The notes beneath the pieces were generated by a model, which worked only from the letters and a program-made list of their open reading frames with translations, made no database searches and had not been told where the DNA came from. Positions 1-45,408 of a DNA stretch of 45,408 bases are shown here, piece by piece (positions within the stretch are counted from its first letter, which is position 1; the number at the start of each line of letters is the position of its first letter). The stretch comes from Oscillospiraceae bacterium. GTDB taxonomy: Bacteria; Bacillota; Clostridia; Oscillospirales; Oscillospiraceae. The translations under genes were made by a program, and so were the position numbers. The DNA lies in assembly GCA_017408525.1 (NCBI GenBank), contig JAFQUN010000048.1:1-45408 (forward strand), written 5' to 3'.

Positions 1-128
1 ATGTCGAGATGCTGCAGGATCTCATCATCGGCGCGGTGAACGAGGCGCTGCGTCAGGCGGACGAGGCGATGAACGCAAGCGTTGGGTCCCTTACCGGTGG
101 GCTGAACCTCGGCGCGTTTGGACTATAA
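1..128 (+). CDS. YbaB/EbfC family nucleoid-associated protein, C-terminal end (partial)
   Basis: The window opens inside this gene; the reading frame begins at base 3 and ends with TAA at 126-128. The visible tail reads VEMLQDLIIGAVNEALRQAD, followed by a glycine-rich end with a TGGLNLG stretch. This matches the C-terminus of the small (about 100-115 residue) YbaB/EbfC DNA-binding proteins, where an amphipathic helix (DLI.AAVNEAL) is followed by a flexible Gly-rich tail. Family members form dimers that bind DNA and are usually encoded downstream of dnaX and upstream of recR. Here a strong terminator follows at once and the next gene is unrelated, so recR is not directly downstream. Only about 41 codons are visible; the identification rests on this tail alone. 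Confidence 0.8.
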   Translation, partial: VEMLQDLIIGAVNEALRQADEAMNASVGSLTGGLNLGAFGL

Positions 129-134
129 GCATTT

Positions 135-170
135 CGGAGGAAGGGGCGATGCCCCTCCCTCCGATTTTTT
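135..170 (+). terminator. Intrinsic terminator after ybaB
   Basis: A GC-rich stem (CGGAGG, AGGGGC / GCCCCT, CCTCCG, loop GAT, one A/C mismatch) is followed by ATTTTTTG. It lies seven bases after the ybaB stop codon and ends that operon. Confidence 0.85.
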
Positions 171-195
171 GCACCTCGCCGCAGCGCACTCGCCG

Positions 196-300
196 CCCTG
201 TGGACGGCTCGCACGTTTGCGAGGCGAGAAGTATTTTTGCCGACGCGCATGTCGCCGGCAAAAATGATTTAACTTCATTCGCCGCCGGAGCGCGGAACCA
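196..300. repeat. Dispersed palindromic repeat, family B, copy 1
   Basis: Part of the 350-base gap between ybaB and the DUF4914 gene. The block GCGAGAAGTA (225-233) leads into a hairpin with arms TTTTTGCCG (234-242) and CGGCAAAAA (256-264) around a 13-base loop, then ATGATTTAA. The same arrangement occurs at 32740-32835 with a different but again complementary stem, TTTTCTCCG/CGGAGAAAA, and a near-identical 13-base loop. No coding potential is evident. The rest of the gap (300-415) is A/T-rich leader sequence with nothing recognisable. Confidence 0.7.
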
Positions 301-415
301 TCCCCTTGGCAGCGACTGCCGACAAGGGGGATACGAGAGAAAGAAGATCAGCCTCTCTTTTTTGTAAAATTCGACAAATTCATGCACGCATTTCAAAAAC
401 TGTATGGATATTTTA

Positions 416-444
416 TTGCTTTGCAAAAGAATATATGGTAGTAT
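416..444 (+). promoter_or_regulatory. Putative sigma-A promoter of the DUF4914 gene
   Basis: TTGCTT (416-421), a 17-base spacer and TAGTAT (439-444), about 30 bases before the ribosome binding site GAGGAGG of the next gene. The match is moderate. Confidence 0.5.
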
Positions 445-480
445 ATGTGACGATCAATAAGACGAGGAGGTCGTTTTTTA

Positions 481-2379
481 ATGTTTACTGATAATTACCT
501 CGAACGGTTCAAGCTCGCGCCGGAGGTCATGGCTGCGCTGAAAAAGAGCCGCTGCCTTGCGTTCATCGAAACGCGCGAAGAGCTGGAGGAAATGGTCTAC
601 GGTCCTACGCACACTTCCCGCTACGACGTGGTCTATCAGATCGAAGGCGTCGGCGCCGTCAAGGAAGCCGAGGTCGTTCGCTGCAAGAACGGTCCCGTCG
701 TCAACTTTATGGAGGACTATATGCGCCGCCGCGATCCCAACTGCATGGTCATCGGCGACGATCTTCCCACCGATAAGCCCCGCTTTGCGGACCGCTTCGG
801 TTACGATTTTTCCAAGCTCCGCCAGGAGACGCTTGACTGGCTCGCAACGCAGCAGCTGATCGTCCTGCCCTATCGCGCGGGCGATCCCACCTACGGCTAT
901 GACAGCCTCATGATCTGCCCGGTGAACGCGGCGTTCTTTGCGTTCAGCCTTGCCAATATGCAGGGCTTTACCAGCATCACCGACGTCCATGCCGACTATG
1001 AGCCGCGCTCCATCATCTATGTTGCGCCGCCGTTCCGCCACACCCACTTTGAAGGCAAGCAGGTCTGCGTTCACAACCGCACCAAGACCATGCACGAGGT
1101 CTTCTCCTACAACCTGTATCCGGGTCCGTCCGCGAAGAAGGGCGTTTTCTCCATCCTGCTCGACATCGGCGAACAGGAAGGCTGGGTCTGCTGCCACGCT
1201 TCTGCGGCGATGCTCGAAACGCCGTATGAAAACCAGGTCGTCTTCATGCACGAGGGCGCGTCCGGCGGCGGCAAGAGCGAAATGCTTGAGGACTTCCACC
1301 GCGAGGAGGACGACCGCCTTCTCATCGGTACGCATACCGTCACGGGTGAAAAGTACTACATGAACCTCGGCGAGAGCTGCAAGATCCACCCCATCGCCGA
1401 CGATATGGCGTGCGCTTACAGCAAGCTGCAAAACGACTCCGGCCGCCTCGTCATTCTCGACGCGGAGGACGGCTGGTTCCTGCGTATGGACGGCATGACC
1501 GCCTACGGCAACAGCCCGCTCTATGAGCGCATCACCATCCACCCCAAGGCTCCGCTGGAATTTTTCAACATGCACGGCGTGCCCGGCGCGACCTGCCTGA
1601 TCTGGGAGCATTATATCGAGTCTAACGGCAAGCCCTGCTCCAACCCGCGCGTCATCATTCCGCGCGACATGGTTACCAACATCATCCCCGCGACAGAACC
1701 CGTCGAGGTCTCCGTCCGCAGCTTCGGCGTTCGTATGCCGCCGTCCACTGCGGCTGAGCCCAACTACGGCGTTATGGGTATGCTGCAGGTCGTTCCCCCC
1801 GCACTTGCGTGGCTGTGGAGACTCATCTCCCCGCGCGGCTTCAAGAACCCCAGCATCGCTGACGCGAATGCCGGCAGCGGTCTGAAGGCGGAGGGCGTCG
1901 GTTCCTACTGGCCGTTTGCGACCGGCAAGAAGGTCACGCAGGCGAACCTCCTGCTCGACCAGATCGTCGCCTGCCCGAACACGCTCAACGTCCTCATCCC
2001 CAACCAGCACATTGGCGCGTACAATGTCGGCTTCATGGGTGAGTGGCTCTCCCGTGAGTATCTTGCCCGCCACATCGGCACCGTCCGTCAAAAGCACCTT
2101 GTTCCCGCGCGCTGCGCCCTGTTCGGCTTCGCGCTCGACGAGATGAAGGTCGACGGTCAGTATATCCGCCAGACGTTCCTGCGTCCCGAAACGCAGTCCA
2201 AGCTCGGCGAGGCCGGTTACGACGCCGGTACGAAGATCCTTGCCGACTTCTTCAAAGAGCAGCTTCCGCAGTTCCTCACCGACGATCTTTCGCCCCTGGG
2301 TCGCGAGATCATCGAGTGCTGCATGAGCGACGGCACGCTTGAAGATTACCTCAAGCTCACCCCGATGGCTCTTAAATAA
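481..2379 (+). CDS. DUF4914 family protein with a PEPCK-like P-loop
   Basis: A 632-residue soluble protein, preceded by GAGGAGG ten bases before ATG. I recognise it as a DUF4914 protein from conserved blocks such as CKNGPVVNFMEDYMRRRDP (about 76-94) and from its length. A glycine-rich nucleotide-binding loop, GASGGGKSE, lies at residues 259-267 and resembles the kinase-1a P-loop of phosphoenolpyruvate carboxykinases (GxxGxGKT). The usual PEPCK signatures are not apparent and the family has no established function. An ATP-dependent kinase or carboxykinase-like role is inference only. It forms a single-gene transcription unit: own putative promoter, strong terminator directly behind. Automatic labels as pckA should be resisted. 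Confidence 0.8.
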   Translation: MFTDNYLERFKLAPEVMAALKKSRCLAFIETREELEEMVYGPTHTSRYDVVYQIEGVGAVKEAEVVRCKNGPVVNFMEDYMRRRDPNCMVIGDDLPTDKPRFADRFGYDFSKLRQETLDWLATQQLIVLPYRAGDPTYGYDSLMICPVNAAFFAFSLANMQGFTSITDVHADYEPRSIIYVAPPFRHTHFEGKQVCVHNRTKTMHEVFSYNLYPGPSAKKGVFSILLDIGEQEGWVCCHASAAMLETPYENQVVFMHEGASGGGKSEMLEDFHREEDDRLLIGTHTVTGEKYYMNLGESCKIHPIADDMACAYSKLQNDSGRLVILDAEDGWFLRMDGMTAYGNSPLYERITIHPKAPLEFFNMHGVPGATCLIWEHYIESNGKPCSNPRVIIPRDMVTNIIPATEPVEVSVRSFGVRMPPSTAAEPNYGVMGMLQVVPPALAWLWRLISPRGFKNPSIADANAGSGLKAEGVGSYWPFATGKKVTQANLLLDQIVACPNTLNVLIPNQHIGAYNVGFMGEWLSREYLARHIGTVRQKHLVPARCALFGFALDEMKVDGQYIRQTFLRPETQSKLGEAGYDAGTKILADFFKEQLPQFLTDDLSPLGREIIECCMSDGTLEDYLKLTPMALK

Positions 2380-2392
2380 TGAAAGATAAAAT

Positions 2393-2435
2393 AAAGAGAG
2401 AAGGAAATGGCGAAAGCCATTTCCTTCTCTCTTTT
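2393..2435 (+). terminator. Strong intrinsic terminator
   Basis: A 19-bp perfect stem, AAAGAGAGAAGGAAATGGC (2393-2411) with loop GAAA and its exact complement (2416-2434), ending in CTTTT. It closes the DUF4914 gene. Confidence 0.9.
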
Positions 2436-2493
2436 GCAAGCGGAACTCCCCCCTTTAAAAAGACCGCCCGCAAGGCTGGCGCAAAATTCCCTC

Positions 2494-2522
2494 TCGACGG
2501 ATAGGAAAGTGTGCTGTAAAAT
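2494..2522 (+). promoter_or_regulatory. Putative promoter of the NSS transporter gene
   Basis: TCGACG (2494-2499), 17 bases, TAAAAT (2517-2522), about 46 bases upstream of the start codon at 2569. Confidence 0.5.
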
Positions 2523-2568
2523 AGGAAAGAAAACGCAATTAAAGAGTAAACTTTCGGAGGGATCGCTT

Positions 2569-3906
2569 ATGAAACGTGAACGACTCGGAAGCCGTCTCGG
2601 CTTTATTCTTCTTAGCGCAGGCTGCGCCATCGGCTGCGGCAATGTCTGGAAATTCCCGTGGTTGGCAGGGCAAAACGGCGGCGCAGGCTTCGTTTTGCTC
2701 TACATTTTGTGCATCATCCTCATCGGACTTCCCGTAATGACAATGGAGCTTGCACTCGGACGCGCGGCGCAGGCAAGCCCTGTGAAAATTTACCAAAAGT
2801 TGGAACATCAGGGGCAGAAATGGCATCTGCACGGCTATCTTTCCCTTTTTGGAAACATCTGTCTTATGAGCTTTTACACGACTGTTGCCGGCTGGATGAT
2901 CTATTACTTTTATGGCTTTTTGGTCGGTCGCGGCAGCACGCTGACCTTTGACGCTATGCTCTCGAGTGCGCCGGTCAATGTCGGCTTTATGGCACTGGTG
3001 GTGATTGTCGGCTTTTTTGTTGTCAGCTTTGACCTGCAAGGCGGGCTGGAACGCGTTACGAAGTATATTATGGCTGCACTTTTGGTCATCATGCTCATTT
3101 TGGCGGTGCGCAGCTTTACCCTAAGCGGTGCGGCAGAGGGGCTTTCCTTCTACCTTGTGCCCGACATCTCCAAAATCAGCGGCAAAACCATCGTCGCGGC
3201 GATGAATCAGGCGTTTTTCACGCTCTCGCTCGGCATCGGCTCGATGGCGATTTTCGGAAGTTACCTGGGGAAAGACCATTCGCTCATGGGCGAAGCGTTC
3301 AATATCGCCGCGCTTGACACGTTCGTTGCGATCGTTGCGGGACTGATCCTCTTCCCTGCGTGCTTTACCTACGATCTCGAGGTCGGCGCAGGCCCGGGAC
3401 TCCTTTTCACCACGATGGCGACCGTTTTCAACCACATGGACGGCGGGCGCTGGTGGGGCACGCTCTTTTTCCTCTTCATGGTCTTTGCGGCGATGTCCTC
3501 CGTTTTCGCGGTGTTCGAAAACATCCTCGCCTGTGCGCGCGAACTGACCGGCTGGGGACGCCGCAAGGGGAGCGTCGTGTGCGGCATCGTTCTTTTTGCG
3601 ACCTCGCTCACCACGGCGCTCGGCTATAATGTTTGGAGCGGCTTTACGCCCTTCGCCGCAGGTACGAGCGTTTTGGATATCTGGGATTTTATCGTGAACA
3701 TGAATCTTCTTCCCATCGGCTGCATCATCTACGCGCTCTTTTGCTGCACGCGCTTTGGCTGGGGATGGGAGAAATTCGTTGCCGAGGCGAATGCCGGCAG
3801 CGGCTTGAAGGTCAAAGCGTGGATGAAGCCGCTTTTTCAATATGTTATCCCTGCCGCAGTGCTGTTTCTTTATATCTATGGGCTTGTGACATTTGCGTGG
3901 CGGTAA
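2569..3906 (+). CDS. Neurotransmitter:sodium symporter (NSS/SNF) family transporter
   Basis: A 445-residue polytopic inner-membrane protein. ATG at 2569 is chosen because GGAGG lies eight bases upstream and the protein then begins MKRERLGSRLGFILLSAGCA, the standard NSS start; a longer in-frame extension back to 2407 runs through the terminator and promoter. TM1 contains the unwound sodium/substrate region (CAIGCGNVWKFPWLAGQNGG), the family hallmark. About 11 membrane segments follow. Bacterial members such as LeuT, TnaT and MhsT take up amino acids with Na+; the substrate cannot be read from sequence. It is monocistronic, convergent with the lysine transporter candidate, with a shared bidirectional terminator between them. 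Confidence 0.9.
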   Translation: MKRERLGSRLGFILLSAGCAIGCGNVWKFPWLAGQNGGAGFVLLYILCIILIGLPVMTMELALGRAAQASPVKIYQKLEHQGQKWHLHGYLSLFGNICLMSFYTTVAGWMIYYFYGFLVGRGSTLTFDAMLSSAPVNVGFMALVVIVGFFVVSFDLQGGLERVTKYIMAALLVIMLILAVRSFTLSGAAEGLSFYLVPDISKISGKTIVAAMNQAFFTLSLGIGSMAIFGSYLGKDHSLMGEAFNIAALDTFVAIVAGLILFPACFTYDLEVGAGPGLLFTTMATVFNHMDGGRWWGTLFFLFMVFAAMSSVFAVFENILACARELTGWGRRKGSVVCGIVLFATSLTTALGYNVWSGFTPFAAGTSVLDIWDFIVNMNLLPIGCIIYALFCCTRFGWGWEKFVAEANAGSGLKVKAWMKPLFQYVIPAAVLFLYIYGLVTFAWR

Positions 3907-3940
3907 AGGCGTCCCGCGTCTGCTGCGTTTTTTGACATGA

Positions 3941-3996
3941 TAATACCCCCCTGATGCAGTCACTTCCAGTTTCCTGCATCAGGGGGGGTTATTTGT
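3941..3996. terminator. Bidirectional terminator between convergent transporter genes
   Basis: A long stem ATACCCCCCTGATGCAG ... CTGCATCAGGGGGGGTTAT with an approximately 14-base loop, A-rich on one side and T-rich on the other, between stops at 3906 (+) and 4058 (-). Its core resembles the terminator at 8467-8515 in reverse orientation. Confidence 0.85.
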
Positions 3997-4057
3997 TTGT
4001 TATCCGTTTTTACCGGATCCGGTCACAAGTTCGGACCGGAGATTTCGTTGGACCGCA

Positions 4058-5584
4058 TCATCCGCGATTAGCCGTCATATTGCGGATCACAAGAAGCGTT
4101 CCGATCATCAGCACGATACCGAGCGGCAGCATGACCCATGCGCTCTGGACAAAGCCTGCGATGATGTAGCAGACGAACGACACGCCGGCGACGGTCATTG
4201 CATAGGGAAGCTGCGTGGAAACGTGCATCACGTGGTCGCACTGTGCGCCCGCCGACGCCATGATGGTCGTGTCGGAGATGGGGGAGCAGTGGTCGCCGCA
4301 GACAGCACCGGCGAGGCACGCGGAGATGGAGATGATCATCAGCTCGTTGGACATGGATGCGTTGAAAACGTCAACCACGATGGGGATGAGGATGCCGAAC
4401 GTACCCCAGGAGGTACCGGTCGCAAAGCTCAGACCCACGCCGACCAGGAACACGATCGCCGGCAGGAAGGACATGAGCGCCTCACCGTGTGCCGCGCTGT
4501 CAACAAGGGCGGCAACATACTCGCTCGCACCGAGAGAATCGGTCACGGACTTGAGCGTCCACGCAAGGGCGAGGATCAAGATGGCGGGGACCATCGTCTT
4601 GAAGCCGTCGGGCAGCGAGCTCATGCAGTCACGGAAGGAAAGCACGCGTGTGATGAGGTAGAAAGCGATAGTAAACACAACAGCGATGAACGAGCCGTAC
4701 ATAAGACCAACGGAAGCATCGCAGCCGGAGAAGGCGGTGATGAAGTCAACGCCGTCAAAGAAACCGCCGGTGTAGACCATGCAGACAACGCAGGAGATGA
4801 TCAGCGCGACAACAGGTACGACAAGGTGCATCACGCGACCCTTTTCGTTCACGGTGTGAGAAGCCGCCATCTCGTCGACCAGTGCGCCAAGACCCTGCTC
4901 ATCGGCGCGGCGCATCGGACCGTAGTCAAGGCGCGAAACGGAGAGGACGATGAGCATCACGATCGTGAGGATCGCATAGAAGTTGTAGGGGATGGAGCGG
5001 ACGAAAAGCGTCAGACCGTTCGTACCTTCCACAAAGCCGGAAACGGCGGCAGCCCAGGAGGAGATGGGGGCGATGATGCAGATGGGTGCGGCTGTCGCGT
5101 CGATACAGTAGGCGAGCTTTGCGCGGGAGATGCCCTGCGCGTCAGTGACAGGACGCATCACCGAGCCGACGGTCAGGCAGTTAAAGTAGTCGTCAACAAA
5201 GATCAGGCAGCCAAGCGCGATCGTCGCAAGCTGCGCGCCGACGCGGGACTTAACGTGCGTCGATGCCCAGCGGGCAAAGGCGGCGCTGCCGCCCGCGCGG
5301 TTCATCAGCGTTCCCATCACGCCAAGCAGCACGAGGAAAACGAGGATGCCCATGTTGTACGGATCGGTCAAAACGCCCGAGACAGTTTCGACCTCGCCGT
5401 ATGTACCGACCATGCCGGTGACGAAAATGTGCTCGATGGCACCGACGATATTAAAACCTGAGTAGAGCAGCGCGCCGACGAGCGCACCGGCGAAAAGGGA
5501 GGAATAGACCTCCTTCGTGATCAGCGCAAGACCGATCGCGATGATGGGGGGCAGCAGTGAAAAAATCGTTCCGTAGACTTCCAT
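4058..5584 (-). CDS. NhaC-superfamily carrier under a lysine riboswitch, probable lysine transporter (LysW-like)
   Basis: A 508-residue membrane protein of the NhaC Na+/H+ antiporter superfamily, with roughly 11-12 hydrophobic segments and the conserved blocks CLIFVDDYFNCLTVGSVMRP and CGDHCSPISDTTIMASAG. ATG at 5584 is preceded by AAAGGAG; the upstream in-frame extension has no ribosome site. Homology alone would give the label Na+/H+ antiporter. The leader, however, contains a lysine riboswitch (5692-5857) about 108 bases upstream. NhaC-type carriers with an L-box were proposed as lysine transporters (LysW) from comparative genomics. I therefore call it a probable Na+-coupled lysine carrier; direction and ion are not shown. 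Monocistronic. Confidence 0.8.
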   Translation of the reverse strand: MEVYGTIFSLLPPIIAIGLALITKEVYSSLFAGALVGALLYSGFNIVGAIEHIFVTGMVGTYGEVETVSGVLTDPYNMGILVFLVLLGVMGTLMNRAGGSAAFARWASTHVKSRVGAQLATIALGCLIFVDDYFNCLTVGSVMRPVTDAQGISRAKLAYCIDATAAPICIIAPISSWAAAVSGFVEGTNGLTLFVRSIPYNFYAILTIVMLIVLSVSRLDYGPMRRADEQGLGALVDEMAASHTVNEKGRVMHLVVPVVALIISCVVCMVYTGGFFDGVDFITAFSGCDASVGLMYGSFIAVVFTIAFYLITRVLSFRDCMSSLPDGFKTMVPAILILALAWTLKSVTDSLGASEYVAALVDSAAHGEALMSFLPAIVFLVGVGLSFATGTSWGTFGILIPIVVDVFNASMSNELMIISISACLAGAVCGDHCSPISDTTIMASAGAQCDHVMHVSTQLPYAMTVAGVSFVCYIIAGFVQSAWVMLPLGIVLMIGTLLVIRNMTANRG

Positions 5585-5691
5585 GTGTTTTCTCCTTTCC
5601 CGCGCATTGGCGGACAAAAATAATAAGCCATGACTTTCCATCATGACTCAATAGAGAAACGGCATAAACGCGCAGCTTCCATATTCATCAT

Positions 5692-5857
5692 CATGACAGC
5701 TCTCCACTTTCGTGACAGTCCGGCGGATATTCTCCGACGACCCAGGCAGCAAGCGGTCAAACACCCGCCTGTACCTTCGGCAGCCGTCCCTTTCGTCCCT
5801 CACCCGTGTTTGCGGGATATTAAAGGAACTACTGATGACGACCGCGCCTCTATCAAG
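5692..5857 (-). promoter_or_regulatory. Lysine riboswitch (L-box)
   Basis: Read on the minus strand, this segment has the conserved L-box landmarks in order: GATAGAGGCGCGG, then CATCAGTAG, then AAAGGGACGGCTGCCGAAGG, then GGGTCGTCGGA, then ACTGTCACGAAAGTGGAGAG. The outer helix P1 can form between CTTGATAG (5857-5850) and CTGTCATG (5699-5692). It lies in the 5' leader of the NhaC-type gene, downstream of a good promoter, so lysine should repress expression. The expression platform in 5585-5691 is not clear: there is no strong terminator, and a repeat of GTCATGATG suggests alternative pairing with the P1 3' strand. Confidence 0.88.
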
Positions 5858-5874
5858 ACTTATGTTATGTGCGG

Positions 5875-5903
5875 ATAATAGTACATTTTTCCGCATTTGT
5901 CAA
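5875..5903 (-). promoter_or_regulatory. Sigma-A promoter of the lysine-riboswitch transcript
   Basis: On the minus strand: TTGACA (5903-5898), 17-base spacer, TATTAT (5880-5875). Transcription would begin near 5868, just before the riboswitch. Confidence 0.8.
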
Positions 5904-6020
5904 GCAGATTTTTTCGAAATTTTACAGACTCTTTTGTACTGTGCTATAAAGCGAAGAGTTTCGACTTGTGCAATATCACTAAATATGAAAAATTTTTGCA
6001 AAAAATTTTAACATTTTGTA

Positions 6021-6049
6021 TTGCAAACGTTTCCAGAAGCCGCTATAAT
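6021..6049 (+). promoter_or_regulatory. Promoter of the DAACS gene with an overlapping cre-like operator
   Basis: TTGCAA (6021-6026), 17 bases, TATAAT (6044-6049). The -35 and spacer contain TTGCAAACGTTTCCAG (6021-6036), which agrees with the CcpA/cre consensus WTGNAANCGNWWNCAW at all but the last base. Carbon-catabolite (LacI/CcpA-type) repression is therefore plausible. The operator call is inference. Confidence 0.7.
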
Positions 6050-6094
6050 AGATGTGTCTTATAGAAAAGACAAATAATTGTTGGGAGGAATCTT

Positions 6095-7327
6095 ATGCAA
6101 AAGAAAAAACTTTCCTTGCCGGTACAGATCGTCATCGCGCTGTTCGCCGGTATCGTGGTCGGTCTTATCTGCTACTTCGCGGACATTGCGGATTTCACCA
6201 CGAATTATCTCAAGCCCTTCGGTACGATCTTTGTCAACCTTCTCAAGTTCATCGTCGTTCCCGTCGTTCTCCTTTCGATGATCGAGGGTATCATCTCGAT
6301 GGGCGACATGAAGAAGGTCGGCTCGGTCGGCTGGAAGACGGTCGCTTACTTCCTCTGCACCACAGCCATCGCCTGTATCATCGGTCTTGTTATTGCAAAT
6401 GTCTTTAACAGCGCCGGTCTTTTCCCGACCGCGATGCAGCTTGCGGAAGGTCAGACGTGGGATAAGGCGACCTCCGCGAACTTTATGGATACGCTGGTCG
6501 GTATCTTCCCGAGCAATATGTGGGAAGCCTTCCGCACCGCCAATATGCTCCAGGTCATCGTGATCGCCCTCTTCCTCGGCGGCGCGATCATTGCAGCGGG
6601 CGAAAAGGGAAAGCTCACCAAGGACATCGTCTCTTCCTTCTATGCCGTGATCGAAAAGCTGATGACCTTCATCATCAGTCTCTCCCCCATCGGCGTTTTC
6701 ACCATGATGTCCTGGGTCGTCGCGACGCAAGGTGCGGAGATCCTCGGCTCGCTCGCGCTCGTTCTTCTGTGCGCGTACATCGGCTATCTGATCCACGCCC
6801 TTTTGACCTACTCCACGGCGGCAAAGGTCTTTGGCGGTGTCAGCCCGCTCAAGTTCTTCAAGGGTGCCTCCGCTGCGATGATCTTTGCCTTCACCTCCAC
6901 CTCCTCCGCCGCAACGCTCCCCGTTTCCAAGGAGTGCGCGGATGAGCTGGGTGCTGACAGCGATGTTGCCTCCTTCGTCCTGCCCCTCGGCGCGACGATC
7001 AACATGGACGGTACCGCCATCTACCAGTGCGTTGCCACTGTCTTCCTTGCAACGCTTTGCGGCATGAACCTCACCCTCAGCCAGATGGTCACCGTCGTCG
7101 TCACGGCGACGCTTGCCTCCATCGGTACGGCGGGCGTTTCCGGCGCGGGCATGATCATGCTTGCCATGGTCCTCGAGGCGATGAATATCCCCGTCGATAT
7201 GATCATGATCATCTACGGTATCGACCGTCTTTTCGATATGGGTCGTACCTGCCTCAATGTCACCGGCGACATCTCCTGCTCGCTGTGCGTGAGCCGCTGG
7301 GAGAGCAAGAAGCTCGCCAAAAAGTGA
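6095..7327 (+). CDS. Dicarboxylate/amino acid:cation symporter (DAACS) family
   Basis: A 410-residue inner-membrane carrier of the GltP/SstT/DctA class, with GGGAGG upstream of ATG. The transport-core signatures are all present: the serine-rich HP1 tip FTSTSSAATLPVS, the TM7 motif INMDGTAIYQ, the HP2 tip GTAGVSGAG, and TM8 IYGIDRLFDMGRTCLNVTGD. The TM7 NMDGT motif is the Na+-binding NMDGT of Na+-coupled members, so sodium coupling is likely. TM8 has Asp, Arg and Thr where substrate is contacted; the Arg suggests an acidic substrate (glutamate, aspartate or a dicarboxylate), but I cannot separate these. Monocistronic, with a promoter carrying a possible catabolite operator. Confidence 0.9.
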   Translation: MQKKKLSLPVQIVIALFAGIVVGLICYFADIADFTTNYLKPFGTIFVNLLKFIVVPVVLLSMIEGIISMGDMKKVGSVGWKTVAYFLCTTAIACIIGLVIANVFNSAGLFPTAMQLAEGQTWDKATSANFMDTLVGIFPSNMWEAFRTANMLQVIVIALFLGGAIIAAGEKGKLTKDIVSSFYAVIEKLMTFIISLSPIGVFTMMSWVVATQGAEILGSLALVLLCAYIGYLIHALLTYSTAAKVFGGVSPLKFFKGASAAMIFAFTSTSSAATLPVSKECADELGADSDVASFVLPLGATINMDGTAIYQCVATVFLATLCGMNLTLSQMVTVVVTATLASIGTAGVSGAGMIMLAMVLEAMNIPVDMIMIIYGIDRLFDMGRTCLNVTGDISCSLCVSRWESKKLAKK

Positions 7328-7362
7328 TTGACAGCGCATACATAAAGGCATAAAGTTCAACA

Positions 7363-7391
7363 GGGGGCTTCGGCATACCGCCGAAGCCCCC
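7363..7391 (+). terminator. Terminator-like hairpin after the DAACS gene
   Basis: GGGGCTTCGGC / GCCGAAGCCCC around loop ATACC. It has no strong T-tract. A second hairpin (GCGGGAAAAT/TATTTCCCGC, about 7408-7434) follows directly before the next ribosome site. Confidence 0.6.
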
Positions 7392-7453
7392 ATACTTGCA
7401 AAAGCCCGCGGGAAAATGCATTGTATTTCCCGCAAAAAAGAAAAGGAGCGGTC

Positions 7454-8428
7454 ATGGAACAAACGCTTGACAAGCGGCGCATCGGCTATATACTCATCGC
7501 CATCGCTGCCGTTACCTACAGTACAACGGAGATCGCCATCGGCAGCCTAAACGGCGTTTTTGCGCCCATGCAGCTGACGGTGGAGCGCGTGCTCGGCGGC
7601 GCGCTGGCGCTGCTTCCTTTCACTGTGCGCGACCTTCGCAAAAGTAAGGTGCGTCTTACGCGCGGCGACGCATTGTATTTCGCGCTTATCGGATTTTTGA
7701 CCGTCGCGCTGCACATGACATTTTTGCAGCTTGCCATTATGAACGCAAGCGCGTCGGCTGTTGCCGCGATCTACTCGGGCAATGCCATCTTCGCTGCCAT
7801 TGCCGCGTATTTCATCCTGCGTGAGCCGCTGCGCCGGCGCAACATCGCGGCGCTCGCGCTGGAGCTTATCGGCATTTTGATCCTTGTCGACCCCTTCCAT
7901 CCGCAGATGAGCATGACGGGCTTTGTGCATACCATGCTTGCAACTGTTTTGTTTGGCATTTACGGTGTTTTGAGCAAGCTGCGCATCGAAAAATTCGGCA
8001 GCATCGCAACGTCGTGCTTTGCGCTCATTTTCGGTGGGGCGGAGCTTTTGGCGGTCCTCCTTTTGGGAAAGCTTGCGCCGGTTGCCGCGTTTTACGAGCG
8101 CATCGGGCTTTCCATCTATGCCGACGTGCCGTTTTTTACAGGCTTTACGCTGCGCTCCACGCTGATTTTCCTCTACATCTGTGTTGTCGTAACAGGATGC
8201 GGCTTCCTCCTCATGACGCGCGCGGTGGAGTACACCTCTGCAACGGAGGCGTCGTTCATCTATTTTGCAAAGCCGGTCATCGCGACGATCTTCGCCGCTG
8301 TGCTCATGGGTGACAAAGTGACGCTACATCACGCGATAGGGCTTTGCTTTTTTGCCGCAGCGTCGCTTGTCGTACTGATCCCGACGATGCGGGAGCTTCG
8401 TGCGCATCGAGCGCAGAACGGATCATAA
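7454..8428 (+). CDS. EamA/DMT family transporter
   Basis: A 324-residue protein with ten predicted membrane segments in two five-helix EamA repeats. The first repeat ends in an inner pair typical of DMT exporters (ASASAVAAIYSGNAIFAAIAAYF). The second repeat carries EYTSATEASFIYFAKPVIATIF, the usual EamA C-terminal signature. ATG at 7454 is chosen from AAAGGAG eight bases upstream; an in-frame start at 7421 lacks one. DMT proteins export or import amino acids, nucleosides and drugs; no substrate can be assigned. A strong terminator follows. Confidence 0.88.
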   Translation: MEQTLDKRRIGYILIAIAAVTYSTTEIAIGSLNGVFAPMQLTVERVLGGALALLPFTVRDLRKSKVRLTRGDALYFALIGFLTVALHMTFLQLAIMNASASAVAAIYSGNAIFAAIAAYFILREPLRRRNIAALALELIGILILVDPFHPQMSMTGFVHTMLATVLFGIYGVLSKLRIEKFGSIATSCFALIFGGAELLAVLLLGKLAPVAAFYERIGLSIYADVPFFTGFTLRSTLIFLYICVVVTGCGFLLMTRAVEYTSATEASFIYFAKPVIATIFAAVLMGDKVTLHHAIGLCFFAAASLVVLIPTMRELRAHRAQNGS

Positions 8429-8466
8429 AGGATCCCTGCGCTGATGCCCCGGATCATATGAACAGC

Positions 8467-8515
8467 AAAAACGCCCCTCTGATGCAGGAAAATGGTACTG
8501 CATCGGGGGCGTTTT
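8467..8515. terminator. Bidirectional terminator
   Basis: AAAACGCCCCTCTGATGCAG / CTGCATCGGGGGCGTTTT with a 9-10 base loop, between the convergent EamA and ABC-permease genes. Read in reverse, the core GATGCAGT...TTTCCTGCATCAG resembles the terminator at 3941-3996. Confidence 0.85.
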
Positions 8516-8570
8516 GTCTGTCGTTCTTCCTTTGGCGGAAGGGCACGGGATGGTGGCAGGATTCTTTTTG

Positions 8571-9512
8571 CTATTCTTTCTGTGCCGTTGTGTTTGTGCG
8601 GAGCGTCGTTTTCTTCCGCTGCCCGCGCACAACGACATAGACCATCATCACAACGGTGATGAGATAGGGGATGATGGAGGTAAGGTCGGAGCTTATGTAG
8701 CTTTGCAGGCGATAGCCCAGTGCATCGAAAAAGCCGAACATCAGCGCCGCGATGTACGCTTTTGCGGGGTTCGCCGCACCGAAGATGACGCAGGCGAAGG
8801 CGATGTATCCGCGCGAATTGCTCATCCCTTCAACAAACGAGCCGTTGAGATAGCCGAGCGACAGATGTGCGCCGGCGAGACCGCAGCAGATACCGCACAG
8901 GATGCTGGCGATCCACTTCATGCGCTCGGGGCTGATGCCCGCCGTGCGGAGCGTCTCCGGCTTTTCACCCGCCGCGCGGATCCAGAAGCCGCAGGGCGTT
9001 TTGTAGACAAACACCCACATCAGCGCGACAAGCCCCCATGTGAGGTAGATAAAAAACGAGTTGTCGTTCAATATCTCGCCGAAAAACGGGATCGCATCGA
9101 GAAAATCGAGGTGCACGGTCGGAAGGTGCGCGATATCGTGTCCCGACGTACCGGAAAGACCGAAAATCGAGCGCGAGAGATACGCCGTAAGCCCCGCTGC
9201 AAACGTATTGAGCGCGCAGCCGATGATAAACTCATCGCTTTTGAACTTCACAACAAAAAGTGCGAAGAAAAGCCCCACAGCGACCCCAAGCAGGACCGCC
9301 GACGCAACACCCATCGCTGCGCTTGCGCAAAGGTAACTTCCAAGGACGCCGATGAACGCGCCCATGAGGATCATGCCGTCCATACCGATGTTCATAATTC
9401 CCGCGTGCTCGGTCAAAAGTCCGCCCATCGCGGCGAGCGCAACGGGCGTTGCACTGCGGAGCATCTGGTTGAATGTGCCGGCGGAGAAAATGTGGCGCAA
9501 GATCTCATCCAT
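8571..9512 (-). CDS. ABC importer permease, BMP-associated (YufQ/NupQ-like)
   Basis: A 313-residue permease of the branched-chain/simple-sugar superfamily (BPD_transp_2). It contains the signature TPVALAAMGGLLTEHAGIMNIGMDGMILMGAF near the N-terminus, split across TM1-2. The start at 9512 (MDEILRH) is supported by GGAGGGAGG; the longer ORF back to 9665 would overlap the neighbouring permease heavily. It overlaps the upstream permease gene by eight bases, indicating translational coupling. With the partner permease, a double-ATPase subunit and a BMP lipoprotein it forms an importer of the type that takes up nucleosides in B. subtilis (YufNOPQ) and Streptococcus (RnsBACD). It is the last gene of the operon. 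Confidence 0.85.
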   Translation of the reverse strand: MDEILRHIFSAGTFNQMLRSATPVALAAMGGLLTEHAGIMNIGMDGMILMGAFIGVLGSYLCASAAMGVASAVLLGVAVGLFFALFVVKFKSDEFIIGCALNTFAAGLTAYLSRSIFGLSGTSGHDIAHLPTVHLDFLDAIPFFGEILNDNSFFIYLTWGLVALMWVFVYKTPCGFWIRAAGEKPETLRTAGISPERMKWIASILCGICCGLAGAHLSLGYLNGSFVEGMSNSRGYIAFACVIFGAANPAKAYIAALMFGFFDALGYRLQSYISSDLTSIIPYLITVVMMVYVVVRGQRKKTTLRTNTTAQKE

Positions 9513-10605
9513 TTCTCGCACCTCCCTCCGCAAGACGCGCGCGCGCCTCTTTCTGCGCCGTGCGCTTTGCAGCCGCTGCGCGTACCGACGCGGCGATGCC
9601 GCGCTGCGCTGCCATGAAGAAAATGATGACCGTCTGCAAAATGAGATAGATCTGGTTCGGAACACCGGCGTTTGCCTCCATCCCCGCCGCGCCGATCTTC
9701 AAAAACGCGAAAAAGAGGCTCATCAAAATGATGCCCGCCGGATTATACTGTGTGATCATGGCGACCATCATACCATCAAAATAATATTCGTTGCTGATGC
9801 TCGATTTGAAGATATGCTCCGCACCATAGACGCGGAACATGCCGACCGCACCGCACATCGCGCCGGAGACAAGCATGGCAAGGATGACGATGGTATCGGT
9901 TTTCAGTCCCGCAAAGCGCGCAAAGCGCGGATTCTGCCCTGTAAGACGCATCTCATAGCCGACGCTTGTTTTCTGCATGATGTACCACACCAAAAACGCG
10001 ATGACCGCCGAGGCAAAGATCGCCGAGGAGAGCTTCGACCCTGCAATTGGACGGGCAAGCCAATAGCCCTGCGCGAGATTTTCCGTTCCCGCGATGATGT
10101 TGGGGTTGGAGTTGCGCCACGGACCCTTTGCAAGATACTGGCAGATGTAGATGGCGACGGTATTGAGCATGATGGTGGTGATGACTTCGTTGACCTTGAG
10201 CTTGACCTTCAAAACGCCGGGGACGAACGCGTATGCGCCGCCCATCGCCATCGCCGCAAGTGCAGCGCACACGATCACAACGATCTTCGGACTCCCCTCC
10301 ATCGCAACGCCCACCTGCGCGGCAACGACCGCGCCGAGGAGAAGCTGTCCCTCGCCGCCGACATTGAAGATGCCCGCGCGAGAGCCGACGGCACACGCAA
10401 GTCCGCAGATACAAAGCACCATCGCGTACTCGAGCGTGTCACCGATGTGGCGCGCGTTCGACAGTGAACCCTTGACCATCTCCGTATACGCATTGAGCGG
10501 TGCGTGACCGGAGACTGCGAGGATGAGCGCGCCGATCAAAAAGGCAAGCGCGATGCTCAAAAGCAGCGATGCCGCGTAGCCGAGGTCAATTTTGCGCCTT
10601 TGCAT
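9505..10605 (-). CDS. ABC importer permease, BMP-associated (YufP/NupP-like)
   Basis: A 366-residue membrane protein of the same superfamily as its neighbour, with the typical LACAVGSRAGIFNVGGEGQL segment near residues 69-88 and about ten hydrophobic segments. The C-terminal tail after residue 340 is long, Ala/Arg/Lys-rich and presumably cytoplasmic. Its start overlaps the end of the ATPase gene by 20 bases. The pair of unequal permeases, one around 310 and one around 365 residues, is characteristic of BMP-type nucleoside importers. Substrate assignment is by family and operon context only. Confidence 0.85.
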   Translation of the reverse strand: MQRRKIDLGYAASLLLSIALAFLIGALILAVSGHAPLNAYTEMVKGSLSNARHIGDTLEYAMVLCICGLACAVGSRAGIFNVGGEGQLLLGAVVAAQVGVAMEGSPKIVVIVCAALAAMAMGGAYAFVPGVLKVKLKVNEVITTIMLNTVAIYICQYLAKGPWRNSNPNIIAGTENLAQGYWLARPIAGSKLSSAIFASAVIAFLVWYIMQKTSVGYEMRLTGQNPRFARFAGLKTDTIVILAMLVSGAMCGAVGMFRVYGAEHIFKSSISNEYYFDGMMVAMITQYNPAGIILMSLFFAFLKIGAAGMEANAGVPNQIYLILQTVIIFFMAAQRGIAASVRAAAAKRTAQKEARARLAEGGARNG

Positions 10606-12136
10606 ACTGCGCCTCCTCTCTGCCGCTGCCGGTCATGTAATAGCCGATCTCCTCTTTTGTGATGGCATCCGCCGCAAATTCACCGGTGATCTCGCCTTCG
10701 TACATGGTGATGATGCGGTCGCTGAGGCGGAACACCTCGTCAAGGTCGGCGCTTGCAAGCAAAATGGCACAGCCCTCGTTTCGCTTTTTAATGATGTGCG
10801 AGTGGATGAACTCCATCGCGCCTACATCCACGCCGCGCGTCGGTTGGGAGATGATCAGCACGTTCGCGTCGAGCGAAAATTCGCGCGCGACGACGACTTT
10901 TTGCATATTGCCGCCCGACATCGAGCCGACCGTGGTATCCACACCCGCACCGCGGATGTCATACTCGTCGTAAAGCTGCTGCGTGTAGTCGCGGACAGCT
11001 TTCGTTTTTTGATGGAGACCCAAAATATTGAACCGTCTCTCCCTGTGCCGCCCGACAAGCAGATTGTCCGAAACGCTTGCTGCCGTCGAAACGCCCGTTG
11101 CGATACGGTCTTCGGGAATGTGTGAAAGTCCGCGCGCGCGGCGTGCCCCGGGGGAGCTTCCCGTCACATCCGCACCGCCAAGGAGAACGCGTCCGCTTTG
11201 CGCGCCGCGCATCCCCGTGACCGCCTCCAAAAGCTCGCTTTGCCCGTTGCCCTCGATGGCGGCGATGCCGAGCACCTCCCCCGCGCGGACGGTGAGCGAG
11301 AGGTCGCGCACGGCGGTAAGACCACGGTCATCGCAAACATTCAGCTTTTCAACGGCAAGCCGCACCTCGCCCGCTTCGCCCGCGCGGTCAAGGCGGCCGA
11401 GCAGTACCTCGCGCCCGACCATCATGGAAGCGAGCATTCGTTCATTGACGTTTTTCGTTTCCTCCACGCCAATGAGCCGCCCCTGCCGCATCACGCCGAC
11501 GCGGTCGCTGATCGCCATGACCTCATAGAGCTTGTGCGTGATGATGATGACGGTCATATTTTTCTCGCGCACGATGCGGCGGATAACGGCGAAAAGCTCA
11601 TCTGTCTCCTGCGGCGTGAGCACGGCAGTCGGCTCGTCGAGAATGAGGATGTCCGCGCCGCGGTAGAGCGTTTTCAATATCTCCACACGCTGCTGCAAGC
11701 CGACGCTGATCTCCCGCACGACGGCGGTGGGGTCAACCGTGAGCGCATACTCCCGGGCAAGACGCTGCGCCTCAGACACTGCGGCGCGGTCGTCGAAAAG
11801 AACGCCGAACTTCCTCGGCTCACGGCTCAAAACGATGTTTTGCGCGACGGTGAAGGATGGAACAAGCATAAAATGCTGGTGTACCATGCCGATGCCGCGT
11901 GCGATCGCGTCTTTGGGACTGAAGCGTTCCACGCGCTCACCGCGTACAGTCAGCGTTCCGCCGGTCGGCTCATTGATGCCGTAAAGGATCTTCATAAGCG
12001 TCGATTTGCCTGCGCCGTTTTCACCGACAAGTGCAAAGACCTCCCCGCGCCGAATGTCGAGCGAAACATCGTCGTTTGCAAGGACGCCGGGAAATTCCAT
12101 GCTGATGTGCTCAAATTTTACAACTGTCTCCTGCAA
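10586..12136 (-). CDS. ABC importer ATPase with two nucleotide-binding domains (YufO/NupO-like)
   Basis: A 516-residue ATPase with two ABC domains. The first has Walker A GENGAGKST (about 37-45) and Walker B ILILDEPTAVLTP. The second has a degenerate Walker A (AIEGNGQSEL), signature MSGGNMQKVV and Walker B-like LIISQPTRGVD, as in sugar and nucleoside importer ATPases. The start codon is TTG (12136), with AAGGAGG ten bases upstream; no in-frame ATG fits better. Three hairpins separate it from the lipoprotein gene upstream, including a perfect 17-bp inverted repeat ending just before its ribosome site. This may set the ratio of binding protein to transporter. Confidence 0.88.
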   Translation of the reverse strand: MQETVVKFEHISMEFPGVLANDDVSLDIRRGEVFALVGENGAGKSTLMKILYGINEPTGGTLTVRGERVERFSPKDAIARGIGMVHQHFMLVPSFTVAQNIVLSREPRKFGVLFDDRAAVSEAQRLAREYALTVDPTAVVREISVGLQQRVEILKTLYRGADILILDEPTAVLTPQETDELFAVIRRIVREKNMTVIIITHKLYEVMAISDRVGVMRQGRLIGVEETKNVNERMLASMMVGREVLLGRLDRAGEAGEVRLAVEKLNVCDDRGLTAVRDLSLTVRAGEVLGIAAIEGNGQSELLEAVTGMRGAQSGRVLLGGADVTGSSPGARRARGLSHIPEDRIATGVSTAASVSDNLLVGRHRERRFNILGLHQKTKAVRDYTQQLYDEYDIRGAGVDTTVGSMSGGNMQKVVVAREFSLDANVLIISQPTRGVDVGAMEFIHSHIIKKRNEGCAILLASADLDEVFRLSDRIITMYEGEITGEFAADAITKEEIGYYMTGSGREEAQYAKAQN

Positions 12137-12156
12137 TCAAAAATCGCCTCCTTAGC

Positions 12157-12193
12157 AAAATGGTGTGACATTTGCTAAATGTCACACCATTTT
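12157..12193. repeat. Perfect 17-bp inverted repeat next to the ATPase ribosome site
   Basis: AAAATGGTGTGACATTT (12157-12173), GCT, AAATGTCACACCATTTT (12177-12193). On the minus transcript the hairpin ends three bases before AAGGAGG of the ATPase gene. It could be an mRNA-stabilising or attenuating hairpin, or a protein-binding operator. Confidence 0.8.
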
Positions 12194-12207
12194 CAGCTTG
12201 TCAAAAA

Positions 12208-12275
12208 GGGTCTCACCGAGTTTCGCCGCTTTGCGGCGAAAAACTCAAAAAAGATGCTTTGCATCTTTTTTGAAA
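12208..12275 (-). terminator. Two tandem hairpins after the BMP lipoprotein gene
   Basis: On the minus strand: CAAAAAAGATGC/GCATCTTTTTTG (13 bp with flanking bases), then GAGTTTTTCGCCGC/GCGGCGAAACTC. The first, 12 bases after the stop at 12288, ends in a T-run and resembles an intrinsic terminator. Some transcription probably passes on to the ATPase and permease genes. The second hairpin and its flank GGTGAGACCC faintly resemble the 3' part of repeat family B. Confidence 0.65.
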
Positions 12276-12287
12276 GCCCCAAGGTGA

Positions 12288-13322
12288 TCAGCGGGTCGTT
12301 TCGACAACGATGCTGCCGTCAACGATGGACGCCTTGAGCGATTCGACCTCAGCCTTGATCTCATCGGAGACCTGCTGGGTGGCACCCTCGTCGCCGTAGC
12401 CGACGCCGACGTAGCCGTTGGACATATCGGCGACCCAAGTGGTGCCCCACAGGGACTTGTCACCGCCGACATACGCCTTCACGGCGTCGTAGATGGAGGT
12501 GCCGACTTCCTTCATCATCGAGCAGATGATGACGTCGTCCGCGATGTACTTCTGGTCGCTGTCAACACCGATGGCATAGAAGCCGCGCTCCGCGCCCGCT
12601 TCAAACACGCCGTCGCCGCACTTGGAGGCGATCTGGAAGATCACGTCCGCGCCCTTGTCATTGAGGGTGATGGCACACTCTTTGCCGATGGCGGGATCGT
12701 CATAGGTATTGGAGTAGATGGTCTCGACCTTGATATCGGCATTGGCGTGCTTGGCACCCTGCGTAAAGCCGACGATAAAGTCGTTGATGGTTGCGCTGTC
12801 CTCACCGCCGACGGCGCCGACAACACCGCTTTCGGACATCTTCGCGGCAACGTAGCCAACGAGGAAGGAGCCCTCATTCTGGGCATAGGTGATGTTCAGG
12901 ACATTGGAGACAGGAGCGGAGGTGGCGTTGTCGATCCAGATGAAGTCAACGTCAGGATACTCGGGTGCGATGGTCTCAATGTTGTAGAACTCCCAGCCGA
13001 CGGCAACGACGATCTTGGCACTGTCGGCTGCGTTGCGCAGCTGCTGGTCGTGGTTTTCGTTGTTGCACTCGATGGTCTTGACGTCGATCTTTTCAAAATC
13101 GGCGGCAAGACGGTCAACACCTGCCTTGGAGGAGTCGTAGAACGAGCGGTCGCCGAACGTTCCGGCGACGACAAGCGCGACGGCGAGCTTGTCCTCCGTC
13201 TGTGCGGCATCATTCGTGCCGGACGGGGTTTCACCCTGTGTGTCGGTGCCGGTCGTGCCGCCGCAGGCGGCGAGCGCAAGCGTCATCACAAGGGCGAGGA
13301 GCATTGCGAGAAGCTTTTTCAT
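12288..13322 (-). CDS. BMP family ABC transporter substrate-binding lipoprotein
   Basis: A 344-residue secreted lipoprotein. It starts at 13322 (MKKLLAMLLALVMTLALAAC) with a signal peptide and lipobox LAAC, Cys at position 20, and GAGGAAA upstream. A Gly/Thr-rich linker follows, then the Bmp/PnrA fold with the family pattern ALVVAGTFGDRSFYDSSKAG near residues 54-73. Relatives (PnrA of Treponema, BmpA of Borrelia, YufN of Bacillus) bind purine nucleosides. Some clostridial members may bind other ligands, so the substrate is a family-level prediction. It is the first gene of the importer operon and has its own good promoter. Confidence 0.9.
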   Translation of the reverse strand: MKKLLAMLLALVMTLALAACGGTTGTDTQGETPSGTNDAAQTEDKLAVALVVAGTFGDRSFYDSSKAGVDRLAADFEKIDVKTIECNNENHDQQLRNAADSAKIVVAVGWEFYNIETIAPEYPDVDFIWIDNATSAPVSNVLNITYAQNEGSFLVGYVAAKMSESGVVGAVGGEDSATINDFIVGFTQGAKHANADIKVETIYSNTYDDPAIGKECAITLNDKGADVIFQIASKCGDGVFEAGAERGFYAIGVDSDQKYIADDVIICSMMKEVGTSIYDAVKAYVGGDKSLWGTTWVADMSNGYVGVGYGDEGATQQVSDEIKAEVESLKASIVDGSIVVETTR

Positions 13323-13390
13323 GGTGTTTCCTCTTTTCATTCTTCTTCCAAAATTTGACATCGTGCCAAAAAACGACACGCATCATTACA

Positions 13391-13418
13391 ATTATACTCA
13401 TCCGCACAAAAATAGCAA
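13391..13418 (-). promoter_or_regulatory. Sigma-A promoter of the BMP-ABC operon
   Basis: On the minus strand: TTGCTA (13418-13413), 16-base spacer, TATAAT (13396-13391), about 70 bases before the lipoprotein start. The leader is short and I see no riboswitch. Confidence 0.75.
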
Positions 13419-13496
13419 GGGGCATTTTGCGTTTTCACACGTTTGTCTGCCGCAACGCCTGCAAACGGGTCCATCCCGCATGCATCCGGAGATGTC

Positions 13497-13530
13497 GGTG
13501 GGATATTGCGCGGCAGCGCAATATCCCACC
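13497..13530. terminator. Hairpin downstream of htpG
   Basis: GGTGGGATATTGCGC (13497-13511), loop GGCA, GCGCAATATCCCACC (13516-13530): a 15-bp perfect stem seven bases after the htpG stop. On the minus strand no T-run follows; on the plus strand it is followed by CATTTTATT. Confidence 0.65.
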
Positions 13531-13537
13531 CATTTTA

Positions 13538-15430
13538 TTATTTCATCAAGCTGCACACAAGATCGGTATACTCGCCCGGGTCTTCAAGCTCCAACCCCGC
13601 GATAAGCGCCGCCTGGTCGCAGAGGATCTTCGCGTAGGTGGCTGCCTTTTCGCGGTCGGACTCCATCGCCGCTTCGAGCGCCGCAAAGGCAGGATGGTCG
13701 GCGTTGAGTTCCAAAATGCGCCCCACCGCAAAGGGAACCTCCGGCTGCACGGCGCGCATATACTTTTCCATTTCAAAGCTCATGCCTTCGCCCGCCGTCA
13801 TGCAGACAGGGTGGGTCTTGAGGCGCTTGGAGAGGCGCACCTCGCGCACGCGGTCACCAAGCGTTTCCTTGACGAAGTCGAGGACGCTCTTCTTCTCTTC
13901 GGAGGCGTTCTCCTCTTTGTCCTTTTCATCGCCAAGCTCCAAATCGCCGTCAACGACCGAGCGCAGCGGCTTTTCTGCGTAGCTTCCGATGACCTGCACG
14001 GCAAATTCGTCAATGTCCTCGGTAAGATACAAAATCTCCCAGTTCTTCTCCTTCAAAAGCTCCGTCTGCGGCAGGCGGTCGATCTGGGCAACAGACGTGC
14101 CGGGTGCGTAGTAGATATACTTTTGCTCCTCGCTCATGCGGTCAACGTATTCGCGAAGCGAAACGAGCTTTTTCTCCGTAGAGGAATAGTACAAAAGAAG
14201 TTCGCAAAGCGCATCTTTGTCGCTTGCGCCGCCGCGTGCCGAGCCGAGTACGCCGTATTTGAGCGAGCGTCCGAACGAGTGAAAGAACGCCTCGTAGCTC
14301 TCGCGTTCCTCGCGCATGAGCTTTTCGAGATCGCCGCGGATCTTCTTTTCAAGGCTCGTTGCGATGACTTTGAGCTGACGGTCATGCTGCAAAAGCTCGC
14401 GCGAGATGTTCAGCGACAGGTCGGGCGAATCGACAACGCCGCGCACGAAGCGAAGATAGTCGGGCAGAAGGTCCGAGCAGTCTTCCATGATGAGAACGCC
14501 GGCGCTGTAAAGCTGCAAGCCGCTCTTGTACTCCTCGGCGTAGTAATTGTACGGGCGCTGCGAGGGGACATAGACGAGTGCCTTGTACGTCACCGCGCCC
14601 TCGACGGAAACGGTGAGGATGCGGCGCGGCTTTTGCCAGTCATGGAACTTTTCCATGTAAAACTTTTCGTACTCCTCGTCTGTGACCTCGGAGCGCTTGC
14701 GCTGCCAGAGGGGGACCATAGAGTTGACGGTCTGCTCTTCGTAAACCGTTTCAAATTCCGGCTTGTCGTCGGGAGAACCCTCCTTGCGGCGGCTTTGCGG
14801 CAGCGTCATGCGAATGGGGTAGCGGATATAGTCGGAGTATTTGCGAACAAGCTGCGCAACGCGCTGCGCGTCAAGATACTCGCTGTACGTCTCCTCGCCC
14901 TCGTCTTCCTTGATGACCATGATGACGTCCGTTCCGACGCTCTCTTTTTCGCACTCGGTCACGGTATAGCCGTCCGCGCCGGCGGAGTGCCAGCGATACG
15001 CCTGCTCCGCGCCGTACTTGCGCGTGACGACCGTGATCTCGCTTGCGACCATAAACGCGGAGTAGAAGCCGACGCCGAACTGACCGATGATGTCCACGTC
15101 CGCACCCTCTTCGACCTCGTCACGGAACTTGAGCGAGCCGGACGAAGCGATCACGCCCAGGTGGTTTTCAAGGTCATCTTTGTCCATGCCGATACCGTTG
15201 TCGGAAACGGTGATGGTGCGCGTGTCGGCATCAATGCGAACGTCGATGCCGAAATCTTCGCGCCGAAGCTCGATCTTGTCATCGGTCAGCGAAAGATAGG
15301 CAAGCTTGTCCATTGCGTCGCTCGCGTTAGAGAGGATCTCTCGCAGAAATATCTCCTTGTGCGTATAGATAGAGTTGATCATCAGGTCAAGAAGCCGCTT
15401 TGACTCCGCCTTGAATTGCTTTTTTGCCAT
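13538..15430 (-). CDS. htpG: Molecular chaperone HtpG (Hsp90)
   Basis: A 630-residue cytosolic ATP-dependent chaperone, the usual bacterial length. The GHKL ATPase domain is at the N-terminus, with the catalytic Glu and Asn in REILSNASDAMDKL (about 30-43), the DNGIGM motif (about 76-81) and the lid/glycine segment IGQFGVGFYSAFMVA. The middle domain with catalytic Arg and the C-terminal dimerisation domain follow. ATG at 15430 is preceded by AAGGAGG. It is transcribed alone, divergent from the zinc-ribbon gene. No CIRCE-type inverted repeat was seen upstream, so HrcA control is not indicated. Confidence 0.97.
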   Translation of the reverse strand: MAKKQFKAESKRLLDLMINSIYTHKEIFLREILSNASDAMDKLAYLSLTDDKIELRREDFGIDVRIDADTRTITVSDNGIGMDKDDLENHLGVIASSGSLKFRDEVEEGADVDIIGQFGVGFYSAFMVASEITVVTRKYGAEQAYRWHSAGADGYTVTECEKESVGTDVIMVIKEDEGEETYSEYLDAQRVAQLVRKYSDYIRYPIRMTLPQSRRKEGSPDDKPEFETVYEEQTVNSMVPLWQRKRSEVTDEEYEKFYMEKFHDWQKPRRILTVSVEGAVTYKALVYVPSQRPYNYYAEEYKSGLQLYSAGVLIMEDCSDLLPDYLRFVRGVVDSPDLSLNISRELLQHDRQLKVIATSLEKKIRGDLEKLMREERESYEAFFHSFGRSLKYGVLGSARGGASDKDALCELLLYYSSTEKKLVSLREYVDRMSEEQKYIYYAPGTSVAQIDRLPQTELLKEKNWEILYLTEDIDEFAVQVIGSYAEKPLRSVVDGDLELGDEKDKEENASEEKKSVLDFVKETLGDRVREVRLSKRLKTHPVCMTAGEGMSFEMEKYMRAVQPEVPFAVGRILELNADHPAFAALEAAMESDREKAATYAKILCDQAALIAGLELEDPGEYTDLVCSLMK

Positions 15431-15466
15431 TTGTGGAAAACGCCTCCTTCAAAATTCATCTTCTCG

Positions 15467-15495
15467 ATTATAGCACTGCTGCACAACAAAGAAAA
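15467..15495 (-). promoter_or_regulatory. htpG: Possible htpG promoter
   Basis: A perfect -10 TATAAT on the minus strand (15472-15467) with only a weak -35 (TTTTCT) 17 bases upstream. The leader is about 30 bases. Confidence 0.45.
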
Positions 15496-15525
15496 TGACG
15501 AATTTGTAAAATTTCGCGCGCACAC

Positions 15526-15554
15526 TTTACGGCGGCGGAGATGCGCGGTAAAAT
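15526..15554 (+). promoter_or_regulatory. Putative promoter of the zinc-ribbon gene
   Basis: TTTACG (15526-15531), 17 bases, TAAAAT (15549-15554), followed by AAGGAAG and the ATG at 15588. Confidence 0.55.
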
Positions 15555-15587
15555 AGAGGCAGAAATTAAACACAAGGAAGTGTCTTT

Positions 15588-16004
15588 ATGGGTTTTATGT
15601 ATCGCCTGCGCGAAGCGCTCGCACGGTTTTTCTACGGACGCAACGGCGTGGATGCGCTCGGCTGGGCGCTGCTTTTCGCGCAGCTCGCGCTTTCGATGCT
15701 CTCCTCGCTTTTTGGCGGCGTGCTTGGACGCGTACTGAATTCGGTGGGACTTGTTTTCTGGTTTTTGCTGATTTTCCGTATGCTGTCGAAAAATCTCGGA
15801 AAGCGGCGCGAGGAAAACGCGCGGTTTCTGCGTTTTTGGAATCCCATCAAAGCGCGGCTCTCCAGTGCGGCGGCAAGGCGGCGTGACACGGCGCATAAGT
15901 ATTTCCGCTGCCGCTGCGGGGCGTATTGCCGTGTGCCGCGCGGTGTCGGCAAGGTGGAGATCACCTGCCCGAAGTGCGGGAGTAAAATTTTTGGGAAAAG
16001 CTGA
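15588..16004 (+). CDS. Small membrane protein with a C-terminal zinc ribbon
   Basis: A 138-residue protein not assignable to a characterised family. Residues about 20-65 form two hydrophobic segments (WALLFAQLALSMLSSLFGGV and SVGLVFWFLLIFRML). A basic stretch follows. The last 35 residues make a zinc-ribbon of the pattern CxCGxxCRVPRGVGKxxxxCPxCG, ending in IFGKS. The RVPRGxGK between the two cysteine pairs is common in short clostridial membrane proteins of unknown role. It sits alone between htpG (divergent) and the V-ATPase operon (convergent). The ribosome site AAGGAAG supports the start. Confidence 0.8.
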   Translation: MGFMYRLREALARFFYGRNGVDALGWALLFAQLALSMLSSLFGGVLGRVLNSVGLVFWFLLIFRMLSKNLGKRREENARFLRFWNPIKARLSSAAARRRDTAHKYFRCRCGAYCRVPRGVGKVEITCPKCGSKIFGKS

Positions 16005-16040
16005 TCTTTTCAAATAGAGGCTTCTTTTGAAAGTTTTTGC

Positions 16041-16080
16041 AAAAAAAGAATCCTGTCGCAAGGCGGCAGGATTCTTTTTT
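16041..16080. terminator. Bidirectional terminator
   Basis: AAAAAAGAATCCTGTCGC / GCGGCAGGATTCTTTTTT with loop AAG, one U-G pair. It separates the zinc-ribbon gene from the end of the convergent V-ATPase operon; the subunit D stop begins three bases later. Confidence 0.9.
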
Positions 16081-16082
16081 AT

Positions 16083-16787
16083 TTATGCCATTGTTGCTGC
16101 GCCGTCGGAGGATGCGACAGCTTTTGCGGTCATCTCGCGCTTTTCTTCCAGCGCTTCTTTGAGCAGCATATCCTTGACTTTCATCAAACGCGTCGTCGTC
16201 GAGCGGTCGTTCTCGTCGAGCTTCATTGTGATATAACGGATGTTTTCCTCCGTCTGCGGGATCACAACATACTCCAGCGCGTTGACGCGGCGGCGTGTCT
16301 TTTCGATCTCCTCCGCCATCAGCTGCGCCGATTTTTCGATCTGTGCGAGCTTGAGCATCTTCTCAAAGACGCCGCCGAGCGCACTGACCGCCGTATCCAG
16401 CTCGCCGGACGTTGCGGCGAAACCGTAGGGGTAGATGTCGGATGCGGACTGCGTCTTCGTCTGATACGCATAAACGGGAACGTTGACCGACATGATGTTC
16501 TGCATCGTCATGGTCAGCTCCACGCTCTGCTTGGGGAGGATGAGCGCCTGCTCGAGTGCCTCGGAGCTCATGATCGCGGAGGCGACGGTGAACGAGCGGT
16601 GCACGCGCATGAGCTCCTCTTCGACCTCGGCGCGCAGTGCGCGCACCTCGCGCACAGTCTCAAGAAATTCCTTCATCAGACCGTCGCGCTTGTCTTTGAG
16701 CAGCTTGTGACCGCGCCGCGCCGTTTTGAGCTTGCCCTTCAGGCGCGTCAGCTCCATTCTTGTCGGGGTGACTGTGATATTCGCCAT
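16083..16787 (-). CDS. ntpD: V-type ATPase subunit D (central stalk)
   Basis: A 234-residue protein, mostly long helices, forming the rotor shaft inside the A3B3 head. The N-terminus PTRMELTRLKGKLKTARRGH is the conserved D-subunit signature that inserts into the head. The C-terminal half contains the partner helix (RRRVNALEYVVIPQTEENIRYI region), with an alanine-rich end. It is the last gene of the operon, 13 bases after subunit B. The ntpH and ntpJ genes that follow in Enterococcus hirae are absent. Confidence 0.95.
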   Translation of the reverse strand: MANITVTPTRMELTRLKGKLKTARRGHKLLKDKRDGLMKEFLETVREVRALRAEVEEELMRVHRSFTVASAIMSSEALEQALILPKQSVELTMTMQNIMSVNVPVYAYQTKTQSASDIYPYGFAATSGELDTAVSALGGVFEKMLKLAQIEKSAQLMAEEIEKTRRRVNALEYVVIPQTEENIRYITMKLDENDRSTTTRLMKVKDMLLKEALEEKREMTAKAVASSDGAATMA

Positions 16788-16800
16788 CGATCACCCCTCC

Positions 16801-18186
16801 TTACTTCTCGTCCTTCTTGGGATAATACTTTTCGATATACTCCGGCTTGATACGCTTGAGCTCGCCCTTGGGGAGGATGGACAAAAGCTCCCAGCCGAGG
16901 TCGAGCGTCTCTTCGATGGAGCGGTTTTCCTCGTAGCCCTGGTTGACATAACGACGCTCAAATTCGTCCGCAAACTTCGCATAGAGAAGGTCGGTCGGCG
17001 TGAGCGCGGCTTCGCCGAGGATGGACATCAGCTCCTTGTTGTCCTTACCGGTCGCGTAGGCGGCAAAGAGCTGGTTCATCGTGCCGGCGTGATCTTCGCG
17101 TGTTTTGCCGGCGCCGATACCCTTGTCCTTCAGACGCGAAAGCGAGGGCAGAACGTCGACCGGCGGGTGGATGCCCTGACGGTACAGCGCACGGGAGAGG
17201 ATGATCTGACCTTCGGTGATATAGCCGGTGAGGTCGGGGATGGGGTGGGTCTTGTCATCTTCGGGCATGGTGAGGATGGGGATCATCGTGATCGAGCCTT
17301 CCTGCCCGAGCTTGCGGCCCGCGCGCTCGTAGAGCGTTGCAAGGTCGGTGTAGAGGTAGCCCGGGTAGCCGCGGCGTCCGGGGACTTCCTTCTTCGCGGC
17401 GGAAACTTCACGAAGCGCTTCGGCGTAGTTCGTGATGTCGGTGAGGATGACAAGAACGTGCATGTTCTTCTCGAACGCAAGATACTCTGCGGCGGTGAGC
17501 GCCATACGCGGGGTGGAGATACGCTCAACGGCGGGGTCGTTTGCAAGGTTCGTGAAAAGCACGGTGCGGTCGATCGCGCCGGTGCGCTTAAATTCGCTCA
17601 CGAAAAACTCGGACTCTTCAAACGTGATGCCGATGGCGGCGAAGACGACGGCGAAGTTCGCCTGCGCGTCACCGCGCACCTTCGCCTGACGCGCGATCTG
17701 CGCGGCAAGGTTCGCGTGCGGAAGACCGGAGCCGGAGAAGATGGGCAGCTTCTGCCCGCGAACGAGGGTGTTCAGACCGTCGATCGTGGAAACGCCCGTC
17801 TGGATAAACTCATTCGGGTAGTCGCGCGCGGCGGGGTTCATGGGAAGACCGTTGATGTCACGATACTCCTCGGCAAGGATATCGGGACCGCCGTCGATGG
17901 GTTGCCCCATGCCGTTAAAGACGCGGCCGAGCATATCGCCCGAAACGCCGAGCTGCAAAGGATGACCGAGGAAGCGCACCTTTGCATCGGCAAGGTTGAT
18001 GCCGGCAGAGGATTCAAAGAGCTGAACAACGGCGGTGTCACCGTTGACCTCCAAAACCTTGCCGCGGCGGATCGTGCCATTGTGCAGCTCGATCTCGACG
18101 AGCTCATCGAATGTAACGTTTTCGACCATGCGGACCATCATCAGAGGACCAGAGATCTCCTCAACCGTTTTGTATTCACGGATCAT
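16801..18186 (-). CDS. ntpB: V-type ATPase subunit B (non-catalytic)
   Basis: A 461-residue subunit that alternates with A in the V1 head. It has the beta-barrel start [15 protein letters not shown], a P-loop position changed to [14 protein letters not shown] (about 150-163) instead of a functional Walker A, as expected for B, and the [20 protein letters not shown] block typical of the family. It overlaps subunit A by four bases (ATGA-type), indicating translational coupling. Length is normal. Confidence 0.96.
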
Positions 18187-19955
18187 GCCTGTTCACCTCC
18201 CTCGGCGGCAATTTTTTCGATCTGCGCCTGCATATCGGCGCGCATCTTTGCGTACACAGCTTCGTACTCTTCGGCAGGGACGCTCTTGGCGCGGCCGATC
18301 TCCTCACGAACGGGGATGTCAAAGAGCTTGGCGGCGCTTGCACCCTTTGTGATGGCGGCGCGGCAGAGCACGTCGTAATCGAGGATGATGGAAAGGAGTT
18401 TCGCCTGACGGTCGTAGGACGAGAAGCCGTCGATATCGACGAAGGCGTTTTGCTGCAAGAAGTCCTCGCGGATCATACGCGCGACTTCAAGCGTAAGCTG
18501 GTCGGCGGGAGAAAGGGAATCCTTACCGACGAGCTGAACGATCTCGTTGAGGCTCGCTTCGCTTTGCAAAATGCCCATCGCCTTGGTGCGGCTTTTCATA
18601 AAGCCGTCGCCGAAGTTTTCATCAAACCACGGTTTGAGCGTGTCAAGATACAGCGAGTAGGAATTGAGCCAGTTGATCGCGGGGAAGTGACGCTTGTAGG
18701 CAAGCGACGAGTCAAGCGACCAGAAGACCTTGACGATACGCATCGTCGCCTGGGAGACAGGCTCGGAAAGGTCGCCGCCCGGAGGGGAGACTGCGCCGAC
18801 TGCCGTAAGGCTTCCGCGGCGCTCGTCGCTTCCGATGCACTCGACGCTTCCGGCGCGCTCGTAGAACTGCGCAAGACGGGAGGCAAGGTAGGCGGGGTAG
18901 CCTTCTTCACCGGGCATCTCTTCCAAACGACCCGACATTTCACGCAGCGCCTCCGCCCAGCGGGAGGTGGAGTCGGCGATAACGGCGACGTCGTAACCCA
19001 TGTCGCGGAAGTATTCGGCGATGGTGATGCCGGTGTAAACGCTCGCCTCGCGCGCGGCAACGGGCATATCGGAGGTGTTGGCGATGAGCACGGTGCGCTT
19101 CATCAGCGACTCGCCCGTGCGGGGGTCTTTGAGTTCGGGGAACTCACGCAGAACGTCGGTCATCTCATTGCCGCGCTCACCGCAGCCGATGTAAACGACG
19201 ATATCAACGTCCGACCACTTGGCAAGCTGGTGCTGCACGACGGTCTTGCCGCTGCCGAACGGGCCGGGAACGGCTGCCGTGCCGCCCTTTGCAATGGGGA
19301 ACATCGTATCGATGATACGCTGACCGGTGCAGAGGGGACGTGCGGGGGGATATTTATGGGCATAGGGTCTGCCGACGCGGACGGGCCACTTCTGCATCAT
19401 CGTGAGGGGAACTTCACGACCGTCCTCTGCTTCAAGAACGGCGACCGTTTCCAAAACGGTGAACGCACCGCTTTTGATCTCCTTGACCGTGCCGCTGACA
19501 TTCGGCGGCACCATGATCTTATGAAGCACGGACGGCGTTTCGGGGACAGTGCCGATGATGTCGCCGCCAACGACCTTGTCACCGGCTTTGACGGTGGGCG
19601 TAAAGTCCCACTTCTTGTCATGGTCGAGCGCGGCAACTTCGACGCCGCGGGAGATGTTCGCGCCGACCTTTTCGACGATCTTTTCCAGCGGGCGCTGGAT
19701 ACCGTCGTAAATGCCCTCGATCATACCCGGGCCAAGCTCGACGCTCATCGGTGCGCCGGTCGTTTCGACAACGGCACCCGGGCCGAGACCGGACGTTTCT
19801 TCATAGACCTGAATGGAGGCGGAATCGCCCTTCATGTTCAAAATCTCACCAATCAGGCGCTGCGGGCCGACGCGGACAACGTCGGACATATTTGCATCCG
19901 CAAGTCCCGTTGCGACCACAAGCGGACCTGATACCTTTACAACTTTACCACTCAA
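18183..19955 (-). CDS. ntpA: V-type ATPase subunit A (catalytic)
   Basis: A 590-residue catalytic subunit. Walker A is GPFGSGKT with the Lys at residue 237. The catalytic Glu lies in [11 protein letters not shown] and the Walker B region is [19 protein letters not shown]. The A-specific insertion precedes the P-loop. It starts with TTG (19955), preceded by AAGAAGG; the nearby ATG at -9 is out of frame and hits a stop at once. It hydrolyses ATP to drive ion pumping, or works in reverse. Confidence 0.97.
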
Positions 19956-20025
19956 AATAGCATACCTTCTTCCATCGAAAATTGTTTCGAGGTCGTATCA
20001 TGCAATACGCCGCGTGTCGCGCGAT

Positions 20026-20343
20026 TTACAGAATATCTGCGCCGACCGCACGCTCGATCGCCCGCTGGATATCGCGTTTTCCGATACCCAGTGAGCCTTC
20101 CCGCCCGGGGATGAGGATGATCGCGGGGCGAAGCTCGTCTTTGTAGCGCGAGAGCGTGTCGCCCATGTCCTTTGCAAGTGTTTCCGTGAGGTAGATTACC
20201 GCGCAGTCGGTCTTAGCAAGCTCGCGCACGCGTTCGCGTGCCTCGTCCGCAGAGGTGACAGGATAGGTGTCAAGACCCAGCGCGCGAAAGCCCATCACGG
20301 ACTCCCAGTCGCCGATGACGGCGATTTGATATGTTGCAGCCAT
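20026..20343 (-). CDS. ntpG: V-type ATPase subunit F (central stalk, NtpG)
   Basis: A 105-residue Rossmann-like subunit that binds subunit D in the rotor shaft. Visible features are the beta-alpha start YQIAVIGDWESVMGFRALGL and the IILIPGREGSLGIGKRDIQR C-terminal block common to bacterial F/NtpG proteins. The start at 20343 follows a weak GGTGG. It lies between subunits C and A as in Enterococcus. Confidence 0.92.
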   Translation of the reverse strand: MAATYQIAVIGDWESVMGFRALGLDTYPVTSADEARERVRELAKTDCAVIYLTETLAKDMGDTLSRYKDELRPAIILIPGREGSLGIGKRDIQRAIERAVGADIL

Positions 20344-20355
20344 AGTTCCACCGCC

Positions 20356-21357
20356 TTACACATAGCTTGCGCGAAGGCGCGAGCGGATTACGTCCGCGTC
20401 AAGTCCCGCGCTGCGCCCGAGAAGCAGGATGCGGAGGTTCGTATACTCCGTCTCCCTTGCTGCAAGGTACGCAAGAAGCGGCGCCTCGCCAAAGGGTACG
20501 AACTGCGCGTCGGCAAGATATGCACTCACCGCGTCGTCGCAGAGCTTTTCAAACTCCGTCAGAGGCTCCCCGTGCAGCGCCTGCACGCCGACCTCCGCCG
20601 CCTCCGCAAGGCGCGTAGGCTCGTACAGTTCACCGAGCGCACCGGCGTTTTCGCCGGCTTTGAGGACGGATTCCATCGGAATTTCGCCGCCCGTAAGAAG
20701 CACACCGCGCAAAAACTCGTTGTTTTTGCCCATGCGCATCGTGCGAACGAGCGTGCGCAGATTGACCGCGTCGATCTGCGCGCGGACATACCCGCAGAGA
20801 AATTCGCTGCCGGTCGCTTCCGCAACGCGCTCCATATCAAGGTAGCACCAGCGGTCGAGCACAGCGTCGCAAAGCTGACCGTCGCCTGTCGTGTCGAGCG
20901 CATCCTTCGCCTCCGCCGCCGCGTCGGCAAGCATCTGGGAGAGGACATCCAGCTCGCCCTTTGCAAGCGCGTCTTTCAGCTCCTCCGCGCGATAGCGGCC
21001 CATATCCGTGAGCATATGGTCGGGCGAAACGCCCATCGCTTCCGCTTTTAAGATCGCCTTTATGTTATGATAGTCGTATTTCAGTTTGAAAATATCGATA
21101 TACCTGGCATCGGGTGCAGTATCGGCAATGTCGCGCAGCGTTGCCTCGCGCGCGGCAGCGATGGCCGCGTCCATGCTTTCGGGGTGCTTGGGGTCAAGCT
21201 CTCCGTAGCCGCAGTCCTGCAAGATCTTCGCCGCCTCCTCGTCGGTGCGTGCGTCGAGGACCTGCTCCATCCGCTCGCGCGTCAAAAGAGCGTTTTCCAT
21301 CGCGCGGATCCGCGTTGAGATACCCAGGTAATCGGTGTCTTTAATTGCGATATTCAA
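20356..21357 (-). CDS. ntpC: V-type ATPase subunit C (rotor-to-ring adaptor)
   Basis: A 333-residue, almost entirely helical subunit of the V-ATPase d/C (AC39-like) family. It forms the funnel joining the central stalk to the K ring. Recognisable stretches include YLGISTRIRAMENALL at the N-terminus and DIFKLKYDYHNIKAILKAEA. The start codon is TTG (21357) with AAGGAGG seven bases upstream, so the initiation site is well supported despite the weak codon. It is 12 bases from subunit F. Confidence 0.92.
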   Translation of the reverse strand: MNIAIKDTDYLGISTRIRAMENALLTRERMEQVLDARTDEEAAKILQDCGYGELDPKHPESMDAAIAAAREATLRDIADTAPDARYIDIFKLKYDYHNIKAILKAEAMGVSPDHMLTDMGRYRAEELKDALAKGELDVLSQMLADAAAEAKDALDTTGDGQLCDAVLDRWCYLDMERVAEATGSEFLCGYVRAQIDAVNLRTLVRTMRMGKNNEFLRGVLLTGGEIPMESVLKAGENAGALGELYEPTRLAEAAEVGVQALHGEPLTEFEKLCDDAVSAYLADAQFVPFGEAPLLAYLAARETEYTNLRILLLGRSAGLDADVIRSRLRASYV

Positions 21358-21377
21358 GACACTTCCTCCTTGCTCCG

Positions 21378-21959
21378 TTATGAAAACAGCAGCTTTGCGA
21401 CCTCGCCCGCCGTATTCGCCTTTTCAAGGCGGACCAGCGTTTCGAAGGTGCAGTTGACCTCCACATTCTTGTCTTTGAGGATGAAGCCGCCGCGGATGGG
21501 TGCGTTTTGCGCCGAGAGGACGAGCTTTTTGCCGGCCGCTTTGTTGACCTTTTCGATCGCAGCCTTACCGACCGCCGCATCCTTTTCGGAGAAAACGACC
21601 TCGCCCGTTTCGCCGGCAGAAGCCTTTTCCAAAAGCGCGGCAAGCACCGCCTCGTACTTGGACGGCTCCATCGCGCAGAGCTTTTCAAGCGCGAGGTCAT
21701 ACGCGGCGTCGAGCATCTCCTGCTTTGCGGCAAGCTGCACCTTGCGCGCGTCCATATGCGCGGCGCTGACGAGGCGCTCCTCGCGTTCGGCGGCGGCGCG
21801 CTCGTTTTTTGCGCGAAGCTCGGCGCGCTCACTGTCTGAGAGCGACTGATATTTCGCGCTGATCTGTGCCGCCTCCGCCTTCGCAGCGTCCAGCACGCGC
21901 GCGATCTGCTCGGAAGCGTCGGCTTCAATGCGCGCGGTGATCTTTTCGATTCCGTTCAT
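21378..21959 (-). CDS. ntpE: V-type ATPase subunit E (peripheral stalk)
   Basis: A 193-residue peripheral stalk subunit. The first about 100 residues form a charged Ala/Glu-rich coiled coil. The C-terminal domain has the conserved end GGFILKDKNVEVNCTFETLV. It pairs with the small NtpF-type helix protein to form a stator. The ATG at 21959 follows AAGGGG. It is positioned between K and C. Confidence 0.93.
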   Translation of the reverse strand: MNGIEKITARIEADASEQIARVLDAAKAEAAQISAKYQSLSDSERAELRAKNERAAAEREERLVSAAHMDARKVQLAAKQEMLDAAYDLALEKLCAMEPSKYEAVLAALLEKASAGETGEVVFSEKDAAVGKAAIEKVNKAAGKKLVLSAQNAPIRGGFILKDKNVEVNCTFETLVRLEKANTAGEVAKLLFS

Positions 21960-21981
21960 AATAAGTCCCCTTTCCGTGGGG

Positions 21982-24428
<2,447 letters not shown>

Positions 24429-24430
24429 CT

Positions 24431-24745
24431 CTAAACACTCACAACCCTTCCGACAATAAACTCTGCAGCCTTATCAAGGCACGCACGGGAGGCAGCTTTC
24501 AAAGCCGCGCTCTCATCCCCGGCGACCTTTGCGATCTGCTGCGCCTTTTCTGCGGCGCGTGCTTCGGCTTCCTTGCGCAGCGCACGACCTTCCTCCAGTG
24601 CGTCGGCGCGCACCTTTTCCAAAAGGGCGAGACCGTCGCGCTGCGCGGCAGCGACAAGCTCCTTTGCCTCCGCCTCAGCAGCGGCCGTGCGCGCTTTTAC
24701 ATCGCTTTCGCACCCTTCAATACGGGCGATCATTTCCTCAAGCAT
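24431..24745 (-). CDS. ntpF: V-type ATPase peripheral stalk subunit (NtpF/AhaH-like)
   Basis: A 104-residue charged, Ala/Glu-rich coiled-coil protein. The start is set at 24745 (MLEEMIARIEG) because AGGTG lies five bases upstream; in-frame starts further back lack one. Its length, composition and first position before ntpI match E. hirae ntpF, the helix partner of subunit E. Sequence similarity alone would be weak evidence; operon context is the main argument. It is the first gene of the V-ATPase operon. Confidence 0.82.
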   Translation of the reverse strand: MLEEMIARIEGCESDVKARTAAAEAEAKELVAAAQRDGLALLEKVRADALEEGRALRKEAEARAAEKAQQIAKVAGDESAALKAASRACLDKAAEFIVGRVVSV

Positions 24746-24828
24746 GGGTTCACCTACTTTCCGCATAACGTTGGTAAACGCTTCCCCGGCTGTCAAAAAA
24801 TAACAACCGATCCAATAACAAATTACAT

Positions 24829-24856
24829 TTTATAATAAGGATTGCCCAAAAGTCAA
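24829..24856 (-). promoter_or_regulatory. Promoter of the V-ATPase operon
   Basis: On the minus strand: TTGACT (24856-24851), 16-base spacer, TATAAA (24834-24829), about 85 bases before ntpF. Confidence 0.75.
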
Positions 24857-24949
24857 CAGCAAGTATGAAAGCAAGACTTCTTTTTATTGATTTTATCTAT
24901 AAATAAAACGAATCGTTGCAGCCGCTCACGCCGCGGCGGCGCAAGCCAC

Positions 24950-24979
24950 TCATACCACACCATGCTTTGTGCATATACT
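24950..24979 (+). promoter_or_regulatory. spoIIID: Possible sigma-E promoter of spoIIID
   Basis: TCATACC (24950-24956), 15 bases, CATATACT (24972-24979). Compared with the Bacillus sigma-E pattern (kmATATT, 14-15 bases, CATACAnT), seven of eight -10 positions agree and the -35 keeps the ATA core. Its position about 35 bases before the proposed start fits the known sigma-E control of spoIIID. Confidence 0.5.
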
Positions 24980-25011
24980 CCAGCAGAACCGAAAACAGGG
25001 AGTGTTGCGAA

Positions 25012-25260
25012 ATCAAAGGCAATATCGAGCAAAGGGCGTGTGATCTCGCCGTTTACATCATAGAAAACCGCACGACGGTGCGTGCTGCCGCGCGCAAATT
25101 CGGCGTGAGTAAGTCGACAGTACATAAGGACTTGCAGGATCGTTTGCCGCTTTTCAACCGCTCGCTTTATCTGCAGGTCAAAGAGGTCCTTGACGAAAAC
25201 AAGGCGCAGCGGCACATCCGCGGCGGTATCGCAACGCGGAAGAAGTATAAAGGGGCATAA
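25012..25260 (+). CDS. spoIIID: Sporulation transcriptional regulator SpoIIID, apparent AUC start
   Basis: An 82-residue DNA-binding protein of the mother-cell sporulation cascade. The helix-turn-helix lies at about residues 23-42 (TVRAAARKFGVSKSTVHKDL), followed by the conserved basic tail RHIRGGIATRKKYK. Homologues begin MKG.IE.RA; here the matching codon at 25012 is ATC, not ATG. AGGGAG lies about ten bases before it. Upstream in-frame TTG codons (24916, 24967) lack ribosome sites and fall before or inside the putative sigma-E promoter. I therefore place the start at the ATC, either a true rare initiation codon or a G-to-C base error. Monocistronic; repeats follow. Confidence 0.88.
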   Translation: MKGNIEQRACDLAVYIIENRTTVRAAARKFGVSKSTVHKDLQDRLPLFNRSLYLQVKEVLDENKAQRHIRGGIATRKKYKGA

Positions 25261-25274
25261 CCACATTTCATTTA

Positions 25275-25390
25275 CGCGTTGTTTGCCCAAAAAGGGGATG
25301 TTCCGCTCGTTCGCGAGCGGAGTTCCTTTTTGCTCCGTCAAAAAGGAACCAAAAACCGGCTTAAAAACCTACGGTTTTTAAGAATTTCCC
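25275..25390 (+). repeat. Dispersed three-hairpin element, family A, plus-oriented half-unit
   Basis: H1 CCGCTCG-TTCG-CGAGCGG (about 25303-25320), H2 GTTCCTTTTTG/CAAAAAGGAAC (25322-25332 and 25339-25349), spacer CAAAAACCGG, H3 CTTAAAAACC-TAC-GGTTTTTAAG (25360-25382), end AATTTCCC. The same plan occurs at 25690, 36150 and 41015. Confidence 0.8.
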
Positions 25391-25689
25391 TCCGCTATAC
25401 TACGACTGCCAAGATGAGCCACGGCGCCCGTTGACGAATTTGCCTCTGCATCCGTTTCCGCGCGTTACGCGCTGAATTTTTTCTTAATGATGGTCTTTTC
25501 GTTTCAATAACAGCGCCTACTATGCTTGAGTACCGATGGCACTTGCGCGACCGTGAGGTAAGACGGCGCAAAGTACGTATAACGAAGCGTTTTCCACACC
25601 GCACCCGTGAGCGGCAGCGGAGCAAGAAGGATCTGTTTCGCAAAGCGGCACCGCGCCGGGCGTGCGACGCACGCAGCCGAGGGCTGAAA
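25391..25689. other. Non-coding spacer between two opposed family A half-units
   Basis: About 300 bases with no credible gene. The open frame on the minus strand (25395-25643) is Arg-rich, lacks a ribosome site and matches no family I know. With the flanking inverted half-units (25275-25390 and 25690-25805) it forms a 530-base symmetrical block. Confidence 0.5.
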
Positions 25690-25805
25690 GGAAATTCTCA
25701 AAAACCATTGGTTTTTGAGCCGCATTTTTTGGCTTCTTTTTTGGGCGGAAGCAAAAAAGAAGCTCGCCGCCGGAGCGGCGAAATAAAACCCCCTTGCAGG
25801 CATTG
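25690..25805 (-). repeat. Dispersed three-hairpin element, family A, minus-oriented half-unit
   Basis: Read on the minus strand: head AATGCCTGCAAGGGGG, H1 TCGCCGC-TCCG-GCGGCGA (25781-25764), H2 GCTTCTTTTTTG/CAAAAAAGAAGC, spacer CAAAAAATGCGG, H3 CTCAAAAACC-AAT-GGTTTTTGAG, end AATTTCC. It is inverted relative to the copy at 25275. Confidence 0.8.
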
Positions 25806-25864
25806 CGTCAACGCAAAGGAAAAAAGAAGCACCTCACCGCCGGCGAAACAAATACAGTTTTCCC

Positions 25865-25893
25865 TTGTGCCAAACAGCGCGGCGTATTATAAT
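25865..25893 (+). promoter_or_regulatory. Promoter of the LCP gene
   Basis: TTGTGC (25865-25870), 17 bases, TATAAT (25888-25893). Confidence 0.7.
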
Positions 25894-25937
25894 AAAGGCG
25901 TAGAATCTATCGCTCAAAGGAAGTGTACCTTCTTCGC

Positions 25938-26942
25938 ATGGCAGGCTATAACAAGAAAAAGAAAAGAAAACGCGAGATCATCATTCCGTTTCTCACCGCC
26001 GTTCTCTTTTGCACGGCGACAGTTTGGGGGTTTCTCGCCCACATCATTCGTGCGCCGGAGCTTGATGCGCCCGCCTATTCGGGAAACGCAGCTGTGTCGG
26101 CGGAAAACGAAACGACCGCCCAGAATACGCCGGACCTTCCCAAGCGGCGGGCGTACTGCTATAACATCCTTGTAAGCGGTCTTGATGACAACAACGGCGG
26201 CAGCGACACGAATATTCTTGTGCAGTTCGATGCGCAGCAAAAACGCATAAGCGCCGTAAGTCTTCCGCGCGATACGCTGCTCAACCACGCATGGGCGAGC
26301 AATAAGCTCAACTACGCTTATGCAAAGGGCGGAACGGAGCTTTTGCGCGCAGAGATCACAAACCTGCTCGGCGTTCCCGTTGATTTTTATGTAACGGTCA
26401 GCCTTCAAGGTTTTGTGACGCTCATCGATCGCATCGGCGGCGTCGACTTCAATGTGCCGGTCAATATGGATTACGACGATCCGGCGCAGGATCTCCACAT
26501 CCATTTTGAAGCAGGGATGCAGCATTTGAACGGCGAGGACGCGCTGCGCGTTGTCCGCTGGCGAAAGAATAACGATGGCACGGGCTACGCCTCTGCCGAT
26601 ATCGGGCGCATTTCGACGCAGCAGGCTTTTTTGACTGCCGCTGCCAAAAAACTGCTCTCGCCGGAAAATATCACAGATGTGGACGCGCTTGCGGACATTT
26701 TTCACACCTATGTCAAAACCGATCTGACGGTCGGAAACCTTGTCTGGCTTGGCAAGGAGACATTTTCCATCGGCTTTGACAGCATCACTTTCCAAACGCT
26801 GCCCGGAAACGGCGCGGCATGGTACAAGGGCGAATCGGTCTATGCGCTCGACCCTGCCGCGACGCTCGCGCTTGTGAATGAAGCGCTCAACCCCTACGAC
26901 GAACCGCTCACCGCTGAGCAGCTCGATATTCTTGTTCCATGA
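25938..26942 (+). CDS. LytR-CpsA-Psr (LCP) family cell-wall glycopolymer ligase
   Basis: A 334-residue type II membrane protein: a basic N-terminus (GYNKKKKRKRE), one membrane anchor (about 16-38), a low-complexity linker, then the extracellular LCP domain. The domain starts at YNILVSGLDDN and includes SDTNILVQFD and ISAVSLPRDTLL, the Asp and Arg positions that bind the polyprenyl pyrophosphate. Later come KLNYAYAKGG, FVTLIDRIGGVDFNVP and LNGEDALRVVRWR. LCP enzymes attach teichoic acids or capsule-like polymers to peptidoglycan. I prefer ATG 25938; GTG at 25923 overlaps the AAGGAAG site. It is 16 bases from the SLH gene, consistent with a cell-envelope operon. Confidence 0.93.
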   Translation: MAGYNKKKKRKREIIIPFLTAVLFCTATVWGFLAHIIRAPELDAPAYSGNAAVSAENETTAQNTPDLPKRRAYCYNILVSGLDDNNGGSDTNILVQFDAQQKRISAVSLPRDTLLNHAWASNKLNYAYAKGGTELLRAEITNLLGVPVDFYVTVSLQGFVTLIDRIGGVDFNVPVNMDYDDPAQDLHIHFEAGMQHLNGEDALRVVRWRKNNDGTGYASADIGRISTQQAFLTAAAKKLLSPENITDVDALADIFHTYVKTDLTVGNLVWLGKETFSIGFDSITFQTLPGNGAAWYKGESVYALDPAATLALVNEALNPYDEPLTAEQLDILVP

Positions 26943-26958
26943 GAAAGGGTGGCCGCTT

Positions 26959-27837
26959 ATGAAAAAGAAAATTCTGACGCTGTTTCTCTGCCTCGCGCTT
27001 ACGATCCTTCCTGCATATGCCGCAGAGGACGCCGTGCCTGCCGAACCGCTGCAGGGGGCGGAGAGTGCGCAGCTGCCGGACAGCATGGAAAATGCGGATG
27101 CGCCCGCAGACACGCAGTCTCCTGAAGATGCGCAGCTGTCCGAACAGCCGGAGGATGCGCAGGAGGCGGAAATTCCGGACGAGGACGGTCAGAACGCCCC
27201 TGTATTTGCGCGCACACTTTTGTATGAAGGCGCGTTTTCCGACCTTATGCCCGAGAATGGGCAATATGAGAGTATTGCCGCGCTTTATGAATACGGCTTT
27301 GCGAAAGGGCGCGATGACGGCACGTTCGGCGCAGATGACAGTGTGACGATCGCGGAGCTTTTGACCTTTGCTGCGCGTATCCGCAGCACCTATGCGCTTG
27401 GTGATGCCGAAGCGGGCGCGGCAGCGGTCGAGCTTCCGGAGGATGCACCGTGGTACGCGGGATATGCAGAGTATCTGCGAACGGAAGGTGTGATCGCAGA
27501 CGAGTTTGAAGGGCTGTGCGGCATGAGCGCAGCGCGCGCGCAGGTCGCGCACATACTTGCGAATGTTTTGGAGCCGTCGTGGTTCGACGCGCGAAATGCC
27601 GCTGTTGTTGCCGAAGGCTATGCAACGCGCCAGTACATCACCGATGTTGATGATTACACCGCCTATCAGCCGGACATTCTGACGCTTTACCGCCGCGGTA
27701 TCGTACAGGGATTTGACGAAACAGGAAGCTTTCTGCCCGACCAGCCCATCACGCGTGCGGAGGTTGCCGCAATGCTTGCGCGTGTCGTCGATCCCGCGCT
27801 TCGCATCGATATCACATGGGTCATTCTTCCGCGATAG
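26959..27837 (+). CDS. Secreted protein with three S-layer homology (SLH) motifs
   Basis: A 292-residue exported protein. The start at 26959 (MKKKILTLFLCLALTILPAYA) gives a clear signal peptide cleaved after AYA; GAAAGGGTGG lies upstream. An acidic, Pro/Ala/Gln-rich linker (about 22-85, repeated PEDAQ/AQLPD elements) precedes three SLH-like units: FSDLMPENGQ...AELLTFAARI, WYAGYAEYLRTEGVI...ILANVL, and ITDVDDYTAYQ...ITRAEVAAMLARV. SLH units bind pyruvylated cell-wall polymers. No other domain is present, so it is a wall-associated protein of unknown task. It is co-transcribed with the LCP gene and followed by a terminator. Confidence 0.88.
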   Translation: MKKKILTLFLCLALTILPAYAAEDAVPAEPLQGAESAQLPDSMENADAPADTQSPEDAQLSEQPEDAQEAEIPDEDGQNAPVFARTLLYEGAFSDLMPENGQYESIAALYEYGFAKGRDDGTFGADDSVTIAELLTFAARIRSTYALGDAEAGAAAVELPEDAPWYAGYAEYLRTEGVIADEFEGLCGMSAARAQVAHILANVLEPSWFDARNAAVVAEGYATRQYITDVDDYTAYQPDILTLYRRGIVQGFDETGSFLPDQPITRAEVAAMLARVVDPALRIDITWVILPR

Positions 27838-27883
27838 GGCATTGCGCCGCAGGAATTTGTTTTGCTGAAAATATGCAGAAAAA

Positions 27884-27913
27884 GGGGCTTCGCTCAAGAA
27901 TGAGCGAAGCCCC
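27884..27913. terminator. Bidirectional terminator
   Basis: GGGGCTTCGCTCA (27884-27896), loop AGAA, TGAGCGAAGCCCC (27901-27913), followed by AAAATATTTAT, between convergent genes. Confidence 0.85.
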
Positions 27914-27920
27914 AAAATAT

Positions 27921-28682
27921 TTATCTGGAATTTGCCTTATGCTCCAGTGCGGCAAGAAAGCCTCCCTGCAAAACGGCGCACGCGGCGAAAAAGAGGATGC
28001 TCAAAAGATCTGATCCCTCTGCAACGGCGCACACGGAAAGCACGAATGCAAGCGACGAGAGCCACACGCAGCGGCGCGGCGTGGACACGGCGAAAGAAAG
28101 CCCTGCAAGATACACGAACGAAAGGCACAAAAAGGCAAGCGCGAGCGTGCGCGTGAAAAAGAGGGCAAGGACGGGATTGTTCCCCGTTTCGTGATAAAAA
28201 AGCACAAGCTCCACCGCAAAGCAGCATGTCGGCGCAAGAAGCGGCAGCCCGTTTGGCACACCGCGCGTGCCGCGGGCGGTGATGACGAACATGACAACAC
28301 ATATGCCGGCAAAAATGTTGAACGCGGAGAGGATGATCGATTTTTCTCCGAGAACGGAAACAAGCATCGTCCTTCCCGTGACAGCAGAGAGGATGCCGAT
28401 CCCGATGAGCATGAAAGCGCCGATGGTGCAAAGCGTTGTCGGGAACTTGCTTTCAAAGCGAAGCGGCTGCGCACGCTCTTCGGCATACGCGTTGGAGTAG
28501 CGGCAGGCGGCGACGAAAAGCGCTGCTGCGCAGATGATCACGAACAATATGAACCAAAGCGACCGCCTTGGAAGAGGAAGTCCTGTCTGCGGATCAAACG
28601 CGACAAGGCGCGTATACAGCCGCAGCATCGCGCAATTTGCCGCGAAGAAAACGGTGAGCAAAAAGACGGGGTAGTTTCTCAT
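27921..28682 (-). CDS. Hypothetical multi-pass membrane protein
   Basis: A 253-residue protein I do not recognise. It has about eight hydrophobic segments, beginning RNYPVFLLTVFFAANCAML and ending in VLQGGFLAALEHKANSR, with short polar loops. The start is placed at ATG 28682, since AGAAGGTG lies five bases upstream; the preceding TTG is one codon earlier. There are no obvious catalytic motifs or conserved charged residues in the membrane. It is a single gene with its own promoter, divergent from rubrerythrin. Confidence 0.8.
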   Translation of the reverse strand: MRNYPVFLLTVFFAANCAMLRLYTRLVAFDPQTGLPLPRRSLWFILFVIICAAALFVAACRYSNAYAEERAQPLRFESKFPTTLCTIGAFMLIGIGILSAVTGRTMLVSVLGEKSIILSAFNIFAGICVVMFVITARGTRGVPNGLPLLAPTCCFAVELVLFYHETGNNPVLALFFTRTLALAFLCLSFVYLAGLSFAVSTPRRCVWLSSLAFVLSVCAVAEGSDLLSILFFAACAVLQGGFLAALEHKANSR

Positions 28683-28715
28683 CAAAGCACCTTCTGTCCT
28701 ATGCAGTATTCTTTT

Positions 28716-28744
28716 ATTCTACCACAAAACACGCGCGTTGTCCA
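28716..28744 (-). promoter_or_regulatory. Promoter of the hypothetical membrane protein gene
   Basis: On the minus strand: TGGACA (28744-28739), 17 bases, TAGAAT (28721-28716). Confidence 0.65.
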
Positions 28745-28771
28745 CGCCGAAGATTGTTTTTTCTCGCGCCG

Positions 28772-28800
28772 TTGTTTTTTTGCGAAAAACAGTGTATAAT
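28772..28800 (+). promoter_or_regulatory. Promoter of the rubrerythrin gene
   Basis: TTGTTT (28772-28777), 17 bases, TATAAT (28795-28800). I see no clear PerR-type inverted repeat. Confidence 0.6.
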
Positions 28801-28871
28801 AAAAGCGCATAACCTGTGCGGCGGGATCGGCTCTCGCCGCGCGCAAAAAATGAACAAGGAGGAATCCACAC

Positions 28872-29417
28872 ATGGAAAAGAAAAATCCCTATGCCGGCAC
28901 GAAGACGGAAAAGAACCTTTTGGAGGCGTTTACTGGTGAGTCAATGGCGCGCAACAAGTACACCTACTTCGCCTCTGTTGCGAAAAAGCAGGGCTTTGAG
29001 CAGATCGCAGCGCTTTTTTTGAAGACGGCGGAAAATGAGAAAGAACACGCAAAGCTTTGGTTCAAGGCGCTCGGCGGTCTTGGTGACACGGCGGAAAACC
29101 TTCTCGATGCCGCCAACGGCGAAAACTTCGAGTGGACGGATATGTACGACCGCATGGCGCGTGAGGCGGATGAGGAAGGCTTCCATGACCTTGCCGCACA
29201 GTTCCGCGGCGTCGCGGCGATTGAAAAGGCGCATGAGGAGCGCTACCGTGCGCTGCTTTCCAACGTTGAGGCGAAAAAGGTCTTTGAGCGCAGCGACGTG
29301 CAGGTTTGGGAGTGCCGCAACTGTGGTCACATCGTTGTGGGCATGAAGGCGCCCGAGGTTTGCCCCGTTTGCTATCACCCGCAGAGCTATTTCGAGCTTC
29401 GCAAGGAAAACTATTAA
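28872..29417 (+). CDS. rbr: Rubrerythrin
   Basis: A 181-residue cytosolic non-haem iron protein that reduces hydrogen peroxide in anaerobes. The N-terminal ferritin-like four-helix domain carries the diiron ligands in [26 protein letters not shown] and [11 protein letters not shown]. The C-terminal rubredoxin-like domain has two CxxC knuckles, ECRNCGHIV and [11 protein letters not shown], that bind one iron. AAGGAGG precedes the ATG, and an intrinsic terminator follows, so the gene is monocistronic. Length and domain order are standard. It supports an oxygen-sensitive life style. Confidence 0.97.
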
Positions 29418-29429
29418 GCATTGTATCGG

Positions 29430-29466
29430 CAGGGATGCATCGTTTGATGCATCCCTGTTTCTTTTT
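29430..29466 (+). terminator. Intrinsic terminator after rubrerythrin
   Basis: CAGGGATGCATC, loop GTTT, GATGCATCCCTG, then TTTCTTTTT. Confidence 0.92.
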
Positions 29467-29607
29467 GCGTTCTATGCAATGCCTGTAAGAGGAAATCAAA
29501 GAATAAGAAAAGGAATGATCGATATTGGATAAATCTGCGTTTTGCGGTGCAAAATAAGCTACACGAAACAAAAGCCCCGCACCGCGTGGGACGGAAAAGA
29601 GGAGAAC

Positions 29608-30792
29608 ATGGACTTTTACGAACGCGCGCTCGAACTGCGCGAGGAAACAACGGCGTACCGCCGCCATCTCCATGAAAATGCGGAGGTTGGGGTGCATCTT
29701 CCAAAAGCAGCTGCGTACGTCAAAGAGCAGCTTTCCACGATGGGACTTTCGCCGCGCGTATGCGGCGAGGGGATCACGGCGACACTCGGAAGAGGCGGCA
29801 GGACACTCCTTCTGCGCGCGGATATGGACGCACTCCCCATGCGTGAGGAAAGCGGTCTGCCGTTTGCGTGTACCACAGGCGGAGCGGCGCATTGCTGCGG
29901 ACATGACCTGCATACGGCAATGCTGCTCACGGCGGCAAAACTTCTAAAAGAGCGCGAGGGCGAACTCAAAGGCACAGTGCGGCTGATGTTCCAGACCGGT
30001 GAGGAGGTCTTCAAAGGTGCGGAAAACATGATCGAAAACGGTATCCTTGAAGACCCAAAGCCCGATGCGGCGCTTGCGTTCCATGTCGGTGCGGGGAAAA
30101 TGCCGGTCGGACTTTATATGTATAACGACACGGGCGCGGCAATGATGTCATCAATGGATGGCTTTAAGATCACCGTTCGCGGCAGGGGCGCACACGGCGC
30201 ATACCCGCATAACGCCATTGACCCCATCCACATCGCCGCACAGCTGCACCTTGCGCTCACGGCGCTCACTGCCCGTGAAAGCGACCCTGTTCACGCGTGT
30301 GTTTTGACTGTGGGCGAGCTGCACGCAGGCTCCGCACCGAATATTATCCCCGACACAGCGCAGCTGCAAGGTACACTCCGCACCAATAACAGGGAAGCGC
30401 GTGAAAAACTCACCGAACGCATCCGCCGCATCGCGGAGGGGATCGCCGCTGTGTACGGCGGTGAGGCACAGGTGGAATTTCCTGCCCAAGTGCCGCCCCT
30501 TTACTGTGCAAGCGATATCACGCGCGCAATGGTTGGGTATATCGGAGAGATGAGCGTTCCGAATTTACAGGGGGTCGGCGGCATCACCTCGAGCGCATCT
30601 GAGGATTTTGCCCTGATCGCGGAAAAGATCCCTTCCGCGTTTATCTATCTTTCCGCCGGCTACACTGACGAGCGTGGTGCGCATCCCGCCCACAACGCAA
30701 AGGTGCAGTTTAACGAGGATGTGCTGCCCTTCGGCGCGGCTGCGTTTGCCCATTGCGCGGTGCGATACCTCGAAAATCACGACGATCAGTAA
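29608..30792 (+). CDS. M20D family amidohydrolase (hippurate hydrolase-like)
   Basis: A 394-residue cytosolic metallopeptidase of the M20D/IAA-amidohydrolase group. ATG 29608 follows AAGAGGAG; an upstream in-frame ATG at 29542 has none. Metal-site motifs: RADMDALP (about 70-77), HCCGHDLHTA (Cys97, His99), FQTGEEVFKGAEN (Glu132/133), the GRGAHGAYPHNAIDP dimerisation-domain segment, and a C-terminal HPAHNAKVQFNED. Relatives cleave N-acyl amino acids such as N-benzoyl-glycine, diaminopimelate derivatives or auxin conjugates. It lies 172 bases upstream of the glycine reductase operon on the same strand, so release of glycine is a reasonable but untested guess. Confidence 0.9.
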   Translation: MDFYERALELREETTAYRRHLHENAEVGVHLPKAAAYVKEQLSTMGLSPRVCGEGITATLGRGGRTLLLRADMDALPMREESGLPFACTTGGAAHCCGHDLHTAMLLTAAKLLKEREGELKGTVRLMFQTGEEVFKGAENMIENGILEDPKPDAALAFHVGAGKMPVGLYMYNDTGAAMMSSMDGFKITVRGRGAHGAYPHNAIDPIHIAAQLHLALTALTARESDPVHACVLTVGELHAGSAPNIIPDTAQLQGTLRTNNREAREKLTERIRRIAEGIAAVYGGEAQVEFPAQVPPLYCASDITRAMVGYIGEMSVPNLQGVGGITSSASEDFALIAEKIPSAFIYLSAGYTDERGAHPAHNAKVQFNEDVLPFGAAAFAHCAVRYLENHDDQ

Positions 30793-30964
30793 TATGCGGT
30801 GCGAAATATACCATCTGTATACCATCTTGCGGCAATCCAAAAATCGAGATATTTGAATAATATTTTCAGGAATCTGCCATATGCGTATTTCTGCGCAATA
30901 AAACAAAAACTTATCTTGCGATAAAAAGATGCAGGATGTCTAAGTGCGTCGAAAGGAGGGGAAC

Positions 30965-31465
30965 ATGGTCACCTTGCGCTCGCTTCGCATCATCACAAAC
31001 AATCTGCTTGTAAAAGAGAAGCTGTCTTTTATCTGCCACATGGAGTATGCGGATATTCCGCAGCACGAAATTCTTGTGCGTGTGCGTGATCTTGTCTATG
31101 CCGGACACACGCTTTGCACGCATCCGCTTGCAGGAAGCGTCAAGCCGAACGAGACACCATACCGCTCGATCGCCGTATCGCACCGCACCGCGCCGCTTGA
31201 TGAGCAGAGTGTTTTACGCTGTGCGTGTGCAGCGGAGGTGCTTGACAGGTTTAAACCCTTTACACACACGCAAAATGAAGGCGTGCTGCGTGATCTGCGT
31301 CTTATCGACTATACGCTGCTCGCCGCAGCACTCGGCATAGACACGCCGAAAGAATTTTTATGGGGAGGTCGTCTGTTTGAAACTGGAACTGGGCTTTATC
31401 AAGATCCGCAGCATTCAGCTTTCAAAGGAAAGCCGGATCGAACAGGGCATGCTGTATGTGAATGA
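30965..31465 (+). CDS. grdX: GrdX family protein (glycine reductase cluster)
   Basis: A 166-residue protein from ATG 30965, with AAAGGAGGGG upstream. The core TLRSLRIITNNLLVKEKL, YAGHTLCTHPLAGSVKPNET and PYRSIAVS is the GrdX signature. GrdX is found at the head of glycine reductase operons; its function is unknown. The frame continues past the usual end of the family and overlaps the first 89 bases of grdE, so the last about 30 residues look like an unselected extension. No glycine riboswitch or convincing promoter is visible in the 172 bases before it. Confidence 0.88.
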   Translation: MVTLRSLRIITNNLLVKEKLSFICHMEYADIPQHEILVRVRDLVYAGHTLCTHPLAGSVKPNETPYRSIAVSHRTAPLDEQSVLRCACAAEVLDRFKPFTHTQNEGVLRDLRLIDYTLLAAALGIDTPKEFLWGGRLFETGTGLYQDPQHSAFKGKPDRTGHAVCE

Positions 31466-32675
31466 GGATGCGCTTCGCGCGTTCATCTTTGAAGACGAAG
31501 ATGTGCGCACATGGGTGCGCAGTATCGACATCGACATCGCAAGACCGGGCGAGAGCGTCCGCATCACGCCGGTCAAGGATGTCATCGAGCCGCGCGTCAA
31601 GGTCGAAGGCGGCGGCGGACAGTTTCCCGGCGTCATCGCGGGAGTGGAAACGGTCGGAAGCGGCAAAACGCATGTTCTTTCCGGCATGGCAGTTGTGACG
31701 GCAGGGCGCATCGTCGGCTTTCAGGAAGGTATCATCGACATGGCAGGCGTGGGTGCGGATTACACGCCGTTTTCAAAGCTCGTCAACCTTGTTCTTGTGC
31801 TGGAGCCGGTCGAGGGATACGAAGAGCACAAGCATGAGTACGAGCACGCCGCCCGCATGGCAGGACTGCGCGCGGCGACCTTTCTTGGTGAGCTTGGGCG
31901 CGATGTCGCCCCCAACGAAACGTGCGTCTATGAAACGTGCGGCATCCGCGAGGGGATCGAAAAATATCCGAACCTTCCGCGTGTGGGCTACGTCCACATG
32001 CTGCAAAGTCAAGGGCTTTTGCATGACACCTACGTTTACGGTGTGGATGCAAAAAAGACGCTTACGACCGTCCTCTGCCCCACCGAGACGATGGACGGCG
32101 CGATCATCAGCGGCAACTGTGTTTCCGCGTGCGACAAGAACACGACCTATCACCATCAGAATAATCCTGTCGTAAAAGCGCTTTTTGAGGCGCACGGGAA
32201 AACGCTCAATTACGTCTGCAATATCATCACAAATGAAAATGTCTACCTTGCCGATAAGGAACGCTCGTCTGACTGGACGGCAAAACTTTGCCGCCTGCTT
32301 GATCTTGACGGTGCGATCGTATCGCAGGAGGGGTTCGGCAATCCCGACACCGACCTCATTATGAACACGAAGAAGATCGAGCGTGCCGGTATCAAGACAA
32401 CGATCATCACCGACGAGTACGCGGGACAGGACGGACGCTCACAGTCGCTTGCCGATGCAGATCCCCTCGCCGATGCCGTTGTGACGGGCGGCAACGCAAA
32501 CGAGGTGATCGTTCTTCCGCCGATGGAACGCATCATCGGAACACTCGACTATGTCGACGTTATCGCGGGTGGCCACGCGGGGTCGCTGCGCGAGGACGGA
32601 AGCATCGAAGCGGAATTGCAGGTCATCACCGGCGCGACGAACGAGATGGGATTTAATCGTCTCAGCGCGCGGTAA
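31377..32675 (+). CDS. grdE: Glycine reductase protein B, proprotein of the alpha/beta subunits (GrdE)
   Basis: A 432-residue precursor of two protein B subunits. The sequence GAIISGNCVSACDKNTTYHH holds Asn247-Cys248; in characterised GrdE proteins the chain cleaves at this Asn-Cys bond and the Cys becomes a pyruvoyl group that forms a Schiff base with the glycine amino group. Other conserved stretches are KLELGFIKIRSI (start), PGVIAGVETVGSGKTHVL and EVIVLPPMERIIGT. The start codon is TTG 31377, with GGGGAGG eight bases upstream. It is co-transcribed with grdX. A hairpin and a repeat of about 190 bases separate it from grdB. Confidence 0.95.
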   Translation: MKLELGFIKIRSIQLSKESRIEQGMLYVNEDALRAFIFEDEDVRTWVRSIDIDIARPGESVRITPVKDVIEPRVKVEGGGGQFPGVIAGVETVGSGKTHVLSGMAVVTAGRIVGFQEGIIDMAGVGADYTPFSKLVNLVLVLEPVEGYEEHKHEYEHAARMAGLRAATFLGELGRDVAPNETCVYETCGIREGIEKYPNLPRVGYVHMLQSQGLLHDTYVYGVDAKKTLTTVLCPTETMDGAIISGNCVSACDKNTTYHHQNNPVVKALFEAHGKTLNYVCNIITNENVYLADKERSSDWTAKLCRLLDLDGAIVSQEGFGNPDTDLIMNTKKIERAGIKTTIITDEYAGQDGRSQSLADADPLADAVVTGGNANEVIVLPPMERIIGTLDYVDVIAGGHAGSLREDGSIEAELQVITGATNEMGFNRLSAR

Positions 32676-32680
32676 AACTT

Positions 32681-32707
32681 CAACAAAGAGGCGATGCCTC
32701 TTTGTTG
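32681..32707 (+). repeat. Hairpin after grdE
   Basis: CAACAAAGAGGC, loop GAT, GCCTCTTTGTTG: a 12-bp perfect stem six bases after the grdE stop. It is followed by ATTCTCTT, so it is at most a weak terminator; it may stabilise the upstream message. Confidence 0.75.
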
Positions 32708-32714
32708 ATTCTCT

Positions 32715-32840
32715 TACGCTCCGCTCTGTGCACTCACTTCGTTCGCACACTCGCTGCGCGAGAAGTATTTTCTCCGACGTGCGTGCCGCCGGAGAAAATG
32801 ATTAAATTTTTCTTTTGCCGCGAAGCGGCAAAATTCTGTG
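32715..32840. repeat. Dispersed palindromic repeat, family B, copy 2
   Basis: GCGAGAAGTA (32758-32767), hairpin TTTTCTCCG (32768-32776) / CGGAGAAAA (32790-32798) with a 13-base loop, ATGATTAAA, then a hairpin TTTTGCCGC-GAA-GCGGCAAAA (about 32814-32834). It is aligned with copy 1 at 196-300; stem bases differ in both arms while pairing is kept. It lies inside the glycine reductase operon between grdE and grdB. Confidence 0.72.
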
Positions 32841-32868
32841 AAACTCTTTGTGGATTTGGAGGTTTGTG

Positions 32869-34170
32869 ATGGGTTTCAAAGTGGTTCACTATATCAATCA
32901 ATTTTACGCCAACATCGGCGGCGAGGAGATGGCGCACATCGCACCGCAGCTGCGTGACGGCGCAGTCGGTCCGGGAACTGCCTTTGCGCAGGTATGGGAA
33001 GACGATGCGCAGATCGTGAAAACGGTCGTTTGCGGCGACTCCTATTTTGCCGAGCATGAAAAAGAGGCAAAAGAGCAGATCCTTGCGTGGGTCGACGAGA
33101 TCAAACCTGACTTTTTTATCGCCGGTCCCGCTTTCAACGCCGGACGCTACGGCTACGCCTGTGCGACGGTCTGCGCCGCCGTGCAGGAAACGGGCGTCGG
33201 CGTACTCACGGGCATGTACGCCGAAAACCCCGGCGCGGACTTGAAAGATAAAGTTTTGATGGTCGCAACCGGCAACTCCGCCGCCGGCATGCGGAAAGCC
33301 GCGCCCGTGATGGCACGGCTTGCGCTGAAAATCATGCGCGGGGAAAAACTCGGTGCGTCGGCGGAGGAAGGGTATCTTCCAAACGGCGTGCGCCGTAATT
33401 TCTTCGAATCGAAAAACGGCGCGGAGCGCGCGGTCGATATGCTCCTTGCCAAGCTTGCGGGAAAGCCCTTTACGACCGAATACCCCATGCCGAGCTTTGA
33501 CCGCGTCGCGCCGGCAAAGCCGCTTTCCGACCTTGCGGGTGCGACCATTGCTCTTTGCACCTCCGGCGGCATCGTCCCCAAGGGCAACCCCGACCGCATC
33601 GAGTCGTCCTCCGCCTCGCACTATGGAGAGTATTCCATCGCGGGGGCAGACGATCTGACCGATGCGACGTATGAAACGGCGCACGGCGGCTACGACCCTG
33701 TCTATGCAAACGCCGACGCCGATCGTGTGCTGCCGGTCGACGTGCTGCGCGAGCTTGAGCGCGAGGGGAAGATCGGCAAGCTCCACGAATACTACTATTC
33801 GACTGTCGGCAACGGAACGTCGGTCGCAAATGCGAGGCGCTTTGCCGCCGAGTACGCGCAAAAGCTCCTCTCGGCAGGAGTCGATGCCGTCATCATGACC
33901 AGCACCTGAGGCACCTGCACGCGTTGCGGTGCAACGATGGTAAAGGAAATTGAGCGTACAGGTATCCCTGTCGTTCATATGTGTACGGTCACCCCCATTT
34001 CCATGACGGTCGGCGCGAACCGCATCGTTCCGACGATCGCCATTCCCCACCCGCTCGGGAACCCTGCGCTCTCGGCGCAGGAGGAAAAAGCGCTTCGCCG
34101 CAAGCTGGTTTTGCGCGCGCTCGACGCACTTTGTACGGAGGTCTCCGAGCAGACGGTGTTTGAGGTCTGA
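32869..34170 (+). CDS. grdB: Glycine reductase protein B gamma subunit, selenoprotein (GrdB)
   Basis: A 433-residue selenoprotein. The reading frame is continuous through an in-frame TGA at 33907-33909 (residue 347), in the context MTST-Sec-GTCTRCGATMVKEIER, exactly the active-site context of GrdB. The downstream part (VHMCTVTPISMTVGANRIVP) is conserved GrdB sequence, so TGA is decoded as selenocysteine, not a stop. Protein B binds glycine via the GrdE pyruvoyl group and passes the carboxymethyl group to the Sec of GrdA. ATG 32869 follows TTTGGAGG. Sarcosine or betaine paralogues (GrdF, GrdH) share this motif, so glycine specificity rests on operon content. Confidence 0.95.
33907..33932 (+). 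promoter_or_regulatory. grdB: Selenocysteine UGA and candidate SECIS hairpin of grdB
   Basis: Directly after UGA comes GCACC, a bulged T, GCA, loop CGCGT, TGC, GGTGC (33911-33932). The bulged U below a GCA/UGC stem and a GU in the loop mirror the SelB-binding part of the E. coli fdhF SECIS. The hairpin is closer to the UGA than in fdhF, so the exact fold is uncertain. Confidence 0.5.
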
Positions 34171-34256
34171 TAAATTGACTAAAATCGCGAAATATTGTAA
34201 AATATGGCTTGAAGATCTCAAAACCCTGCCGCACAGCGGCACACAGGAGGAAGAAC

Positions 34257-35204
34257 ATGAGCAATGTTTATGATATCATCATTCTCGGCGCAGGGCCTGC
34301 GGGTCTTTCCGCCGGACTTTACGCAGGACGCAGCCGTATGCGCACGCTCATCATCGAAAAGGGGCAGGATGGCGGACAGATCGCCATGACAGACGAGATC
34401 GAAAACTATCCTGGTCAGGTCGAGGGCGACTCCGGCGCGTCGCTGATCGCGCGTATGACGACGCAGGCGGAGCGCTTTGGCTGCGAGCGCGTGAGCGACA
34501 CCATCAAAAGCGCAGAGCTTACAGGCGCAGTCAAGAAGCTGGTCGGAAGCCGCGGGGAGTATGAAGCGCGTGCGGTCATCCTCGCCGGCGGTGCACAGGC
34601 ACGCTCTGTCGGCTGCAAAAACGAGGAGGCGTTCATGGGGCGCGGCATCTCGTACTGCGCAACGTGTGACGCGGCGTTTTTTGAGGGGCTTCCCGTCTAT
34701 GTTGTCGGCGGCGGCGACGCTGCTGTGGAAGAGGCGCTGTATCTTACCAAATTTGCAAGTAAGGTCACGATCATCCACCGCCGCGACGAGCTTCGTGCCG
34801 CCAAGTCCATTCAGGAAAAGGCGTTTGCCGAGCCGAAGCTCGACTTTTTGTGGGACACGGTCGTTGAAGAGGTCGGCGGCGACGAGATCTTGCAGTATAT
34901 GATCGTGAAAAACACAAAAACGGGCGAGACGCGCCGCATCGAAGCAGACGGCGAGGACGGTATGTTCGGACTTTTCGTTTTCATCGGCTTTGCGCCGAAT
35001 ACCGCCCTTTTTGAAGGCGTCCTTGAAATGGAAAACGGCTATATCAAAACGGACGAGAATATGCACACCAATGTTGCGGGTGTTTTCGCTGCGGGCGACC
35101 TGCGCGTGAAGAGTCTGCGTCAGGTCATAACCGCCGCCGCCGATGGTGCGATCGCGGCGGTGCAGGCGGAAAAATATCTTGCAGAACATGCAAAAAAGGA
35201 GTAA
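34257..35204 (+). CDS. trxB: Thioredoxin reductase of the glycine reductase operon
   Basis: A 315-residue flavoprotein. FAD-binding IIILGAGPAGLSAGLYAGR (7-25), redox motif SYCATCDAAFF (Cys134, Cys137), NADPH-binding VVGGGDAAVEEALYL and HRRDELRA, and C-terminal FAD contact VFAAGDLRVKSLRQV are all present. ATG 34257 has AGGAGG nine bases upstream. Located between grdB and trxA, it should pass NADPH electrons through thioredoxin to reduce GrdA, as in Eubacterium acidaminophilum and related amino-acid fermenters. Confidence 0.94.
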   Translation: MSNVYDIIILGAGPAGLSAGLYAGRSRMRTLIIEKGQDGGQIAMTDEIENYPGQVEGDSGASLIARMTTQAERFGCERVSDTIKSAELTGAVKKLVGSRGEYEARAVILAGGAQARSVGCKNEEAFMGRGISYCATCDAAFFEGLPVYVVGGGDAAVEEALYLTKFASKVTIIHRRDELRAAKSIQEKAFAEPKLDFLWDTVVEEVGGDEILQYMIVKNTKTGETRRIEADGEDGMFGLFVFIGFAPNTALFEGVLEMENGYIKTDENMHTNVAGVFAAGDLRVKSLRQVITAAADGAIAAVQAEKYLAEHAKKE

Positions 35205-35211
35205 GCATTTT

Positions 35212-35529
35212 ATGCTTGAACTGGATAAAGACACGTTTGAAACCGAGGTCTTGCAAGCAAGCGGCAAGGTCGTCGTCGACTTTTACGGAGACGGCTGCGC
35301 GCCGTGCGCGGCGCTGATGCCGCATATGCACGCGTTTGCCGAAAAGTACGGCGGAGCGCTCAAATTCTGCGCGCTCAACACGTCAAAGGCGCGCCGGCTT
35401 GCCATCTCGCAGAAGATTTTGGGACTTCCCGTTATTGCCGTCTATGAAAACGGTGCGATGATCGACTCGTGCGTAAAAGATGACGCGACGGCTGAAAACG
35501 TGGAAGCGATGATTAAAAAGCATATTTAG
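35212..35529 (+). CDS. trxA: Thioredoxin of the glycine reductase operon, CAPC active site
   Basis: A 105-residue thioredoxin-fold protein that starts [13 protein letters not shown] eight bases after trxB, with AGGAG upstream. The active site is [15 protein letters not shown]: Cys29-Ala-Pro-Cys32 instead of CGPC, and the Trp normally before the first Cys is replaced by Gly. The cis-Pro segment [11 protein letters not shown] is present. Such deviations are known among thioredoxins encoded in glycine reductase clusters and suggest specialisation for GrdA rather than general disulfide reduction. Confidence 0.92.
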
Positions 35530-35614
35530 CGGGTACACTGTCTGTATCCCCGCCGAGATGCCAACAGGCGTTTCAACCACACGGGGGCTTTTGGCGGAAA
35601 GGAGGAACAGGACA

Positions 35615-36085
35615 GTGAGTATCCTCAAGGGCAAAAAGGCGGTCATCATCGGTGACCGCGACGGCGTCCCCGGACCTGCGATCGAGGCGTGCGCAAAAAG
35701 CGCGGGCGCGGAGGTCGTGTTCTCCTCGACGGAGTGCTTCGTCTGAACGGCGGCAGGTGCGATGGATCTTGAAAATCAGCGTCGGGTAAAGGATTTTGCC
35801 GAGCAGTACGGCGGGGAGAACGTGGTCGTTCTTCTCGGCGCGGCGGAAGGTGAAGCCGCCGGCTTGGCAGCCGAAACGGTGACAAACGGCGACCCGACCT
35901 ATGCAGGTCCGTTGACAGGGGTCCCGTTGGGACTCAAGGTGTACCACGTCTGCGAAAGCGGCGTGAGAGCAGAGTTCGACCGGAGCATCTATGATGAGCA
36001 GGTCGGCATGATGGAGATGGTCCTCGATGTCGAAGACATCGAAAAAGAGATGACCTCCATCCGTGAGCAGTATTGTAAATACTGA
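35615..36085 (+). CDS. grdA: Glycine reductase protein A, selenoprotein (GrdA)
   Basis: A 156-residue selenoprotein. The start is GTG 35615 with AAAGGAGG upstream. An in-frame TGA at 35744-35746 is residue 44 in TECFV[14 protein letters not shown]; Sec44 in a C-x-x-U motif is the known GrdA active site. The frame continues with [19 protein letters not shown] and ends at TAA 36085, the family length. GrdA shuttles the Se-carboxymethyl group between proteins B and C and is re-reduced by thioredoxin. A strong terminator follows, which may separate its abundant transcript from grdCD. Confidence 0.96.
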
Positions 36086-36093
36086 TCGAGTGC

Positions 36094-36140
36094 AGGAGGA
36101 CTGCTGCAAACATATTTTGCGGCAGTCCTCCTTTTTTCTT
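36094..36140 (+). terminator. Strong intrinsic terminator inside the glycine reductase cluster
   Basis: GGAGGACTGCTGCAAA (36095-36110), loop CATAT, TTTGCGGCAGTCCTCC (36116-36131), one U-G pair, then TTTTTT. It lies between grdA and grdCD, so the last gene is expected to be expressed less or from its own promoter. Confidence 0.92.
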
Positions 36141-36149
36141 CTTGTTTAG

Positions 36150-36338
36150 TGATTGCCGGGGGAATTTTTCGCCGCTCCGGCGGCGAGTTACTTTTTATCA
36201 CTGAATAAAAAAGTAACCAAAAAAGTCAGCTTAGAAACCGTAGGTTTCTAAATCACTTTTTGGGTACTTTTGCGTGACGGCAAAAGTACCTCGCGCTCGG
36301 AAGCGCGAAACAAAGCTCCTTTAGCGAGCACTGCGATA
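36150..36338. repeat. Family A element, symmetrical composite of two half-units sharing H3
   Basis: Left half (plus): H1 TCGCCGC-TCCG-GCGGCGA (36169-36186), H2 GTTACTTTTT/AAAAAGTAAC (36187-36196, 36208-36217), spacer CAAAAAAGTCAG, central H3 TTAGAAACC-GTA-GGTTTCTAA (36231-36251). Right half (minus): CACTTTTTGG, H2 GGTACTTTTG/CAAAAGTACC (36263-36272, 36281-36290), H1 TCGCGCT-CGGA-AGCGCGA (36291-36308), tail AGCTCCTTTAGCGAGCACTGC. It fills the gap before grdCD. Confidence 0.82.
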
Positions 36339-36373
36339 ATAAAAACCCAACGTTAGAAGAAAGGTGAAACAAC

Positions 36374-38932
36374 ATGAAAAGTGTCATCAAAGGCACCGGC
36401 TATATCCTCGTTCACGCCCCCGACATGGTCCTCCATAGCGGCAGTACACAGCGCATGGAGCGCACCATAAACGGCGAGAGCGAATACCTCCAAAAGCTCC
36501 CCCATCACCTTCGCACCTTCGATGAGGCAGTCGCCTACTACCCCAATCAGGTCTATATCGGGAACAAGACACCGGAGGAACTTTCAAAAGTTGAGCAGCC
36601 GTGGCACGATAAGCTCTGTCCCGACGCGAAGCGCTTCGGCAAATTCGGTCAGATCCTGCCGCAGGAGGAATTTCTTCTTCTCATGCGCGCGTGCGATGTG
36701 TTCGACCTCGTCCATCTCCGGCGCGAATTTGTCGCAAGGACGAAAGCTGCCTTTGCCGCAAATGCACTTTTGGGCGAGAGTATCCTCGCGCGCGTCGGAG
36801 AGGGCGAGGACATGGACGAGATCGCGCGCCGCGTGGATGAGGGGCGCTCCGAGGGACTTTACCACGGCGGCGAGCTTGTCGGCTGCGTCGACCGCGCACA
36901 CGAGATCGACGATACGCTCAGCGCCCATGTGATGCATGAGAATATCGTCTATAAAGCCTCCTGCGTCCTCGCACTTTTGAGCGCTGTCAAAAACGCAGGC
37001 ATCGCGCGCGAGGATGTAGACTATGTCATCGATTGTTCGGAGGAGGCGTGCGGCGACATGAACCAGCGCGGCGGCGGCAATTTTGCAAAATCCGCTGCCG
37101 AGATCGCGGGACTTGCCAACGCCACAGGCTCGGACTGCCGCGGCTTTTGCGCTGCGCCGGCGCACGCCATTATTGAGGCGGCAGCGCTCGTCGCCTCCGG
37201 TGCCTACAAAACGGTCGTTGTGACATCGGGCGGCTCGACGGCAAAGCTCGGCATGAATGCCAAAGACCATGTCAAGCATGACCTTCCTGTTCTGGAAGAT
37301 ATGCTTGCCGGATTTGCCGCCGTCATCACGCAGGACGATGGTGCAAGCCCTGCCATTGACCTCTCGCTTCTTGGGCGGCACACGGTCGGAACAGGCTCCG
37401 CGCCGCAGGCGGTCATCTCGTCGCTTGTGACGGACCCGCTTGACCGCGCGGGTTTGAAAATACGCGACATCGACAAGTTCTCGCCCGAGCTGCAAAACCC
37501 CGACATCACAAAGCCTGCCGGCGCGGGCGATGTGCCGCTTTCAAACTATAAGATGATCGCGGCGCTTGCCGCGCGGCGCGGTGAGATCGAAAAAGCCGAC
37601 CTTCCCGCGTTTATCGAACGTCACGGGCTTGTCGGCTGGGCGCCGACGCAGGGACACATTCCCTCCGGCGTGCCGTATCTCGGCTTTGCGTGCGAGCGCA
37701 TCCGCGAGGGAACCCTCCGCCGCGTGATGGTCATTGGCAAAGGCTCGCTTTTTCTCGGACGCATGACGAACCTTTTTGACGGCGTTTCGTTCGTCGTCGA
37801 GGCAAATGACGGAAAACCCGATGCGCCATATAGCGAGACGCAGGGCAAGAAAAGGCGTCCGAAAATCGCCCTCACCGGCATGGGCGGCGAGCACGGTGAG
37901 GAAAATGCCGTTCTTGCCGCGCAGATGGCGGCATCGCGCGGCGTTGACGTTGTCTATATCGGCTCGCTCGACACGAAGGATATTGCTGCCGAGCGCGTGT
38001 CAAGTGAAACGCAGGCGCACGAACGGATGGAACAGCTCCTGCAAAGCGGCGCGATCGACGGTGCGGTCACGATGCACTATCCGTTCCCCATCGGCGTTTC
38101 GACCGTCGGGCGCGTTGTGACACCCGCGCGCGGACGGGAGATGTTCATCGCCTCTACGACCGGCACGGCGAGCACCGACCGTGCGGAGGCTTTGGTAAAA
38201 AACGCCATCTCCGGCATCGCGGCGGCAAAGGCGTGCGGCATCGCCGCGCCGACGGTCGGCATCTTGAATGTTGACGGCGCGCCGCAGGCGGAATCTCTCC
38301 TGCGCGCGCTCGGCGAAGGCGGCTATGATATTTGCTGGGCGGCATCCGCACGCGCGGATGGCGGCGCGCTGATGCGTGGAAACGACGTTTTGCAGGGTAC
38401 GGCGGATGTGCTTGTCACCGATTCTCTCACAGGCAACGTGCTTGTCAAGATGCTCGGTGCGTACACGACGGGCGGCAGCTTTGAATCGGTCGGCTTTGGC
38501 TACGGTCCGGGCATCGGCAAGGGGTACGACAAGCTCGTTCTGATCGTCTCGCGCGCGTCGGGCGTGCCGGTCGTCGCAAACGCACTCGCCTTTGCCGCAC
38601 AGCTTGCCGAGGGCGATGTGCGCTCCGTCGTGCGGCGCGAGTTTGAAGCGGCGGAGCGTGCGGGGCTGTCAAAGCTTCTTGCCGCGCGCGGCGGCGCGAA
38701 AGAGCGTGCGCCGCAAGACACCGCAGAAGTGTCCCCGCCGCCGGCAGAGCCTTGTACCGAGAGTATTTCGGGCGTTGATGTTCTCGATATCGAGGATGCG
38801 GCGCGTGCGCTTTGGCGCGCGGGCATCTATGCCGAAACGGGCATGGGCTGCACAGGACCGCTTGTGATGATGAGCGATAAAAACCGCATGCGCGCAGAAG
38901 AAATTTTGAAAGAAGCGGGATATATCGAATAA
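36374..38932 (+). CDS. grdCD: Glycine reductase protein C, fused beta and alpha subunits (GrdC-GrdD)
   Basis: A single 852-codon frame containing what are normally two genes. Residues 1 to about 480 are GrdC, related to KASIII-type condensing enzymes (IDCSEEACGDMNQRGGGNFA, SDCRGFCAAPAHAIIEAA, GHIPSGVPYLGFA, KGSLFLGRMTNLFDGVSF). Residues about 500-852 are GrdD (DVVYIGSLDTKDI, DGAVTMHYPFPIGVSTVGRV, VGILNVDGAPQAE, DSLTGNVLVKM), ending with the active-site region GIYAETGMGCTGPLVMMS, Cys826, the residue type that carries the acetyl thioester. Protein C cleaves the Se-carboxymethyl group to a ketene-type acetyl thioester and releases acetyl phosphate. There is no stop or ribosome site between the halves. 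The ribosome site AAAGGTG precedes ATG 36374. Confidence 0.93.
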   Translation: MKSVIKGTGYILVHAPDMVLHSGSTQRMERTINGESEYLQKLPHHLRTFDEAVAYYPNQVYIGNKTPEELSKVEQPWHDKLCPDAKRFGKFGQILPQEEFLLLMRACDVFDLVHLRREFVARTKAAFAANALLGESILARVGEGEDMDEIARRVDEGRSEGLYHGGELVGCVDRAHEIDDTLSAHVMHENIVYKASCVLALLSAVKNAGIAREDVDYVIDCSEEACGDMNQRGGGNFAKSAAEIAGLANATGSDCRGFCAAPAHAIIEAAALVASGAYKTVVVTSGGSTAKLGMNAKDHVKHDLPVLEDMLAGFAAVITQDDGASPAIDLSLLGRHTVGTGSAPQAVISSLVTDPLDRAGLKIRDIDKFSPELQNPDITKPAGAGDVPLSNYKMIAALAARRGEIEKADLPAFIERHGLVGWAPTQGHIPSGVPYLGFACERIREGTLRRVMVIGKGSLFLGRMTNLFDGVSFVVEANDGKPDAPYSETQGKKRRPKIALTGMGGEHGEENAVLAAQMAASRGVDVVYIGSLDTKDIAAERVSSETQAHERMEQLLQSGAIDGAVTMHYPFPIGVSTVGRVVTPARGREMFIASTTGTASTDRAEALVKNAISGIAAAKACGIAAPTVGILNVDGAPQAESLLRALGEGGYDICWAASARADGGALMRGNDVLQGTADVLVTDSLTGNVLVKMLGAYTTGGSFESVGFGYGPGIGKGYDKLVLIVSRASGVPVVANALAFAAQLAEGDVRSVVRREFEAAERAGLSKLLAARGGAKERAPQDTAEVSPPPAEPCTESISGVDVLDIEDAARALWRAGIYAETGMGCTGPLVMMSDKNRMRAEEILKEAGYIE

Positions 38933-38940
38933 CGGTCTTA

Positions 38941-38984
38941 CGCTTCCCCCTTGCGGTGACATCAGCTGCCGCAAGGGGGAAGCG
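38941..38984 (+). terminator. Terminator-like hairpin after grdCD
   Basis: CGCTTCCCCCTTGCGG and CCGCAAGGGGGAAGCG, a 16-bp perfect stem with a 12-base loop; no T-run follows. Confidence 0.7.
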
Positions 38985-39027
38985 TTCGCCGCATGACGCA
39001 AGGTTCTGTGCAGACGCGAAACAAAGC

Positions 39028-39056
39028 TTGCATTTGCCCACTCTTTTTGGTATGCT
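39028..39056 (+). promoter_or_regulatory. Weak promoter candidate of the second EamA gene
   Basis: TTGCAT (39028-39033), 17 bases, TATGCT (39051-39056). Confidence 0.4.
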
Positions 39057-39094
39057 CAGATGCGGCAAAAGAAAACCTCGGAGGGATCGGCACA

Positions 39095-39997
39095 ATGGGC
39101 AATATCAAGCTGCGCGGCGCTTTGTGTGCGCTTATGACCGGCGTTTGCTGGGGCTTTTCCGGCACGGTCGGTCAGTATCTTTTTACCGAAAAGGGCGTTG
39201 ACAGGGGATGGCTGACCATCGTGCGCCTTTTCGGCGCGGGTGTTGTGCTGCTTGCTTATGCCGCGCTGCGCTGTCGGGGGGAGCTTTTCACCGTTTGGAA
39301 AAACAAGCGCGACGCACTGCGTCTTGTTGCTTTTTCCGTTCTGGGTCTTATGAGCTGTCAATATACATACCTTGCCGCCATCAGCTACTCCAATGCCGGC
39401 ACGGCGACGGCGCTGCAATACCTCGGACAGGCGATGATCATGGCGGTCGTCTGCATTCGTGCGCGGCGGCTTCCGACGCTGCGCGAGGGCACGGCGCTGC
39501 TGCTTGCGATGTCGGGCGTTTTTCTCCTTGCAACGCACGGGCGGCTCGACACGCTCGTCCTCTCGCCGCAGGCGCTTTTGTGGGGACTTTTGGCAGCGCT
39601 TGCGCTCACACTCTATACGCTTTTGCCCGGCGACCTTCTCAAGCGTTACAGCGCACCGGTTTGTACGGGCTTTGGCATGTTCATCGGCGGCATTGCCCTT
39701 TTCCTTATCACACGGGGCTGGACGCTCACCCAGCCGCTCGATGCAGTTGTTGTCCTCGGTGCAGCTGAGATCGCCATCGTTGGTACGGCGCTGGCGTTTA
39801 CCCTGTATCTGCGTGCCATCGCCGATATCGGCAGCGTCAACGCAAGTCTTCTCATCTGTACGGAGGTCCTGTTCGCCGTTTTGTGTACGGCGGTGTGGCT
39901 CAAAACGCACTTTGCCGTGGAGGATGTAGTCGGCATCGCGCTGATCGTCGTCATGGCGGTCCTGCTCGCCCTGCCGGAGAAAGAAAAGAAAAACTAA
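39095..39997 (+). CDS. EamA/DMT family transporter
   Basis: A 300-residue membrane protein with ten helices in two EamA repeats. The N-terminal repeat begins LRGALCALMTGVCWGFSGTVGQYLF; the second contains YSAPVCTGFGMFIGGIALFL and the terminal SVNASLLICTEVLFAVL segment. It resembles the carboxylate/amino-acid/amine branch of the superfamily, but the substrate is unknown. ATG 39095 follows CGGAGGG; the frame extends upstream without a better start. It lies after the glycine reductase cluster yet has a terminator-like hairpin before it, so it is probably independent. A shared terminator overlaps its stop codon. Confidence 0.88.
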   Translation: MGNIKLRGALCALMTGVCWGFSGTVGQYLFTEKGVDRGWLTIVRLFGAGVVLLAYAALRCRGELFTVWKNKRDALRLVAFSVLGLMSCQYTYLAAISYSNAGTATALQYLGQAMIMAVVCIRARRLPTLREGTALLLAMSGVFLLATHGRLDTLVLSPQALLWGLLAALALTLYTLLPGDLLKRYSAPVCTGFGMFIGGIALFLITRGWTLTQPLDAVVVLGAAEIAIVGTALAFTLYLRAIADIGSVNASLLICTEVLFAVLCTAVWLKTHFAVEDVVGIALIVVMAVLLALPEKEKKN

Positions 39998-40039
39998 AAG
40001 ACATTTCCCCCTGCCATCCGGCAGGGGGAAATGTCTTTT
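39996..40039. terminator. Bidirectional terminator overlapping both stop codons
   Basis: AAAAGACATTTCCCCCTGCC, loop ATCC, GGCAGGGGGAAATGTCTTTT: a 20-bp perfect stem with A and T flanks. The TAA of the EamA gene (39995-39997) and the end of the convergent AEC gene (40038) both touch it. Confidence 0.93.
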
Positions 40040-40973
40040 ATACGACTGCCATTATAATGGGCATTGCAACGAACGTCAAAAGCGTCGTCACCGCCGCACC
40101 CATCGCGGCAAACTGCTCATCGCCGCCGAATTCGCCTGCCATCACGACCGACTGCGTCACGACCGGCATCGACATCTCCGCGATAAAGACGCTGCGTGCA
40201 AGCCCCTCCACGCCAAAAAGGGCGCAAAGACCGATGGTCAAGATCGGGGCGAGGACAAACCGAAACGCGAGCACAACGGGGATGCCCGGCAGGATGCGGA
40301 GATTTTTAAGCCCGATCTCGTAGATGATAAAACCCGTGTAAACAAGCGCAAGCGGCGAGACCGTGTCGCTCATGTAACGAATAGAGGAGGCTAAAAAGCT
40401 TGGAAGCTGGATCTGCGTGATAACGAGCAAAAGCCCGATCCCGAGCGCGATGACCGGCGGCTTTTTCAAAACATGGAGCAGTGTGCGCGGCGAAAAGCGC
40501 ATATCGGCGCCGCCGGAGTATTCGGCAAGCGCAAACCCGACGCTCTGGAGAAACGATGTATTGCAAAGGTAGTACAGCATCACATACGGCATCGCCGTTT
40601 CCCCGAAAAGCTCCATGCACATGGGATAGCCGATGAAGATGGCATTTGAAACGCCGCACATGAGAACGAAGATGCCGGCACGCTGCCGCGGAAGATGCAG
40701 CAGTTTTGCAGCGCCGAATGCAAGTCCCAGCATCAGCGTGATCCCTGTAAAGCCCGTAAGCAGGAGCCGCGGGGCACTGCGCAGCATATCGACGGTGAGG
40801 TTTGTCGTAAGTCCGTTGATGCAGGTGCAGGGGATGGCGATGTAGGTGATGAATTTTGTAAAAAACGACTTGTGTTCGTGCCGCATCCATCCAAGCGTGC
40901 CGACAAGATAGCCGACGGACGTTAAAAGCACGATGACAAGCACCGAGGAGATTGAATTGGAAAATGATGCCAT
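40038..40973 (-). CDS. AEC (auxin efflux carrier) family transporter
   Basis: A 311-residue, ten-helix membrane protein of the AEC/PIN-like family. Typical features are the N-terminal LLTSVGYLVGTLGWM, the TFITYIAIPC-type segment (here KFITYIAIPCTCI), the central loop and the second-half motif CGVSNAIFIGYPM, with the C-terminal FIAEMSMPVVTQSVVMAGEFGGD. Bacterial members transport malate, malonate or amino-acid-like anions; the substrate is not predictable here. AGAAGGT precedes the ATG at 40973. It is monocistronic, and a family A repeat pair lies upstream. Confidence 0.88.
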   Translation of the reverse strand: MASFSNSISSVLVIVLLTSVGYLVGTLGWMRHEHKSFFTKFITYIAIPCTCINGLTTNLTVDMLRSAPRLLLTGFTGITLMLGLAFGAAKLLHLPRQRAGIFVLMCGVSNAIFIGYPMCMELFGETAMPYVMLYYLCNTSFLQSVGFALAEYSGGADMRFSPRTLLHVLKKPPVIALGIGLLLVITQIQLPSFLASSIRYMSDTVSPLALVYTGFIIYEIGLKNLRILPGIPVVLAFRFVLAPILTIGLCALFGVEGLARSVFIAEMSMPVVTQSVVMAGEFGGDEQFAAMGAAVTTLLTFVAMPIIMAVV

Positions 40974-41014
40974 ACATGTACCTTCTTTTTTGTTTCGGTT
41001 TCTTCTTTGTGAAG

Positions 41015-41274
41015 CTCCCTGTCAGGGGGGAGTGTTTCGCCGCTCCGGCGGCGAGCTTCTTTTTTGTCGCTGAACAAAAAAGAAGCCAAAAAAGTCAGTT
41101 TAGAAACCTGCGGTTTCTAAAAACTTCCCTTGCGCTATCAAGCGGTCTGAAGGGAAATTCTTAAAAACCGTAGGTTTTTAAGCCGACTTTTTGGTTCCTT
41201 TTTCCTCGGCGGGAAAAAGGAACTCCGCGTCGGAACGCGGAATAGCTCCCTTTGGCAGGCATTGTGACCGGAGA
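41015..41274. repeat. Pair of opposed family A half-units
   Basis: Plus half (41015-41130): H1 TCGCCGC-TCCG-GCGGCGA (41037-41054), H2 GCTTCTTTTTTG/CAAAAAAGAAGC (41055-41066, 41075-41086), spacer CAAAAAAGTCAG, H3 TTTAGAAACC-TGC-GGTTTCTAAA (41099-41121). Minus half (41151-41274), read in reverse: head AATGCCTGCCAAAGGGAGCT, H1 TCCGCGT-TCCG-ACGCGGA, H2 GTTCCTTTTTCC/GGAAAAAGGAAC, spacer CAAAAAGTCGG, H3 CTTAAAAACC-TAC-GGTTTTTAAG, end AATTTCCC. Confidence 0.82.
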
Positions 41275-41342
41275 AAGGTTCAAACAGAAGAAAAGCTTTC
41301 GAAAGCAGTATATCCCCCTGCGCGTGAAAAAACAAGAATGAG

Positions 41343-41371
41343 TTGAAAAAGAGAACGCTATGTAGTAAAGT
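41343..41371 (+). promoter_or_regulatory. Putative promoter of the nucleotidyltransferase gene
   Basis: TTGAAA (41343-41348), 17 bases, TAAAGT (41366-41371). Confidence 0.55.
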
Positions 41372-41404
41372 GATGAGGAAATATATATGGGAGGTTTTCC
41401 TACT

Positions 41405-42328
41405 ATGAAAGCAGCACTTGTCATTATGGCGGCGGGCATGGGCTCACGCTACGGCGGGAATAAGCAGGTCGACGGGATCGGTCCGTCCGGCGAGATCTTG
41501 ATGGAATACTCTATTTACGACGCCATCCGTGCAGGCTTTACGAAGGTCGTTTTCATCATCAAGCCTGATATGACCGACCTTCTCAAGGGCATCTGCGGCG
41601 ACCGCATCGCAAAGATGAAAACGAAGGACGGCGAGGCTGTGGAGGTGTGCTACGCCTATCAGGATTTTTCAAGCATTCCGCCCTTTTACACCATCCCCGA
41701 AGAGCGCACCAAGCCCTTTGGCACGGCACACGCCGTCCTCTGCGCAAGGGATGCTGTGCGCGAGCCGTTTGCCGTTATCAACGCCGATGACTACTACGGC
41801 ATTGATGCGTTTGACGCGATGTATAAGGCGCTTTGCGCCATGCCGGAGAAGTCACACGCCGCGATGGTCGGCTACGCTCTGAAAAACACCGTGAGCGAAA
41901 ACGGCTCTGTCACGCGCGGCGTCTGTGCGGTGGCGAACGGAAAACTCACGAACATCGTCGAAACGTTTAAGATCACGCTCATGCCGGATGGCACCATCCG
42001 CGACATGGCTTCGAGCGAAGAGGGCGTCATCCTTGCGCCGGAAACGCCGGTGTCGATGAACTTCTGGGGCTTTACGCCGTGGATATTTGAAAAGCTTGAA
42101 GCGTATCTCGATTCCTTTTTGCGCACGCTTGCGCCGGATGAATGTAAAGCGGAGTGCCTTCTCCCCTCGCTTGTTGGTGAGCTTGTCGCGCGCGGTGAGC
42201 TTTCGGTCGAGGTGCTGCGCTCCGATGCGAAGTGGTTCGGCGTGACGTACAAGGAGGATAAGCCCAAGGTCACAGCCGCGCTCCGTGCGCTGCATGACAG
42301 CGGCGCGTATCCTGCCAGCCTGCGGTAA
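41405..42328 (+). CDS. Sugar-phosphate nucleotidyltransferase-like protein
   Basis: A 307-residue cytosolic enzyme of the GT-A nucleotidyltransferase fold. The N-terminal nucleotide-binding signature is AALVIMAAGMGSRYGGNKQVD (split here over residues 3-23), a variant of GxGxRxxxxxxKxxxP, followed by PSGEILMEYSIYDA. The metal-binding Asp pair is INADDYYG (about 127-134), and a late SMNFWGFTP segment is conserved in uncharacterised clostridial homologues. The activated sugar or choline-like product is unknown. ATG 41405 is chosen over 41387 because GGGAGG precedes it at proper distance. It is convergent with the next gene, with only two bases between the stops. Confidence 0.88.
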   Translation: MKAALVIMAAGMGSRYGGNKQVDGIGPSGEILMEYSIYDAIRAGFTKVVFIIKPDMTDLLKGICGDRIAKMKTKDGEAVEVCYAYQDFSSIPPFYTIPEERTKPFGTAHAVLCARDAVREPFAVINADDYYGIDAFDAMYKALCAMPEKSHAAMVGYALKNTVSENGSVTRGVCAVANGKLTNIVETFKITLMPDGTIRDMASSEEGVILAPETPVSMNFWGFTPWIFEKLEAYLDSFLRTLAPDECKAECLLPSLVGELVARGELSVEVLRSDAKWFGVTYKEDKPKVTAALRALHDSGAYPASLR

Positions 42329-42330
42329 GG

Positions 42331-42990
42331 TCAGGGGAGGATAATGCGTGTGCCATCGAAGGGGAGTGAAAAAACAGGTATCCCCTCCATCGCCGGTGCG
42401 ATGGCGTACATCTGGTAGAACCAGCAAAACGTGTCGGGCGTGAGATAGAAATTCTCCGCATTGAACGAGCGCCGCAGCCGCGCCGTAAGATTTCCGTAAT
42501 ATTCGGCAACGCCTGCCGCCTGCTGACATTTCGCCTGCTCGTACGCAGCGCGGAGCAGCAGGCGGCGGATGTTTTTTTCGCTGCAAAACGCCGATAAAGG
42601 GAGCGGATATCCCTCATGCAGATCCCATGTGTCGCCGCGCCGCACAATAAGCCGCGGCGGCACGCCGCCGCGCTCGGCGGCGTCGATGTACAGGCTGCAA
42701 AGCCCTTCCTGCGACAGTGTTTTGCGGTATGTCAGCTCCGCGCGGACGCACGGCGCGTCCGTATCCGTAAGCGCGCGCTGTGCCTGCCCGGCGGCAAACA
42801 GCTCGCAGTATTTGAGATACGAGCGTGCCATGCGCTCGTAATAACGGTCGATGCGCCGCGTGCGGGAGTCATGCCCGCGGCACTGCGGAAGGCGCACGCT
42901 CGCATGCAGAACAGTGCGCCCTTCGTGTGTAAAGCCCCGTTCAAAAATAAGCTCTGCACCGTCAAGCAAAACAGGCTTTTCGTACTTCAT
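42331..42990 (-). CDS. DUF3298-like protein
   Basis: A 219-residue protein without signal peptide or membrane segment. The C-terminal part FNAENFYLTPDTFCWFYQMYAIAPAMEGIPVF (split around residues 175-206) matches the DUF3298 pattern (FYLTPDGLVFFYQ.YEIAPYA.G), also found in the C-terminus of RsiV-type anti-sigma factors and lysozyme-binding proteins. Those proteins are usually anchored outside the cell; this one appears to lack an export signal. The N-terminal half is Arg-rich. Function is unknown. A GGGGGATGGG site precedes ATG 42990. Confidence 0.72.
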   Translation of the reverse strand: MKYEKPVLLDGAELIFERGFTHEGRTVLHASVRLPQCRGHDSRTRRIDRYYERMARSYLKYCELFAAGQAQRALTDTDAPCVRAELTYRKTLSQEGLCSLYIDAAERGGVPPRLIVRRGDTWDLHEGYPLPLSAFCSEKNIRRLLLRAAYEQAKCQQAAGVAEYYGNLTARLRRSFNAENFYLTPDTFCWFYQMYAIAPAMEGIPVFSLPFDGTRIILP

Positions 42991-43070
42991 AACCCATCCC
43001 CCTTACCAGCTTGCAAAAGGTCATCTTTTTGCCAGTGTATGAGGCGGACGCGGAAGGGGTGCGGCGCAAA

Positions 43071-43105
43071 TATCACTTTACTTTTGCGAAGTGAAGTGAT
43101 ACAAT
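43071..43105 (+). promoter_or_regulatory. yerC promoter with an overlapping inverted-repeat operator
   Basis: Promoter: TTTACT (43077-43082), 17 bases, TACAAT (43100-43105). It is covered by an inverted repeat TATCACTTTACTT (43071-43083), TTGCG, AAGTGAAGTGATA (43089-43101), 12 of 13 positions complementary. The position suggests a repressor site, possibly autoregulation by the YerC protein encoded next. Confidence 0.7.
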
Positions 43106-43138
43106 TTCCTCATACAGTCCGGAAAAGGGAGGATGGCT

Positions 43139-43450
43139 ATGGCGAACGCACAGACGGCACGCATCTCGCAAAAAGAGAAAAGCGACGGGCTCTACAAGGC
43201 AATACTGCTCCTTAAAGACGAGGACGAGTGCTGCCGTTTTTTTGAGGACCTGTGCACCATTGCGGAGCTTCGCTCGATGGAGCAGCGCTTCGACGTTGCA
43301 AAGCTTCTGCGCGAAGGAATGGTCTACACTGACATTTTAGAGCGCACCGGTGCGTCGAGTGCGACCATCAGCCGTGTCAACCGCGCACTTGCAAACGGTG
43401 CGGGTGGCTATAAAACCATCCTTGAGCGCATGGAGGGGAGCGGGGAATGA
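43139..43450 (+). CDS. YerC/YecD family TrpR-related DNA-binding protein
   Basis: A 103-residue protein of the TrpR superfamily (YerC/YecD). Helical segments LLKDEDECCRFFEDLCTIAELRSMEQR (split) and the helix-turn-helix VYTDILERTGASSATISRVNRAL are diagnostic. The start is placed at the second ATG (43139): GGGAGG lies six bases before it, whereas it abuts the first ATG (43133). YerC proteins are presumed repressors of unknown ligand; the family is widespread in Firmicutes. The gene overlaps the methyltransferase gene by four bases, so the two are co-translated. The promoter has an inverted-repeat operator candidate. Confidence 0.9.
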   Translation: MANAQTARISQKEKSDGLYKAILLLKDEDECCRFFEDLCTIAELRSMEQRFDVAKLLREGMVYTDILERTGASSATISRVNRALANGAGGYKTILERMEGSGE

Positions 43451-44199
43451 TGGAAAGCTATCGTGATCTTGCCCGCTCCTACGACGCGCTGACGCAGGAT
43501 GTCGGTTATGAAAAACGCGCAGACTTTATCGAAAAGCTCTTTTGCCGCGCGAAGATGCCTGTCAAAACGGTTCTTGACCTTGCCTGCGGGACAGGCTCAA
43601 TGAGCGCGATCCTGATGCAGCGCGGCTACGAGATGATCGCCGCTGACGCATCGGAGGATATGCTTGCCGCTGCACGCGAAAAAACGGCGGCCCTTTCCGG
43701 CGAGCCGCCCGTTTTCCTGCACCAGTCGATGCCGAAGCTCGACCTTTACGGTACGGTCGATGCGGCGATCTGCTGTCTTGACAGTCTGAATTATCTCACA
43801 GCGCCGCGTGATGTGCGCAAAACGTTTGAAAGACTGCGTCTTTTCGTTGCTCCCGGCGGCGTGCTTGTTTTCGATGTTCTCACACCCGCGCGTATTGCAT
43901 CGCTTGACGGGCAGGTTTTCTTTGACGAGAGCGAGGATCTTTATTGTACCTGGCGCGCTTTTTACAGCGCGCGCAGCCGCACCGTCACTTACTATATGGA
44001 CATCTTCCGCCGCATGAAGGGCGACCTCTGGCAGCGCAGCGAGGAGGTCCACCGCGAGCGCGCCTACACTGTCGAGGAGCTTACGCGCTACCTTACCGAG
44101 GCGGGCTTTACTGCCATCAAAACGCACGGCGACTGTACGCTCTCCCCCGCACGGGAGAATGCGCAGCGCGTGTATTTCAGTTGTATTCGAGGGAAATAA
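43447..44199 (+). CDS. Class I SAM-dependent methyltransferase
   Basis: A 250-residue cytosolic enzyme with the Rossmann-type methyltransferase domain. Motif I is VLDLACGTGSMSAIL (about 42-56), motif II IAADASEDMLAAA, motif IV DAAICCLDSLNYL, and the post-core strand GGVLVFDVLTP. The start ATG (43447) overlaps the yerC stop as ATGA. Proteins of this type act on small molecules or are annotated next to yerC and ribosome-associated genes; substrate is unknown. It is followed three bases later by hslO, likely in the same operon. Confidence 0.88.
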   Translation: MMESYRDLARSYDALTQDVGYEKRADFIEKLFCRAKMPVKTVLDLACGTGSMSAILMQRGYEMIAADASEDMLAAAREKTAALSGEPPVFLHQSMPKLDLYGTVDAAICCLDSLNYLTAPRDVRKTFERLRLFVAPGGVLVFDVLTPARIASLDGQVFFDESEDLYCTWRAFYSARSRTVTYYMDIFRRMKGDLWQRSEEVHRERAYTVEELTRYLTEAGFTAIKTHGDCTLSPARENAQRVYFSCIRGK

Positions 44200-44202
44200 G
44201 CT

Positions 44203-45105
44203 ATGTCTGATCGTCTGGTTCGAGCAATCACATCTGATGGGATGGTCAAAGCGACCGCTGTCACCACCCGTGAGCTTACAGAACGCGCCCGCAATATCCA
44301 TACGACGCTGCCCGTGGCAACGGCGGCGCTCGGGCGCACACTTGCAGCAGCGTCGATGATGGGCAATGCCCTCAAGGGCGCGGGCGCGAGCCTTACGCTG
44401 CAGATCAAGGGCGATGGCGAGCTTGGCACGATCCTCGCCGTGTCCGACGCGGAGGGGAATGTGCGCGGCTATGTGGTGAATCCCCACACTGACCGACCGC
44501 TCCGTCCCGACGGCAAGCTCGATGTCGGCGGTGCTGTCGGCACGGGCACGCTTACGGTCATAAAGGACCTCAATATGCGCGAGCCGTATGTCGGCACGGT
44601 CGACCTTCTCGGCGGCGAGATCGCGGAGGATGTTGCGGCGTATTTTGTCGAATCGGAGCAGATCCCCACCGCCTGCGGTCTCGGCGTTCTGATCGACCGC
44701 GACCAGAGTGTTCTCACCGCCGGTGGATATCTTATCCAGCTTCTCCCCGGCGCGTCGGAGGATACCATCGTCAAGGTCGAAGGCGGCATCATGGCGGCGG
44801 GCAGCGTCACCTCGCTCCTGCGCGAAAATGATGATCCGGCGGAGCTTTTACGCACGGTGCTTTCCGACTTTGATGTGCGGATATTGGAAGAGCAGCCCAT
44901 CGAATACCGCTGCTACTGCAGCCGCGAGCGCGTGACCGGTGCGCTTTTGAGCCTTGGCGCGCAGGAGCTGCAAAGCATTCTCGACGAGCAGGGGCAGGCG
45001 GACATCACCTGCCAGTTCTGCGACCGTGTGCATCATTTTACCGCCTCTGACCTTCGTGGGCTTATCGCAAAGGCGTCGAAAAAGCTGCCGCGCGAGGACC
45101 GGTGA
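44203..45105 (+). CDS. hslO: Hsp33 family redox-regulated chaperone
   Basis: A 300-residue chaperone activated by oxidation. N-terminal core segments DRLVRAITSDGMVKATA and TTLPVATAALGRTLAAASMM, and the central LTLQIKGDGELGTI, are conserved. The zinc-binding redox switch at the C-terminus has YRCYCSRERV (CxC) and ITCQFCDRVHHF (CxxC), all four cysteines present. ATG 44203 has GAGGGAAA upstream. It is the last gene of the yerC-methyltransferase-hslO run and fits with rubrerythrin as oxidative-stress defence. Confidence 0.95.
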   Translation: MSDRLVRAITSDGMVKATAVTTRELTERARNIHTTLPVATAALGRTLAAASMMGNALKGAGASLTLQIKGDGELGTILAVSDAEGNVRGYVVNPHTDRPLRPDGKLDVGGAVGTGTLTVIKDLNMREPYVGTVDLLGGEIAEDVAAYFVESEQIPTACGLGVLIDRDQSVLTAGGYLIQLLPGASEDTIVKVEGGIMAAGSVTSLLRENDDPAELLRTVLSDFDVRILEEQPIEYRCYCSRERVTGALLSLGAQELQSILDEQGQADITCQFCDRVHHFTASDLRGLIAKASKKLPREDR

Positions 45106-45143
45106 ACGCGGCAAAAAATTTTTGCGGAAAGTGAAAGTTTGCC

Positions 45144-45172
45144 TTGACAATTCGAGGGGTGTTGTTTATAAT
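45144..45172 (+). promoter_or_regulatory. Consensus promoter of the tRNA operon
   Basis: TTGACA (45144-45149), 17 bases, TATAAT (45167-45172): both hexamers perfect, about 30 bases before the first tRNA. Confidence 0.93.
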
Positions 45173-45202
45173 AATCCTTGCCGCTTGTGAGTGGCGGCGC
45201 GC

Positions 45203-45278
45203 GGGAGCATAGCTCAGCTGGGAGAGCATCTGCCTTACTAGCAGGGGGTCACAGGTTCGAGCCCTGTTGTTCCCACCA
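45203..45278 (+). tRNA. tRNA-Val (anticodon TAC), with U at position 37
   Basis: A 76-base cloverleaf with encoded CCA: acceptor GGGAGCA/TGTTCCC (one G-U pair), D arm GCTC/GAGC, anticodon stem TCTGC/GCAGG, loop CTTACTA, T arm ACAGG-TTCGAGC-CCTGT. The loop gives anticodon TAC (valine). Position 37, next to the anticodon, is T where a purine is nearly universal (usual loop CTTACAA). Confidence 0.9.
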
Positions 45279-45284
45279 ACACAC

Positions 45285-45361
45285 GGCCGAGTAGTTCAGT
45301 TGGTTAGAACGCTAGCCTGTCACGCTAGAGGTCGAGGGTTCGAGCCCCTTCTCGGTCGCCA
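45285..45361 (+). tRNA. tRNA-Asp (anticodon GTC)
   Basis: A 77-base cloverleaf with encoded CCA: acceptor GGCCGAG/CTCGGTC, anticodon arm CTAGC-CTGTCAC-GCTAG, T loop TTCGAGC, discriminator G. It is six bases after tRNA-Val. Confidence 0.96.
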
Positions 45362-45378
45362 CTTTTTCTTTCACATAC

Positions 45379-45408
45379 GCCTCTGTAGCTCAGTTGGTAG
45401 AGCAGTGG
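45379..45408 (+). tRNA. Third tRNA of the operon, 5' part only
   Basis: GCCTCTG, TA, GCTC-AGTTGGTA-GAGC, A: acceptor 5' strand and D arm of a tRNA. The window ends before the anticodon, so its identity cannot be read. Confidence 0.85.

Follow-up and report, generated by a model that had tools for sequence, protein, structure and literature searches.

Paired ends with a predicted pseudoknot in a dispersed non-coding repeat of an Oscillospiraceae genome

The window analyzed here, a stretch of 45,408 nucleotides from an Oscillospiraceae bacterium, contains three copies of one dispersed non-coding repeat that measures about 560 bp in its full form and whose ends face inward. Each end is predicted to fold into a terminal unit of approximately 115 nt, in which the loop of the central hairpin pairs with the spacer behind it. 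The most probable explanation for this repeat is a non-autonomous, non-coding mobile element that is MITE-like in size and behavior and whose ends would be recognized as a folded single strand. An earlier sequence-only reading of the window had described structured intergenic half-units. Its observation was confirmed and extended, and its interpretation was partly supported: the behavior is MITE-like, and the test for a RAYT origin failed.

Copies in the window and in the genome

All six half-units described previously were recovered with E-values of 1e-20 to 1e-31 (nhmmer/CM), by a model whose training copies include these six (Table 1). In unit orientation, which runs from the outer side of the element toward its interior, the order of the parts is head, H1, H2, spacer, H3 and tail. 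The proposed common plan of H1, H2, spacer and H3 was found in the copies, but the AATGCCTGC head and the AATTTCC end, which had been assigned to all of them, are absent from some. The half-units do exist, but they are not free-standing; they form the two termini of a single element, face each other and enclose an interior that is homologous between copies. In the interior of the full-length element W1, BLAST identified a left part of about 160 bp that is homologous to the standard inverted arm, while the right part represents a second arm type. The two half-units of W2 lack the tail and share their H3, and this element lies directly behind an intrinsic terminator that ends at approximately position 36130.

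Table 1. Elements of the repeat in the window and the parts of their terminal units
Feature	Position	Strand	Details
Element W1, full-length	25273-25809	.	Two convergent terminal units and an interior of ~300 bp; nhmmer/CM hits; interior homologous to those of other copies
W1 left terminal unit	25273-25389	+	H1 25303-25320 (loop TTCG); tail AATTTCC
W1 left S1 hairpin	25322-25349	+	Loop ctccgt
W1 left L3, S2 and H3	25350-25382	+	A-rich L3 25350-25356; S2 strand 25357-25360; H3 25360-25382
W1 interior	25390-25689	.	Non-coding; BLAST among interiors
W1 right terminal unit	25690-25809	-	H1 25765-25780 (loop TCCG); S1 25732-25763; H3 25697-25719
W1 right S2	25720-25723	-	CCGC (loop):GCGG
Element W2, deletion derivative	36143-36337	.	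One central H3 (36231-36252) common to both units; interior lost
W2 left unit	36143-36259	+	H1 36170-36185 (TCCG); S1 36187-36217; predicted pseudoknot CTGA:TCAG (36226-36229)
W2 right unit	36229-36337	-	H1 36292-36307 (TCCG); S1 36263-36290; predicted pseudoknot TCAC:GTGA (36253-36256)
Element W3, deletion derivative	41009-41268	.	Interior 24 bp; located between divergent genes
W3 left unit	41009-41128	+	H1 41038-41053 (TCCG); S1 41055-41086; predicted pseudoknot CTGA:TCAG (41095-41098); H3 41099-41121
W3 right unit	41153-41268	-	H1 41225-41240; S1 41194-41223; predicted pseudoknot GCCGA:TCGGC (41182-41186); H3 41160-41182

A covariance model was built from 46 copies and yielded 97 matches in the metagenome-assembled genome (MAG) to which the window belongs (1.64 Mb, 147 contigs, 78% complete). 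Matches above 59 bits were regarded as strong half-units. Seventy of these 85 form 35 convergent pairs, and divergent neighboring units were not found among them. The convergent pairs span 185 to 721 bp with a median of 561 bp, the majority measuring 537-565 bp. Five same-strand doublets of units were also present, four of which are separated by approximately 11 nt (10 unmatched bases) from the tail to the next head (contigs C64, 12714-12956; C103, 4761-5002; C117, 21840-22063; C72, 1949-2187). These doublets look as though one copy had inserted directly behind the H3 of another. The interiors, about 325 bp between the ends, are homologous between copies (up to E 1e-94 in BLAST), which bears out the suggested shared ancestry, and are largely inverted-symmetric; in this lineage they consist of two inverted arms of ~160 bp. 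Individual copies are mosaics of common module types. A coding interior was rejected, as no ORF is shared among 21 full copies.

Several further structured elements were observed in the window. A second hairpin family, characterized by the long stem ATTTTTGCCG/CGGCAAAAAT, is represented by two copies (209-305 and 32743-32809) that are 78% alike across a stretch of 67 nt. Its first copy gave a weak minus-strand match to the unit model (227-322, E 0.001), and no pseudoknot was apparent by eye. A SECIS_4 selenocysteine element (33910-33947) and a lysine riboswitch (5689-5860) both scored well over their Rfam cut-offs.

The fold of the terminal unit

Across the 46 copies, 95.3% of the positions paired in the H1/H2/H3 structure were occupied by standard pairs, compared to 82.5% after shuffling, and 175 cells were changed on both sides, compared to 57. 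The covariation score was 0.351 against 0.128 for shuffled copies; none of 500 shuffles scored as high, and slid versions of the structure did not exceed 0.104. Covariation of the stems, including the joint change of both H2 arms, thus held as proposed and was not lost with more copies, persisting in the set of 46 and in other genera.

The spacer had been listed in the sequence-only reading as CAAAAA(A)GTCGG-like, and it is indeed present, but its role had been missed: it provides the second strand (S2) of a predicted H-type pseudoknot by pairing with the H2 loop. The H2 stem (S1, 9-13 bp) carries a loop of 4-10 nt, 4-6 nt of which pair with nucleotides downstream of S1. The A-rich L3 of about 4-9 nt (CAAAAAAG or a variant of it) crosses S1, which is likewise a feature of H-type pseudoknots, and H3 begins adjoining S2. 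The observed loop:spacer pairings include CTGA:TCAG, CCGC:GCGG, TCAC:GTGA, GCCG:CGGC, GCCGA:TCGGC, CCGG:CCGG and TCAG:CTGA. At least four Watson-Crick pairs were formed in 19 of the 22 distinct loop/spacer combinations of this lineage, while permuted spacers reached a mean of 6.5 and a maximum of 15 (0/20,000 reached 19); only three pairs are possible in the left unit of W1, in that copy. Other genomes carry different letters and still formed at least four pairs in 40 of 50 distinct combinations (permutations: mean 10.3, maximum 19, 0/10,000 reaching 40). An H-type pseudoknot is defined by a hairpin loop that pairs with a downstream single strand and covaries with it, and, judged by sequence comparison, the unit is predicted to form one.

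It had further been claimed that every H1 closes a UNCG loop, and selection on RNA structure in one orientation had been suggested as one of two readings. A TNCG loop was detected in 43 of 46 copies (33 TCCG, 8 TGCG and 2 TTCG), or in 44 if one copy with a U.G closing pair is included. This part of the claim is valid for the present lineage but not for all relatives, as the H1 loops differ in the genus represented by genome G042 and the UNCG motif is not kept there. The proposed single orientation is not supported, in view of this loss, the convergent arrangement of the ends and the lack of a wobble strand bias. Because the ends are convergent, transcription across the element always yields one of them in sense and the other in antisense. 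The S1 arms are 99.3% Watson-Crick paired (1004 of 1011 pairs) with balanced wobbles (3 G.T and 4 A.C among the 1,011), and H1 and H3 likewise display no strand preference. Strand-specific RNA selection, searched for as a wobble asymmetry, therefore gave no signal. The UNCG loops and the A-rich L3 favor RNA; the ends are probably recognized as a folded single strand, which may be RNA or ssDNA.

Other genomes, insertion sites and gene context

The structural plan was recovered by the model in 9 of 60 genomes of relatives, the own genome included. Carriers within the family are G029 (91 matches at E up to 0.01), G032, G011 and G010, and other families of the order contribute further ones, among them G042 with 50 matches. 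Among 398 genomes of the phylum, 11 were matched by a pattern consisting of S1 and the start of L3, most of them more than once, while the reversed-pattern control produced three single hits; although this pattern did not require S2 pairing, loop and spacer matched again in many of the genomes. A similar motif in Proteobacteria served as a lead and was then borne out by the search. Copies were detected in Burkholderia, Caballeronia, Pasteurella multocida and Aeromonas caviae as well as in Ilyobacter polytropus (Fusobacteriota). Loop and spacer pair in four of these five genomes (GTGGCC:GGCCAC, GCTGC:GCAGC, TCGCC:GGCGA and TGCC:GGCA), the Burkholderia copy being the sole one in which they do not, and a second, convergent unit follows the Pasteurella copy ~350 bp further on. 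No match was obtained in E. coli. The fold is thus patchy yet spans at least three phyla. A narrow pattern based on H3 matched only one named genome because the letters vary, and structure-based searches are needed to find the fold. Its recurrence with different letters and in many copies across other families and phyla makes it look like an overlooked, widespread mobile element.

The G042 genus (five species) allowed a comparison of insertion sites, as most of its genomes carry dozens of copies, whose entire length of 545 bp is 79-93% alike. Of approximately ten orthologous sites, about six were polymorphic among the species (L102, L105, L107, L113, L118 and L119), as read from the spacing of the left and right flanks and from the sequence, which showed G042 to be filled where G061 and G062 of the same genus are empty. 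The previously suggested replicating nature of the element is supported by this presence and absence. The cleanest polymorphic sites are L107 and L113, with differences of 718 bp and 898 bp, respectively; no target-site duplication was evident at these two sites, where the outer boundaries are fuzzy. The inserted blocks measure ~700-900 bp and contain additional hairpins on their outer sides, which places the true end outside the modeled unit. Part of the presence/absence among MAGs could reflect deletion or assembly loss, although at the empty sites both flanks lie together on one contig. Taken together, the repeat is dispersed, multicopy and non-coding, has inverted ends and is polymorphic between close genomes, as expected for a MITE. 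Many contigs of the G042-genus MAGs end in the element, which may thus be a cause of contig breaks in draft assemblies.

Two side observations concern these loci. GC-rich hairpin modules outside the units (GCGGGGAAGCCCCGC, GTGAGGCAGAGCCTCAC and others) are shuffled between copies of the G042 genus (e.g., L102, L107 and L037). At L123 (G061, contig C76), the empty site opposite the copy on G042 contig C9, a small hairpin ATCTGTGGGC-CTC-GCCCACGGAT is located just past the stop codon and could be a target or a remnant.

With respect to gene context, crude ORF picking placed 16 of 43 elements between tandem, 15 between convergent and 12 between divergent genes. In the own genome, half of the ends inspected (19/38; control 1.5/38) follow a terminator-like hairpin at a distance of 7-32 nt; in about five cases, this hairpin is a solo H1-like module. 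No end showed such an association in the G042 genus (0/40), and it was weak in G029 (4/29), so that it appears to be a habit of the lineage or to result from tolerance. Targeting of terminators as a general rule was rejected.

Explanations and known families

For the favored mobile element, a trans-acting enzyme would recognize the folded ends as a single strand, either a transcript or ssDNA, and would then copy or move the element. The pairing in S2 would be kept because the fold is recognized and the letters are not, and new copies would survive where they are harmless, which in the own genome would often be directly behind an intrinsic terminator. Two families were searched as potential mobilizers. 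Y1_Tnp (RAYT) was absent from seven of eight carrier genomes and present only in G011, and RVT_1 (reverse transcriptase) was absent from all eight, several of these genomes being at least 95% complete. Paired ends enclosing a gene-bearing interior of 1-3 kb were not found among the matches listed. A phage or plasmid vehicle was rejected: viral contigs and phages had no match, and matches in the plasmid collection were mostly to very large replicons. It is possible, if speculative, that the repeat belongs to a pan-bacterial class of selfish elements, spanning its own phylum, Proteobacteria and Fusobacteriota and defined by a terminal hairpin-pseudoknot-hairpin fold, whose enzyme would be neither RAYT nor a reverse transcriptase and would represent a new route of mobilization.

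Alternatively, the copies might be kept for their use to the host as an RNA device that caps or insulates 3' ends on both sides, as a protection from 3'-5' exonucleases and from read-through. Read-through RNA from either neighboring gene would end in a sense H1-pseudoknot-H3, and the frequent UNCG loops, the A-rich L3 and the terminator-like hairpins behind which half of the own-genome ends lie would suit this role. However, the 12 elements between divergent genes have no 3' end facing them, the terminator association disappears or weakens in the other genera and the sites differ between close species, which makes such a device unlikely. Covariation could also arise by mutation if templated (quasi-palindrome) correction or gene conversion kept the arms identical without selection on the fold. 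Near-perfect S1 stems with almost no wobble and the mosaic nature of the copies are in line with this process, and stem covariation alone is therefore no proof of selection. The S2 pairing, however, is not easily kept by templated correction, as it is too short and its strands are too far apart. Template switching should not create a pairing of 4-6 nt that joins the loop to a stretch outside the hairpin, and S2 recurs with new letters in distant lineages; a purely mutational origin is thus improbable.

REPINs consist of two inverted, structured units that occur in many copies and are mobilized in trans by RAYT. Inverted REP-like hairpins moved by such a Y1 (IS200-like) transposase would explain the dispersed, non-coding pairs of hairpin units, but this relationship is very unlikely considering the absence of Y1_Tnp from seven of eight carrier genomes and a pseudoknotted unit of ~115 nt instead of a hairpin of ~20 nt. 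Group IIC introns insert behind terminators, and a reverse transcriptase of this type copying the folded RNA would be in agreement with the RNA-like pseudoknot and with own-genome copies behind terminators and behind the hairpins of other copies; the lack of RVT_1 in all eight genomes searched renders it extremely unlikely. Unrelated, look-alike convergent intrinsic terminators would share the GC hairpin followed by a T-rich stretch, but homologous interiors, the tight ~561-bp spacing, the covarying pseudoknot and the varied gene contexts virtually rule them out; the concern that the copies are plain convergent terminators of separate ancestry is thereby removed.

At gathering and permissive thresholds, no Rfam family covered the unit in the window, in relatives or in the outside copies, in agreement with the earlier statement that it has no named family. 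Literature searches by sequence string and by topic found nothing among openly licensed papers; the element may have been named in a subscription journal. Hence, no Rfam model and no paper found matches this repeat, which reaches tens of copies per genome and shows one predicted pseudoknot in at least three phyla. If mobile, it needs an enzyme hitherto unlinked to it, and it would offer hundreds of natural pseudoknot variants for testing whether the machinery of mobility recognizes shape rather than sequence.

Among small bacterial repeats, REPINs differ from the element in that its units are large and pseudoknotted, in addition to the absence of RAYT from seven of eight carrier genomes. Bp1_684 (RF02421), a Burkholderia sRNA, matches the Burkholderia copy over its outer flank and H1 side (118.8 bits) and flanks the Caballeronia copy on both sides in convergent orientation, slightly below the cut-off. 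In contrast to the element, this annotation is specific to Burkholderia, is restricted to a single flank, leaves out the pseudoknot and has no match in the window. Dispersed intergenic repeats such as ERIC, RU-1/RU-2/RU-3, Correia/NEMIS and BOX are, like the element, non-coding, inverted-symmetric, strongly structured and without an enzyme of their own (PMC2229807, PMC2759123). They measure ~100-170 bp compared to about 560 bp; the element is further set apart by its terminal predicted H-type pseudoknot and by a fold that stays constant while the sequence changes across phyla, and no target-site duplication was seen at its fuzzy outer boundary.

TwoAYGGAY RNA (RF01731) is a dispersed, multicopy structured RNA from the human gut, gamma-Proteobacteria and Clostridiales (PMC2864571). 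Matches above its cut-off were absent from the window and the relatives, and one sub-threshold match lies in the interior of the Aeromonas copy (41.5 bits, cut-off 43). As RF01731 loci from 30 genomes carry no unit, the element is not TwoAYGGAY. TwoAYGGAY, classified as cis-regulatory in Rfam, was itself observed as a dispersed multicopy repeat in 37 of 249 genomes of the phylum (including loci L172-L201), with up to 10 of 10 candidates scored per genome. The STAXI motif (RF01728), listed for Enterobacteriales, had no match at the gathering threshold in the window and none at E<=10 in 25200-25900. Its repeated pseudoknots with UUCG loops, for which both RNA and single-stranded DNA have been discussed, are arranged in tandem, two or three at a time, close to genes for DNA handling (PMC2864571), and by its structure STAXI may be regarded as the closest analog of the element.
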